A stretch of DNA of 64,000 bases from Anastatus disparis (Eukaryota > Arthropoda > Insecta > Hymenoptera > Eupelmidae). Below the pieces are notes generated by a model. That model did no database searches and was not told the origin of the DNA. It saw nothing but the letters and a program-made list of their open reading frames with translations. The DNA lies in contig JAFFSR010000237.1 of the NCBI GenBank assembly GCA_017163975.1, forward strand, positions 2,852,001 through 2,916,000, read 5' to 3'. The stretch's first letter is position 1; each line of letters opens with the position of its first letter. Shown piece after piece: positions 1-64,000 of this stretch. A program made the position numbers and the translations under genes.

Positions 1-1764
1 TTACTAATATAATTAGATATTAGGAACAAAATGAGTGGTTCAAAAAAATCATTAAAAAGTAATCATTTTTGATTAATTAAGAAAATCTATAAACATTTGT
101 TCATTTAAATTAATATTCGAAGAAAGTTACATTTCTCAACTATTAATTTAATCTTTTTACAAACGTTTGTTATATAAATAGAATAAAAGCGTTAAATAAA
201 AAAATTTATTAGCTAATATTTTTCATGCATTGGCAATATTTTGCTCAACTGTCTTTGGCAAGATAAATGCAATTTATTGACACTTTACACACCTAGAGAT
301 CATTATTCTATTTGAATTACAAAATGTTACCTAAACAATTTCAGTGGGAAGTAGTTTCTGCATGGAATGTTCATGTTGCGAATTTCAAGAAAATGACAAT
401 TATATGAAAAATCGATGAAAAATTAAGGTTTTTTTATATTAATTACCTATAGGTATAAGGTACATTACATATAAGTATTTTCTTTCGTTAATTAAACTTT
501 CGTTTCAAAACGTTTTACAAAAAATGTATATTACTCCAAATTTGAATACTTTTTGTAAGTACATTTGGTTACACAAAAACTACCTCAATATCAAATTATA
601 TAGAATTTGAGTAAGTTTTATAGGCATGTTAACCTTAAATACAACAAAACCAACGAAAAATGATACAGTCAAGAGTCTCGAATGCAGCGATAAATCAGCA
701 AAAGATTCAAAAAACCAAAATTCCTTTTTTCAAAATCATTTTTTCTTCTCGTTTTTTTTCGAAGCAAACGAGTTTCCCTCCTTTTAGCTCGCTCAGCTAT
801 ATAGATGATTTCATTTACTAGTTCTCCCTTATAGTCGAGGAGAAAAAAATGAGGTAAAAAAGTATATAGTATCGTTAAAGCATAAGGGAGAAAAAAGCGT
901 AACAGAAGTAAAGGCAGGTGTATAGTGTCGCAAGGTAGTATATATCTTCTGTGATTGCAAGTAGCTTATATGCACCTTTTTTTAAAAGACATGCATATAT
1001 ATATATATATAAATCGGTTGCAGTTCTCCACGTTGTTTTTTTTTTCTCTCTTTTTTTTGTTAAGAGGAAGAAGAAAATGAAGCGACCTCTAACCACAGCT
1101 ACGCCAACTATCACAACCGGCTCCTTCACTCTCTCTCACTGTATGTGGCAAAGGCTTCTATATATTAAAGGCGGGCCCCTTGCATGGAGAGAAAGAGAGA
1201 AGAATATGGGAGAGTAAAAGAAAGAGAGAGATAAAGATAAAAAAGAGAAACCGGTGGTGGCTCTGTGGCTATAAGGCCCCATAGGCAACATTACATGAGT
1301 CCCCCAGTTAGGCCTCGGCCTCGGTCTCTTACTCACTTCATTCCACTCTTTGGTGTGTAGTGTATATACAGTGTGCGTATAATATACCTGTTGTGCCACT
1401 CCCGTATATAACTTCTTGCTGCTGGTTCTGCACATCTTATCTTTATATATATATTTTTTTAAGTGTTGTTTTTATCATTATTATTTCTTTGTTTTTTCAA
1501 CCAAAAATTTTTTAACTATAATTTATCAGTTTTTATTTAATCATTATAATTTTATCGCTTTTATTTTGAATCCGTAGTTATATTTTTACCATTTTTTTTG
1601 TTGATTGTGGGTGATACGTTTGGTTTTGTGTTCGTAAGAAAAAGGAAAGATAAAAATATATTGTGTCTGTCAGAAAATGGACATTGGTTGCAATAGCAAA
1701 GTTTGTCCAGCGCTTAAGATCGATTATAAATTATTTGGAATAATTGTTAAGATAAAAAATCACA
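1..1764. other. non-coding region upstream of pyd
   Basis: No supported gene. AT-rich sequence with poly-T runs, a short (TA)n tract near 993-1011 and purine-rich stretches at 1190-1250. The part nearest the pyd exon (about 1260-1764) may be 5' UTR or promoter of polychaetoid. The open frames here are short, overlap on both strands and show no protein-family similarity that I recognise. Confidence 0.5.
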
Positions 1765-1765
1765 G

Positions 1766-2103
1766 TGAGGCCAACAACGACGACAACTATAACTTGCCTC
1801 GTCGAATCGAGCGAGGCACGATTATGCCGTGCGGCTCGTAAAATACGTTTATTTGCTGCTGGGCTTGTAGCTTATGCTGCGTCTTCTGATTTTGATACTA
1901 CATCAGAACAACAACAACAACAACAGCAACAGCATCAACTGCAGCAGCAACATCAGCAAAATCAGCAACTACAACAACAGCAGCCCGGCATGGAACGTAA
2001 CGATATTACCAATAGTACAACATCAGTTACAACTACTAATGGACCAAATAGTAGTAATACACAATCAATAACACAATTAACACAGCTGTCTCAACTTGAT
2101 CAG
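1766..2103 (+). other. pyd: pyd 5' exon with CAA/CAG glutamine tract
   Basis: Open frame leading at phase 0 into the PDZ1 exon through a GT donor at 2104. The codons 5' of the ATG at 1990 encode a Gln/His-rich run (about 1906-1985), but no ATG lies between the in-frame stop at 1753 and 1990. A possible acceptor AG at 1764-1765 would let an upstream exon add the polyQ segment to the protein. Otherwise that part is 5' UTR. The residues after 1990 are Ser/Thr/Asn/Gln-rich and disordered. Confidence 0.6.
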
Positions 2104-4094
2104 GTATACATTATGTCAAAAAGCTAAAAAAAATACATAAATTTATAGATACGTACTCCATACATCACACGTGTTAAAAAAAAAAAAAAATATGTATATA
2201 CATATATACGTACATAAGCATATGTATATAGTAAATACTTTAAAGAAATTCTTTTTTTTTAAACACACATTGTCAACGACCTTTCCTTCTTTTTACTATA
2301 TGCACATTGCATATACATTTACTCCCACTCGTGTTAACGTTGCAATTTCCCCTCGACCCCCCACTACCCCCCTTTCACAACACATACCTACAGAGACACA
2401 TACGCGTTTATATATATATATATATATATACATAGCACGCGACATTATTCGCATATTTTATGTATATATGTATGTATGTATGTTTAGTCAAAGAAAGAGT
2501 AAAAGGTGAAGAGAGGAAAATAGAGAAGGGGGGTAACGGAGGGAGAGTTTTGAAGGAGAGAAACTACTTATTCGCGATATATACATTTCTTTGTTCAATG
2601 AACACGTGTATGTCCACCAGCGTATAGAGAAAATCATTGTGAAAGGTTCTTTATATGCACATTTTCACTAGTTTTTAAACACGCAGCTTATAATATATAC
2701 ATACATATATTCATACACATATATATGTGCATGCCAAGAGGAGATCGGTTTGAGAAAGAGAAAGACAGAAAGGCTTACCCAATCGTTTGAACGCGACTCT
2801 CTTGTGAGTAGTAAGTTAGTAAGAAAGAGAGAGAGAGAGAGACAGTATATGTAAGAGAGACTCTCTCGTAGGAATTTTCACGCCCCTGCACACCTCCTCA
2901 ACGTGAAAGAGCGAGCGAGCAACACCTGCATTTAATGCGAATGTGTATATATTCTTTGGATGACGTTTTCCATTATTATTTTTTTCTTTATTTGTTATTG
3001 TCTTTATTCTATACTTTTTTTTCTTTTTAATTATATACGTGATATTTAAAGGGGCATTTCTTGGCTTTTAAATGCAACGCTTATTTTATGTTTTTTTTTG
3101 GAGTAGTATTTTTAGAAAGGAACCGCCAAGAGGCCAATATCGTCATTCAATAAATATTCTATTTTTTTCTCTTTCCTTTAAACTCTGTTTTCGACTTTTC
3201 GTTTTCAAAGCATTATATATGTAGCTGTTGAAAAAAAAATGATGCAAACAAGCAACAACAGTCTAGTCTGTCTAATGCCATCTCATGGTGACGGTATGCA
3301 AAACCTGTGCCAAAACAAAATAACGCTAAATCTTGGCTTATACCTCAGCATTTTTCTATTATATAATTATCGTTCGCGTCTACGAGCATACTTTCTAAAT
3401 AAAAGTAGAAATAATAAAACCCAAATACATTTTACTGTGCACTGCGTCGAAACAAATATTTACACGGATTATATCATTATCGTTAAGGAGAAATAAAAAT
3501 TTAAAGGAAGCGAAATGAAAGTAGCGTAAGGGAAAAAAGAAAAGAGAGAGATACTTAAAATTTTAAGCGAATATCGCAAGCGTCCTTGAGAATAGGTTTT
3601 GAGTGTGGAAGGAAAGAAAGAATGAAAGAACGAAAGAGAGAAAATAAGAAAAAGTATGTACGAGAATCAAAGTATAGGCAGTTTAAAAGTATATATAGTT
3701 TTTGGTTGAAGGAAGAAAAAAAAAAAAGAGAGGCGAGGGACTGATGATTAAGGTTGTCCTCTTATATACCTGACCTAATCGTCCTCTCTTTCTTTCTTTC
3801 TCTACGCACATATACATATACATAGTTAGTCTTGTTTTTACAGGACAAAAACCTCTATAGTTATGTATATATAGATATACATTATCTAAAACTCCTATCT
3901 GTTTCTTCTTATTCTCATTTTATTTTTTAGATGAGACTGTGTTTAATACTGCATAAAGAATGACTCAAAACTTTAACGAAAAAAAGAGCTTCCCTTTTTT
4001 TTCTGTAATTTAAAAAACAAAAAAATTTGTTCCAAGAAACACGAAATATATTATTTTTTTTTTTCTTATCCTTCTTTTATTTGCTTTTCTAATT

Positions 4095-4134
<40 letters not shown>

Positions 4135-7100
4135 TATTATGTACGATTTCTCCATCACCTGAATCTAATACATAAAAGCGAGTCATGCATCACTGAATCA
4201 GGCTATATAACAGATTCTGATATACTTTTACTTTTATTAGATTTCTAATAAATTTTATTACGTGGAATAAGAATTTGTTAACTGAAAAATGAATAAAAAT
4301 CTTTACGATATTAACACAGCTGATTGAATGCGATATTATTTGTTTTTATTTGGCGTGATATTTAAACGAAAACAACTCACGCATCGTCATATGGAATGAA
4401 AAAAAAAGAAAAAAATTTTAACATGTTGATTAACCGAAGCATGAGAAATGCCACATGTTCTCTCATGGATGAATATCGTGGGTAATAATCAAAACTATAA
4501 CGTGACACATCCTTCCTCCTCGTTTATTTTACTTTATATATATATTTTATTTTTCAACGATTCTCTTTTCCAATTCTTTTGCCTTTTTATTTCAATCAAC
4601 TGCACGTATATAGGTATACGCTTTAATATTTTTGCTGGTTTATTATAAAACCCGAGAGAGAAGGGAGAGGGAGAGAAAAAAACGTGAGTTATCAATGAGG
4701 AATTCAGTTAAATAGTATATCAAGAGGAAATTTATGTTGAAATCAAAATAATTATACTTTAGTTAGATAAATTCCGTTCTATTTAGACTGGATTCTTATA
4801 TAAAAAAAAATATCATTTTTTTCTGCCTTTATTTCTTATTATTACTGATATAGAATAATTGTATCGAATTTAAAAAATCGTGCTAAATAAAAATTTCATT
4901 GAAAAATCTTTTTTCTTTGCACGTGAAAGAATTTCCTTAATCACCTTTAATTCACCTAGTTTTTCCAATTAATTTACAATCCGAGAATTCATTAACCAAC
5001 ACTTTCAAAGTCAAGAAACTCTTGTTTATTTTTTTTTCTTCTTCTTCTTCTATTCCCTCGCTTTAATGAATGAAACGTGACTTAGCGATAAATACGTATT
5101 CATTCGATTAAACGTTCAAATCACGAATGACAAATTTTTCCTAGCGTTCTTTAATGTCAATGATGATACCTTTTTATTTTACGCATAATAAAGTGTAACT
5201 CACTTATCCGTTTAATTTAAACGTTTTGACGCCAACGCGTTTAACGCCCCGTTATACATTTGATTGAATAATGTTCGACATATTATACGTGATGAATTTG
5301 AAAGCGAAAAAAAAAAAAAGTTAAGTAAAATAAACGGAGTAGCGTTTCTATCTGACGCTTAACGCGTATGACCATGCGGCGTAGTAGGAAAATTAAAGTA
5401 AATGAGCTATGGTGTAAAGAGAAAACTTGCAAAACTGCATTTGTCGCGTGTCGTTGGAGAGAGGCTAGGATAAATAAGTTGAAAGGAGCGAGGATTTTTC
5501 TTGAGAAATTTACGGAAATTGGATAATTTTCACGCGTATACTCGGATCCAGCAACTTTTATTTCTTCAAATGACGCTGATGTTTATCGAGTTTTATGTGT
5601 CTTTTAATTACTATGTGTACATGGAAAAATGCAATTATTGACAGGCTATTTAATTATTTTTATGCTGGTATGGGATTAAGAATTTCTTTTCTCTTTTATT
5701 TTCGAAATTTTTTGTTGGGTGATGAAGAATATAATGTATAAAATATTATTTAGTTAAATCAAATATAAACTGTTAAAATTAATATTTTAATTGAAATTTT
5801 GGAATTGTTTGCTAAAAAAATTGTAACGTTGTAAATTAATTTATTTAATTTTGAAATTTTAAAAAACAATTTTTGATCTGACGAAAAATTTGTTCAATAT
5901 TAACATAATAATAACAAATTTTTTTTCATTATACAATCATATAATATTGGAAGTTTTTGCAAATACTATTTGAGTCTCTTTTATAGATTATTCGCATCAA
6001 TTATGTATCAAAGATGACGATAAATAATAATCGTATTATTATTGCTTTTCTTTTATTCTTCTTTTTTTATTGAGCTTACGTATATAATCTACGTAATTGA
6101 TAAAATTTCCTTAATAATTGAGATCTTAGTTTCTTGATTAAATTGAAATTTTGAGCGATTAAATTTTTAATTATGACTTGGTATATACGTAGTACAATAA
6201 TCTGACTTCATAATTCATTATTACTAAGCCCATTTAATTTTTTTCTTCAATGATTTATTAATTAAAAAAGATATAACTATTGTGTGTAATATTTTATATA
6301 AATTTGTATTTTTATATACAGAGAAAAATGTTCTGTTAAATAGTTTAAAGTAATGTTTTCACAAACTGCCATTACAACCAAAGATTATAATAATTAAGGT
6401 AAAATTTTCAAGAAACATAATAAAACCTTTTATGGTTTTTTTTTTTTTTTTGTTATAATGACAATCTGTGACAACTTTATATTAAACTATTAATTGTTAG
6501 CAATATTTTTTTCCATATAAAAATTTTTCTTATTTATTCAAATTTGAATTTAAAATTCGTAAATAAATTTAATTTTTCACTTTATACAATTAAGTAATCC
6601 AACTTTATAGATTATTTATTACTTAATCTACTACCTTTTTAAATACTTTTTTCCTTAAAAAAAAATTGCAAATAACATCGTATCAAATTTTATAGATTAA
6701 TTAAGGTACTTATAATTGTTATCCACGATAACAACTGCGTGTTTATGTTAGTTATCAAATTTAAAAATAGTCCGTAAAGAATCAAACGTCTTATCAAAAA
6801 GTCTCCTGTAGTTTTTGTACATTTCATTGTTTACTTTACTAAACTTATTCAAGTGTTAAAAAGAAAATCAATAAAATTCCATTTGCCACTCGTTACTTAG
6901 CATCAAATAATTGAGAGAAAAAAATATATGAAACTCGTCTAACTGTAGAAAATTCAACCGTGAACTTCAAAATTCATGTATTATAATCATGGCTCTGGTC
7001 AAGCTCATGTACAAAGTCCGATGGAGAGAACCGGCTTTAAAAATCCGCATCGTCCGTTCGTTCGTTTTCGTCCGCGTGAATAACGTCGGAAGAATTCCTT

Positions 7101-10100
7101 TGTCGCTTTCTTGGTCTTCTTTTTTTTTTTTAACCATTTGGGCATTTTTCTTTTTTAACGTATAACATTTTTTCTTTACCTTTTTTATTATTCATTTTTT
7201 TATGCGCCTGTACACGTCCTCTACAATCTTTGCATCTCGAATATGTTTTGTGATTTTTATATATACTCACGAGTCACCAATTTTTATTTCGACGATAATT
7301 CTTTTGGCTGATTCGGAATAAACGTGATTTTTATTGTTAAATTTGTATGTGTTTGATGTAGTTTTAAACGAAGAATGATGTCGTTTGGAGAATTGGAAAT
7401 TCACTGCATTATTAATTATACAAAAATAACTTTCAAAGATGAAGTTTAGACAGGAAACATTTAATTTTGAATGATGTATTTTTATTTATTATTCTATACG
7501 TAGTTTTTTAAAGATATATAATTTTTTATGATATTTTTAACAAATTTTACCATGAAATATGATAATTTTTTGCCATGATGGGATCTTGTGGTAGTTTTAC
7601 AATAGAATATTTTGATTTTTATAAAAAAAGTATCATAATTGTTACTCGAATTTTCTTTCTGTACATAAGTTTCATTATAATACTTTGAAACTGTTCAAAT
7701 ATTAATTAAGTCAACTTAATTTTAAATATCTGATTAATTTAACAATTTTTAAATTATATAAAACAAAATATTTTCAACTTTTATTTTCCTCTCTCGCCAA
7801 TCAAAACTAAAATATTAAAGAAAATAAAATGATATTACAAATTAAAACCGTGACAAGCTCTAATAAGCATAAAGTGAAAAAAAAAAAGAAGTCGCTTGGT
7901 TTTAATTGTTATCAATGAACGACCTTGGCTTCTATAAGATATATCGTTCTGGTATGTATTTAATAATCGTTTTTATTTTAGAGCAAATTGCATCGCGAAT
8001 CTAGCCTAGTCCAGTATAGTCTAGCTTTGGTAAAAATAAAAAATAAAAAATAAAAATAAACGCACAGAACGGAAAATGCAAAATATAAAAATACAAAATC
8101 TACGTATAGGTATACAATTATAACGCTTTGCAAATCTTGTAAAAGGAAAAACCGGAAATGTCTGGTTGACTTGGCAGTTGGCAAATATTACAATGTGTGT
8201 GTATACATATACATATAACGTATGACTTTAAAGCTGTATACGGTATACAAGGTATATAACGCATAAATACGGCTTCCTCAAAGACAGAGAGAGAGAGAGA
8301 GAGTTGGATACATTGCTCCGTTACACTAAATTCTTTCCTTACTAAGAATTCTGTGTCTTTTCTCTATACATGTACAGTTGAACTATGTGTAATCATTATG
8401 CTATGTCGCTTTTTTCTCTTTTTTTTATGTTTATTTTTACTCGAGAGAAAGAGGTACATATGGCCATTGACTTCTCGTTGCTTTTTATCTTTACGTATGG
8501 GTTTATTATTCGGAAAATTTAACAATGAAGTTTATGTAAGCTGTCGGATGCTTACTTTGTTCTGTTGGGTTATATAATTAATTGAAATAGTATGAATTAC
8601 AATGCATTTTAAATCATTCTTAAGAATAAAAAAAAATTTGTAATTATTTAAAAAATATTTATAATTATTCAAATTTTTGTAATATTTACATCTTTATATG
8701 TTATAATAAATATCGTTTAGCTAAGTATACATTCTATTCATAACAAGGCGTTATGTTGTAGGTGTACTACGTAGGGGGGTAAGATAACTGAATTAAAAAA
8801 GAAAAAAAGCTGCATGTGTGTATAAGAGCCTATAAGTCTTTCTTGCATAGTTGTTTAAGAAGAAAAAAAAAGGAAAAAAAAAGTTAAGAAAAGAAGAGGA
8901 AGAAGAGTGTGTCAGTCGGTGAGGTGACATCGTACTGTTCACCGCACGTAAAAATTAAATCATTAAACCCACGAGTTTGATGATATACTTATTTGTTTAT
9001 ACTTTATTACGTTTTTTTAATTTTTATTTTTCTTCTTTTCTTTTCATCACATAAATTACGTTATTGTATGTGCGAATTACGTATACCACGTGCTTATTTT
9101 GTACTCCTGGCTAATCTTACATTTATATACTTTGTATATATTACATACGTCTGAGCGCGTACTTGTTATTCAATCGCATTGTTTCATTCATTCTTCACGA
9201 TTGTTATTTTATTTCTTGCTTTTTAACGTTTAATAAATACTTTTGAAGTGCAAGTGTTGACTGATTAGGTTTAGATAATAAATTTATGCTTGATTTTGTT
9301 AAATTCCTTCTTTGGGGTAATCTTTAGATAAAATTTTTTGGTGAAATGTGAATAATTGCTATATATGATCTTCGGAGTAACCAATATTAATTATATTATT
9401 TAAAAAAAATATTTCTATTTCATCATTTGATGAATTAGAATCATTTCATAAAACCTAAAGTTTAAGTTACGTTTAACTTAAAAATAAAATTTCAAGTTAC
9501 AGTTTTACTTAATATATATGTAAAATTACAAAGTTATTTTTTTCATCCATGCTGGTTGCTTGTACAAAAATTCTTCTTCAAACGTTTTTTAGTGTTTAAA
9601 AAAAATTACAAAGGCATCGTTTTCAGAAAAACGTATTTCTTATTTTTTATTTAACGTCGCTGTATTATGCTATCATTTTGATGCAAATTAGCGACGGAGA
9701 TTGTCAGTGCGCGTTTATGAACAAAGCACATGTATCGTATATACAGTGGTGCTTGTATAAATTGGCCGAGAGCGGGATTCGAACTCGAGACCTCGAGATT
9801 ATGAATCCATTGCCCTACCGACTGAGCCACTGACTATCTCATCAGTAAATTATTTAATGAGAATAATTATTCATGTGACAAGAGTTAACGCATTATGCAA
9901 ATTGGTAGTAATGAACGAATTCAAAAATTATGTTGGGTAAGATTAATTTAAAAAATATTTTCCTTTTTTCAACAAAAATTTTCATTTATTTTCATATTTT
10001 AATCAGTTTTATTAATTGTAAATATTCATGTGACCTTATTAAAGGTACAAATTACCAATTAAATCATCAATTAAAAAAAGATAAATTATTTTCTTCCTGT

Positions 10101-13100
10101 ACTCAATATACTCAATAATTTTCTAAAGAAAAAAAAAACCTTATTTATACTTTTCTCGGTAACAAAAGCATTCTATTTATCGTACATGATTATTAAGAAA
10201 AAATTATCATAAAATTGATTTCATATATGTTCTCTTTAGTATATACCTCTTGGATATTAATTTAATCATAACCACACGCGGATAGAAAAAATAACAATCT
10301 TTGCAAATGAAGTTTAATTGGCAATGAAATTACTTTTGTTAGTAACCTCTTACAAACTTTACCGTAACATCGTAAGAAACTTTTATTAAATTGCTAAATA
10401 TTCTTAATGTTGTGTAAGAGAGATGATTTTACGTTTTTATTTTTAAATAATTTTATTTATTTTAATTTGGCAGAAAATTATTTTTAGTTGCATAAAGAAT
10501 TTTAGTATTTTTATTCTTAAATTATAATAATACCTACAATCTCGTGTTTTTTTTTTTTTTAACTTCGTTAAAAAGATTTTTCGCTAGACGACTATTCGCA
10601 TATATTTGTTTGTTTATCTTTTGCATTTTTAATAGCCGCTTTTATTTGTTGTGACTGTTATAGCCTTGATGAAAATCATATATAAATAAACAAAATTTTT
10701 ATTTTTAAAAATAATATTTTATCTCCTTGACTATATATCTATCAAATTATTCTGTTTTTTTGCACATCATATTATTGTTTCGTTATTAGTAAATCAAAAT
10801 CAAAGATAAAAATTTTGAAATAAATATAAATAAAAATAAGTCAATGAAATAAGAATTCATTGTTGAAATTTTCTTTAATTGATACAAAAAAATACAAAAA
10901 ACACGCATTTAGGTATAAGGGGATGATAATATTAAATACCCTCGGTTAATAGCACACAAGAAATAAGTGAGAAAACTCACGTATACACACATTTGCGTTA
11001 TGCATATATGTATAGAGTGAATTTACGAGAAAAGAGCGATGACGCAATGTAATGCTGTCGAACAAGGCCGTTGACAAGGCAGCTTTTTTAAAAAAGAGAT
11101 ATTACCGGTCTTTTCTCCGAAAGCCTTGAAAAATCTTTCTTTTCTCAAAAAAAAATTTGAAAAAAATTTACAATGTCATTCGTATCTCGTTATTCAAATG
11201 TTAAGAATTTTATTTAAATTGATCTAATCTTGTATTTTAATCTTTTATATATTATAAGATATAAAATATATAAATTTACATGAAAAAAAAAAACAAAAAA
11301 TTAATAACTTATTACATTAATATTGATTTATTATATTTTGCAGGTCGGCGGTAGCGATAGAGGATGGGAAGTTCATCACGTCACGGTAACCAGGGTGCCT
11401 GGTTACGGTTTTGGTATCGCCGTTTCTGGCGGTCGAGACAATCCACACTTCACCAATGGCGATCCGGCAATTGCCATCTCGGATGTACTCAAGGCTGGTC
11501 CTGCCGAAGGCAAACTTCAGTATGTTTTTAATTTTAGATTATTTGATTAAGATTTTTTTTTTTGTTTTAGTACTTGATTTTTTTTTTCATATTTTTTGCT
11601 ATGTTATAAATAAAATTAATTTTTGTTCGATAATATAAATATATAACCGAATTGTTTGAATTTGATAAAAAAAGCTGTATATATCACTTTAGGTGCCACT
11701 GATTTGTTATCAAAAAGAAATTTAACTAAAATTCTAATTAACATTTTATTAATTCATGATTGTGTAGTTGTAACCCAGTAAAATATACTTATAATCATAT
11801 TTAAATCATATTTTCGAGAAACTTAATCAAGAAATGGCTTGACTATTATGTAAAACAAAATCCATCGATTTGATAAGTTCATAAAATATTTCGTCTAAAA
11901 TGAATTAACTAATTCTTTATCGCTGATTAAATTCTTAATTAATCAGTAGTACATAATAATTTAATCAATGAATTTATCAACTTACTCACTGAATTTAACA
12001 TAAAATTCTTTAGTAAACTGATAACAACAATAATAATATTATTGATTGTAGCAATCATTCAATATTTTAATGATGTTACAAAATTTCGTAATTTATAAAT
12101 TATGCACGGAGAAAAATTTAAAAGGAAAAATAATTACATTACATTATAACTTTAAGACATAATTGATTTTTTTTATAAAAATTACTATACAGTTGAATTT
12201 GTTACACGTATAGGTAACATTCGTATATGTTTTACAATAGTAATTTTTATAAAAAATCAAGTTCATCCCAAAATTACAACGTAGCAAAAGAAACTTTCCT
12301 ACAGACTTTTCCTTTGCATGGAATAAAAAAAATATTTTTTCAAGATTCTTATTTAAAATGATGATTTCTATTTTTTTAGGGTAAACGATCGCATAATATC
12401 AGCGAACGGAGTATCGCTAGAAGGCGCAGATTACGGAGCGGCAGTGCGTGTATTACGAGATTCAGGTTCAACGGTATTATTAGTAGTAAAACGTCGTGCA
12501 ACTGGTCAACCACCCCCTCAACAAACGTCACTCGACAGTGGTCCACGCAGTCTTCCAAATTTAACAGGCAATCAGAGTCCCCAAAACGTTCAAGGACCAC
12601 AAAGTCATCGTTTGAGTTTAACGCGTGCGAATAAAAAAGATGATTTCGGCATTGTGCTTGGTTGTAAATTATACATACGTGAGGTCACGCGCGATGGCAC
12701 GGGTGCTAAACCTGGCGATCTTGTAACTCGTATTGCCGGTGTACAAGCTGATAATATGAGTTTGAAGGAAGCACGTAAGCTTATCGATTCGAGTAAGGAA
12801 CGTTTGTCGTTGGTTGTCAGTCGTGAAACAGCAAATACGTTACTTGGCTCGCCTACAACATCGTTACAACAGGAACAAATAAAATCGCAATCGCAATCCA
12901 ATGATTATCAAAGTCAAGCAGCTGCCGCTGCTGCAGCGGCTTACAGTAGTCAAAATCTTTATGTACCACCGCCAACTCGGGCCAATTCTTTATTACCTAA
13001 TGCTGGATCTAATGATGATAAAAGTAATCTTGCACCTAGAGGCAGATCACGTGGACCTCTCATGGATGTTTCGTTGAGTCAACTTGATCTACCTGCTACA

Positions 13101-16100
13101 CCAACGCAAGGACATGGCGAACCACCAAGACCACCTCCACCAAGGCCTGAAGGTATATTTTATTCGTTTTAATAATTCTCCCATTTTTAAAATTTAACAC
13201 AGTTATTAATGAATTGATTTTATAGATTATTACAGTACGCGAAGGCAAATGTACGAGGACGATCCACTCATTCAGAGGACAAAACAACCTATGTAAGATT
13301 TTTTAATATTCAATCAAATTATTTTACTTTTTTTGTAACCAATGCTAACTTTTCAATAAATTTAAAGGCCAGACCCTCGGTTTATAACATTCCAAAAAGA
13401 GGGTTCCGTTGGTGTTCGTCTCACAGGAGGAAACGAGACCGGAGTTTTTGTCACCGCAGTTCAACCAGGCAGTCCAGCATCTTTACAGGGTTTGCAACCA
13501 GGAGATAAGATTCTTAAGGTCAATGACATGGATATGAAAGGAGTAACCAGAGAGGAAGCAGTATTGTTTCTTCTTAGTTTACAGGAACAAATAGATCTTA
13601 TTGTTCAGCATCGTCGTCAGGAATACGAACAAATTGTCGCTTCTGGCAAGGGTGATTCTTTCCACATAAAGTAAGAATTTTTTTCAAATCATCATTTATT
13701 GTTTTTTTAATTTCATAATTAAAATTGGTTTATTTACTTAAATTTTAGAACGCATTTCCATTACGAACATCCGGAAAAAGGTGAAATGAGTTTTCGAAGT
13801 GGAGATGTATTCCACGTTGTTGATACATTACACAATGGTGTAGTTGGTGCTTGGCAAGTTTATCGTATAGGTAGAAATAATCAAGAAGTTCAAAAAGGTA
13901 TAATACCGAACAAAGCACGTGCCGAAGAATTAGCAACTGCACAGTTTAATGCTACGAAAAAAGAGATGAGCGCTAGTGAGAGTAGAGGAAGCTTTTTCCG
14001 ACGAAGAAGAGGTAGTCATCGTCGTTCGAAATCACTTGGAAGGGTAAATATTTAGATTTTATTTTTTCATCATTATATAGCTTATAATGAATGCGATATT
14101 GATAAAGTTAAATTTCATGTATTTTTTAGGATCACTGGGACGATGTCGTTTTTTCTGATAGTGTCAGCAAATTTCCTGCTTACGAACGAGTTGTTCTACG
14201 ACATCCTGGTTTCATTAGGCCTGTAGTTCTTTTCGGTCCTGTGGCTGATCTTGCTAGAGAAAAATTACTTAAAGATTTTCCAGATAAATTTACGTCGCCT
14301 CGTAAGTGTATTAATGATTACCACTTCAAACTTATTAAGAATAATGTTTCATAAAAAAATTTTTTACTTGCAGAAACTGAAAGTCAAGTAGAAGAAGGAA
14401 GTAGTAGTAAAAGCACCAAAACTTCCGGTATTATTCGTCTTAGTGCCATTAGAGAAGTCATGGACAGAGGAAAACATGCGCTCTTAGATATCACACCAAA
14501 CGCAGTTGATCGTTTAAATTATGCTCAGTTTTACCCTATTGTTATATTTTTAAAAGCTGAAACTAAGCAGACGATCAAGGAAATGAGAGCTGGTATACCA
14601 AAGTAGGTTTTTGAAATTTCATATTAAAAATGTCAAAATTAAAAATTGTGCGTGTCGCTAAATTAATAACATTTTTTAGATCGGCGCACAAGAGTAGTAA
14701 AAAATTATTAGAACAGTGCCAAAAACTTGATAAAATATGGGGCCATGTATTCAGTGCCGTAATAACTTTAACTTCACCAGAATCGTGGTATAGAAAATTA
14801 AGAGAACTTATAGATTGGCAACAGCAAGGTCCTTTATGGATGAGCCAAACAAAGGTGCGTATAAAAAATCTCAGATTCATTAAATTTTTATTCAATTTTT
14901 ATGTACATTTTAATTGCGGTTTTTTATTTGGTTGTAAATAAAACGATGCTGAACATAAGATTCTGCACCTTGCTTAATGCTCTTTACATTTATGAAGCGC
15001 GTAATTTTTAGTTGTAAAATAGTAAAGCGTCTCAAAATTTATTAAGCATGCTATTAAATTTTTTTTTCCATAAAATATGTCTTCAATTTTTGTTTGTAAT
15101 ATATGAAACTTATTTTTATAATATTTATTATATAATGGCAAGAAAAACAAAATGATTTTTTTTTAATCAAAATGGTGTTGGTTGTAGCCCATAGAAATGG
15201 TGTCGGATCTGTACTTCCCTCCTTTTAATCCTTATAACATATCAATCCCATACGCATTAGAAAATGAAAACAATTTCTACGAATGCAACAACAATATCAA
15301 TGACCTAGAACCAGTCCGTCCACCTTCTCCTATATTAGCACCAGTCTTAACAAACATTTTCCCATCATGCAATAGTCTATCCAATGTCATTCATGAGCAA
15401 TTTTTCGGCTACATTTAGTTATTTTTGTTTTTTTTCTCTGCACTTCATTTTCATACACGTTTCATTTTATTGTCAAAAAAAGTTTTGTTTTTGTCACATT
15501 TTCAAAAGGGCTGGTCATTATTGAACAAACTTAACTCTTCACTTATTTCCTTTAGCATGCTTACAATTTACCATTTTATGTTTACTTTTGAATGTCTTGC
15601 TTATTATTAGATGTATTTTTAAATTTATGTTCTATTTTTGCACGCTTCATTATTATCACTTGTTTATTGTTTTGTATGATTTGCATGTATTGGTTATTTT
15701 GCTTGGTTTGCTCGTTATGTGTATAATTTCTGTATGTAACTGTAAGTTATGTATAACTGTAGCTTATTAATTGATTGTTAGTAATAATAGTGCATGTAAA
15801 TTTATTTGTTATACTCTGCATAAAGTGAGTGTAAGTTGATTATATGTTAAAACTTTTTTTTTAATGGCGTAGCCGGAAGAAGCCCTCTCGGATGACTTCC
15901 TGTTCCCGATGACTTCACGCCTGTCCTACGCCTCTTCCCCGGAGAGTGACCTGGAGTTAAGCCCTGCACCTCCTATTCCCGGTGCCTTGGGAGTACCATC
16001 ACGTCTCAAAAGTAGTTCAGATCCAAGTATAGCAACACAAGATGATGCAGTTGCACCACCACCTTATACAACTAGCTATCAATTATCACAACTTCAACAA

Positions 16101-16208
16101 GCAGCATTTGAATCGCAACACAGAAGAAGATCTCAACAACATCAGCAACAACAACAGCAGCAGCAACAACAGCAGCAACAACAACAACAGCAGCAGCAAC
16201 AGCAATTA

Positions 16209-16240
<32 letters not shown>

Positions 16241-18676
16241 ACTTCAACAGCAACAACCACCAGATTTACCACCACGGCTTGATCGTAACAACAAGCCAAC
16301 TAGTCCCCCTATGCGTACTTTGTCTCAGGGACGATCCGCTCAGGAGAGACTCATTAATAAGACTGACTCTGTACTTGATATGGCTAATTATATTAATGCC
16401 ACACCACATAGAGCTAATGCTACTTCATCACTTGAGAGGACTCAAGCTAAAGCGGTAATTAACTTATTTTATTATTAATATGATCTAATTATATAGAAGG
16501 ATACTACCTTATCGGCTCTTCTGCAATCATATTAAAAATTGCAATTAAATCAATAATTTTAGAAATGAATGAGATAATATTTTTTAATTTTTGATTTATC
16601 AATATTTTAAAAATTTCATTATCCTAATACACAAATTCAATTGATGCATATTTTTCTTAAATTATTACTTTAAATAGAATTATTAATGTGCTTGCTTACT
16701 AGCCAATCAGATAGGGTCCTTTTATACTGTAAAATCTCTTTGAAAATTTTCATATTTAATATTTTTCTTACTATGCTTTTTCAGGAAAGCTATGACAGCA
16801 TGTCCTCCTACGATTCGTATAATACAAATGGAAATATGGCTTATCCAGGAAGTGGTCTTAACACATCGACTGGTCGATTAGGTCCTAATGTACCAGATGA
16901 CTTAAAAAGTAGTACCATAAACATTTCATCAAGACCCCACGATCCTTATAGATTTACAAGATCCACAGCTATCCCTGTCCAAGAATCTCAAACGCGAACG
17001 GATTATGCTAAATATAGGTAATTATCTAATTATTTTCTAATGTTTTAAATTATGTAATTCATTATTATATATAATAATTCGTATTATTTATATTATAGTC
17101 GAACAGGAGATTACAAACCTGTGCCACCTCCAAATTCAAAACCAAGCGGCACTTATAAACCTGTACCACCTCCTAAACCAAAAAATTATCGTCCACCACA
17201 ACAACCTATCATTCAAGATGAAAATAACGGCAATTTATATCAACATGCTAAAAGTTACTCTATGGGAACTTCTCACATGCACAATGGCGTAAGAATTTTA
17301 AATTTTTCTGTAACAAAAGTAGATAATTTAAACTACATTTCTTGATACTAAATATATATTATTAAAATTGCAGGCAGAAAATGGAGTGAACATGCAACGT
17401 AATAGTGCCCAATATTATTACAACATAACACCGCCGAATCGAAGCATGCAAAACGATGGTGGTTACTCGGTAAATTCAAATCATACACATAATCATGCAA
17501 GTCCAACAGGTCATAGCCATAGTATATCACATTCACATCCATTATCAAGCCCATCAATCATGTCACATTCACATAGTAATAGTTCTGGTCAAATAGGCAT
17601 AGCTCACTCGCACAATCGTAATAATGTATCAATGAATGGTCACAGCCATAGTAATAGCCACACTGGTGTTAGTCTTCAAAGTCCTACGGCTGCTAATAAT
17701 ACTCACAACAGAGAATCTAGTGCCTTAGATTTAGCAGGAAGTAGAGAACAGCGAGGCAGTGCATTTGAACTTTATCGTAAGCCACTGCATCATCATAACA
17801 TGAGGTAAACACAAGAATTTTTTTTGAATTAATTATATAACAATGCATAATTACATTATCGCATCGTCATAACTAATTAAACGTCATAATTTATTTTAAT
17901 TTGCCTCCCATTTGCTTCTTATCATCAATTATAATAGATAACTCGCAAATAATAATTTTTTATATTAAACATTTTATCTAACAATTGATTGATTGTTTTT
18001 TTTAATAAATAAATAATTAAAAATATTAAACTAACCGTTTTTGGTGACGGTTAATTACGCAGGCCGATGGGGATGGCACGAGGTGCATTTGGTAATGAAG
18101 GTGGTGTACTTGAAGGACCAGGAGGTGTTACATTGATAATACCTCCTGGAGCCTTATCACCTAACAGTCATCAAGAGATCTACTTCAGTGTAACAGATGC
18201 TAACGAATTGCTTAATAACACTCGTGGCCATCGCTCGTCAATTTCACCTCCCATGCACAATGGTGAGCGCTATGCTAACTAAAAATCATGGTGGTGGTAT
18301 TGCTTAATAATAGTAGTTGCTGATTTATTTTTTGCTAATATTAAAAATTAGTCATTCATACAATTTATTTTATTATAATTCATCACAATGAATACTAAAA
18401 ATTACATTGGTATGAATGAATTTGAGTTTTTGATCTTGAAATTTATTTGTTTTGATATTAGGTGAATCTATGCTAAGCCCACTTGTGGAATGTGGACCAA
18501 AGGGCCTTGAATTTCGAACTCCTGTTGAACTTAGAATTCCTCACAAGGCAACGCCAGCTCATCGACTTGCATTGAAAGCCACAGACACGGAGAATAATTT
18601 AAGTGCTGATTGGTTAAACGTTAAACTGCCAGATCCAACATCAGATCACATTATAGTTAAACTTGATCACTTTTGA
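1990..18676 (+). CDS. pyd: polychaetoid / ZO-1 tight-junction scaffold (MAGUK), 15 coding exons
   Basis: Membrane-associated guanylate-kinase scaffold of septate/adherens junctions, the insect ZO-1. Exons fitted by GT-AG and phase: 1990-2103, 11344-11519, 12380-13152, 13226-13292, 13368-13670, 13749-14043, 14130-14301, 14374-14602, 14680-14854, 15873-16454, 16785-17017, 17099-17288, 17374-17804, 18063-18262, 18462-18676. They sum to 4,155 nt, an unbroken frame of 1,384 codons plus stop. Domains by residue: PDZ1 about 46-135 (exon 2 carries [17 protein letters not shown]), PDZ2 about 173-246 ([13 protein letters not shown]), PDZ3 about 378-462 ([14 protein letters not shown]), SH3 about 480-550, GUK-like about 577-768, a disordered polyQ and Pro-rich region, and ZU5 about 1247-1384 ending LDHF as in ZO-1. 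The GUK region carries no obvious P-loop, as usual in ZO proteins (scaffold, not kinase). The start is the first in-frame ATG of the first exon I can link; upstream or alternative 5' exons are likely. Confidence 0.93.
4097..4126. repeat. (AT)n microsatellite
   Basis: Uninterrupted alternating AT dinucleotides of about 30 bp in pyd intron 1. Confidence 0.9.
8286..8302. repeat. (GA)n microsatellite
   Basis: Short run of alternating AG dinucleotides in pyd intron 1. A similar run lies near 2826-2842. Confidence 0.8.
9641..9840 (-). mobile_element. tRNA-derived SINE, copy 1 (full length)
   Basis: Read on the minus strand, positions 9840-9762 give a tRNA-like head with an A box (GTGGCTCAGTCGG) and a B box (GAGTTCGAATCCC). 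A roughly 120-bp body follows, ending in a conserved 3' segment that contains the inverted repeat GTCGCT...AGCGAC and an A-rich tail (T-rich on the plus strand). Related copies occur at 21271, 22689 and 28239, with degraded ones at 19771 and 25607. It is antisense to pyd, in intron 1. Confidence 0.88.
15188..15418 (+). CDS. pyd: pyd alternative terminal exon (short isoform tail)
   Basis: A strong acceptor (tttgg-ttgtag) ends at 15187, in the same phase 0 as the GUK exon ending at 14854. The exon reads in frame for 76 codons (starting [17 protein letters not shown]) to a TAG at 15416-15418. I see no good donor inside it, so it would end the protein right after the GUK domain, removing the polyQ, His-rich and ZU5 parts. 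No canonical AATAAA was seen before the next main exon at 15873, so the 3' end is unproven. Alternatively it is a chance open frame in the 1-kb intron, but the acceptor, phase and proline-rich composition argue for a real exon. Confidence 0.6.
   Translation, partial: PIEMVSDLYFPPFNPYNISIPYALENENNFYECNNNINDLEPVRPPSPILAPVLTNIFPSCNSLSNVIHEQFFGYI
16135..16257 (+). repeat. pyd: pyd polyglutamine tract (CAG/CAA)
   Basis: About 40 codons of almost pure glutamine, interrupted only by His and Leu, written with mixed CAA and CAG codons (so not a pure trinucleotide tract). It lies in the disordered linker after the GUK domain, before a proline-rich [12 protein letters not shown]3-ligand-like segment. 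Confidence 0.95.
17374..17804 (+). other. pyd: pyd His/Ser-rich exon
   Basis: This 431-nt exon encodes many HSHS/HSHP dipeptide repeats (for example [14 protein letters not shown]), giving a strongly histidine-rich disordered segment just before the ZU5 domain. Such runs can bind metal or promote condensation, but no function is shown here. Confidence 0.85.
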
Positions 18677-19770
18677 ACGAACCTTAGATCAATGATGTAC
18701 ATTTTTTTTACTTGAATATAATTTTTTTTGAGAAATTATGCTTATTGATGCTTGCTGAAAATATAAATTGTTGAAAAATTATGAATAATAATGAAATTTT
18801 TATATATAGAAAAATATTAATTTATAGTCATAAGAGTGACTATTTTTAATTATTAAATATAATTGACATTATATAAAGCTGATCTTTAATTTAGATTAAT
18901 ATGAACGAAGATAGTAAATGAATTTTTTGTAACGAAAATATTTTATTTTGTAAATTAACTTTATTTAATTTACAAAAGTCTTTTCATTAGGACATATATT
19001 TAAGATATTTAAATCTTTATAAAACTGTTAAAAATTATTTCACGATTAATGATTATTTAGGGAAAGCTAATTTTTCGAAATTATTGTTTTTTTAAATAAT
19101 TTTTATTTGTCATAATTAATACCATTAATAAGATAATGGTTAGTAAGATTAAATATACCAAACGAGCAAGATCACTCGAAAATCGACGATATTTTGCTTA
19201 GCATTTATTTTTGACAGTCATGACGTCGAACGTAAATAATATTACTCATAAGCGTATGCTGATTGTGATTTTCTTTTTTTTTTATACTTTTTCCTTATTT
19301 TTATACCTATGAAAAAAAAATGTTATATAATTTCACGAGAAATCTCATTTAAGAAATCTCACGGTTACTTTCGTAAATAATAAATAGAGAAATATTTGTA
19401 TCAATTGATAGTTTGTGGCTTAACAAATTTATGATTTCAAAAGGAAAATAAAAATTTCCCTAGTCCTTCTACATGTCTTGAGTAATTTTTTTGCATAGCT
19501 TAATTAACATTGTTTCAATTAATCCACAAACTATTGATTTCCTCTATGTTACGTACAACTGATATAATTGAAATGTTAGAATTAAGATCTTTAAAAAGAA
19601 TTTATAATGACACATATAATATAAAACGGTCAATTTGCAATTTAGCAAGATTAACATGTATTAAAAAAATGTTAAATCTCCATATAACAACATAAATTAC
19701 TAGATAAATGTTTTCTTTGTTACATGTTGTATTTTATTATTGATTTTCCTTGTTCACGTCTCATCCTTAA

Positions 19771-19895
19771 AAATGATATTTTTTTTAATTTCATTTAACG
19801 TTGCTGTATTTATGCTATCATTACGATGCTAATTAGCGATGGTCCTCGAAATTCTGAATCCGTAGTTCTACCGAGTAAGCCAGTTAAACCTCTAC
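19771..19895 (-). mobile_element. tRNA-derived SINE, copy 2 (internally deleted)
   Basis: Carries the conserved 3' segment (TTAACGTTGCTGTATTTATG on the plus strand) and part of the tRNA-like head (CTCGAAATTCTGAATCC...). The middle of the element and the B box are deleted. Confidence 0.75.
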
Positions 19896-21270
19896 CTATT
19901 TTTATAAATTTTTAAGTATAACTATACAGTTTATGACAATTTAATAAAATTAATTTTAATTTGTAAGCGATAGAAAAAATATCATTTAAATTTAAAAAAA
20001 GCACATAAATCTGAAGGACAAATAGCTTTGCATAAACTAATGTTTTCTTTGAAATTGGTTCATTTGAAAGAACTTAAGAAACTCATTTAACTTCTATTAA
20101 GCTCAAATTACTTTACTAAGGCAATTCGATTATCTATTGAAGTACTTTTTTCTACTAAGCTACTTATGTGAAATGAATAGCCAATAACATTGTTAGATAA
20201 TGGGTATTAAATAACTGCTATTAAAATTCCGATTTTACTAATATGAAAAATTGATAGTTTAAATAATTTTTTTCAAAGTGTAAATAATATTACAATTGAT
20301 ACTTTTTATTGTAAAATCTTATTTTATAAAAGAAATATCGAAGAATTAATAAATTAATATAATGATATATATTTAGATTGTTTAAAATATAAAAAAAAAT
20401 ATATAAATTAAATAATCTAATTCAATATTTGACTTTTTTAATAGAAAAAAAACATGTATATAAAATTAATACAAAATTTTTATCCTGCCTTTTTTTAAAT
20501 TCCGTCTTGAATTTCAGGAACAAATTTTTTACAAATATCTAGTAATAGAAGATATGTAAACATTGATATATCCGGATATCCTAAAAACATTTTTCGACAT
20601 TCTTTGTGTAATTATATAAAAATTATATGATTTGTAAAATATTGATTTTCTTAGCAATTTTTTATTAAATATTAATTAAAGTTAGAAGAGTTATAGAAGA
20701 TTTTTCATAAAATCTCCCAAAGAGTATTCACACACATGTTGAATGGACTTAAAAAATCAAAGTTACAGTATAAACATTGTAAACGTTATTAAATTAAATA
20801 AAACGATTTAACGCATTAGGATTTCGATAGTAGTAATTAGAAAGTATTAACTTTTTAAATCTTTATCAAACCTGTTTCACGAATATTTAAAAAAATTATA
20901 GTTATTACCATAATTCTATTAAATTATTTTTTTCTTCTCGCTATTATCTACTATTTTACTCATAATTTCATTTATAAACTATCAATTCTAGATAATTATC
21001 AACTTAATTTTTTTTAATATTATATATTACAAAATTTATTCATAATTAATAATTATTTAATATTATCAATTTATTAAATAATTTAATGCATCTATTTTGG
21101 TATCATTAAATATTTAAAAAAATCTTATAAACATAAAATTCACATATAATTATTAAATTTTATCTTTCACAAAAGTTTATTATCAAAACTCTTGATAAAA
21201 ATCTTGAGATTAGAAAAGAAACGTCATGATAACTCTGGGGGCAGGAACACTATGCTTGGTATAGAAAAAA

Positions 21271-21473
21271 TTTTTTTTTTTTAATTTTATTCAATGTTGC
21301 TGTATTTATGCTATTATTGCGATGCTAATTAGCGACGGAGGTCAACAGTGTGTTTGTGAAGAAAGTACATGTAACTTACAGGTGCTTGTAACTATCGGCC
21401 GAGAGCGGGATTCGAACTCGGGACCTCGAGATTATGAATCCATCACTCTACTGACTGAACCACTGACGACCTC
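21271..21473 (-). mobile_element. tRNA-derived SINE, copy 3 (full length)
   Basis: Same architecture as the copy at 9641: T-rich end, AGCGAC/GTCGCT-type 3' stem, body, then a tRNA-like head whose B box reads GGATTCGAACTCG on the plus strand. Differs by scattered substitutions only. Confidence 0.88.
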
Positions 21474-22688
21474 AAAGATGGAATGATATAAATATTAGTT
21501 TAAATTAAATACTCTATTAAATACCATAGAAATTCATAAAGAGAATAGATTTTTTTCTTTTTGATTACTGATTTATCGTTTAAAACTTGAAAAAAAAACA
21601 TAATTAATATCTAAATTTTAAAAAATCCATGTTTATGAAAATTATTTTCTATGCATATGTTAACAAATTCATCAAATGAATAAATATTTACAGGATTATT
21701 AGTTAAGTGATGTTGATGATGAGATCATCAAATTAAAGAATTACTTCAACGATGCAAATAAGTGGCTTAAAGTTCTTTTAGTTTATGATAATTATTCTAA
21801 ATTCCATTTAATTTAAAATTAATTTCTTTGTCATATTTATTTATATTTTAACAGAAGATAATTTGTTTTCATTAATTATTCTAAACATTTACGCGTAAAT
21901 GCTAATAATCTTATCAAATCATGATTTGATAAAACAGCGAATAATAGATAAATTTTTGATGATTGTATAAATTGTTGATCGAGATAAATGATGATGACTT
22001 GAATAAAAAATTGTTGCTTCTCGTCTAATTGACGCAAAAAATTTAATAAATTATATGCAGCGATGATTCGAAACTAAATCAAATTGAATCAAGAAATTAT
22101 TGTTCAGCATATTCGACATTGCTTATATATTATAGTCTTTAACAAAAGTTCATTATTTTTAATTTTTATTTTTATTTCGTATTTCAACTAAAGGTAAGCA
22201 TTAATGACAGTTTTGTACGTTTTACTGCGTTTTCCTATTCGCTGTATTTTGAAAGTTAAATTTTTTTAAAAGATAAAACATGGATTTAAATTTAAAAAAT
22301 TAAAATTATTAATTAAAAATTTTTTAAAGTAAAATTTTAAGACAAAGACAAAATATTAACATGAAAAAATAGTATATAAGGAAACAATAAGACTGACTAA
22401 CTTCTTACCTATCAATGCTCAACATTCTAAATTTAATGCAGTATATTTTAATTTATAAATGCTTACTATGATATATAAACAGAATTATTGAATTTATTTT
22501 GAGATGAAATTAATACAATAAATGTAAAAAAATTATTTTGAAATTATTGAGATTTAATACAAGAACATCGCAACTTCTAGAAAAGTCTTATACTCGAGTA
22601 TATTTTCGTGAGTAGTCTAACTGAGCAAATTTAGTTTAAAATAAATAGAAAAAATTAAAAAAACAAACATTAAACCTATCGATTGTAG

Positions 22689-22856
22689 TTTTTTTTTTAT
22701 TATTTAACGCTGCGATCGTTGGTATGTGTTTTGTGAACTGCAGCACATGTAACGTACAGTGATGCTTGTAAAAATCAGCTGAGAGCGGGATTCAAACTCT
22801 GAACCTCAAGATTACGAATCCATCGCTCTATACCGAATAAGCCACTGACGATCTCT
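22689..22856 (-). mobile_element. tRNA-derived SINE, copy 4 (shortened)
   Basis: Same family. The tRNA-like head and middle body are present (GAGAGCGGGATTCAAACTC), but the 3' segment is shortened after TTAACGCTGCGAT. More diverged than copies 1, 3 and 5. Confidence 0.82.
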
Positions 22857-23026
22857 CACTATATCTTTTTCTACTATAAGAAAAGTATAATAAATATATA
22901 TTTTACATTGTATTAATAGGTAGAAAATAATTTTGAATTTTGTGTTTAAAATTTCATTTTATTATTAAAAGTCAAGTATAATTTATTTATACAAAAAGCT
23001 AAAGAGCTATTCTTATCAATACAATT

Positions 23027-23833
23027 TTATTTCTTTTGTTGCTCATTTTTTGAGTCGCATTCGTAAACATTTGCAAACGCTAGAAGACATTCATACATTA
23101 CGTTAGGTTTCTTAAAGCACATCTCTTTGAACTCTGGTTCCGCAACGACTTCCTTTGAATGTTTAACCATAAAGTCTAAAACTTTTTTTTTTAATTCAGA
23201 AAGATTATAACGATCAGAAAATTCGAAATATTTAATAAAATTTTCAATCGACATAGTATCAAGTAAAAATTTAACACAAAAATCTTTTAAGCTATCCAGT
23301 TCATACAAATCTGCCGTAATGATTAAGTCAAACACTGCCTTTTCAATTTCGTTGATTCTACCGGTGTAAATGAAACGTAAAATTTCCTTAAACATAGCAG
23401 GATCAATGCCTTTGATTATAACAGAGCCAGTTTTATTTTCTTCAATCATAACAAAGTCATAACTCAATCCTGTAACAGCAGAGTTATCGTCTTTAAAAAT
23501 CGCACGAAAAACAGGACTTTGGCTTGATAATATGTGCTTGTGGGCATGAAAAATTTTTCCCTTAACTTTTAGAGATACGTCACTGCGAAATTTTTCCATG
23601 ACATCGAATGATTGGTCTGCAAAAGAATAATTGTCAAGAGTTTCACGTTCTTCAGACGTTGTAAGAGATTCAATAGAACTGTTATGAATTTCACGTTCTT
23701 CGGGCGTTGCAAGAGATCCAATAAAAATTTTATGAATTTCACGTTCTTTATCCATTTTTCGTCTCCTAGCTTCACCCAAGAATTTTTTTTTCGTATCTAC
23801 ATCACCAAAATTCATTTTTAAATAACTCGACAC
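23027..23833 (-). CDS. BTB/POZ-domain protein (SPOP-like, no MATH domain)
   Basis: Single-exon, 268-aa protein. A BTB/POZ fold lies at about residues 75-190, with the typical SDVSLKVKGKIFHAHKHILS and SPVFRAIF segments and the FIYTGRI turn. A BACK-like helical tail follows. BTB proteins of the speckle-type POZ class dimerise and link substrates to Cullin-3 ubiquitin ligases. A MATH substrate-binding domain is missing. In its place the first 70 residues hold three imperfect repeats (EEREIHNSSIESLTTSE and variants), which probably arose by tandem duplication. Such BTB genes are often expanded in wasps. The start is the first ATG of the frame; no TATA box was confirmed. Confidence 0.85.
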   Translation of the reverse strand: MSSYLKMNFGDVDTKKKFLGEARRRKMDKEREIHKIFIGSLATPEEREIHNSSIESLTTSEERETLDNYSFADQSFDVMEKFRSDVSLKVKGKIFHAHKHILSSQSPVFRAIFKDDNSAVTGLSYDFVMIEENKTGSVIIKGIDPAMFKEILRFIYTGRINEIEKAVFDLIITADLYELDSLKDFCVKFLLDTMSIENFIKYFEFSDRYNLSELKKKVLDFMVKHSKEVVAEPEFKEMCFKKPNVMYECLLAFANVYECDSKNEQQKK

Positions 23834-25996
23834 TTCAAACTCTTTTAAATTAAAAAATAATCAAGAAAAAATCTTTAACAACTAATCTAATATTCAAGTA
23901 TTTAATATTTTAATATGATTTTACACTGAGAGAATCTCGGTGCATCTACTGTGTTTCCTTAGGGCGACTATTGCATTATCTGTTTAGAGCAACAGCGCCA
24001 CCAAATTTAGGACGCTGACGTCATTTTAAAAGGATCAATAGAGCATCAGTTTAGCTGCTTTTTTTCATACGCCAGTGGCGCTTTTCGTATATCACAGGCG
24101 TCAAACAGAAACAAATAGGCGTTACAGTTTACCAACAAAAGACGATTAAAAAAAGCGACTTTTTAAAAAAGAAATTATGTAAAAAATAACAATGGTTGAA
24201 TGATCATTTAGAGGAATGAAAATAATAAACAAGGAAATTATTTTTGGATAAATGATTATTTTAATGAATTTACAAATTGTTAATCACTCAATTTTACATA
24301 CATCACTTAGTAAAATTAAAATGTTATTACAATTAAGATCATTTAATTAATACATGACAATATTATGCGTATTATAAAACAATCAAATTACAATTTAGCA
24401 GAATTAATAGGTAAAAAATCAAATAATTTTTATTGCTTTGTGGACCACTGTATTAAGCTTGAAATTGTGATATCAAATGATGGCAAAGTTTCATAATGTA
24501 AACAAGGTGCACATGATCTATATACAGTATAATTTTTATCACATCAAGAGACTGAACATCTTAGATATCTAAGAATATAAATTACTGTTAGATAAAAATT
24601 TTTGTTTTTGCTAAATCTTTTCTTATATGTTTTTTATTGAAATAAAGACATTAAACCTTGTTTGGCACATTTCTCTAGTATATATAATGAGCTTGGCATA
24701 TTGAGATCATGCACATTCTAGTGACAGAAATCGTTAAAATGCATTATTTAATATTTTAATTAAAAATCTTTTTTAGATCTTCTCGAAAGTGTGCATTTTT
24801 ATACAGTGAAGGCTATACAGTCAAAAAATCAAATTAAAAAATTAAAAAAAATAGTAGCTCAGTGTTGAATTATGAAATATTGGTACTTGTGATCCTTGTG
24901 TATATGGAACAATAATCAATCATAGTGAAAGTATAAAAAAACACATTATAAAATTCAAAATTTAATTGTCTTTTACATTATTTAAACAATTAAAATAAAT
25001 ATGTTCATTTGTTTTTTTTTAAATATATTGATCTGTACATATGAATCTGAATGATAAATAGTCTTGTAAAGATTAATTATGTTTTAAATGCAGTCTTGTT
25101 TGATTATCGCAGTATAATGGGTTTCCGTAAAAGTATTCAAAAATGTTATTTGCTTAGCTTCGTAATTATTTTGTTAGAAAAGTAATTCGTTAATCTCTAC
25201 AGTTAATCTTGCTGTTAGATGAAATAAATTAAAAAAATTGTTAGTTAATAATTTAAAATAATTATTTTGTTTTAATTTTTTTTACTAATATTTTTCCGAA
25301 TTTTATTGATTTGAAAAATGGATTAAAAAGATAAATAATAAGTTGAAGGAGTTACATCAACAATCAATATAACAATTGTTATATTGAAGTTACATAAAAA
25401 ATGATATGTTAAATTTATCAGAAGCTGCAGACGATTTTTATCAATTTGATTTTATAAGGAGATATTAAAGCATCAAAATATATTTATATTAATAAATAAT
25501 TAAATTGATAAAAATATCTAAACAATATCATTAAATATAAAAAATTTATTGCTATTTATAAAATTATTTTAATTACTTTCAAAACTCTCCTCTAAATATC
25601 TTTAGTGTTATACTCGGCTAAAGTAATAGATTCGTAATTCGATGGTCCGAATTGAAGTCTTGGTTTTGAATTCAATTTATGCAAGCATTGCAATGATAGC
25701 ATAAGTGTAACGACGTTAAAAAAATTTAAAAAAAAAGAAAAATATTTTGGCTAATCAAAAGAGTTTTGAAAGTAGTTAATAAATTTTATAACAAGCAACG
25801 AACTCTTAGAAATTTAAATTTTTTGGTATTTGATCACTTAAGCGCTTTAAAATTCATAATAAAAATGCAGTTAGTTGTCTTGTTCAGTAGAGCTGATCAT
25901 CCGTATGTTACAAGCAACGCATTATCCAATCTAAGAATATTAAAAATTAAAATTTAATATTTAGATGTTAATAAGCAATAAATAAGATAAGAACAA
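23834..25996. other. spacer between the BTB gene and DHCR24
   Basis: No gene supported. Positions 23930-24130 are less AT-rich (gccagtggcgc, ggcgtcaaac) and may hold the BTB promoter. One degraded SINE lies at 25607-25744. Confidence 0.5.
25607..25744 (+). mobile_element. tRNA-derived SINE, copy 6 (degraded, opposite orientation)
   Basis: Plus-strand relic. The degenerate head (GGCTAAAGTAATAGATTCGT) is followed, after a deletion, by the diagnostic 3' end (ATGATAGCATAAGTGTAACG) and an A-rich tail. It is the only copy in this orientation. Confidence 0.7.
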
Positions 25997-28900
25997 TTAA
26001 GTCCTAACTTTTTTGTTAACTTTATCGTAAACTTCGGGAAAAGCATTTTCACAATCGTAAAGCTTGCGTATCTTATCGTAAAGCGTATGATCGAACATCT
26101 TTCTGAACTCCTCTTTTGTTGTATAAGTATCAGCGTAAAGCATTTGATATCCCTTGATGCTCTGAACGAATTGTTCCATTTTTCTTGTTGTTTCTTTTGC
26201 CTCGTAATCAGACGCATGCGGTACTCCGTACATACCGACGTCGACGTACATTGAGTCTGTCGATTTTGGTGAGTGAACCAAACCGGGTTCTGGTGTCAAC
26301 ATGAACGGACATAACCATAGAGGATATATCTAAATAATATATGAATTTTTAAATTATATTTTTTATAAACTTTCATATATACGTACATTGAGAAAAAAGA
26401 TCTATAGAAGCAAAAAGAGCCCCCCATGCGAGTGTGCTCTTTTAAAATAAATACAAAATCTATTTCTTGAAATAGAAAAGATATTACTTTCGACAATTTA
26501 TTTCAATCAAATATATCATCTACTTGTAGTTAATGTTCATGTATTTTAATTAAATATTTATTTACTTGGATTTTAAGAAAACAGATTTTTTTGTTTAATT
26601 AAAGCAGATGGCTATTAAAACGTAAAAAAGAAGAATTTCTTCTAAATGCAAGTGAATTCCATTTGCTTCAAAATCGAACTTCTTTCAGTTTAAATAGAAA
26701 AATCAAAATCACGAAGAAAAAAAAATATTGTCAGTAACATAATTACATAAGTATTATTAAAGCAAGTACAAACCTCAACTGCCTTATGGAACATCTTAAT
26801 AGATTCTTCAAGTGTCTCAATGGGCACAAGCATATCTTGGATGACATGTTTCGTTTCATAGAGTTCTTTGATTGATTGGGTCTGCGTTAACTTGAGAAAA
26901 GAAACTTTCGGCGGCATCGCCCATCCCAATAACGTTCTAAATATAATGTTATTTCCAAATGGAACGATATCTTGTATTTCCCAAAACAATGCACGAGTAT
27001 GACGATGATAATAGTCGCGTAGGGGTATGTATTCGGTTAATTTCTTGCAATTTTTATCCAATTTCTTTTCCACGTGCTTGAAAAACCACGGCTTGTACCA
27101 TTTTCCAACAGCATTGATTTCTTTGGCTTCAGTTTTATCTACCATTTTACCTGAAATTTCATTTACAATTAGCAATTTTAAATGACAAACAAATAATTGA
27201 TTTTTATATTTATTAAAACCTAATCATCTTTCTATAATCATTAGAGCTTTTGATATACATTTAATCAGTAGGAAATTTGGAAAAATGTTAATTGTTTTAT
27301 TTATCTAAGGTTGCGATACTTATAATGATAACTTCAACCAGTTATATCTTTATTGATAATCATTTAATTGTAAAAAGCAAAAAAAAACAATAATTATTTA
27401 ATATATATACACACGTATCGTCATTGATAAAAATTTAATCGAAAAAAAAGAAAAAAAATTACTTTTGTTTTCTCAAAATAACATTTGTGAACTCAAAAGC
27501 ACAAACCTGTCATAATAACACCTTCATCCATAGAGTACATTAAAGCTTCGACGAATTCGTTATTTTTGTCTATACTAGCATCGGAAAAAGCTTTGCAAGC
27601 TTCTTGCAATGAATAAACTGGTTTGTAATGTAATTCAACAAGTTCCTTAGCTGGTATAATATCTATATCAGCCGAAACTAAAAATCCAATTGTACCGTGC
27701 GACCATGGTATCGCATAAAACAAATCACTGTTTTCTTCTCTGCTGCATTTTACAACTGATCCGTCGCTCAGTACTATTTCAAACGCGCGACATGTGTGCT
27801 GGAATAGTCCGTATTTATGGGAACTTGTTTCAACTCCGACACCATTGATTAGCCCACCTAATGGAACGTTTATTAATTAATAATTGAATTAGTCATTTTT
27901 TTATGATTTATAGAAATGTTTAATAATATTATTGATCGTACCAACTGTAAGATCGTCTAATTCAGGAACTACTGGTATGGTCCATCCAAGTGGGTTTAGG
28001 ACTCTGGTAAGCTGACCCATTGTTACCAATGGTTCAACTCTGACGTACTTGAAATTGAATTTTTTTTCAATTAATTAAAATTCATTTTTATATTAATTAT
28101 ATATTTAAAAAAAAAAATTTTTTCTTTTATTTCTTTTTCAATTTCAGAATTTTTGTAATTTTATCGAGCTTTGATTTGATTGAAGATTTTCGAATGGATT
28201 CGAAATTGTGATTAATGGATTACACATTGTAATAATTTTTTTTTTTTATTTTATTTAATATCGCTGTATTTGTGCTATAATTGCGATGCTTATTAGCGAC
28301 GGAGACCATCAGTGTGTTTGTGAACAAAGCACATGTATCTTTTACAGAGGTGCTTGTATAAATTGGCCGAGAGCGGGATTCGAACTCGGAACCTCGAGAT
28401 TACGAGTTCCTCACCCTACCGACTGAGCCACTGACGACCTCTAATTGTATTAGTTTTATATAAGAATCAAAATTTAATCAAAAAATTTTTTAAATAAAAT
28501 TTAAACAAAATTATATTGAAGAAAATTTAAAGTTTTTTAATGAAATTTGTGAATTCCGAAAAATTGATAAAATTATATGCAACGATATGGTTATAATAAA
28601 AGTAACGCTAAAATTAAAATTGTAACAAAATCAAGCATAATGAAAACAACTTTAATGATTAGAAAAATAGTTAAAAAAAAGAAAAAAAATTACCTTTTCA
28701 TTAACGTCAATTTTCAGAACGTCGTACATATTAACCCGAACATTGAACATCGTTTTCTTATACAATCCTCGACGAAAGCTCATAGCTTGCCATCCTGGAC
28801 GCGCGGTGCACATTTTTTGATCGCTCGATTTGCTCTTCCATTCTCTGACTTGTTTCTGAACATCTCTAACTCGACTATCGTGTTGCAACGGTGCGGTGTT

Positions 28901-29059
28901 CAATTTAAAAATCAACCAGTTTCTCGCGAAAAAGTAAATTTCGTACAGAGTGTTGAACGGCAATAAGAAGAAGACGACGAAAATCCAGCGATAATGAAGC
29001 AGCGTATACTGTAACGCTCTGTCCAGTAATTCCAACATTTTTATAATTTTTTCATTCAC
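25997..29059 (-). CDS. DHCR24: Delta(24)-sterol reductase (DHCR24-like), FAD enzyme
   Basis: Flavoenzyme that reduces the C24 double bond of sterols. Insects do not make sterols de novo but convert dietary plant sterols, so a desmosterol-reducing role is expected. Exons: 29059-28694, 28047-27942, 27857-27507, 27150-26774, 26329-25997. Phases are consistent and total 1,533 nt (510 aa, close to vertebrate DHCR24). The N terminus has a hydrophobic membrane anchor ([11 protein letters not shown]) followed by [13 protein letters not shown]. The FAD-binding region includes [19 protein letters not shown] and [15 protein letters not shown]. The C-terminal half has [30 protein letters not shown] and [13 protein letters not shown]. 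The start is either the ATG at 29059 or the in-frame ATG at 29038, which fits the family better. A SINE sits in intron 1. It is head to head with BUB3. Confidence 0.95.
28239..28441 (-). mobile_element. tRNA-derived SINE, copy 5 (full length)
   Basis: Best-preserved copy: 3' stem segment, body (GTGTTTGTGAACAAAGCACA), then a tRNA-like head with intact A and B boxes. Lies in DHCR24 intron 1 in the sense orientation. Confidence 0.9.
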
Positions 29060-30568
29060 TTCTTAACTGTATCGACTGCGCAAAGATCGAATTTTAATTT
29101 CTTTGCATCCTCTTCCTCTTTTATATACTTATTTACTTATCGTAGAACTGCAACGTACAGCTGAAAATTAATTTCTTATCTTTTACGATGATTAATGTAA
29201 CAATTCAACTTTTTTTGTATTAAATTATTTATATTTTATATGATTACGAGTTATTGTATATATGTATACTTTTAATCTTATAAACGCAACACTTAATTTT
29301 GCGGATTTTATCTAATGTAAAGATAAAAATTAAACAAAATTATTTATCATGCTCAAACAATTAAATATTATTTATTACATAAATGATTTTTCTTGTTGTT
29401 TATAAGTTATCTCACATTTGTTGATAGCAATAAAATCTCTTTATTTTTTTAATGATAAACACACATTGTATACACGAAATTTATACTGATAAAATATACA
29501 TGTTGAACAAAGAGATTAATATTCAATGATATTATTTAATAAAATTTATAAAGATATATGATTAAATGGATGAAAAGAAAAATTAAAGTGTGGGTAGTTT
29601 AACTGATTTTTCTAAAAATAATTCTTACTCATATTCAAATATTATGGATACAGGGGGGATTAATGTGATAAACATATATCCAATTTAATATCATGTTACA
29701 ACCGACATATTTATAAAAATTAATTTAAGTATAGTAATTTTATAAAATAATAATTTTTTAATTAAATATTAGAATGTTATTTTATAAAATGATCGAATTA
29801 TTAAATTTTTTATTAGTTTAAAACATTTGAAAAACAATTAGCGAAATATATTATTTATAATCCTTTTTAAAGTTGCGAATCCTTATATATACATTGTTAC
29901 CTATTATGAAATATTAATTCCCACTTGATATAATTTTTTTAAAAATTAACTTTTAGAGTTTTGATTGTTTAAAATCTGAGCTTTTGATTGATATCGAAAC
30001 AAGTGATTTTATCTATGTAATTTAGTATTTAAGGTATTAATTGAGTGAATAGATAACTACTATATGACTGTTATAATTAAAACAATAAAAAATCTTTAAA
30101 AAAATGATATTAAATTTGACATTGACTTCTGACACGTATACACGATACACATTTCTATATATATACTATTATATATATAAAAAGGTGGCGCTGAAAGCTT
30201 TTTTTGCAAATCTGCAAAGGTTTTGCAGTTTCGAGCCGGCCCGCGGCTGCTGGTCTATCCTGTATCATGTGTTGGTATCACCTGAAGGAGTAGGGGAGAA
30301 AGCGCGTCTTTTATATATTCGTTGATTGAACTTTCCTCTTAACCGGTTGGAGTTGTTTAATAAACTTATCAATTTATGTGACTTTTTAAGTTATAATAGT
30401 ATAACTTAATGATAGAATATTTATACTGACTAATATATAGGTTATATAATATATTTACATTTAGAATAAACAAGTGCTCTTATTAAAACAAGTAAGTTTT
30501 ATACTTTTATAGGTTAAGTTTTTATGTTTTTATTATAAGAGAATAATTAATATTTTAATTTTAGTATA
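29060..30568. promoter_or_regulatory. divergent intergenic region DHCR24 / BUB3
   Basis: A 1.5-kb AT-rich gap between two genes that point away from each other, so it should hold both promoters. A GC-richer patch at 30180-30310 (gagccggcccgcggctgctgg) lies about 300 bp before the BUB3 ATG. A possible 5' UTR intron acceptor precedes the ATG (ttttaattttag at 30553-30564). No exact transcription start can be given. Confidence 0.45.
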
Positions 30569-31835
30569 ATGGAATCGAGAACAGAATTTAAACTCAAAAA
30601 TCCGCCAACCGATGCTGTATCAGCAGTTGAATTTGGACCCAATTCCACACAATTTTTACTTGTATCATCATGGGACAGTACTGTTCGATTGTACGATATA
30701 CAAACAAATACTATGAGGTTGAAGTATAATCATGATCTTCCAGTGTTAGATATAGCATTTCAAGTGAGTTTTTTATTTATTTATTTTATTTTATTCAAAC
30801 AATTTATTTGAAATAAATATCGATTTTATGTCCTAACACGTAAAACAATATCAATTATTTACAGGATGCTGTTCATGCGTACAGTGGTGGATTGGGCAAT
30901 ACTTTAAAAATGTACGATATTAATACAAATACAGGTACTGCTTATTTTTTTATATTTATTATATTTTAAGAGTATATGATATTTTGCATAATATTTAATA
31001 ATACTTTTTTTCTATAATATTTTTGTTATACATTTACAGAAACTATAATGGGTACACATGAGGAACCAATTAGAAAAATAGAATATTGCTCAGCAGTTAA
31101 TGCAATCTTGACTGGAGGATGGGATGCTGCTGTAAAACTTTGGGATCCAAGAACACCAACATGCGTAGGAAGTTACCTTCAACCAGATGTAGTTTTAGCT
31201 CTCTCAGTTTGCGGAGATAAATTTGTTGTTGGCACAGCTAAAAGAAAAGTTTGTATCTGGGATTTAAGAAATATGGCTGGTATGTTCCAAAGGCGAGAAA
31301 GTAGTTTAAAATATCAAACAAGGTGCATAAAAGGATTCCCCAATGAACAGGTACAATTTGTTTTGTTTATATTTATTTGTAAATAGTGGTTTCCAAAAAT
31401 TAATTATTTTTAAATTATTTATTTTTTTAGGGTTATGTTTTAAGTAGCATAGAAGGACGCGTTGCTGTTGAATATTTAGACACTACACCTGAAGCTCAAA
31501 AGAAAAAATATGCCTTTAAATGTCATAGAATAAAGGAAAACAATGTAGAGCACATTTATCCAGTGAATGCAATCAGTTTTCATTCTGGATATAACACATT
31601 TGCCACTGGTGGTTCAGATGGATACGTTAATATTTGGGATGGATTTAATAAAAAGAGATTATGTCAGTTTCATCGCTACAATGCTGGTGTTGCTGCACTT
31701 AGTTTCAGTCAAGATGGTTCCGTATTAGCAATAGGCGTTTCATATCTTAACGAAGCAGAAATTCCAGCGGGCGGTAACGATGAGAAGGAAATTTATATAA
31801 GATATGTTAATGATCAAGAAACTAAACCTAAATAA
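30569..31835 (+). CDS. Bub3: mitotic checkpoint protein BUB3 (WD40)
   Basis: WD40 beta-propeller of the spindle-assembly checkpoint, which recruits Bub1/BubR1 to kinetochores by binding phosphorylated MELT repeats. Exons: 30569-30763, 30865-30934, 31040-31350, 31431-31835. Total 981 nt, 326 aa, almost the usual length. Diagnostic stretches: FLLVSSWDSTVRLYD, YSGGLGNTLKMYDI, ILTGGWDAAVKLWDPR, VVGTAKRKVCIWDLRNM, the RRESSLKYQTRCIKGFPN loop characteristic of BUB3, and FATGGSDGYVNIWDG. All splice sites are GT-AG and the phases agree. It is not Rae1, because the RRESSLKYQTR loop and the C-terminal NEAEIPAGGNDEKEIYIRYV match BUB3. Confidence 0.96.
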
Positions 31836-33387
31836 ATCAAGTGCTACAAATATCAAACTTTTAATTTTAAAAGACAAAGTGATAGTTATCACTGGATTAA
31901 GAAAATATTTTTTAAGTATTTTAAAATAGCATTTATGATGCTTTGTATAAAATGTATTAAGTAAAAGTGATTTTTAGGTATCTTTAAAATTCATGTACTA
32001 AAGTAATTTTTTATAAACGCAACATGTCCATAAAGTAAAGACCTCACTTCTTGAATTTGATTTCTAGTTTTTACTAATTACATTGCATGTTCAGAAATAG
32101 CTGTTAGTAATAACCACTATCAGAAGTGTCAACCTCGAGATAAATTTCAGTGGTACATTTAAATTGACTAATTTATTTGAATTCTTAATTTGATAATTGT
32201 AAAAATAATTATATGTAAATAACATAACAAAATGAAACTGATACATTAAAATAGATTAGAATTTTAATGAATTTAATTGCATGTAGCTAACAACTGTTGA
32301 ATTGATGATAAAATGTTATGTGAGTTTTCATAAAGAGAAAACTTGTATCTTTTTGTCAAAGTTGATTTTATGTTTATAATAAATGAATTATTTACAAAAA
32401 ACATAATTTTTAAAAGCAGATGTCAACTATTATAAAAATTTCTTTCCTAAAGTTTTTTATGAACTAAATTTTTATGATAAAATAATTTATGAAAAATCTG
32501 GTAAAATAATCAGAATACTTGTAAAGAAACGTTTTAAAGATATATAAATATAGATGATGTGAGGAAAATGTAAAATCAATAAATATTCATGATCGAGTCT
32601 AGATTTTTATTTGAAATATATTTAAAAAATTGTTATATATAAATTGTAAACTTTGCCAATAAATTATGAATATTTATGAAAATTTGCATAAATAAAAGGT
32701 AATTTATTTATAACTATAAGACATATTTGTAATGATAATTTAAAAAGATACTCAGCACAAATAATAAAAATACTAATACAGATTTTACATAAAATATTTT
32801 TATATTGATTTTTCATTGAAATTGTATTGATTATATTGAAGTATATAATTCAAGCATAATTATTAATTTAGGAATTAGAAATTATTTAATATTCAATAAT
32901 TTAAATGTTCAACAAAAAAATTGTCAAAACTGTTACTGATAATTACTGATATCAATTTTTGAACACTCATAAAATTCATTTTTTCGTCATAATTTTTACA
33001 TATTATCATTAATTAAATTTATTCTGTATTTTATATTAACTGCGAAGAAATCAACTATTGAGGTCTTTATTTTGTAAGATGGATAGAAATAAAGAAATAA
33101 ACTTTGTTTCATATTTGATTAAAAAATAATTTTTATTAATTAAAATTTATTTCGATAGTAGAACGTAAATTATAGAATATTTGTAAAAACTATCATACTT
33201 TTACACTCTTATTAAAAATATATAAAAAAAATTTCACAGCATCTAAAATCATCAGTGTAGTACAATGTAAAAATTATTACAGCGTTTTGTATAAAACTTT
33301 TTACTGTAGAATCATTAAAAAGTGATAATAAAAAATAATATTTATATTAAAAGCGATAAATACTTTTTCTTGTCATTTATAAAAACT
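31836..33387. other. convergent spacer between BUB3 and Yb-like gene 1
   Basis: 3' ends of both genes meet here. AT-rich, with no coding signal. Positions about 33040-33190 match 39365-39490 downstream of the second Yb-like gene. Confidence 0.6.
33040..33190 (-). repeat. duplicated 3' flank, copy 1
   Basis: Shares long near-identical stretches with 39365-39490, for example GAAATAAACTTTGTTTCATA and TTGATTAAAAAATAATTTTT. Both blocks lie 3' of their Yb-like gene, at a similar distance. Confidence 0.8.
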
Positions 33388-36300
33388 TTAGACACTAGTA
33401 TAATACAATTTCAGAAGATTCGCCAAATGTTTCTTATTTTTGGTAGCATGTCCTTGTTTTACCAACACATCGGTTATAGGTGCACTAACTAAATCTGGAA
33501 AACCTTTTAATTTAGTACGTACAGTTAGTGAATCTACCCAAATAGAATTGCCAATATGTAGGAGTGCTTTTCCTTCAATCGATGAAACGCCATCTTGATA
33601 ATTAATTTCTAACCATTTGTTAACCGCATTTTTGTCAATTACTGACCATTCACGTTCTTCGTTCGCTGGTGCGATATCCGTTAAAAAAATGTTTAGTATA
33701 GAACATTTGTAGTGTAAAAATTCATCTGGAATCTCAAGCAATTGATCAGCATAAATCTTTTCACCTATCTTTCCATCATCCAAAGATTGCAGACGAACGA
33801 CTCTAGGTTTACCTGTTTTAAAATCTATTTTTACAATATTTAGTATTTTTACTCTTGAATAAGATTGATCTTTTGGATTTTTGAAGCAATAAATTTTCCC
33901 AACGTCAACGTTATCAGGAATCCTGAGATTTTTTGGATTGGAGTAATGTTGTCTCATTTTCAAATTTAATTTTAAAATTTCGTGTGGTAAAGTAGCGGTA
34001 ACTGCCTTTTTAGTTTCACTACATGTTCTTGTATATTCTAACACTCGAGCTATAATGTGCGATGCATCCTGTATATGAATGATTTGTATCTTCAGTTTAT
34101 CATTCATGCAGATATTTGTTTGTGGAGCGTCAATATCTAAAAATATTCTATGTCTATAAGGGCAAGAAAATTTTTCACAAACACCGAAATATTTTAAAGA
34201 ATCGCATATAGGGTAGTCTTTTTTCATCAAATCTTCATTAAAATTTACCCTATAAATAATTTCATGACAATCATTAGGTAAATCTACGTCAAGTTTCTTT
34301 AAAATGTTTAATATTTCTTTAAAATTTGCGCTTTGTACAAGCTCATCAAATAAAATCAGTAGTTTATTCTTGGTTTCCATTTTCGCCAGCCAGTTATTCG
34401 CGTAAACAGAAAATCTATTGTTGAATTGTATTCTTGAAATATTTGAATGCGAGTAGCTGATTAAAAATTCTACATTTGAAATTGCTAATTTTGACAGTAC
34501 TTTATCAGTACAAATAATAACAGGATACTCTCCATGCTCCAAGTTAGCCCAATTATGTTTAGCTTCGTCAATTTGAGTGGATAACGTATTTTCATGAATT
34601 AATACTGTTTTAAAGGAATCATTTGCAAGAAATGAATTCAGATCTATGGCTTCCTGAATGTTCGAGCATAATATCATCGTTCTCATCGTTAAATAACATT
34701 TTCCCAGATTTTCTGCAACTAGGAATTTTTTCTGATATTTGCCACATACTATAGTTTTTCCTTGGACTCCAAAATCTCGAGCTGTTTCTACAAACGAACC
34801 GATACAAATATATGGATTTATCATAAACTTATCAATAAAAGAAGAAATTCCATTGGTCCAACTCTTCGAAGAAATGATTATTTGCACTGATCTATTTGAA
34901 ATTGAATTTACTATATGTTTGTTAATAATTTTGTATGATTTTACCAAAGTTATGATATCTCTTAACTGTTTAGCCATCAAAATATCAGCATCGTCTAAGA
35001 CCAAAAAAGCCAACTCGGAGAAATTCAGTTTACTTGAATATTTAAAGAGTAGTTCCAATAAATATGATGGCGTGGATACAAGAATTTGAAATTTATTGGC
35101 GATATTTGTCAACAATTCCGTCTCCGAATAATCACCATGTGGAGCAAAAGCTTTGATATCCTTGCGCAAACGTAGAAAATTATTAATTTTTGCAGCTACG
35201 TTCTCGCATTTTTTAACGGATGAGCAGAGAATCAGTACAGCGGGTTTTGTAATCGAACAACATTTTTGACTCTCGAGTATTATCTTTTCGTTGTCGGTGA
35301 CAAATTTGAGAATCGGAACAGCATAACCTACCAATTTTCTCCAAGATGAAGGATTAACAAACACCGTATCTAATCCTTGTTTGATAGCGGGCCACACGTT
35401 AGATTGAAAGCACGACAATCTTCGAATATTATGATCGTTCACCATTTTCGCTAAATTTTCAGTTAATTTCATGTCTTCTAAGCGTCTCAAAGACCGACAA
35501 CGAATGCTACTTTTAATCAGAAGATTTTCACCGGTCTCTCTGTCGACTTCTATAACTGTCTCATTATTTATTCTCGCTCCTCTCTGTTTACATGAATGGT
35601 AAGGCATGAATTTCGTATATTCTTTCTTGATAATTTTATCATTTTGTTTTTGCTCTTTCGTTTCTTTCGGTTTGAATAACTGCTGAGATAATAATGATTT
35701 TGAATTTTCTTTCTGTTCATTTTGTTTTTGTTCTATCGATTCTTTCGGTTTGGATAACTGGTGAGATAATAATGATTTTGAATTGTCTTTATGTTCATTT
35801 TGTTTTTGCTCTTTCGATTCTTTCGGTTTGAATAACTGGTGAGGTAATAATAATTTAAAATTTTTTTTCTGTTTCAATACAGAAGGTTTTAAAATGGCTA
35901 ATTTAGTAGAGATCAACACTTCGCTCAAGCTGAGATTTTTTTTCTCTCCGACCAAAATTAAATCTCCGTCGTATATTTTTTTCTTAATTAAATCTGTAAA
36001 ATAAATTTTATCCGCTTTTCCGATCAAACTTTTAACAAATTCAAACGCATCATTTGGCCATTCGTCTAAAATCCGCTGTTTAGAATCCACTGGTCGAACA
36101 TTAATTTGAATAGTCAGAGTAAATTCTTCAATTGGAATAGAACTTTTTGTGTATTTTAGAGTAGATATAATCGGCACATCAACGTAGATACCGTGATCTA
36201 ACAAAAAGATACGAGCTGTTTCTGACACATCTTTCACAACACCTCGACAAATTTCATCTGGTAAATTAATATTTGTCCTGTTGATTTCATTAGAAACCAA

Positions 36301-36519
36301 CACGTCATCTCCAATTTTTGGCGTACACTTGTTCGAGTAACTTTGAAGCTCGAACTTCAAAACTTCTTTTAATTTATCGTGTAAATCGTTTCTTTTTTTT
36401 CTACTTATAAGAGGACAAACTTGAATTCTGTTAGGCTCGATGATATGAGTGACATTCACTTTCGTCACGAATGTTGGAATTTCAACATTTTTCAATTTTT
36501 CTTCTTCAAATACAACCAT
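33388..36519 (-). CDS. Yb/TDRD12-like Tudor protein with degenerate DEAD helicase (gene 1)
   Basis: Intronless, 1,043 aa. Order of parts: N-terminal extended-Tudor-like region (about 20-215); three tandem copies of a ~27-aa Lys/Gln-rich unit (about 226-295, each with a form of FKPKESKEQKQNE); a DEAD-helicase-like core (about 355-730); a CCCH finger (C772, C781, C786, H790, within CDSLKYFGVCEKFSCPYRH); and a C-terminal extended Tudor (about 805-1010). The helicase core is decayed: the P-loop position reads NPSSWRKLVGY instead of GxGKT, motif II is DDAD (509-512), SAT is not recognisable, and motif VI is NNRFSVYANN. This architecture is that of TDRD12 and Drosophila SoYb/BoYb/Yb, piRNA-pathway scaffolds. 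Orthology among those is not settled. A TATA-like box (about 36693-36700) and TCAGTT initiator (36664-36669) lie upstream, about 31-33 bp apart. Confidence 0.85.
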   Translation of the reverse strand: MVVFEEEKLKNVEIPTFVTKVNVTHIIEPNRIQVCPLISRKKRNDLHDKLKEVLKFELQSYSNKCTPKIGDDVLVSNEINRTNINLPDEICRGVVKDVSETARIFLLDHGIYVDVPIISTLKYTKSSIPIEEFTLTIQINVRPVDSKQRILDEWPNDAFEFVKSLIGKADKIYFTDLIKKKIYDGDLILVGEKKNLSLSEVLISTKLAILKPSVLKQKKNFKLLLPHQLFKPKESKEQKQNEHKDNSKSLLSHQLSKPKESIEQKQNEQKENSKSLLSQQLFKPKETKEQKQNDKIIKKEYTKFMPYHSCKQRGARINNETVIEVDRETGENLLIKSSIRCRSLRRLEDMKLTENLAKMVNDHNIRRLSCFQSNVWPAIKQGLDTVFVNPSSWRKLVGYAVPILKFVTDNEKIILESQKCCSITKPAVLILCSSVKKCENVAAKINNFLRLRKDIKAFAPHGDYSETELLTNIANKFQILVSTPSYLLELLFKYSSKLNFSELAFLVLDDADILMAKQLRDIITLVKSYKIINKHIVNSISNRSVQIIISSKSWTNGISSFIDKFMINPYICIGSFVETARDFGVQGKTIVCGKYQKKFLVAENLGKCYLTMRTMILCSNIQEAIDLNSFLANDSFKTVLIHENTLSTQIDEAKHNWANLEHGEYPVIICTDKVLSKLAISNVEFLISYSHSNISRIQFNNRFSVYANNWLAKMETKNKLLILFDELVQSANFKEILNILKKLDVDLPNDCHEIIYRVNFNEDLMKKDYPICDSLKYFGVCEKFSCPYRHRIFLDIDAPQTNICMNDKLKIQIIHIQDASHIIARVLEYTRTCSETKKAVTATLPHEILKLNLKMRQHYSNPKNLRIPDNVDVGKIYCFKNPKDQSYSRVKILNIVKIDFKTGKPRVVRLQSLDDGKIGEKIYADQLLEIPDEFLHYKCSILNIFLTDIAPANEEREWSVIDKNAVNKWLEINYQDGVSSIEGKALLHIGNSIWVDSLTVRTKLKGFPDLVSAPITDVLVKQGHATKNKKHLANLLKLYYTSV

Positions 36520-36659
36520 TTTATTAACGTTTGTCTTTTGTACTTTAGATATTAATGTTTCAGTTTAATAAAGCTTTCAAAAGTACTCTTCAAGAAGAAT
36601 AGAGATCAGATACGTGCTCTAAGATTCGATAGCACTTGCAAACTGTTGCGTGACAAAGT

Positions 36660-36702
36660 TTAAAACTGAGCTATAATAGCTGAGTATAGTCATTTATATA
36701 CT
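36660..36702 (-). promoter_or_regulatory. candidate TATA + Inr promoter of Yb-like gene 1
   Basis: On the minus strand a TATATAAA box begins at 36700 and a TCAGTT initiator has its A at 36667, a spacing of 31-33 bp as expected for an arthropod core promoter. The predicted leader is about 150 nt. Confidence 0.5.
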
Positions 36703-36740
36703 AACAGCCTTGTATGGATGTGTTCATTATACTTAAAACC

Positions 36741-36813
36741 CCGTCCATCTCTTCCATACATTACGAGATTTAGTTGTTGATTAATTTTGGAAAAGCCAAC
36801 AGGTAACGGTGAT
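36741..36813 (-). repeat. duplicated 5' flank, copy 1
   Basis: Matches 41901-41970 upstream of the second Yb-like gene (for example TTCCATACATTACGAG against TCCCATACTTAACGAG, then GAAAAGCCAACAGGTAA against GAAAAGCCAATAGGTAA). This shows the duplicated unit extended beyond the coding frame. Confidence 0.75.
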
Positions 36814-39364
36814 GTTTCTAACAAAAGGTCTCTTAAGTCAATAAGGGGGGAGGGGCTCTATCTCTCTGCAATTATATCGAGAACTTTGTAAAAGACAATA
36901 TTCTTCAAAAATCCCATTAGAAATGAATTATAATTGGAAAAAGAAAATAAAAATATTTTGTGTGATCTTACACATACCTGGAGAAGGGATCGAACTTAAT
37001 GATGTTATATGTATAAGATACCCGTTATTAAAAGTTTTTTAGGACTATAAAATTTAGCGCACTTGAATAATAAATGACTTTTACTGGTTAAATGCAAAAT
37101 TTCTAAAATTTTTAAATATTGTCGTTTTTTAATAAACTTTCAACGTTCAATCATTATAACGCCACAAATTTCAAAAAAATGTGTCATTTATCCAAAACTA
37201 ATAAATTACACTTATACAGTAATACTTTTATTTATCTCATTCTTTTTTTAAGGATTTTATAACTATAATATATTCTTAAAATATTTTAGTTAATCAAATA
37301 TGAAATTACAGATTTTGAATTGAACGTATTTTCAATTGTATAAATGAAAAGTTACAATTATAAACAATCCAAATATGTAAATGTGTATTTTAATCATTTC
37401 CTAGTGTAAAAAATTTTTGCTTTAAACTATATATAATTGTTTATAACTATTTTAAATTATTTATAACTGTTTATAATAGTTTAAAAACGTTTGAATTGAG
37501 ACACGTATAACAGTTATAGACAATTATAAACATTGTAAAACATTTATAAACAGTTTTGCACAACTATTCAATTTTCATAAAATTTTTCTATAAATTTTTA
37601 GGAAAATTTTAGAACTGTACAAATTGTTTCTAACTGCTTATAAATGTTTCTAAATGTTTATAATTAATTAAAATTGTTTATAACTGTTTAAAATAGTTTG
37701 AAAATGTTTGAATCGAGACATTAAGAATACTTATAGAAGAATTTAAAAGTTGTGTAAAATTGTTTATATCTGTATGAAACTATTTTAAACAATCACATAC
37801 AATTATAAATTAAATCATACAAATAAAAACAGTTTTACGCACTTTTAAAATTTTTCTAAAAATTTATAGAATATTTTTGGGATTGTATAAAACTTTTTAT
37901 AAATGTTTATAACGGTTTATAATTGTTTGAAACTGCATATAAATGCCTATAGCTAATATACGTGTCTCAATTCAGACGTTTTTAAACAGTTATAAACAGT
38001 TATAAACAATTTTGTGCAATATCCATTTCCACTAGGGTTAATAGTAGTTTATAATAGTGACTTGCATTTTCCGTCTTTCGTATAATACAAAATTTATTAC
38101 GTAAAAAATAAGGAAAGAATTATTACCAATTAATATTTTAATAAATAGCTTTATTGTGATCAGTTTTACACACAGATATATATCTATAGTCTACAGGGTC
38201 GAAATTTTCAAATTTTATCATATGGAAGTAGACAGTTGCAAAATTACAGTATTATTATTTATTTTACAACTAAACGATAATCAACTTTTTTTTGTCAAAA
38301 ATCGAGTCTTTTGCTTTTTTGACTTGTAAATGTCACCAAAATTTTAAAAATGAATTCAAAATAATCTCGATAGCATTATGCAGATAAATTCGTCAACTAA
38401 TCAAATTATTTTGGTTTTTAATTTTAAATTATTTAATAATGAGTTATCAGATTTATTGCAATACTCTATTTGTAAGGTGTCTCATATTAAGATTCGCTGT
38501 CAATCGCTCATTCATCTAACATTCTTGAAGTTTTTTTTTATTGCATAGTTTTTACAGAAATAAATCTATATTTATCAATTTCTGAAAAAAAAATTATAGA
38601 AAATGTGATTTTTTCTATCCTTTAGTACCTATTACCTTCTTAATCAAAGAAGATTTATAAATATTAATTAAAATAATGAATTTTAATCCTTATAAACATT
38701 TGGACCAGTTAAAAAATGTGAAAAATTCTCTTTGTTATAAACTTAACTTTATAAGAAAAAATGATAAACAAAAGCATCGAACGATTAACATTTAAGTGTG
38801 GTGCTATTATAGTATTAAAGTTTGGTGGTATTGTAAAAGATTATAATCTTATATCCTAAAAGTAATATTGAAAATAAAAGAAAATGTTTAGACAAGTGGA
38901 TTATCTTATTATGTAGATTTATTAGTTTCTTCACGTTGAACAATTAAGTAATCCTTTTATGTTGCCAGTAATATACATAGCTGGTCTCAGGTATAAGCAA
39001 TAGTATTACAAAGGTTTATAATATAGCAATTTATAGAGATTTTGGAAAATCCGATATTTTTATTATGACAAATTCTAAAAACTTTCCCATTAGTTACTAA
39101 TATCTAATGATATTTCAAATGTCATAGTTGTCTAATTAGAAATAGTAATACAATTATATCTGTTGATATTATTAATATTGATAATGATATTCTGTGAATA
39201 TACATAATAATAGTTTTTTATTACGAAAATATAAGGCAATTTAACTGTGGATTTTGCGCTGTCTAAAGTACGTCTATAACTACTTTCATAAAAAGTTTTA
39301 CTGATAAATACTTTTACATTTTATCATTAATTAGATTGATTAAGTATTCAATATTCACGACAAA
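36814..39364. other. spacer between the Yb-like genes
   Basis: AT-rich, non-coding. The inverted-repeat element at 37400-38036 is the only structured part I can define. Confidence 0.6.
37400..38036. mobile_element. foldback / MITE-like inverted-repeat element
   Basis: The two ends are inverted copies. The left end CCTAGTGtAAA is mirrored by the right end as CACTAGG, and the left block with TTTGAATTGAGACACGTATA (about 37487-37508) has its reverse complement at about 37957-37976 (tatacgtgtctcaattcaga). The interior repeats variants of GTTTATAACTGTTTATAA in both orientations. No open frame, so non-autonomous. A clear target-site duplication was not found. Confidence 0.65.
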
Positions 39365-39490
39365 AGAATTGAATATTGAGGTCTCTTTTTGCAACATGGA
39401 TAGGAAAAAAGAAATAAACTTTATTTTACATTTGATTAAAAAATAATTTTTATTGATTGAAATTTATTTTAACAGTATGGTTTATAGAAT
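39365..39490 (-). repeat. duplicated 3' flank, copy 2
   Basis: Partner of 33040-33190. Includes GAAATAAACTTTATTTTACA and TTGATTAAAAAATAATTTTT. Confidence 0.8.
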
Positions 39491-39559
39491 ATTTGTGAAA
39501 TACATAATGTTTCATATAAAATTTTTTATTGAAGAAATAAATGTTCAGAAAAATAAATA

Positions 39560-41719
39560 TTATTTCTTAGTCATTAGCGAAAGTGGATGATCATTTACGT
39601 TTGCTAAGTTACTATCTAGATACAATTTCATAAGATTTGTCCAATGTGCCTTATTTTCAGTAGCGTGTCCTTGTTTTTTTAAAAAATCGCTTACAGATAT
39701 ACTCTCTAAGTCTGCATAACCTTTTAATTTATAACGTATAGTTAGAGAATCTAACCAAATAGAGTTACCAATATGTAAAAGTACTTTTCCTACAATCGAT
39801 GAAATATTACCTTTAGAATTATTTTCTAACCAATTGCTAACCGTTTTTTTAGCAATTATTGACCATTCACGTTCTTCGTTCACGGGTGCAATATTGGTTA
39901 AAAAAATGTTTGCTATAGAACATTTATATTTTAAAAATTGCTCTGGCATTTCAAGCAATTGATTAACATTAATCTTTCTCTCTATTTTTCCATCATCCAA
40001 AGATTGCAGACGAACAAATTTAGGTTCACCTGTTTCAAAATCTCTTTTTGAGATATTTAAAATTTGCACTCTTGAGTAAGAATGATCATCATTTTTAAAA
40101 CCATAAATTTTCCCAACATCAATGTGATCAGGAATTTTGCAATTTTTCGGATCGGAATAATATTGCTTCATTTTTAAATTTAATTTTGGAATTTCGTTAG
40201 GTAAAGTAATGGTATTTGCTCTTCCAGTTTTACTACATATTCTTGTATATTCCAACACTCGAGCTACAAAATGTGATGCATCCTGTACATGATTGATTTT
40301 TAATTTAACTTCATCATCCACGCTGATATCTGTTTGTGGAGCATCAATATCCGAAAATATTCTATGCCTATATGGACAAGAAAATTTTTCACAAACTCCA
40401 AAATATTTTATAGAATCGCATATAAGATAGTTTTTTTTCATCAAATCTTCCTTCAGATTTATTTTATCAATGATTTCATGGCAACCATTGGGTAAAACTA
40501 TGTCAAATCTCTGTAAAGTGTCTAATATTCCTTTAAAATTTGCGTTTTCTATAAGTTCATCAAATAAAATCAATATTTTACTCTTCAAATGCTTCTTGAA
40601 TAGCCGGTTATTTGCATAAACAGAAAATCTATTGTTGAATTGCGTTATGGAAATATTTGAATGTGAGTAGCTAATTAAAAACTCTACATTTGAAATGTTT
40701 AGGACTGACAATTTTTGATCGGTACAAATAACAGTAGGATACTCTCCGTACTTGGAGTAATTCCAATCAAATTCAACTTTGGCAATTCGAGAAAAATGCA
40801 TTTTTTCGTGAATTAACAGTGTTTTAAAATAACCAGCTCTAAGAAACATGTTCAAATATTGGGCTTCCTCAATGTTTGAGCATAATATCATTGTTTTAAC
40901 CTTTGAGGAATACTTTGCGAGATATCGCGCAGTTATGATTTTTTTCTTATCATTGCGACATATTAAAGCTTTCCCTCGGACTCTATGAAATTGAGCTATT
41001 TCTATAAATGAGCCAATACAAAGATATGGATTTATCGTAAACTTATTAACAAAAGAAGCTATTTCATTGTTCCAAATTTTCGAAAAAGTAATTATTTGTA
41101 AAGATCTATTTGAAATACAATTTATAATTTTTTTGTTAAAAATTTCAAAATCCCTCATCAAAATCATAATTTCTCTCAACTGTTTCGATACTAAAATGTC
41201 AATATTATCTAAGACCAAATAAGTTAATTCTGAAAAATTGATTTTGCTAGAATACTTCCGTAATATCTCCAATAAAAATGATGGAGTAGAGACCAGAATT
41301 TGAAATTTGTTGATGATATTTGTCAATATTTTCTCGTCTATTAAACTATTATAAGCAATAAAAGCTTTGATATCCTTGTACGAACGTAAGCTATTGTTAA
41401 TCTTTGAAGCCAGCTCTATGCAACTATTTGTAGATGGACATAAAACGAGGACTAGAGGTTTTGTCATCGGAGCATCATGTTGTCTTTCAAGAATGATTTT
41501 TTCATTGTCGATAATGAAATTCAGAACTGGATCTATGTAACCGATTGTTTTTTTCCTTGATGAAGAATTAACAATTACCGTATCAAGTCCTTGCTCAATA
41601 GCGGGCCACACGTAGGATTCAAAGCACTTTGATTTTTGAGAATAAGCATTATATACCACGTTCACTAGTTTTTTAGTTGATCGCAAATCAGTGATTTTTT
41701 CCTTTTGACATTCAGACAT
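39560..41719 (-). CDS. Yb/TDRD12-like protein, N-terminally shortened paralog (gene 2)
   Basis: Intronless, 719 aa, and a clear tandem paralog of the gene at 33388-36519. It aligns from the helicase core (FESYVWPAIEQGLDTV) to the C-terminal Tudor. The extended-Tudor N terminus and the Lys/Gln repeats, about 335 residues, are absent and replaced by a short unrelated start. The CCCH finger is kept (C434, C443, C448, H452). The ATPase motifs are more decayed than in gene 1: the P-loop site is NSSSRKKTIGY and motif II is DNID (171-174). The C terminus is 19 residues longer. The long intact frame in a duplicated, AT-rich setting suggests retained function as a scaffold. Loss of the N-terminal Tudor resembles the difference between Drosophila SoYb and Yb. 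Same strand and 3 kb apart. Confidence 0.83.
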   Translation of the reverse strand: MSECQKEKITDLRSTKKLVNVVYNAYSQKSKCFESYVWPAIEQGLDTVIVNSSSRKKTIGYIDPVLNFIIDNEKIILERQHDAPMTKPLVLVLCPSTNSCIELASKINNSLRSYKDIKAFIAYNSLIDEKILTNIINKFQILVSTPSFLLEILRKYSSKINFSELTYLVLDNIDILVSKQLREIMILMRDFEIFNKKIINCISNRSLQIITFSKIWNNEIASFVNKFTINPYLCIGSFIEIAQFHRVRGKALICRNDKKKIITARYLAKYSSKVKTMILCSNIEEAQYLNMFLRAGYFKTLLIHEKMHFSRIAKVEFDWNYSKYGEYPTVICTDQKLSVLNISNVEFLISYSHSNISITQFNNRFSVYANNRLFKKHLKSKILILFDELIENANFKGILDTLQRFDIVLPNGCHEIIDKINLKEDLMKKNYLICDSIKYFGVCEKFSCPYRHRIFSDIDAPQTDISVDDEVKLKINHVQDASHFVARVLEYTRICSKTGRANTITLPNEIPKLNLKMKQYYSDPKNCKIPDHIDVGKIYGFKNDDHSYSRVQILNISKRDFETGEPKFVRLQSLDDGKIERKINVNQLLEMPEQFLKYKCSIANIFLTNIAPVNEEREWSIIAKKTVSNWLENNSKGNISSIVGKVLLHIGNSIWLDSLTIRYKLKGYADLESISVSDFLKKQGHATENKAHWTNLMKLYLDSNLANVNDHPLSLMTKK

Positions 41720-41900
41720 TTCACTAGCGTTTATTATTTATCTTTTAAGGAGCAGAAAATTTACTTTTAAAATTATACAATCACGGTTTGTTCACTGACA
41801 CTAGAAGCTAAGTATCTCAAGAAATTTATTTTTCAATTTAATAAAATCTATAACAGTATTCTTCAAAAAGACTAAAAGTCAAATTTTTATTTATACGTAA

Positions 41901-41970
41901 ATCCCTATTCACTCCTCCCATACTTAACGAGATTGAGCTGAGAATTAATTTTTGAAAAGCCAATAGGTAA
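41901..41970 (-). repeat. duplicated 5' flank, copy 2
   Basis: Partner of 36741-36813, upstream of the shortened Yb-like gene. A TATAAATA sequence at 41888-41895 (minus strand) could be its promoter, but no initiator was found at the expected spacing. Confidence 0.7.
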
Positions 41971-42680
41971 GAATGGCTTACCTGAAAAAGAATCCGGAAG
42001 CTAATAAATTTAAAATCATTTATATTTGCTAAAAAGAATTAACTTTTCAGCGTTAAAAGTATTTTTCATAATCTTTCATATACCTGAAAAGAGAATCAAA
42101 CTTTACAATATTCTAATAATTCTTTAAATTAGGTAATTATGAAATTTGGTAAGCGTAAATGGTAAAGGAATTTCAATACCTGCGATAAATTTAACTTGTA
42201 TGCAAAGGTATAAATGATATTTATGCTAATTTAAAAAGAACAAAAAAGTTTTAGGTTCAAAAAGTTTTATTGCAAATTTTAATAAAATTTTTACATGAAA
42301 AAATTTTAACAAATAAAATCAAAATTTTTTCGTTTACATAAGATTTTCGAAAGAAATTATTTTCTATATTTTTAGTTATTGACACTTATATATGAATTAT
42401 TAATGAAGCGTAACATTTCTATGTGCCGACATTTCAAATGATATTGATGTTAATAATATCAGTGGATGACTTATTTTACATTGATTTTGAATTATTTTAT
42501 CAGAAATTATATTAAAAAAAATATTCAAAAAGTTATTGAATAATTTTCGGTAGAATTTAAAAAAAAAATATTAAAATTCTTTTTTCCAAATTTTTTAAAT
42601 TAAGGTAATAAAAGAGCTGATCATTCGCAATTATTAACGATTAATCGATTCGCTAAAAAGCCTCGTTTTTAGCGAATCTT
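41971..42680. other. spacer
   Basis: AT-rich, no coding signal seen. Confidence 0.6.
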
Positions 42681-44160
42681 TTAATAAAATGTTGAGTTTT
42701 GAAAATTGTTGCTGCTCATGTTAATATCGACACCATTGCAATCGTAAAAGTAATTATTACTATTGTTATGGTATTGCGGTTGTTGCAGCTCATATTGCTG
42801 AATTATTTGCGTATTGTAATTTTCTTGTTGCTGAATTATTTGCGTATTGTAATTTTCTTGTTGCTGAATTATTTGCGTATTGTAATTTTCTTGTTGCTGA
42901 ATTATTTGCGTATTGTAATTTTCTTGTTGCTGAATTATTTGCGTATTGTAATTTTCTTGTTGCTGAATTATTTGCGTATAGTAATTTTCTTGTTGGTTGG
43001 GCAGTGTTGTGACTTCATAACTGCCTATAGTTCCCGGCTCTGCGATACTGTAAAAGAAAATTTAATAATACGTTAATTTTACGATTCTATAGTTATAAGT
43101 CTTGAATATTTGTTTTAATTAAAAAAATACATATAAAATAGATTAATATTTACCTATTAAGTCCTTCATCTAATATTTGATTAGACATTTCAGTATTTTG
43201 TGCATTCATATAGCCGTTATTTAATGTCTCGTTTTGATAGTTACTTAGAAGCTCAAGAGTCATTCGTTCTAAAATCATCAAATCTAGACTGCTGAAATAA
43301 GGTTGCTGCTGCGGTAATGAAGTATATTGCGTATTTGTGTAGTTGCCCTGGCTGTATGAATGATCCGATGATGTAGCTGGATTTTTTGGTAAAGTATTCA
43401 ATAATTTTTCTTGGTTTTTAATTTTCGCTCGACGATTACTAAACCAAACATAAATTTTACCTGCTGGAAGATTAAGCTCCTCTGCGAGTCGTAAACATTC
43501 GCTTTTGCAAGGATATATGCATTTATCAAATGCATTTTCTAGTTTCACTAACTGTTCGTTTGTAAAAGTAATGCGGGGCTTACGAGTTTTAATTTCTTTA
43601 GTTTCTGGAATGAAAAGAAATTATTCATTAGATTTATTTTCTTTTTAAATTACAATATAATTTAAAAATACTCTATAGATCATTTTTATGATGTTATATT
43701 TATTGAAAATATACGATTTAAAATTTTTATTTGTATAAATTTTTTTATATTTTTCATGAAAATATAAAAATACAAATATAGAAACAGCGAAATAACATTT
43801 ACCTGTCTCATTTCTTGAATTATAAAAATTACTTTCTTGCAGTTGATGAATAGGTAAGTAATTTTTCAATTGTTCGTCGTTATGATTCATGCTTTCAAGA
43901 TTTTTCTTCACCACTTGTTGTCTCAATATCTAATAAGATTTTACTATAGTCGTCACGAAAAAAAACTTGCAATTTGAACTTGATTCAAGAGATATGCCAC
44001 TAGTTCGACTACCAGTGTAAGAGTAAAAATTTGCAGCTTTTGGCTTTATATAATTTGTCAATCTTTGCAATATGCAGGTTACAGCTAAATACTTTAATCC
44101 TACTTGCAGAATGTTTGATCCTTTAAATTTCAAAATCTTACGTTCGTTTTGCATGACCAT
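42681..44160 (-). CDS. divergent paired-like homeobox protein
   Basis: Probable homeodomain transcription factor. Exons that keep one frame: 44160-44104, 43929-43803, 43604-43154, 43047-42681; 1,002 nt, 333 aa. The homeodomain is at about residues 68-127 (KTRKPRITFTNEQLVKLENA ... LPAGKIYVWFSNRRAKIK). Helix 3 has WFSNRRAK, i.e. Ser at homeodomain position 50, as in Pax-type domains, but there is no paired domain and the rest is very divergent (FDKCIYPCKSECLRL). The C terminus is Gln/Asn/Tyr-rich and holds six tandem copies of an 11-aa unit (QQENYNTQIIQ). The first exon has a weak donor (GTAGGA) and is the least certain part. I cannot assign an ortholog. Confidence 0.75.
42794..42991 (-). repeat. 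33-bp coding minisatellite (6 units)
   Basis: Six head-to-tail copies of a 33-bp unit, nearly identical, in the last exon of the homeobox gene. On the plus strand each copy starts TTGCTGAATTATTTGCGTAT. The unit is a multiple of three, so length changes keep the frame. Confidence 0.97.
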
Positions 44161-46146
44161 AATTTATTGGCTCAGGTAAAGGAGCGCCAATCATAAAATT
44201 ATTCAAAAAGGATTGGAATTTTAAAGTCTACAGAAAAAAATTTGGCAATAGAAGATTTTAATGTGGATTGAAATACTAAATGAACATACATTGAATAATA
44301 CATTACTACTTTCAACTTTGTTAATGAAATAGTTGGTAATATATCATTTCAACAATGCTTGAAATACAGGATTCAATGCGCTTGACATCTGGGATGTCAA
44401 GATTTGTGATTTTTTTTCTCTTTCTTGACGGGATTCTTTTTCTCTTTATTGACGTGATTCTTTTTCTCTTTCTTGACATGTAGGATTTCAAGCATAGCAT
44501 GTGGTATTTCGAAGCTTCTTAAAATGTTATATTACAATTTTGAGAAAAATGTTTTACCAAATTTATATATTATTTTAAATAATTTTGAAATCCTAATTTA
44601 ATATTTAAGGGGATGCAATGGGGTATTAAATGGGGTAATAAAAGATAAAGGATGGAATAACTGAACATTCTTAGCACTTTTGGACCAACAGGCTGAATTG
44701 CGGAGGTTCAATTATGAAATCTGTCTGGAAAAGTTAGGAATTTGTATGAGTGTGATTGAAGTGCGTCATTATTTATTGTAAAAAATGTTAACCAAGTCCC
44801 ATTTCTAGGCCAATAGGCTAAAATGAATAAAGAAAGAAGAATACACGAGATTTCTTTGCGCTAAAGAAAAAAAATGCTTCAAATTAAAACTACAATACAT
44901 TGCATTGAAGATAGATTACGTTGATATAAATATGAGTTCTATAATTTTAAAGAACCATGTTTTTCTTTCTAAGAAAATATATTCGATACAAACAAGTAAT
45001 GCTTTGAGATGATGAAACGTATTATTAAAGAAAGTTTCGAAATATTGAAATTTATATCGCAATTTTCAAATCAAAGAAATATTTCTTAAATTGAATATTA
45101 GATCAAATTGATTTAAAACTTCAAAAATGGATATGAAGAAAAATTCCTTAAGTACAAGGAATATTTGGTTAAATTGATACGGTAAAATTTTGAACAATTT
45201 AAAATAGAATTTATTTTTTAAATTAATGAAATATTTTTTTGATCTGATAATATGTAACATTGATTAAGAAGGGCAATGATCAAGCAGTCTCTGATGTCCA
45301 ACTCTAAATTCTGATGGAAAACTTTAAAGCAAATCTTATATTTACATTGTTAATTAAACTTCATTTTTACATATAAATTCAAATCCCCAAAACTATTTAA
45401 TAAATCAAACTATTTAAAAACTTCTGCATTTCTAAAAAAACTCCATATTTTTTGAAAATTTGAAGTCAGTTGATAAAGTACTATAATAAATCATTAAAAA
45501 TTTAAAAATGCCATTTTCGCTGTTTTCTTGTAATTTTTAATGTAAGGGAAACAGCAAATTCAGTTTAACACACCCCATTTTTTAAGTAGTTTTATTAGTT
45601 GAAAAATGCATTTATTATTGCTTTTTCTATCTATTCATTTTCTTAGTATAGTAATGTAACAAAGATTTTTAATTTTCTTATTTTTCATATGCAATTTATC
45701 AACACATGATTATTTTTTGTATTCAATTTAGAACATTTTTCATTATAACTAAGACTTTTTTTAGTTTCAGTTTTTTTATGGTTTACATGAGTCAGGTGAA
45801 AATTTTAATTTTCAAAAGTGTTTACAAAATAAATAGAAATATATATTTTTGAGAATTTATTTATGAAAAAAGTTTTTAATTTTTCACAAAGCTTATATTT
45901 TACATATATACAATAAATGGGAAAATATAAAAGTTATTATAAAAACATTTTTAAAAACCAAATTTCTATTTTTTGAGTTATTTTGTTGATATTTCTGAAT
46001 TTTTTCTTCGACAGTAGTTTGGTATATTAATACAGTACAAGATAATAGTTTTGCTTAAAAAAATTATTAGAATTTTTATTTCAGTTCAATGCGATCAATG
46101 ATTTTTCAATTAACATTCACCTGTTGAAATTATCAACTAGATCAGA
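44161..46146. other. spacer between the homeobox gene and the membrane-protein gene
   Basis: No gene seen. Positions 44355-44500 hold three short repeats of ATTCTTTTTCTCTTTCTTGA-type sequence, bracketed by inverted ATGCTTGAAAT / ATTTCAAGCAT. The rest is AT-rich. Confidence 0.5.
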
Positions 46147-47975
46147 TTAAAACTGTTTGAAAAAATTTTTTAACTTGATTACGTAGATGGATACATAAAT
46201 ACAGACACTCAGCAGTTTTGCGATGCAAAATTGAATTTTTTTTATTAGAAGTCTGTATAACTTCCGCTTGTTTTTATCAATAATTATTGAAAATAGCACT
46301 GCAGCACTGCTTTCAAATTTAATAAATATAAGTAAAAAAATTAAAAAGAATACAGCATTTACGTAATCACTGAGAATTGCCAAATGAATTAACACTGCCT
46401 TATCAATAGAAGATGGGTGATTGTCATCATCAACGAAATAAATCTTTCTAACGATTATTGTTATGACAAACGATTCAATAATGATAGTACTGAACCAATC
46501 CCTACAGAAAAAAATCATTATAATTAATTTTAAATCAGATAATGTTTTAAAGAATATTGTTTCATGTATTTTATAGTTATCAATGTTGTTTGAATAATAA
46601 ACACAAACTATTATAAAATCAAATTTTAAGAATAAAAAATTGAAAATCACTATAAAAATACGACGAAGAAAAGGAAAAAATATTGAAAGCTTATATTTAA
46701 TAAATGTAAAACTATTTTGTGAAATATTATTGTAATTTTTATTACCTGATAATTGTCATCATAGAACGTTTTTCTTCCTCCATTAGCCTCTGTTCGACCT
46801 CTAAAATAGTGGTTCGTATACCACAATATAGAAAAAATGTAACTAAGAATATTGTGCTCCAAGACATCAAAAATTTAATTTCCCAATTTGCTGAATCTAG
46901 TATTATGGAAAATGATGTTGTACCTGTAATTCCTATAATTGTTACTGAATTAATAACTAACAATCCAAACAGATCTGGGGGACAATATAAAACCCTAGAA
47001 AAGAAACCAAATAAAATATATTAAATTAATGTTCTGCTTGAACCTTTTTTCTATATTCTATTACCTCAAAAATGTTTTGAATAGAATATCATCAGTTTCA
47101 TCCGTAGAACAGTCTGACGGGACCATGTACGTATAAAGTGAAATCATACCCATTAAAATTAACATTAACGTTATTATAAGTGCAATACATAAGTATGGAA
47201 AACTAGTTTTGTGAAAAATAATTTCATCAAGTATCGTCTCATTTTTTACCACTTGTTTATCTAATGCTTTAGTATCTAAATCTAATAATCTTTTAGTATC
47301 TAATTCTTGTATGAGTTGTTCTATCGAATTTTCAATTTCGTTTGATTGTATATTGACTGAAAAGAAAATGTAACATTAGCTCCGGCTTATTTCATAATTT
47401 ATGATAAAATAAAATTTCTAGCTAAACTTACCATAAATAATTGATCCAAGCCAAATAGATGTCATAGAAAATAATATAATTGTACTTATAATAGTTATTT
47501 CAGTATGGCATGTGGATTCCTTTACAGAATGATTTTTACCATCCTCTATAATATTCATTTTAACAAATTCATTACGATCTAAAATAAAAATAATTGTATT
47601 TAGTTATTTACATTCGAAATAAATAAAGCCTTGAGTCTTAAATTATAGAATAAAGATGCGTGTGTATCATTAATTTTTATTTTCTCATGCAAAATACTTA
47701 ATTGATATTTTAAAACGAAAATTCTTTGTCTTTCGTTTCCACCTTGCTTGCATCCGACATCAAACCTCCTTGTAATTTAAGTTCTGTAAAACTTTTCACT
47801 TATTATACATTTTACTGAGAAAATATATAAGGAAAAAACACGACAATAACTAGTGAAAAATAACATTTAATTAAATTTAAAATACCTAAGATTGAAATAT
47901 GTTATTCTTTCGTACACTCAATTTGTTTATTCCTTAGATTAAAATATTTTCCCATTTTAAATACTCACATTTCAT
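46147..47975 (-). CDS. unrecognised multi-pass membrane protein, five exons
   Basis: Phase-consistent model: 47975-47969 (ATG AAA T before a strong GTGAGT donor), 47578-47432, 47356-47065, 46994-46746, 46501-46147; 1,050 nt, 349 aa. If the tiny first exon is wrong, an in-frame ATG at 47558 gives 340 aa. Six strongly hydrophobic segments: ITIISTIILFSMTSIWLGSI, YLCIALIITLMLILMGMISL, LLVINSVTIIGITGTTSF, WSTIFLVTFFLYCGI, TIIIESFVITIIV and VNAVFFLIFLLIFI. A charged coiled-coil-like stretch follows helix 1 (IENSIEQLIQELDTKRLLDL). I do not recognise the family. It is not a clear odorant or gustatory receptor, because it lacks their C-terminal motifs and has six rather than seven helices. Confidence 0.65.
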
Positions 47976-50900
47976 TGTAATGATGAAATTGTCAAAATCA
48001 CTTCAAGAATTAATTATTTAAAAAATCGGTTTCGCACACCAGAAAATATATTAATATGTGTGGCTAATCGAGAACAAACGCTTGCAAACGCTTGGTTTGT
48101 TCTGGACCGTGTACTTGTTATCTTCTTATTTAAAAAGGAAACCATAACTACAATATTAGAAAGAATCAATATTTTCCCTATGTGCATGTGTACAGATAAA
48201 ACGTGATGCACTTCAATGCTTTAGTCTGCCGATCGATATATGCAACCCTAGGGAGCTGAAAAGACCTTTTTTGCATTGAGAAACTTTGTGTGCACTGTTT
48301 GTTTATCTCGTTGAGCTATCGCAGCGCCCACTCACTCTGCGCAGAGTAATAGCTGCTCCAACTGCCGGCGCGCGCCGTGCACGCGTGCACGAAAAAAGGT
48401 TTTTACAATTTCAGCTAATAACTATTTTTTAATCGTTTTTACGTTTTAATCTGTACTATTTGTATTAAAATTTCATAGTTATGTACTATTATTTAAAAGT
48501 TTATTTATTGCAAACACTTATTTAACTTTTTCATAGTTAAGTAATTATTTTTTACTTTTTAATCTTTTTTATATTTTTAAATATGTCGCTAAGAAACAAT
48601 TAATAGAAAAATGCAAGAGTACAAATATGCAGCAACAAAAGAAATGTAATTGAAGATCAATTCTATGGATGCGAATAACTCAACGTTTGTGCACTGATTT
48701 GTCTTGCAAAAGGTTTAGCGTTTCATCTACATTGCAGACAATTTTTTTCTGCATTTTTTCTAAATTAATTATATATTTGTCGTTTAATGATAAAATAAAA
48801 TTTGTAACTATATAATTCTGTACTGGAATTTCATAGTTTTATATTATTTGCTGCTAAAACTTTATCAACTTGTTTATAATTAAGTTATCGATAAATTTTA
48901 GTATCGGATCTAATTTTCTCTATAAAAGTAAAGTTATAATCTTGTTGAATAAAGTCTGTTTCTTTTTAACATCAAGCTCTACCTTAAACACATAAACATT
49001 TTATAAACAAACAGTCTTGTGCTCGAAAATCGAAACACATGACTTTTTACTTTTTTTTAATTTTATTATGGAGTTAGTTGTCTGAAAAAACAGATGAACC
49101 ATAAAAAAATTTTGATTGAAAGTTATTTTCTTCAAGAAATTGGCTTTTGTGATTGTAGAGTCATTAAAAATATGGACTTTTTATTGATTTCGGCTACTTA
49201 AAAACCTTAAAACAACAGATTTCTTTCCAACAGATTTTTTATCAACACGTATAAAATCTGCTTGCATTTAGGCTTAGATTTTTAATAAATGCAAGAACAC
49301 GCGTTAACACAATTTAATAAATAAATAATTTAAAGTTTTATATTGTAGACAGGCTTTCACATTACTTAAAATTTTATGATAAAACTTTGTTAATTGAAAT
49401 ATTATGGCTACCGAATTTCGAAGAATCCCTATCTAGTTCCAATAATTATTTTAAGTATTTTACTGTTTCTGATAATTTATCTCGTGTAATGAACTTATTC
49501 CTACTTGATTAATCACAAATACTGGTTTAGAGAATTGTTGGTCTAACGTTACTGAATCAGGTAAAAATTTTATTTTTAAAAAATGTTTACAAAACGGGAT
49601 TCTTAATAATTTGTGTATGAAAAAAATTGAAACTTTTCACAAATCTTTTCATATTTTTTATATATCAAATATATAATGTGGTTTATGTTTTAACAAAAAA
49701 AAGTACTAAAATTAATTGAACAATTTTCAAGTATATGCAGCTCATTAAGGTTCAAACTTATAAAGTAGATATAACTAATATAAAATCTTTTAATTTATTT
49801 TTGAATTATATTTTATCTCTTTTTTTATTGTTGAAATACGATCTAAAAAGTTTTTGATAACTTTAATAACGAGAGGGTTAATAATTTTTGTTTGAATTTA
49901 AAAATAAAAATATGAACATAAAAATTACAATTTTGAACGATAAAATGAGAATTTATTAAATTAAATGTATATTTGATAAATTTATGTAACAATTTTCAGT
50001 AATTTTTAAATAATAAGTACACATTCTGTATTCAATTTAACGATAAGTTTTATTTTAATTTTTAAAGTATTGTGATATAGAAAAACCACGAAAAAATAAT
50101 ATTTTTTTGTCTTTACCCAAGAAACAAAACTTCCCTGCACGAATAACAATTACACACTATATCGGCAACTCGCCGACCTGGGCGCACGTCAGATAAATAA
50201 AACAACAAATAAAATAAACATTTCGTGTACTTTTTTTTTGGAGGCGAAGCAACCGGTTAACAGGTAGCAGATGTTCGCAGAAACCATTACTCACACACTC
50301 ATATGTCGCGTATATATGAGTGCCAATGCTAATACGACTAGGAGTAGACCACATATACACAAGTATAAAACTTGACCACGCTTGCACCAGGAGTTGGTAC
50401 ATGACAAAAAAAGAGGTTAAAAAAGGAAGAGAAAAAAAGCACAAGAGATAGACAGAAATAGAAATATTTAGACACTATAATGATCATTCAACGCTCACGC
50501 GACGTTTCGGTGCGCATCAAGCGAAGAGTGAGAGAGAACCGCGTAGAAGGCATATGAAGAGCAATAGAGATGATCGTATAATAAAGTTAAGGAGTAAAAG
50601 TGATAAAAGACAAAAAAAAACTAATGGCGGTAAATAGCATCAAGAAAAAAGTGGAAGCAACGGATAATGAAGAGCAGATTATGCAAAATGCATTTATTGC
50701 GACAGTAGATAAAGAATCAAACGCAGGATTCAAACTTAAAAAAAATGCAATATTTTTTTTGAAAATCGCGCAAAATTGAGTGCATGAGAGGTGGCAGTTA
50801 CTAAATATTAAGGACCAATCAGAAAGTTTCAAATTTTTATTAATTAATTTATTGGACAGATTGAAAATTAGAAAAAGATAGAAGAATAAAAAGACCAGAG

Positions 50901-51120
50901 GACGCTGTCAAAAAGAAGGAAGTGGCCATTAAAATATTCGTTGTTGAACGTTTGTTCAAATCGGAGACCTAGTTAAGCTTTTGCAAAAATAATTTTTTTT
51001 TATAATTAGTCTGAGTTATTTGATGTTTGAAATTAAATTTTTTTGAGAAAGAGAGAAAAACGATTAAAATCAATTCCAAATTATATCCGAAAACCAGTAT
51101 TGTTGTCAGTGGTAACTAAA
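47976..51120. other. intergenic region with the CpG-rich patch
   Basis: No coding exon supported. A promoter-like CpG patch lies at 48240-48400. The remainder is AT-rich until about 50,440, where composition becomes purine-rich and leads into the 5' region of the zinc-knuckle gene. Confidence 0.5.
48240..48400. promoter_or_regulatory. CpG-rich palindrome cluster, candidate promoter
   Basis: Three perfect palindromes within 60 bp: ACTCTGCGCAGAGT (48334-48347), GGCGCGCGCC (48367-48376) and GTGCACGCGTGCAC (48377-48390). It stands out from a very AT-rich background and lies about 260-420 bp upstream of the membrane-protein gene start, so it may be its promoter. Confidence 0.45.
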
Positions 51121-51742
51121 AGATAAAGACAGAGAGAGAGAGAACGAGTCCAGGGCGGCAACGACCACGTGCAAGGACACAATTCTTTTATCTTGCTGAG
51201 ATTCTGTTGCCTGTTGAGCGACCAAACTTCTTCAAGAACCTGCACTTAACGGTGAGTAGACTGTGTGTCTGAGCGAACATAAATCCAATTGCAACATTTG
51301 CGGCTTTTGACATTTCTGTGTATAATAAAGATTTAAATAAAATAGTACGTGCGTGAAATAATTCAAGTGACTATAGTATAAGTGATAAATAGAATAAATT
51401 TTGTTTTGTTCAAGTGATTTAAATTTGAAAATTTTAGTATTCTAGATTCCTTAAAAATTATTTAACTTGATAGTGATTTAAAATTTTTTTCACAATGAGA
51501 GTATAGAGTAAAAGAAGACGTGGGCTGAATCAGCCATATTTGTATGACTACGTTGCCTACCAAGACGATCTTCTTTCTTTTACCGATTAGATTCATTTAT
51601 TTCAATTCTTTTTGTCAAATTTAAAATTAAAAATTCTTATTTGGTGAAGTAAATGGAAATCTTGTCTTGAATTGAGAATTATAAATTTCCTTTATAATTT
51701 CTTTCATAACAGGTTGAATAGGAAGAAGACCTGAACGAACAG
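51121..51742 (+). promoter_or_regulatory. 5' UTR exon and intron of the zinc-knuckle gene
   Basis: A GC-richer, GA-repeat-bearing leader (about 51130-51251) ends at a strong donor (GTGAGTAGA at 51252). A matching acceptor (ttcataacag) ends at 51712, 30 bp before the ATG at 51743. The transcription start is unknown. Confidence 0.6.
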
Positions 51743-52519
51743 ATGAAGCAGTCATCCATAAAACGAGAAATACCTGACACAGGTCTTCCAATAAAGACCT
51801 CGGGGGTCATGTTCAACGACGTGAGGAGAATTTCAACCGATGGCGAAGTAGACCCTCCTCCCGGTGCATGTTTTAATTGTTGGCGACGTGGACACCGAGT
51901 TAAGATGTGTCCTATGTCCCAAAATAAAATATATTGTTACAACTGTGGCCGGCGAGGAGTGGACTTGACAGACTGTCCACGTTGCAGCGAGCCACACCGG
52001 AGGCACCTCACATCGCAATATGGAGAGGAAACCGCAGCCCAGATGTACTATTATCATCAACCAGGTGGCGTCCCTGGTCCCCATTGCCTCCCACCGATAG
52101 CAACTACCAATATTGCCTCAAAGGTCACAACAACCACCACTACCACAGCGACAACAAAACAACCACAGGAGCCAACCACCACTCTGCCGGGCACCTCAAA
52201 GATCAATATACAGCTGATTTCAGCATTACGGCGACCTGGAGCAGTATCTAGTTCAAATCAACCAAAGACACATCCAAGCGAAGCCAAGTCAGAAAGCCTC
52301 ATCACTCAGATGTGTCGACTCACAAAAGCACTGAATGACCTTCCCGTAAATACCCAGGATGCCGTCGTGCGATATACTCTCCGTGGAGAAGGAATGGACC
52401 AAATGTTGCGGTTAACGGAATCCCTGTCTGTATTTTCTGCCTCTACGCGGGATGCCGTAATAAAGCGGGTATTAGAGGACCAGTGGCAACAACAATCAGC
52501 AAACAAAAGAAAAAAGTAA
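51743..52519 (+). CDS. CCHC zinc-knuckle protein
   Basis: 258 aa, one coding exon after a 5' UTR intron. A canonical knuckle C43-x2-C46-x4-H51-x4-C56 (CFNCWRRGHRVKMC) is followed by a second, modified one at C65-C68-V73-C78 where the His is Val. C81 and H85 nearby could supply the missing ligand (DCPRCSEPH). A Thr/Pro-rich linker follows. The C terminus has two related ~27-residue repeats (RLTKALNDLPVNTQDAVV and RLTESLSVFSASTRDAVI). Such knuckles bind single-stranded RNA or DNA and are common in retroviral-type Gag proteins and in RNA-processing factors. Base composition is richer in GC than its surroundings. A host RNA-binding gene and a domesticated Gag are both possible; no protease or polymerase frame is adjacent. 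Confidence 0.75.
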   Translation: MKQSSIKREIPDTGLPIKTSGVMFNDVRRISTDGEVDPPPGACFNCWRRGHRVKMCPMSQNKIYCYNCGRRGVDLTDCPRCSEPHRRHLTSQYGEETAAQMYYYHQPGGVPGPHCLPPIATTNIASKVTTTTTTTATTKQPQEPTTTLPGTSKINIQLISALRRPGAVSSSNQPKTHPSEAKSESLITQMCRLTKALNDLPVNTQDAVVRYTLRGEGMDQMLRLTESLSVFSASTRDAVIKRVLEDQWQQQSANKRKK

Positions 52520-53177
52520 GGAGTAGAAAAAGCAATAGGTGAAGAAAGGGGGCACAATCAAGGAAAGAAAAAAATAATAAAAAAATAAAATAGGGAAACA
52601 TAAAATAAGAGATATGACCAGAAGAAAGAAGATAGGAGTTAGGATTAGATTAAGGAGGAAAGGAATGACCATGAGAAAATGAGGAGTTACTAAAGAATCA
52701 AGCTCCATAAAATTTTGTTTGTGTCTCGTTCTCTCGGTCTTTTGTATACAATATTAAAGGAGATCAAATTAAAATGTACTCTTAATAATTATTAATACAG
52801 GAAAATAAAATAATTTCTTATTTCCCTTGGTTTATTGAAATAAATTCATATACATATTTTCTCTTCAATATTTTTACTATCTTTACTCAGGTAAACTTAA
52901 TTCAGACATAAATAAAACGACTATATATTTTAAAACCCATAAATAAATTTTTAATCGTTATGCATATTCCATCGCATTATATCAAAGTGTAATATAGTTA
53001 TATTATTATTATATAAATTTGTTTAAATATCAGTAAAAATATAAATCTATTTAACTACTTTAAACGTGTGAAAATTTTCTTAGGATAAAATTATAACTTC
53101 AAATTCACATAAATTTCTAAAATCACACTTTTTTATATTTATTAGTTATAAATCAGTCTTCATACTATAAAATCTCT
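52520..53177. other. 3' region of the zinc-knuckle gene and spacer
   Basis: Purine-rich 3' UTR to about 52700, then AT-rich spacer without genes. Confidence 0.6.
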
Positions 53178-53625
53178 TTAACTTTTATCATTTATTTTAA
53201 TGTTTTTAATCCAATTTAAAATCGAATCAGTGACTGTTTGAAGAGTTTTATTTTTCTATAAATAATTTTATGGAACATTATTTTAAATAATATATTCTTA
53301 ATAATATTTTAAAATAAGGATACTTAAAAATAAACAGTTTATTTTCCTTACTTGTAACAAATTCGTACTTCACTTCAATATTTTTACTATTTTTATTCCA
53401 AAATAAATTTGTTTCAGGCTGAAAAAACATGCCAATGTATTTTGCGAACCATAGAGTAAATTTGTAATCAACACGCATATCAATATCATTACCAAAGTCT
53501 AAAGCATAATTATATCTTATACTAATCCAATCAGCCGTAATAAAATAGCCAGCTTGAGGTATTATCGGTGTGATACCAATTCTTCGTAAAATGTTAAGCA
53601 CATAATCACGTCTCCATTCTAAATC
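53178..53625 (-). pseudogene. kynurenine aminotransferase-like gene fragment
   Basis: The exon at 53625-53352 encodes DLEWRRDYVLNILRRIGITP followed by IPQAGYFITADW and YKFTLWFAKYIGM, matching the small C-terminal domain of PLP-dependent kynurenine aminotransferases (PEGGYFMLADW, DYRFTKWMTKNVG in the family). A likely last exon, 53255-53178, reads KNKTLQTVTDSILNWIKNIK then stop. With the good donor GTAAGG at 53350-53351 the two exons do not join in frame (a stop follows), so a frameshift or use of a weak donor is implied. No exon for the PLP-binding large domain, including the catalytic Lys, was found in the next 5 kb upstream. Most likely a truncated pseudogene or partial duplicate. Confidence 0.65.
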
Positions 53626-54002
53626 CTTAGAATAATTTATAAGATAAGAATTGGTCTGTTATAAATTTTTAAAGTATCGTTTAACGTTGCAGCTAACAGC
53701 TAACTCATAAATAATTAATATGGTTCATATGAAAAGATTTAAAAGATGTATTTATTTAGATACTTTTTGATACCTGAGTACGGTAGTAGTAGTAGTCATA
53801 ATGGTATCCAGATGTAATAATTTTTAATTCTCAATGAGATAAGAGGGCCCATAAGCCCAACAAATCTTCCAACCACCAATAGAGTACTGAAAATTTTGAT
53901 TTTTTTCTCAACCATTAATTAAATTAATGTTGCATTTACTTTAAGAATGACAATGTAATTTAATTATTGACTGATTTGATTAATTATCTGTATCTGGATC
54001 TG

Positions 54003-54033
54003 TATCTTATGACTGTATATCAGTCATAAGATA
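54003..54033. repeat. perfect 13-bp inverted repeat (hairpin)
   Basis: TATCTTATGACTG, a five-base loop TATAT, then CAGTCATAAGATA: perfectly complementary arms. No T-run or gene end is nearby. Confidence 0.85.
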
Positions 54034-55420
54034 ACATTACAAAAATTCGAATAAAACAATATTTCAGAAAAATTAACGCCTGGTTCATTTATCATCGGGA
54101 TTATACACAATTAAAAGAAATTCTTCAAACTATTTTGGCTTCATAATTTCTCGTAGAGACTTTTAATCAAAATTTGTTAAAATACTCGAAGAATATATAA
54201 AAGAATGAATTAAAGCACTTAAGTAAATCAAGTAATTTTGATATATTTTACGAAATATTGTGAAAAATTTATGATGAATATCAGAAATATTTGATAAGAA
54301 TTGATTAATGAACTAAAGTAAAGTATACATTCAAAGTAGAGAATATAACAAAGTATCGTAGTAAACGTCACGAAAGCACGTTTTGACTGAAAATTGTATC
54401 ATGTACTATTTAAAACCATTTCAATATTACAAAAAACATAAGAAAATCCTTTTTTTTAAACATAGCATGAAAAATACTTGAAATCAGCCTCCAGTTTTGA
54501 ATTAAACTACAATTTTTTGAAAAATTTTGAATTTTCGAATAGTTTTTAACTATTTACTTAGTAACAACATATGATATTTAGAACTATTGATTGATACGAA
54601 CGCTGGTTTTTTGTTATAAATTATTGAACAAAAAAGTTGTATTGGTAAACTTTACAGACAGTTAATTTTGAAAAGATTAAAACAATCAGGAAATTCAACT
54701 TGATTGACGTGTTCGAAAGTAGATTTTTTTTCTATTTTTAATCGAGATGAGAAAAATTTACCATAGAACTTTTCACTTATGAACTTTTACGTTGAGGTGA
54801 ATACTCGTGAACTAAAGAATCTTCTCTCATCGCTACACTTAATTGTTTTTATAAACTCTTGTGGTGAATAATCTTATTGTCCCAAATAAATATCTACTGG
54901 ATTGCATTGCATTTTGGTTTAAGATATTGAAAATGTTTTCAATTTACGTAATAGTTTTTTCATTATTACGTTTGAGTAATTTAAATTTAACTTCTTTTCC
55001 GTCATTTACTCGTGAATTATTGAGATCTTTTATGAACAATTTATAACATAAGCAAAAAAAAAGTTTTATTTTCATTTGATATTACAGTAAAGGTAGTATG
55101 AGATTGAAATTATTTATAAGATCGGCACTTCATCTTCGTGCATAACAGTATTGAAATATTTCCATAAAAAATAGGATTGCGGATAATTTAAAGAAGAAAT
55201 TTAATTTTTTCAATCTTAAGTTTTTAACACGACGTTGAATGAAAAGATCATGAATATCAATATTGAAATGGTAATTTTTATATTTATTAATAAAATAGAT
55301 TTCATCCTTTAATATTCAAAAAGTTCTTTGAAGCTTAGATTGCTGCATGTTTAGAAATTATTTGTAATCCATAAAAGATTTCGATTGGATTAACTTGATT
55401 CTCATAAAATCTTTATTGTA

Positions 55421-55838
55421 TTTTAAAATTACTATTTAATTTTAAATTATTAAATTTTTCTTCAAACAGAAGAATAGTTTTGATGTAATTACTTACTAAT
55501 ATAAAAATTATGTATGATAAACATTTCTTCTGTATCTTATTTTTTAGTTACTTGATAATATAAGATCTATTAATTTTAAATCGAAATTATTCAGATTTTA
55601 TTTTATTGCATGTCGGATCTAACAGTATATGTTATAGATGATTTAAATGTTAGTTTGAGATTTTACTTAAGAATGCTAACAATTAATCATCGTTTATAGT
55701 AAATTATATATTTTACTAATTATAATGAAATAAATTCATGAATCGATCCTGTTTCGTTGAAAAAAGTTCTTTATATCTTTAATTATAAATTTTCTAATCA
55801 AATGCAATTTTTAATCATTGCTACTCGTATTATAATCA
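55421..55838. repeat. dispersed repeat, copy A (empty site for the MITE)
   Basis: Nearly identical to 63454-64000 apart from a 126-bp insertion there. Shared blocks include AGAAGAATAGTTTTGATGTA and TGCATGTCGGATCTAACAGT. Non-coding. Confidence 0.93.
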
Positions 55839-56805
55839 CAGCTATCATATTTCACGCAAATTTATCACGAAATTCCAATAAATGTGTATATTTATGTATA
55901 TTATGTAAATATCAATAATAGGTTGATTAGTATGAGATAATTTGCAAATTTTCATAATTAAATATTCCATAAACGTGCTAATTATCTAATCTAATTATTG
56001 ATAGAATTGATTTCAATGATTATTAGATGAGGTAATCCTAAGTTTCAAGAGTTATCAAAAAAGTTCTGAACCACCCATCATTTTTATCGGATCTCGCTGT
56101 CAGATGCTTTTTACCTTTATTTTTTAATGAAAAGATTAATAAAATGCATGACGATTGGACAATTGATTTTAGTATTTTTATTGGTTTAATTTTAAAGTAA
56201 TTTCGTTTGTTGAAATATGAAATAAAATAAAAATCATGTACTTTGCGCTAACATATAGTATTATCATAGTTTCTATAAACAAAGATTATTTCGATAAGCA
56301 ATTGAAAATTATCTACTTTTTGTAGATAAAATTGCCGAAAATATTATTTTTAATGTTTTAATGCGTTTCACATTAGTTAAAAATAAAATAGCAATGTGAT
56401 TAATACAAAACATATAGAATTGAATTATTAAATTATTTCATCCTTATTAAAAAAAAAATATCTTTTATATTTAATAAAAAAAATAATAATAAAATAATTA
56501 CGATATTTTTTTTTAATTTTTTAACTAAGAACAAATAAACTTGAACGATAATGTGCAAAATTTCTGAATACTTTTTAATTAGCAAAAACAGAAAAAGCAA
56601 TCATTTCTGATTTTTCTTTCTCTCAAAAAGTATTAATTTTTATAAAAATAAATATAAATATATTTTCTATTGGAAACTGTGTGTAGAATACATTTGAATT
56701 TTTATAATTTAATAATGACTTATTCTGATAATTCAAACCTATCCACTAAAACCCTTACAAAAAAAGAAATTTTAACATTTCATAACCTCACTTTTAATTT
56801 ATAAA

Positions 56806-57115
56806 ATTCAGGAGGACCACCCCCTGAAGGATTTTGTGGGGGGGGGGGGGTCGGTAAGGCAGAGCACGACTGCTCCACTACTGTAGTTGAGCCGGGCCGT
56901 TCTGCCGGGTTGGTGTGAGCTCTCGATGCGCTAAAAAGGATGGGTATGAACGAGTCTCCCTGCCTGAGTAGGCCTGCACGTCCGGGCATACACCTTCCGG
57001 GGTAAAAAAGTATGGTTTCGAACGCGAAAACACCGTAACATATAGGTGGTCGGTGTGTCCCGTAAACAGATATAAAAAATTTATACGGGGGTAAGGAGGC
57101 TATAGAACATATAAC
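56806..57115. mobile_element. GC-rich foreign block, probable retroelement remnant
   Basis: About 300 bp of GC-rich sequence with a long G run (about 56836-56850) and sharp edges against AT-rich DNA. The texture (gccgggccgttctgccgggt, gtccgggcatacaccttcc) resembles 3' parts of non-LTR retrotransposons in insects, but no reverse-transcriptase frame is present, so the class is uncertain. Confidence 0.35.
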
Positions 57116-58618
57116 ATATAACATTTAGGAAATAATAGTATACAAAAGTTCAATTTTACTCATAATTAAAAATTAATACTTTTTTGGAGAGAAAAAAATC
57201 AGGAACTGTATGGTTAAGTCAAAAATTATTACTTTTTCTTTTTTACTAACTAAAAAGTTTTCGGATATTTTCTCTGTAGTTGCTAAAGTGTACTCGTTCT
57301 TTGTGAAAAAATTGAAAAACAAATCGTTTTAAAACGAATCAACCTGGACAGTTTTATCTATACCAAATAGTATTTTTTTACCAATCAAATAAACTAAAAC
57401 ACCGGCGTATTGAATTTTCGAAAATTTGAATATATTCTACAACTTATTTTTAACCAAATATATTCTATTGAGTTTATAATTGATTCTTCTTCAATAAAAA
57501 GTTTATTGAGAAATTAATTTAACAAAAAAAAATTCAAAAAATCAAAATATTTCATAGACCTTAACTTTTAACTCCTTTTATTTGAATTTCTAAAAAATTT
57601 TTTGTGTCTGGGGTACCAAATGGAATGTATTTCCAAATTTTCAATACTAATCATGTGAGTTGCCATGAAAAGTCTCACATTTAGAAATATGAGTGAGTAA
57701 TTAAGATGAAAATAAATATTACTTTAGCATTTAAATATAAATTATCTAAAGGTGAGTTCGCATATCTATGTACTTTTCTAATGAAATAATTTATTTTTTT
57801 GCAAAGATTAATAGAGGAAAATGCATCTCTTATTAAAAATGCAATATTTCCTTCTTTAAGAAAAAATTAATCGCTTCGTATTATAGAAAAACATAAAAAG
57901 AATTTTTAAAATAAAATTTATGGTAAACAATTTGATTTTTCAATTCATTCTTGAAAACGAAGAGATAAAATTTAATTTTTGCATCAAAGAAAATATTGTT
58001 TATCATGAGGACTGTTAGAGATATGCTTGTTTAAAGTTGAGCTACAAAAATTAAAAAAAAAATTCATCAAATAAAAATCATATTCTTCATTGTTAGATAA
58101 GATATATTTAGCTAAATTGTAGTCCATAATAACAATCTAATTTACATAAAATCTATTGTAATTTTGATTGCTTTAAAAGGGCGTGATGTAAGAGTTCGAA
58201 ATATCTAAAGTAGCATTGAAATTTATTGTTTTACTGTAAAATTCACTTTAATAGTAGCAAAACAAAATGTATCAGAAATTTATTAATCGGTAGTCCTTTC
58301 AATTGCAAAAAATGTAAGAAAGGTGTGGGTATATTTTTGAATATTTTTTAAAATAAATTATTGTCTAGATATATATTTTTAAAAATATTTCAATTTTTTA
58401 TTAAAAATATTTATAAATTTCTTACAATAAAAAATATTTAAAAAAAATACAGTCATAGGATTACATCTTTCATAGGAGCTAAAATGATAATATTGAATTT
58501 GGATTACAAAGTTCGCACGAGTCATAGTAATTCTGATATCGTTACATTTTTCGTCTATTATATTATATTACAATCCTTTTCGATTAAAAATTATATTGAG
58601 ACTTATATAATATTTTCT

Positions 58619-60313
58619 CTATAAAAGTGAACTCCCATAAGCATCTTTTGCATTGATGTTAATGCCAGAATTAATTGATATTTCTATCAAATCTTGACAC
58701 TCTTCTTTAAAAATATGACGCAAAGATTTTGAAGTACTCTCCAAAATCTCTCTGTATTTTCTCAACAGTTTAACAATATCTAATCGATTATGATAAATTG
58801 CCAAATCGTAAGGTGTGAAATCACGTTTATCTTTGATTGCAGTATCGCAACCACTCGATAAAAGTATTTTGGCAATATTTACATTACCATTCTGCGATAC
58901 TTCGTGCAATGCCGTCAATCCGAAATCATCTTTAGCATTGACGTTTGCTTCTTGCTGTATTAGCAGACGTACAAATCTTGCATTACCATATTTGCACGCT
59001 AAATGTAAAATGGTTTTGTTGTTCTTATATTTAATAATATTTATGTTAGCAAAACCTTTGATCAATTCAGCAAATATATCATAGTTCCTTAATTTTAATG
59101 ATATACTCAGTGGAGTATTTCCGTACTCATCTTTTATATCGGTAGGTGCTCCACTATCTAATAATGATTTCAACTTTTCCAATGAGCCCATATGCACTGC
59201 TATATGTAACGCTGTTGTTTTAAATATTTTATCACAGCAAGTGCACCTAACTGAATAAATAAATTTATCAAAAACATTGTCAAAATTATCTATAGTTTCG
59301 TTAAAGGAACCCTTTTTCAAAATGTCACACAACTTGTATAGCCGCTCACTATTATCTATTATGGAATCTGATATGCGTATTAAATCTTGATTAGATTGTT
59401 TATCGTCCAAAACACTAGAAAAGTCACTGCTTTCACTGGAAGAATCTTCTGAACTGTATTCTCGTGATGGTACAAAGGGCAGTGCATATACGTTGAGTGT
59501 TCTTGTAACTAGTTTGGTCTTACAAAACTCATACAGGCGATCAATATTATCAGGAATGAATTTTAATATTTGCATTGAATCTATAATCAATTGATAACCA
59601 GCCGAAACACTAGAATAGCCACTGCTTGTACTAGAATAATCTTCTGAATTGTATTCTCTAGATGGTAAAAAAGACAATGCATAGACATTCAATGTTCTCA
59701 CAACTTGTTTGGTTTTAGAAAAATTGTACATATTAAAAGATGGTAGAAAAGACTGCGTGTGTACATTGAGTATACTTTTTTTACAGAATGGAATGAATAG
59801 TAATGTATGTACATTCAGTTTCCTTTTCTTAGACGATGGAATAAAAATCTTAGCATCAACGTTAAGTATTTTCTTGCTATAAGATGGAGTAAATGGCAGT
59901 GCATTTGCATTCAGTTTACTTTTTTTAAACGATGGTACAAATACCATTGCATTGACATTGAGTATACTCTTATTGTTTGACGGTATGAAAGGCAACGCAT
60001 TTACATTCAGTTTCCTTTTCTTAGATGATGGAATAAAAATCTCAGCATCAACGTTAAGTATGTTCTTATTATAAGATGGAATGAATGGCAGTGCATTTGC
60101 ATTCAGTTTACTTTTTTCAAATAATGGTATAAATACCATTGCATTGACATTGAGTATACTTTTATTGTATGACGGTACGAAAGGCAATGCATTCACATTT
60201 AGGTTCCTTTTCTTAGACGACGGAATAAAAACCGCAGCATCAACATTAAGTATACTATTATAAGATGGAATGAATGGTGATGTATTTACATTCAACATTG
60301 TATTATTGAACAT
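58619..60313 (-). CDS. ankyrin-repeat protein with a tandem array of PAM2-type motifs
   Basis: Single exon, 564 aa, with no signal peptide or membrane helix. Residues 7-191 are twelve 15-16-residue units, each with LNxxAxxFxP (for example LNVNALPFVPSYNKSI and LNVDAEIFIPSSKKRK). Two further copies (208-217 and 273-282, LNVYALPFVP) sit in longer Ser-rich repeats, making 14 in all. Three of the 14 have Thr for Ala. LNxxAxxFxP is the core of the PAM2 motif, which binds the MLLE domain of cytoplasmic poly(A)-binding protein in Paip1/2, ataxin-2, Tob and GW182. The units form a higher-order repeat of four (64 aa, 192 bp). The C-terminal part has about five ankyrin repeats (TALHIAVHMGSLEKLKSLLD, TILHLACKYGNARFVRLLIQ, TALHEVSQNGNVNIAKILLS) and stops inside a last repeat (AKDAYGSSLL). 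Probable role: mRNA-associated adaptor; its partner through ankyrin is unknown. Confidence 0.85.
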   Translation of the reverse strand: MFNNTMLNVNTSPFIPSYNSILNVDAAVFIPSSKKRNLNVNALPFVPSYNKSILNVNAMVFIPLFEKSKLNANALPFIPSYNKNILNVDAEIFIPSSKKRKLNVNALPFIPSNNKSILNVNAMVFVPSFKKSKLNANALPFTPSYSKKILNVDAKIFIPSSKKRKLNVHTLLFIPFCKKSILNVHTQSFLPSFNMYNFSKTKQVVRTLNVYALSFLPSREYNSEDYSSTSSGYSSVSAGYQLIIDSMQILKFIPDNIDRLYEFCKTKLVTRTLNVYALPFVPSREYSSEDSSSESSDFSSVLDDKQSNQDLIRISDSIIDNSERLYKLCDILKKGSFNETIDNFDNVFDKFIYSVRCTCCDKIFKTTALHIAVHMGSLEKLKSLLDSGAPTDIKDEYGNTPLSISLKLRNYDIFAELIKGFANINIIKYKNNKTILHLACKYGNARFVRLLIQQEANVNAKDDFGLTALHEVSQNGNVNIAKILLSSGCDTAIKDKRDFTPYDLAIYHNRLDIVKLLRKYREILESTSKSLRHIFKEECQDLIEISINSGININAKDAYGSSLL

Positions 60314-60414
60314 TTTTAAGAATAAAAAATTGATTATACAAAATTTGAAACTTATAACAGGTTAACTAATTATAAAAGTATTATTTTGAATTGATCAGTA
60401 TAGTTACAAATTCA

Positions 60415-60696
60415 AAAAATGTTGAACTACGAATATCTATGAAATACTTGTTTGATGTTAATTGATCAGTACTTAAGAGTGAACTGAAGATATTTTTGAC
60501 AAGCACCTTATTTATATGTGAGCAGATTCAAATTACTCTTACCTAAGGTAATAATAAAAATGTTGAACTATGAATATCTATGAAATACTTGCTTGATATC
60601 AATTGATCAGTACTTAAGAGTGAACTGAAGATATTTTTGGCAAGCACCTTATTTATATGTGAGCAGATTCAAATTATTCTTACCTAAGGTAATAAA
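60415..60696 (-). promoter_or_regulatory. tandemly duplicated TATA + Inr core promoter
   Basis: Two direct repeats with 141-bp period (about 60415-60555 and 60556-60696), nearly identical. Each has, on the minus strand, TATAAATA (60509-60516 and 60650-60657) and a TCAGTT initiator (60482-60487 and 60623-60628) with the initiator A 31 bp after the T of TATA. They lie about 172 and 313 nt before the ATG of the ankyrin/PAM2 gene. Confidence 0.7.
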
Positions 60697-62230
60697 ATTA
60701 TTATTCTTTAATCCTAAATTTTTGACGTGGGAGGAGCAAATAGATATACAACAATAAAAATTCTTATTACATCTAGGATTAAGGGATTTGTGTATTGATT
60801 CTTTAATCTCACTAGCATTGAAGATTTTAAGGATTTAATACCTGAATAATTACTTTTGAGTTGACAATCAAAACTTTCTAAAGTAATTAAAGAATTAAGA
60901 AATTAAAAAATTTTATGTTTAATATTGAATTTTGTCCAAAATTCAAATTGTTTCTTTTCAAACCGTTCAAATTGTTTAACAAATTAATATTATTAATTAA
61001 ATAAAACTAAAAATTAAAATATTAATTTATATGTGTTTTCGTATATTTGCATCTAATAATGTACATTTCCGTAACCAAAATAAGAGTCACGTGTAAATAT
61101 ATGCTGTGTGGAAAATAATAAATGATTTTCAAATTAATATTCATATTTAAAAAAAATTTATACAATACACATATGGTACCCTGCAAAAATCAGTGTATTT
61201 TACATCAATTCACAAAAAAGATACAAGTTTTTGCTGTGTATGCTGAAATTTGAATTTTTCGAACTACTGAAGTAAGCTTTGGACATTCTTTAATAAAGTT
61301 ATATCACTGTAATTAGAGTGAAAATCCAAAAAATAAGATGAAAATATTGAAATTTATTTAAAAATTGATATTTTTTGTTGAAAAATTAGAAATTTCCAAT
61401 TTTCTAAGAATCCCTTCATTTATGCAAGAATGACATTATGAAGTCAAATTTATTTGGTAGTTATATTAGTTCATTAGGTTATTAGAGACCTTACGGCCCA
61501 CGAGTTATGGGTTCGAAGGTTCAGCGCAGTGATCATGAAAGTATGAAAAATAACCTCAAGGGCTTATAATAAAGGTACTTATGTCTACTTTAAGTTAGTG
61601 TTTACAATATTTTAAAATTAATTCAAAGATTAAAAAAATTATATTTTGGTTCTCAGGTTCCAATATATATGTATCTACTTGGATAATATAAGTAGATTTC
61701 AAATGTGTAATATTCATTTAACATAACATTAGTTTGGATCGAAAAAACAATTTTTATTGAAAAGTTGCCTCATACATGGGGCAACTCTTTGAGTTGGGGC
61801 TATTTTCCGATTGTACTATTAAACTTGGAAAATACAATTAAATTTCTTATTTAACGAATTTTTTCAAATTTTTGACTATTTTATTAATCATTAATACATT
61901 AATAATCACAAAAAGATAATATTAACAAAATAATATTTGTATGAATATTAAATAAATTACTATTGATATAAAATGAATAAAAAAGCGATTTTCCAAAAAA
62001 TCCGTATTAATTAACATTGTATTGGAAAGTTGCCCCAAATGATTAAAAATTTTTATTTTATCAATACTAAACTTAAACTTAACGTATCGGGTTATAATAG
62101 GTGTCAAAATTTTTGTTTTTTAATGTACCATAAACTTATTATTACCTGACGAATTGTTTCGTTCACACAGAATTATGAGATGTATTTTTAGACAACTTTT
62201 TATTTTTGCAGCGCTTTCCAAAAATTTTGG
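60697..62230. other. AT-rich spacer
   Basis: No gene supported. Near 61480-61530 a short B-box-like GGGTTCGAA is present but no tRNA fold could be drawn. Confidence 0.5.
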
Positions 62231-62234
62231 AATG

Positions 62235-62830
62235 GCATATGGCTTGTTTGTCAACTGTAATGCAAATTTTATATATACAAATATATAAAAAGCATGCTTA
62301 CTATAGTTATAATTTTATCAGCATGTTAATTATTTTTAAGCTTTATTCATTAAAACATAAATTGTTTTTCCATTTTTTAATTTCATGTATTAATATTTAG
62401 TTAAATAGTAATGTATATAATAAAATAACTCACTCGTATAAGCAAACTATTCAGTTAAATACATTATATTAAATATTAATTCATCGTATATCATAAAATA
62501 GCACACTTATATAAAATGAATAAGTAAATTATTCAAATTTTCATTAAAAATAGACATATAGCTTGTTCGTCAACTGTAATACAAATTTTATATGTTAATC
62601 TATAACAAAGCTGCCTATCGTAGTCATACTTTTATCAGGGTGCAAATTATTTTCAAACTACATTTACTGAAAACACACATTTTATACTTCTATTTATTTA
62701 TGTATTAATATTTAATATAATAAGTTTAACTAAATAGTATTGTATATTATGAAATAGCACACTCGTATAAGTAGATTCTTTAAATTTTCATTAAAAATAG
62801 ACATACAGTTTGTTCGTCAATTGTATCATC
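62235..62830. repeat. diverged tandem repeat, about 250-320 bp unit
   Basis: The sequence CTTGTTCGTCAACTGTAAT and its variants recurs at about 62242, 62561 and 62808, followed each time by related AT-rich sequence (CACTCGTATAAG, TTTTCATTAAAAATAGACAT). Two units and a partial third. Confidence 0.7.
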
Positions 62831-63453
62831 CATTGTTATCAGTAAATTTTGATCTTGATTCATTCTAACCTTATTTTTTTATTAAAATGTGCATAAATTT
62901 ATCTTTAAAACATTAGTTAAATATATTACTTTTTTTTGGTACTTTGATGATTTTTAATCTGAGTAATAGAAATATAGAATAATAAAACTTTCATAACCTC
63001 AAACCTTCATTTTCTGTTACTATACTTATTTTTAAATGAAAAACAATTAAAAATATATACATATTGTACCTGCATTAAGCAATACTTATGCAATAAAGGA
63101 ATAAATTACTTATCTGAATTGTTATATTATTTGATGTCTTTACAATTTTACTGGAATTTTTAAATAAAAGGTAGTCACCTTGCTTGTGCTCATAGTTATA
63201 TATTTTATCATTAAACTATACATTGGTTATATACATAAATAATATTGCTTGGTTTAAAATAAAATATTCTTATTCTATTTTAATTGAGTTACTTCTATTA
63301 TATTTAAAAAACAATGTTTAGAAATTAATTTTTATTTATTTAAAAAATCTAAACCCTTTAAAATTTAATTTTTGGCGCCTATTCTATATCGACCAATCAG
63401 GATTCGATCTTTAGATGCTTCAACATGGCGGCTCATCATTTTTTTAAGAAGGA
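62831..63453. other. AT-rich spacer
   Basis: Nothing recognised beyond a short GC-richer patch at 63373-63432 (ggcgcctattc, caacatggcggctc). Confidence 0.5.
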
Positions 63454-64000
63454 TTTTAAAATTACTATTTAATTTTAAATTATTAAATTTTTCTTCAAAC
63501 AGAAGAATAGTTTTGATGTAATTACTTACTAATATAAAAATTATGTATGATAAACATTTCTTCTGTATCTTATTTTTTAGTTACTTGATAATATAAGATT
63601 TATTAATTTTAAATCGAAATTTTTCAGATTTTATTTTATTGCATGTCGGATCTAACAGTATATGTTATAGATGATTTAAATGTTAGTTTGAGATTTTATT
63701 TAAGAATGCTAACAATTAATCATCGTTTATAGTAAATTATATATTTAACTGATTATAATGAAATAAATTCATGAATCGATCCTGTTTCGCTGAAAAAAGT
63801 TCTTTATATGGTCAATGTCCCAATTGCTACTAACGAACCTATTACTAGCCGCTCATTGTTAAAAATTTTTTTTCGTATCTAAATAGCATTGAGCGGTTAG
63901 TAATAGGTTCGAGAGTAGCGATTGGGACATTGACCATATCTTTAATTATAAATTTTCTAATCAAATGCAATTTTCAATCATTGGTACTCGTATTATAATC
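63454..64000. repeat. dispersed repeat, copy B (carrying the MITE)
   Basis: Homologous to 55421-55838 and in the same orientation, with a few substitutions. It is split by the MITE at 63810-63935 and runs to the window edge. Confidence 0.93.
63810..63935. mobile_element. 126-bp MITE with near-complete palindrome
   Basis: Inserted in copy B of the dispersed repeat and absent from copy A. Ends GGTCAATGTCCCAAT...ATTGGGACATTGACC are inverted; the arms extend about 49 bp (GAACCTATTACTA...TAGTAATAGGTTC) around a short AT-rich centre. Flanked by ATAT on both sides. Either the target duplication is ATAT, or it is TA with element ends TGGTCAATG...CATTGACCA (Tc1/mariner-like). No coding capacity. Confidence 0.92.

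Follow-up and report, generated by a model that had tools for sequence, protein, structure and literature searches.

The window analysed here, a stretch of 64,000 nucleotides from the 939-Mb genome of Anastatus disparis, sits on contig C235 and carries on its minus strand an intronless open reading frame of 564 amino acids (58619..60313), in which ORF calling and Pfam delimit an array of PAM2 motifs, linker modules, and ankyrin repeats. Twelve tandem PAM2 units, one of 15 residues followed by eleven of 16, occupy residues 7–197 (59723..60295, minus strand); behind them lie two direct copies of 195 nt (59327..59716, minus strand; 73% identical), each of which combines a PAM2 motif with an acidic SED/Ser tract and an 'ERLYxxC' stretch. 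The 13th motif, LNVYALSFLP (residues 208–217; 59663..59692, minus strand), is found inside the first of these PAM2-SED modules of about 65 amino acids, and the 14th, LNVYALPFVP (residues 273–282; 59468..59497, minus strand), inside the second; in a paralogue with a 790-aa frame, four such modules were counted by eye. Successive motifs of the 564-aa protein are spaced by 15 residues, then ten times by 16, then by 26, and finally by 65, and they start at residues 7, 22, 38, 54, 70, 86, 102, 118, 134, 150, 166, 182, 208, and 273, exactly as listed in the initial annotation of this DNA. Repeat periods of 48, 96, and 192 nt are reported by TRF, the last belonging to a higher-order repeat of four units (59810–60277; 2.5 copies, 90% match), which indicates that four-unit blocks have been duplicated. 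Because nine motifs (residues 22–150) fall wholly within this higher-order repeat, the 14 units do not amount to 14 independent events.

The ankyrin-repeat half follows at 58622..59293 (minus strand; Pfam), with PF12796 as its strongest family (E = 3.6e-40, 136.9 bits, best stretch 436–520) and PF00023 in five stretches, so that several repeats of about 33 residues are present and the annotated fusion of a PAM2 array to ankyrin repeats is borne out. Over residues 1–285, PAM2 is the sole Pfam family above its cut-off. A family-specific C-x-C-C stretch (residues 357–360; 59234–59245) precedes the ankyrin repeats; the longer C-x-C-C...T-T stretch (59203–59245) is conserved in the window gene and the 10 aligned paralogues, and the C-x-C-C signature occurs in none of 239 distinct ankyrin homologues scanned. 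It is possibly a metal site or a cap particular to the family. The first 200 residues bear a net charge of +20, from which an additional contact with RNA is a matter of speculation; the basic N-terminal half is probably disordered.

Upstream of the frame, a 141-bp segment is tandemly duplicated (60415..60695, minus strand), the two copies being 95–96% identical, and both carry TATAAAT (60516, 60657) followed 29 nt on by a TCAGTT initiator-like element (60487, 60628), which would be consistent with a promoter role. A 98% copy at C235:2959795 likewise has the TATA box and the initiator-like element. Among 20 upstream regions of the family, a TATA box with an exact TCAGTT 29–30 nt on was found in 12, part of this arrangement in six, and neither element in two; of 13 ankyrin-only genes examined, six have the exact pair upstream.

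Other genes of the window were also inspected. Two single-ORF genes on the minus strand, at 33388–36519 (1043 aa) and 39560–41719 (719 aa), are presumably TDRD12/Yb-like; Pfam finds DEAD helicase, Helicase_C, and Tudor domains in them, although in the 719-aa gene Helicase_C and Tudor stay under the cut-off. This 719-aa gene has a 100% copy at C235:2940697–2942853, at an offset of 49.13 kb that nearly equals the 49.17-kb offset of the 98% PAM2-ankyrin copy, so a single block of about 49 kb, holding both genes, was apparently duplicated. Exon-like pieces of a TDRD12/Yb-related gene lie at C259:4156329–4159520. In addition, the window holds a single-ORF BTB/POZ and BACK protein, SPOP-like by Pfam (23027–23833, minus strand), and an ORF in which zinc-knuckle families match weakly, under their cut-offs (51743–52519, plus strand), and which perhaps derives from a transposable element.

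Identity of the repeats and constraint on their anchors

The curated Pfam model of PAM2, PF07145, matches the protein with E = 1.3e-25 and 87.6 bits (cut-off 20), and nine stretches pass singly, which agrees with the motif assignment of the initial annotation. A relaxed scan that admitted any window with at least three of the five core positions returned 14 windows, every one of them 5/5; hence, the motif count is not an outcome of a strict search. Leu, Asn, Phe, and Pro are present in 14/14 units, while position 7 is Ala in 11 and Thr in three (residues 7, 166, and 182), the same position count as had been annotated. Position 5 is Val in 12 units and Ala in two, and Glu-9 is found in 0/14, its place being taken by Pro (6), Val (3), Ile (2), Ser (2), or Leu (1). 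Composition alone would yield 0.0014 motifs per protein; this expectation, together with the Pfam match, rules out the array as a chance or low-complexity artefact, and both the identity and the number of the motifs are established.

A six-frame search of the genome with PF07145 (E ≤ 1) gave 36 matches, comprising 31 in arrays on C235 and five single sites elsewhere; in this search, 4 of the 14 window-gene units are listed singly, at 20.4–21.7 bits and above the cut-off. The single sites are LNPNAAEFVP, LNVNAAEFVP, LNPNAKEFNP, LNPDAAEFVP, and LNPLAKEFVP, all five with Glu-9, and their contexts include N-terminal and poly-Q ones, a poly-Q tract preceding the Ataxin-2-type site. Poly-Q at this place fits Hymenoptera or Diptera according to PMC4105795, and both this frame and the PABP of the genome have an insect look; a search for five TTAGG repeats gave 16 scattered matches. 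Going by sequence, we take three of the five sites to belong to eRF3, Ataxin-2, and a HELZ-like helicase. Three frames that contain a site were scanned with Pfam, and all three match PAM2; for a fourth site, the neighbouring frame was the one scanned, and it shows a helicase-type AAA domain. In the passages cited from structural work, PAM2 peptides carry Pro, Val, or occasionally Thr at position 5, prefer Glu at 9, and have an Ala-7 that is called invariant (PMC2854688), and in the MLLE-bound peptide Leu enters pocket B and Phe pocket A, Asn and Ala stand at the turn, and Pro is usual at 12 (PMC2854688, PMC7356810). Judged by its residues, the array follows these published rules apart from the preferred Glu-9 and the three units in which Thr replaces Ala.

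The initial annotation had also suggested selection on the binding positions with spacers left to vary, and a comparison of the 11 tandem 16-aa units, cut by period and not by motif, supports this. In the window gene, the five core columns give pS 0.71 and pN 0.029 (pN/pS 0.041), compared with pS 0.65 and pN 0.33 (pN/pS 0.50) over the remaining 11 columns; only 3 of 4368 five-column sets are as constrained as the core, the core set among them. Similarly, the 17 tandem units of the 790-aa-frame paralogue yield pS/pN of 0.73/0.048 in the core and 0.58/0.31 elsewhere, with 10/4368 sets as low; two of these 17 units have a partly lost core, and further columns are constrained, with Ser at column 11 and Lys at 14. 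Of the 48 Leu, Asn, Phe, and Pro cells in 12 window-gene units, none is replaced, although the same codons differ at 0.50 in their third positions. Under neutrality, a star-tree simulation predicts that 27 of 48 would be replaced, and none of 20000 runs left zero replaced; even with divergence as low as 0.2, P = 5e-5, though these P values are too strong since a star tree ignores shared history. The contrast between core and rest within the same units is independent of the simulation P values, and, together with the absence of anchor replacements, it places the anchors under purifying selection.

The high synonymous divergence between units implies that they are old as well as constrained, and a history of recent copying only is ruled out by its value of about 0.7 against core replacements of about 0.03. 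The same figures bear on the idea that the array is a functionless, unstable coding minisatellite whose units are alike through recent copying. Such an origin would suit the 192-nt higher-order repeat with its 90% match and the existence of other array copies that are broken or without ankyrins; it is extremely improbable, however, in view of the divergence just given, of an open frame maintained over 564–774 codons in four genes, and of the selection on the ankyrin half. On the last point, a comparison of the final 290 codons between the window gene and the paralogue with 17 motifs gives pN 0.020 and pS 0.091, values by which the ankyrin half is under purifying selection.

Gene family and possible origin of the array

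Paralogue counts in this one genome are lower bounds, the best candidates having been scored. At least four ankyrin-bearing array genes exist, all on C235 and including the window gene, so that local gene amplification is plain. A copy 13.6 kb away is identical in its coding DNA, its flanks showing 8 mismatches and 13 gap bases; another copy, 49 kb away, is 98% identical with 14 coding differences; and the fourth gene has 17 full motifs in its 790-aa frame. Complete units number 14, 14, 14, and 17 in the four genes (59/63), and the four incomplete ones all belong to the 790-aa-frame gene, as three windows with 3–4 of 5 anchors and its first unit.

Array copies without ankyrin repeats are also present on C235. 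At 2983398–2984876, 10 of 16 windows (at least 3/5 anchors) are complete, with more units below the threshold by eye; at 3291037–3291576, the count is 2 of 8 by the same threshold, two of the windows overlapping; a third copy, at 3295423–3296440, is broken into four frames and still holds many complete units, which probably come from late amplification; and a fragment with two motifs lies at 3088.7 kb. The copy at 3291 kb, a short ankyrin-less ORF (L027:1020–1598), mostly keeps F-x-P by eye and has drifted in its L-N half, and its spacers look acidic rather than basic; its array may, to judge by these residues, have an altered specificity. Free drift of the anchors among orthologues, the observation that the initial annotation set against its own reading, can be followed here in paralogues only: the anchors hold in the ankyrin-bearing genes and drift in two of the ankyrin-less C235 copies. 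Since the broken 3295-kb array retains many complete units, this association between anchors and ankyrins is no more than suggestive.

At other places in the genome, 19 related ankyrin ORFs (250 aa or longer) were examined, and none has a complete PAM2 motif; two of them (L026 and L028) are frames without an N-terminus, and several are near-copies of each other. These ankyrin-only paralogues are 48–57% identical to the array gene over the ankyrin half and have the C-x-C-C stretch, the SED tract, and the single open frame in common with it. In a DNA alignment, their first 20 or so codons match the start of the array gene, gapless inside, three genes beginning six codons later than the rest, and peptides of the type MNCNARAFSS occupy the place of LNVNTSPFIP, the first PAM2 unit. 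The ankyrin-only peptides are without Leu-3 and Pro-12, and Phe-10 occurs in some only; their Met and Ser codons are one base each from the Leu and Pro codons of the array. Several ankyrin-only paralogues (L018:1977–3428, L020, L021, L022, and L028, on C256, C225, and C263) also carry acidic C-terminal tandem repeats of an NEYADGY type, apparently a second peptide array within the family that looks unrelated to PAM2.

Given how the ankyrin-only N-termini line up with PAM2 unit 1, a single N-terminal peptide may have been the starting point of the array. In a tree built from three array sequences and 17 ankyrin-only ones, the array genes all fall to the same side of a branch supported at 100/100; because the tree is unrooted and has no outgroup, the direction from near-PAM2 to PAM2 is putative. 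The simplest story would be that one N-terminal peptide turned into PAM2 and was then amplified, and the reverse direction, from PAM2 to near-PAM2, is possible on the unrooted tree. The related non-PAM2 peptide of the ankyrin-only genes also leaves room for a different past function of this stretch, which would speak for a core kept for a reason other than MLLE binding, such as another peptide-binding domain or self-association, its match to PAM2 being convergent. Absence of Glu-9 from every unit would accord with such convergence, which we nonetheless regard as distinctly unlikely, as the five anchors occur together 14 times, mostly with Val-5, and few column sets are as constrained as the core.

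Candidate MLLE partners and known multi-PAM2 systems

A genome search for MLLE gave two matches, the C-terminus of PABP (1.6e-27) and UBR5/Hyd (9.2e-21; C216:14041535), and the closest solved structures support both identities by relatives; thus, a partner domain is encoded in the same genome. PABP and UBR5 MLLE domains share PAM2-type ligands. It is very unlikely that the UBR5/Hyd ubiquitin ligase is the main partner, in which case the array would recruit the ligase and not mRNA: its MLLE is the only non-PABP match in the genome, but no feature of the units favours Hyd over PABP, and PABP is far more abundant than Hyd. In passages of PMC12852828, UBR5 is nevertheless one of the two human MLLE proteins named, next to PABPC1.

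Returning to PABP as the partner, the local MLLE closely resembles that of human PABPC1 and keeps all seven of its pocket-A residues (list of PMC7356810) and the KITGMLLE signature, while in pocket B two of the five listed residues differ, T576N and P600G by alignment mapping. From the sequences, these two differences, together with Glu-9 missing in 14/14 units and Thr-7 in three, would count against docking. Affinities of single PAM2 peptides for MLLE span 0.2–40 uM in the passages of PMC9249222, and, according to a portion of PMC5118804, the PAN3 PAM2 did not interact with PABPC1 despite having the essential residues.

The established PAM2 clients eRF3/GSPT, Ataxin-2, Paip2, Tob, PAN3, GW182, LARP4, and UNK have the core LNxxAxxFxP in common with the array; as far as the cited passages describe them, they contain one or two motifs each and prefer Glu-9, whereas the array has 14 motifs without it. 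Closer in kind is Upa2, an endosomal mRNA-transport scaffold of Ustilago maydis in which, as in the array, several PAM2 motifs share one chain; those of Upa2 bind the MLLE of Pab1 (PMC9249222, PMC12852828). However, Upa2 has four motifs compared with the 14–17 of the array genes and is a fungal scaffold that dimerises and carries a GWW motif at its C-terminus, while the 564-aa protein is without any Trp; neither ankyrin repeats nor a tandem 16-aa array is described in the passages on Upa2. The Ustilago maydis FYVE adaptor Upa1, named in the initial annotation as a parallel, does combine PAM2 and PAM2-like motifs with ankyrin repeats: the relevant passages give it one PAM2, two PAM2L of the FxxP type, and five ankyrin repeats, plus FYVE and RING domains (PMC4466420). 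No FYVE or RING domain was found in the 564-aa protein by Pfam at E ≤ 10, nor was the PRANC domain (PF09372) of PRANC/poxvirus-type ankyrin proteins.

Searches for relatives of the array were carried out in several collections. In the literature searched, which lies mostly outside subscription journals, the four PAM2 motifs of Upa2 are the most found in any one natural protein chain. Residues 1–230 gave no match at E ≤ 10 among 7996 scored candidates from a set of 5.8 billion proteins, the candidates being of 0.55–1.75 times the length and sharing 5-mers, a filter that may have passed over arrays that are distant or short. The whole protein (194 matches) and the ankyrin profile (1427 matches) retrieved ankyrin-repeat proteins, and the PAM2 core is in none of the 239 distinct proteins among the best 120 of each. 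An array peptide pattern hit 7 stretches in viral contigs and 84 in prokaryote genomes, and the ankyrin family profile hit 53 stretches in viral contigs, none of which was confirmed as a relative; a PDB sequence search with four array units returned one chance-level match only (E = 1.4). At the sensitivities used, these collections, in which eukaryotes were covered through the protein set, yielded no relative of the array and no orthologue from another species. Taken together with the Upa1 and Upa2 parallels, these results indicate that multi-PAM2 adaptors are a known kind, and that the valency, the apparent lineage restriction, and the possibly visible origin are what stand out here.

Proposed mechanism and significance

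It is probable that at least some of the units bind PABP. On balance, we lean toward a cytosolic adaptor in which the array would engage PABP multivalently and the ankyrins would tie it to a second partner. Each 16-residue unit would present one PAM2 peptide to the MLLE of cytoplasmic PABP, and one molecule could then engage more than one PABP at a time, whether these sit on a single poly(A) tail or on separate mRNAs; such multivalent occupancy is what we infer from the unit number. Clients with one PAM2 site, among them eRF3, Ataxin-2, and the deadenylase adaptors, would lose in competition with the array, and the ankyrin half would provide a second, specific contact that determines which protein or place receives the PABP-bound mRNA. 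Fourteen sites might serve as a cross-linker, a sponge, or a safety margin. The very high avidity for PABP and the clustering of PABP-bound mRNAs suggested in the initial annotation are likewise conjectural. Multiplicity in itself need not be decisive for function, as Upa2 with all four PAM2 motifs mutated left endosomal mRNA transport undisturbed in the account given in PMC9249222; likewise, tethers with 2x or 4x PAM2 suppressed NMD no more than one did, according to the cited part of PMC5118804.

Alternatively, the protein could act as a PABP sponge or decoy, its array blocking MLLE to other PAM2 clients by Paip2-like repression or in a genetic conflict, with ankyrins that just stabilise or localise it. 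The size of the array, its local amplification to four ankyrin-bearing copies on one contig, the TATA/Inr-like upstream elements, and the lack of any array relative in the collections searched would all fit. This alternative is unlikely, however, because the ankyrin half is constrained too (as measured above) and the motifs drift in two copies that have no ankyrins; both observations suggest that array and ankyrins act together, as the adaptor reading supposes.

A broader proposal, which we regard as rather doubtful, is that in a lineage-specific family the peptide at the N-terminus of an ankyrin protein gave rise de novo to a PAM2 ligand, which was then amplified to 14–17 copies. The outcome would be a natural PABP cross-linker that clusters poly(A) mRNPs or starves other PABP clients, possibly as part of a germline RNA programme or of a genetic conflict. 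With regard to the germline idea, it may be recorded that the same cluster carries the amplified intronless TDRD12-like genes.

A natural array of 14–17 sites amounts to an experiment in high-valency PABP engagement, with a bearing on translation, termination, deadenylation, and mRNP clustering, and, if its units bind, it would be a ready-made PABP trap for the laboratory. Moreover, the family may record the evolution of a short linear motif, from near-PAM2 paralogues through one full-motif tandem clade to drift in two ankyrin-less copies.
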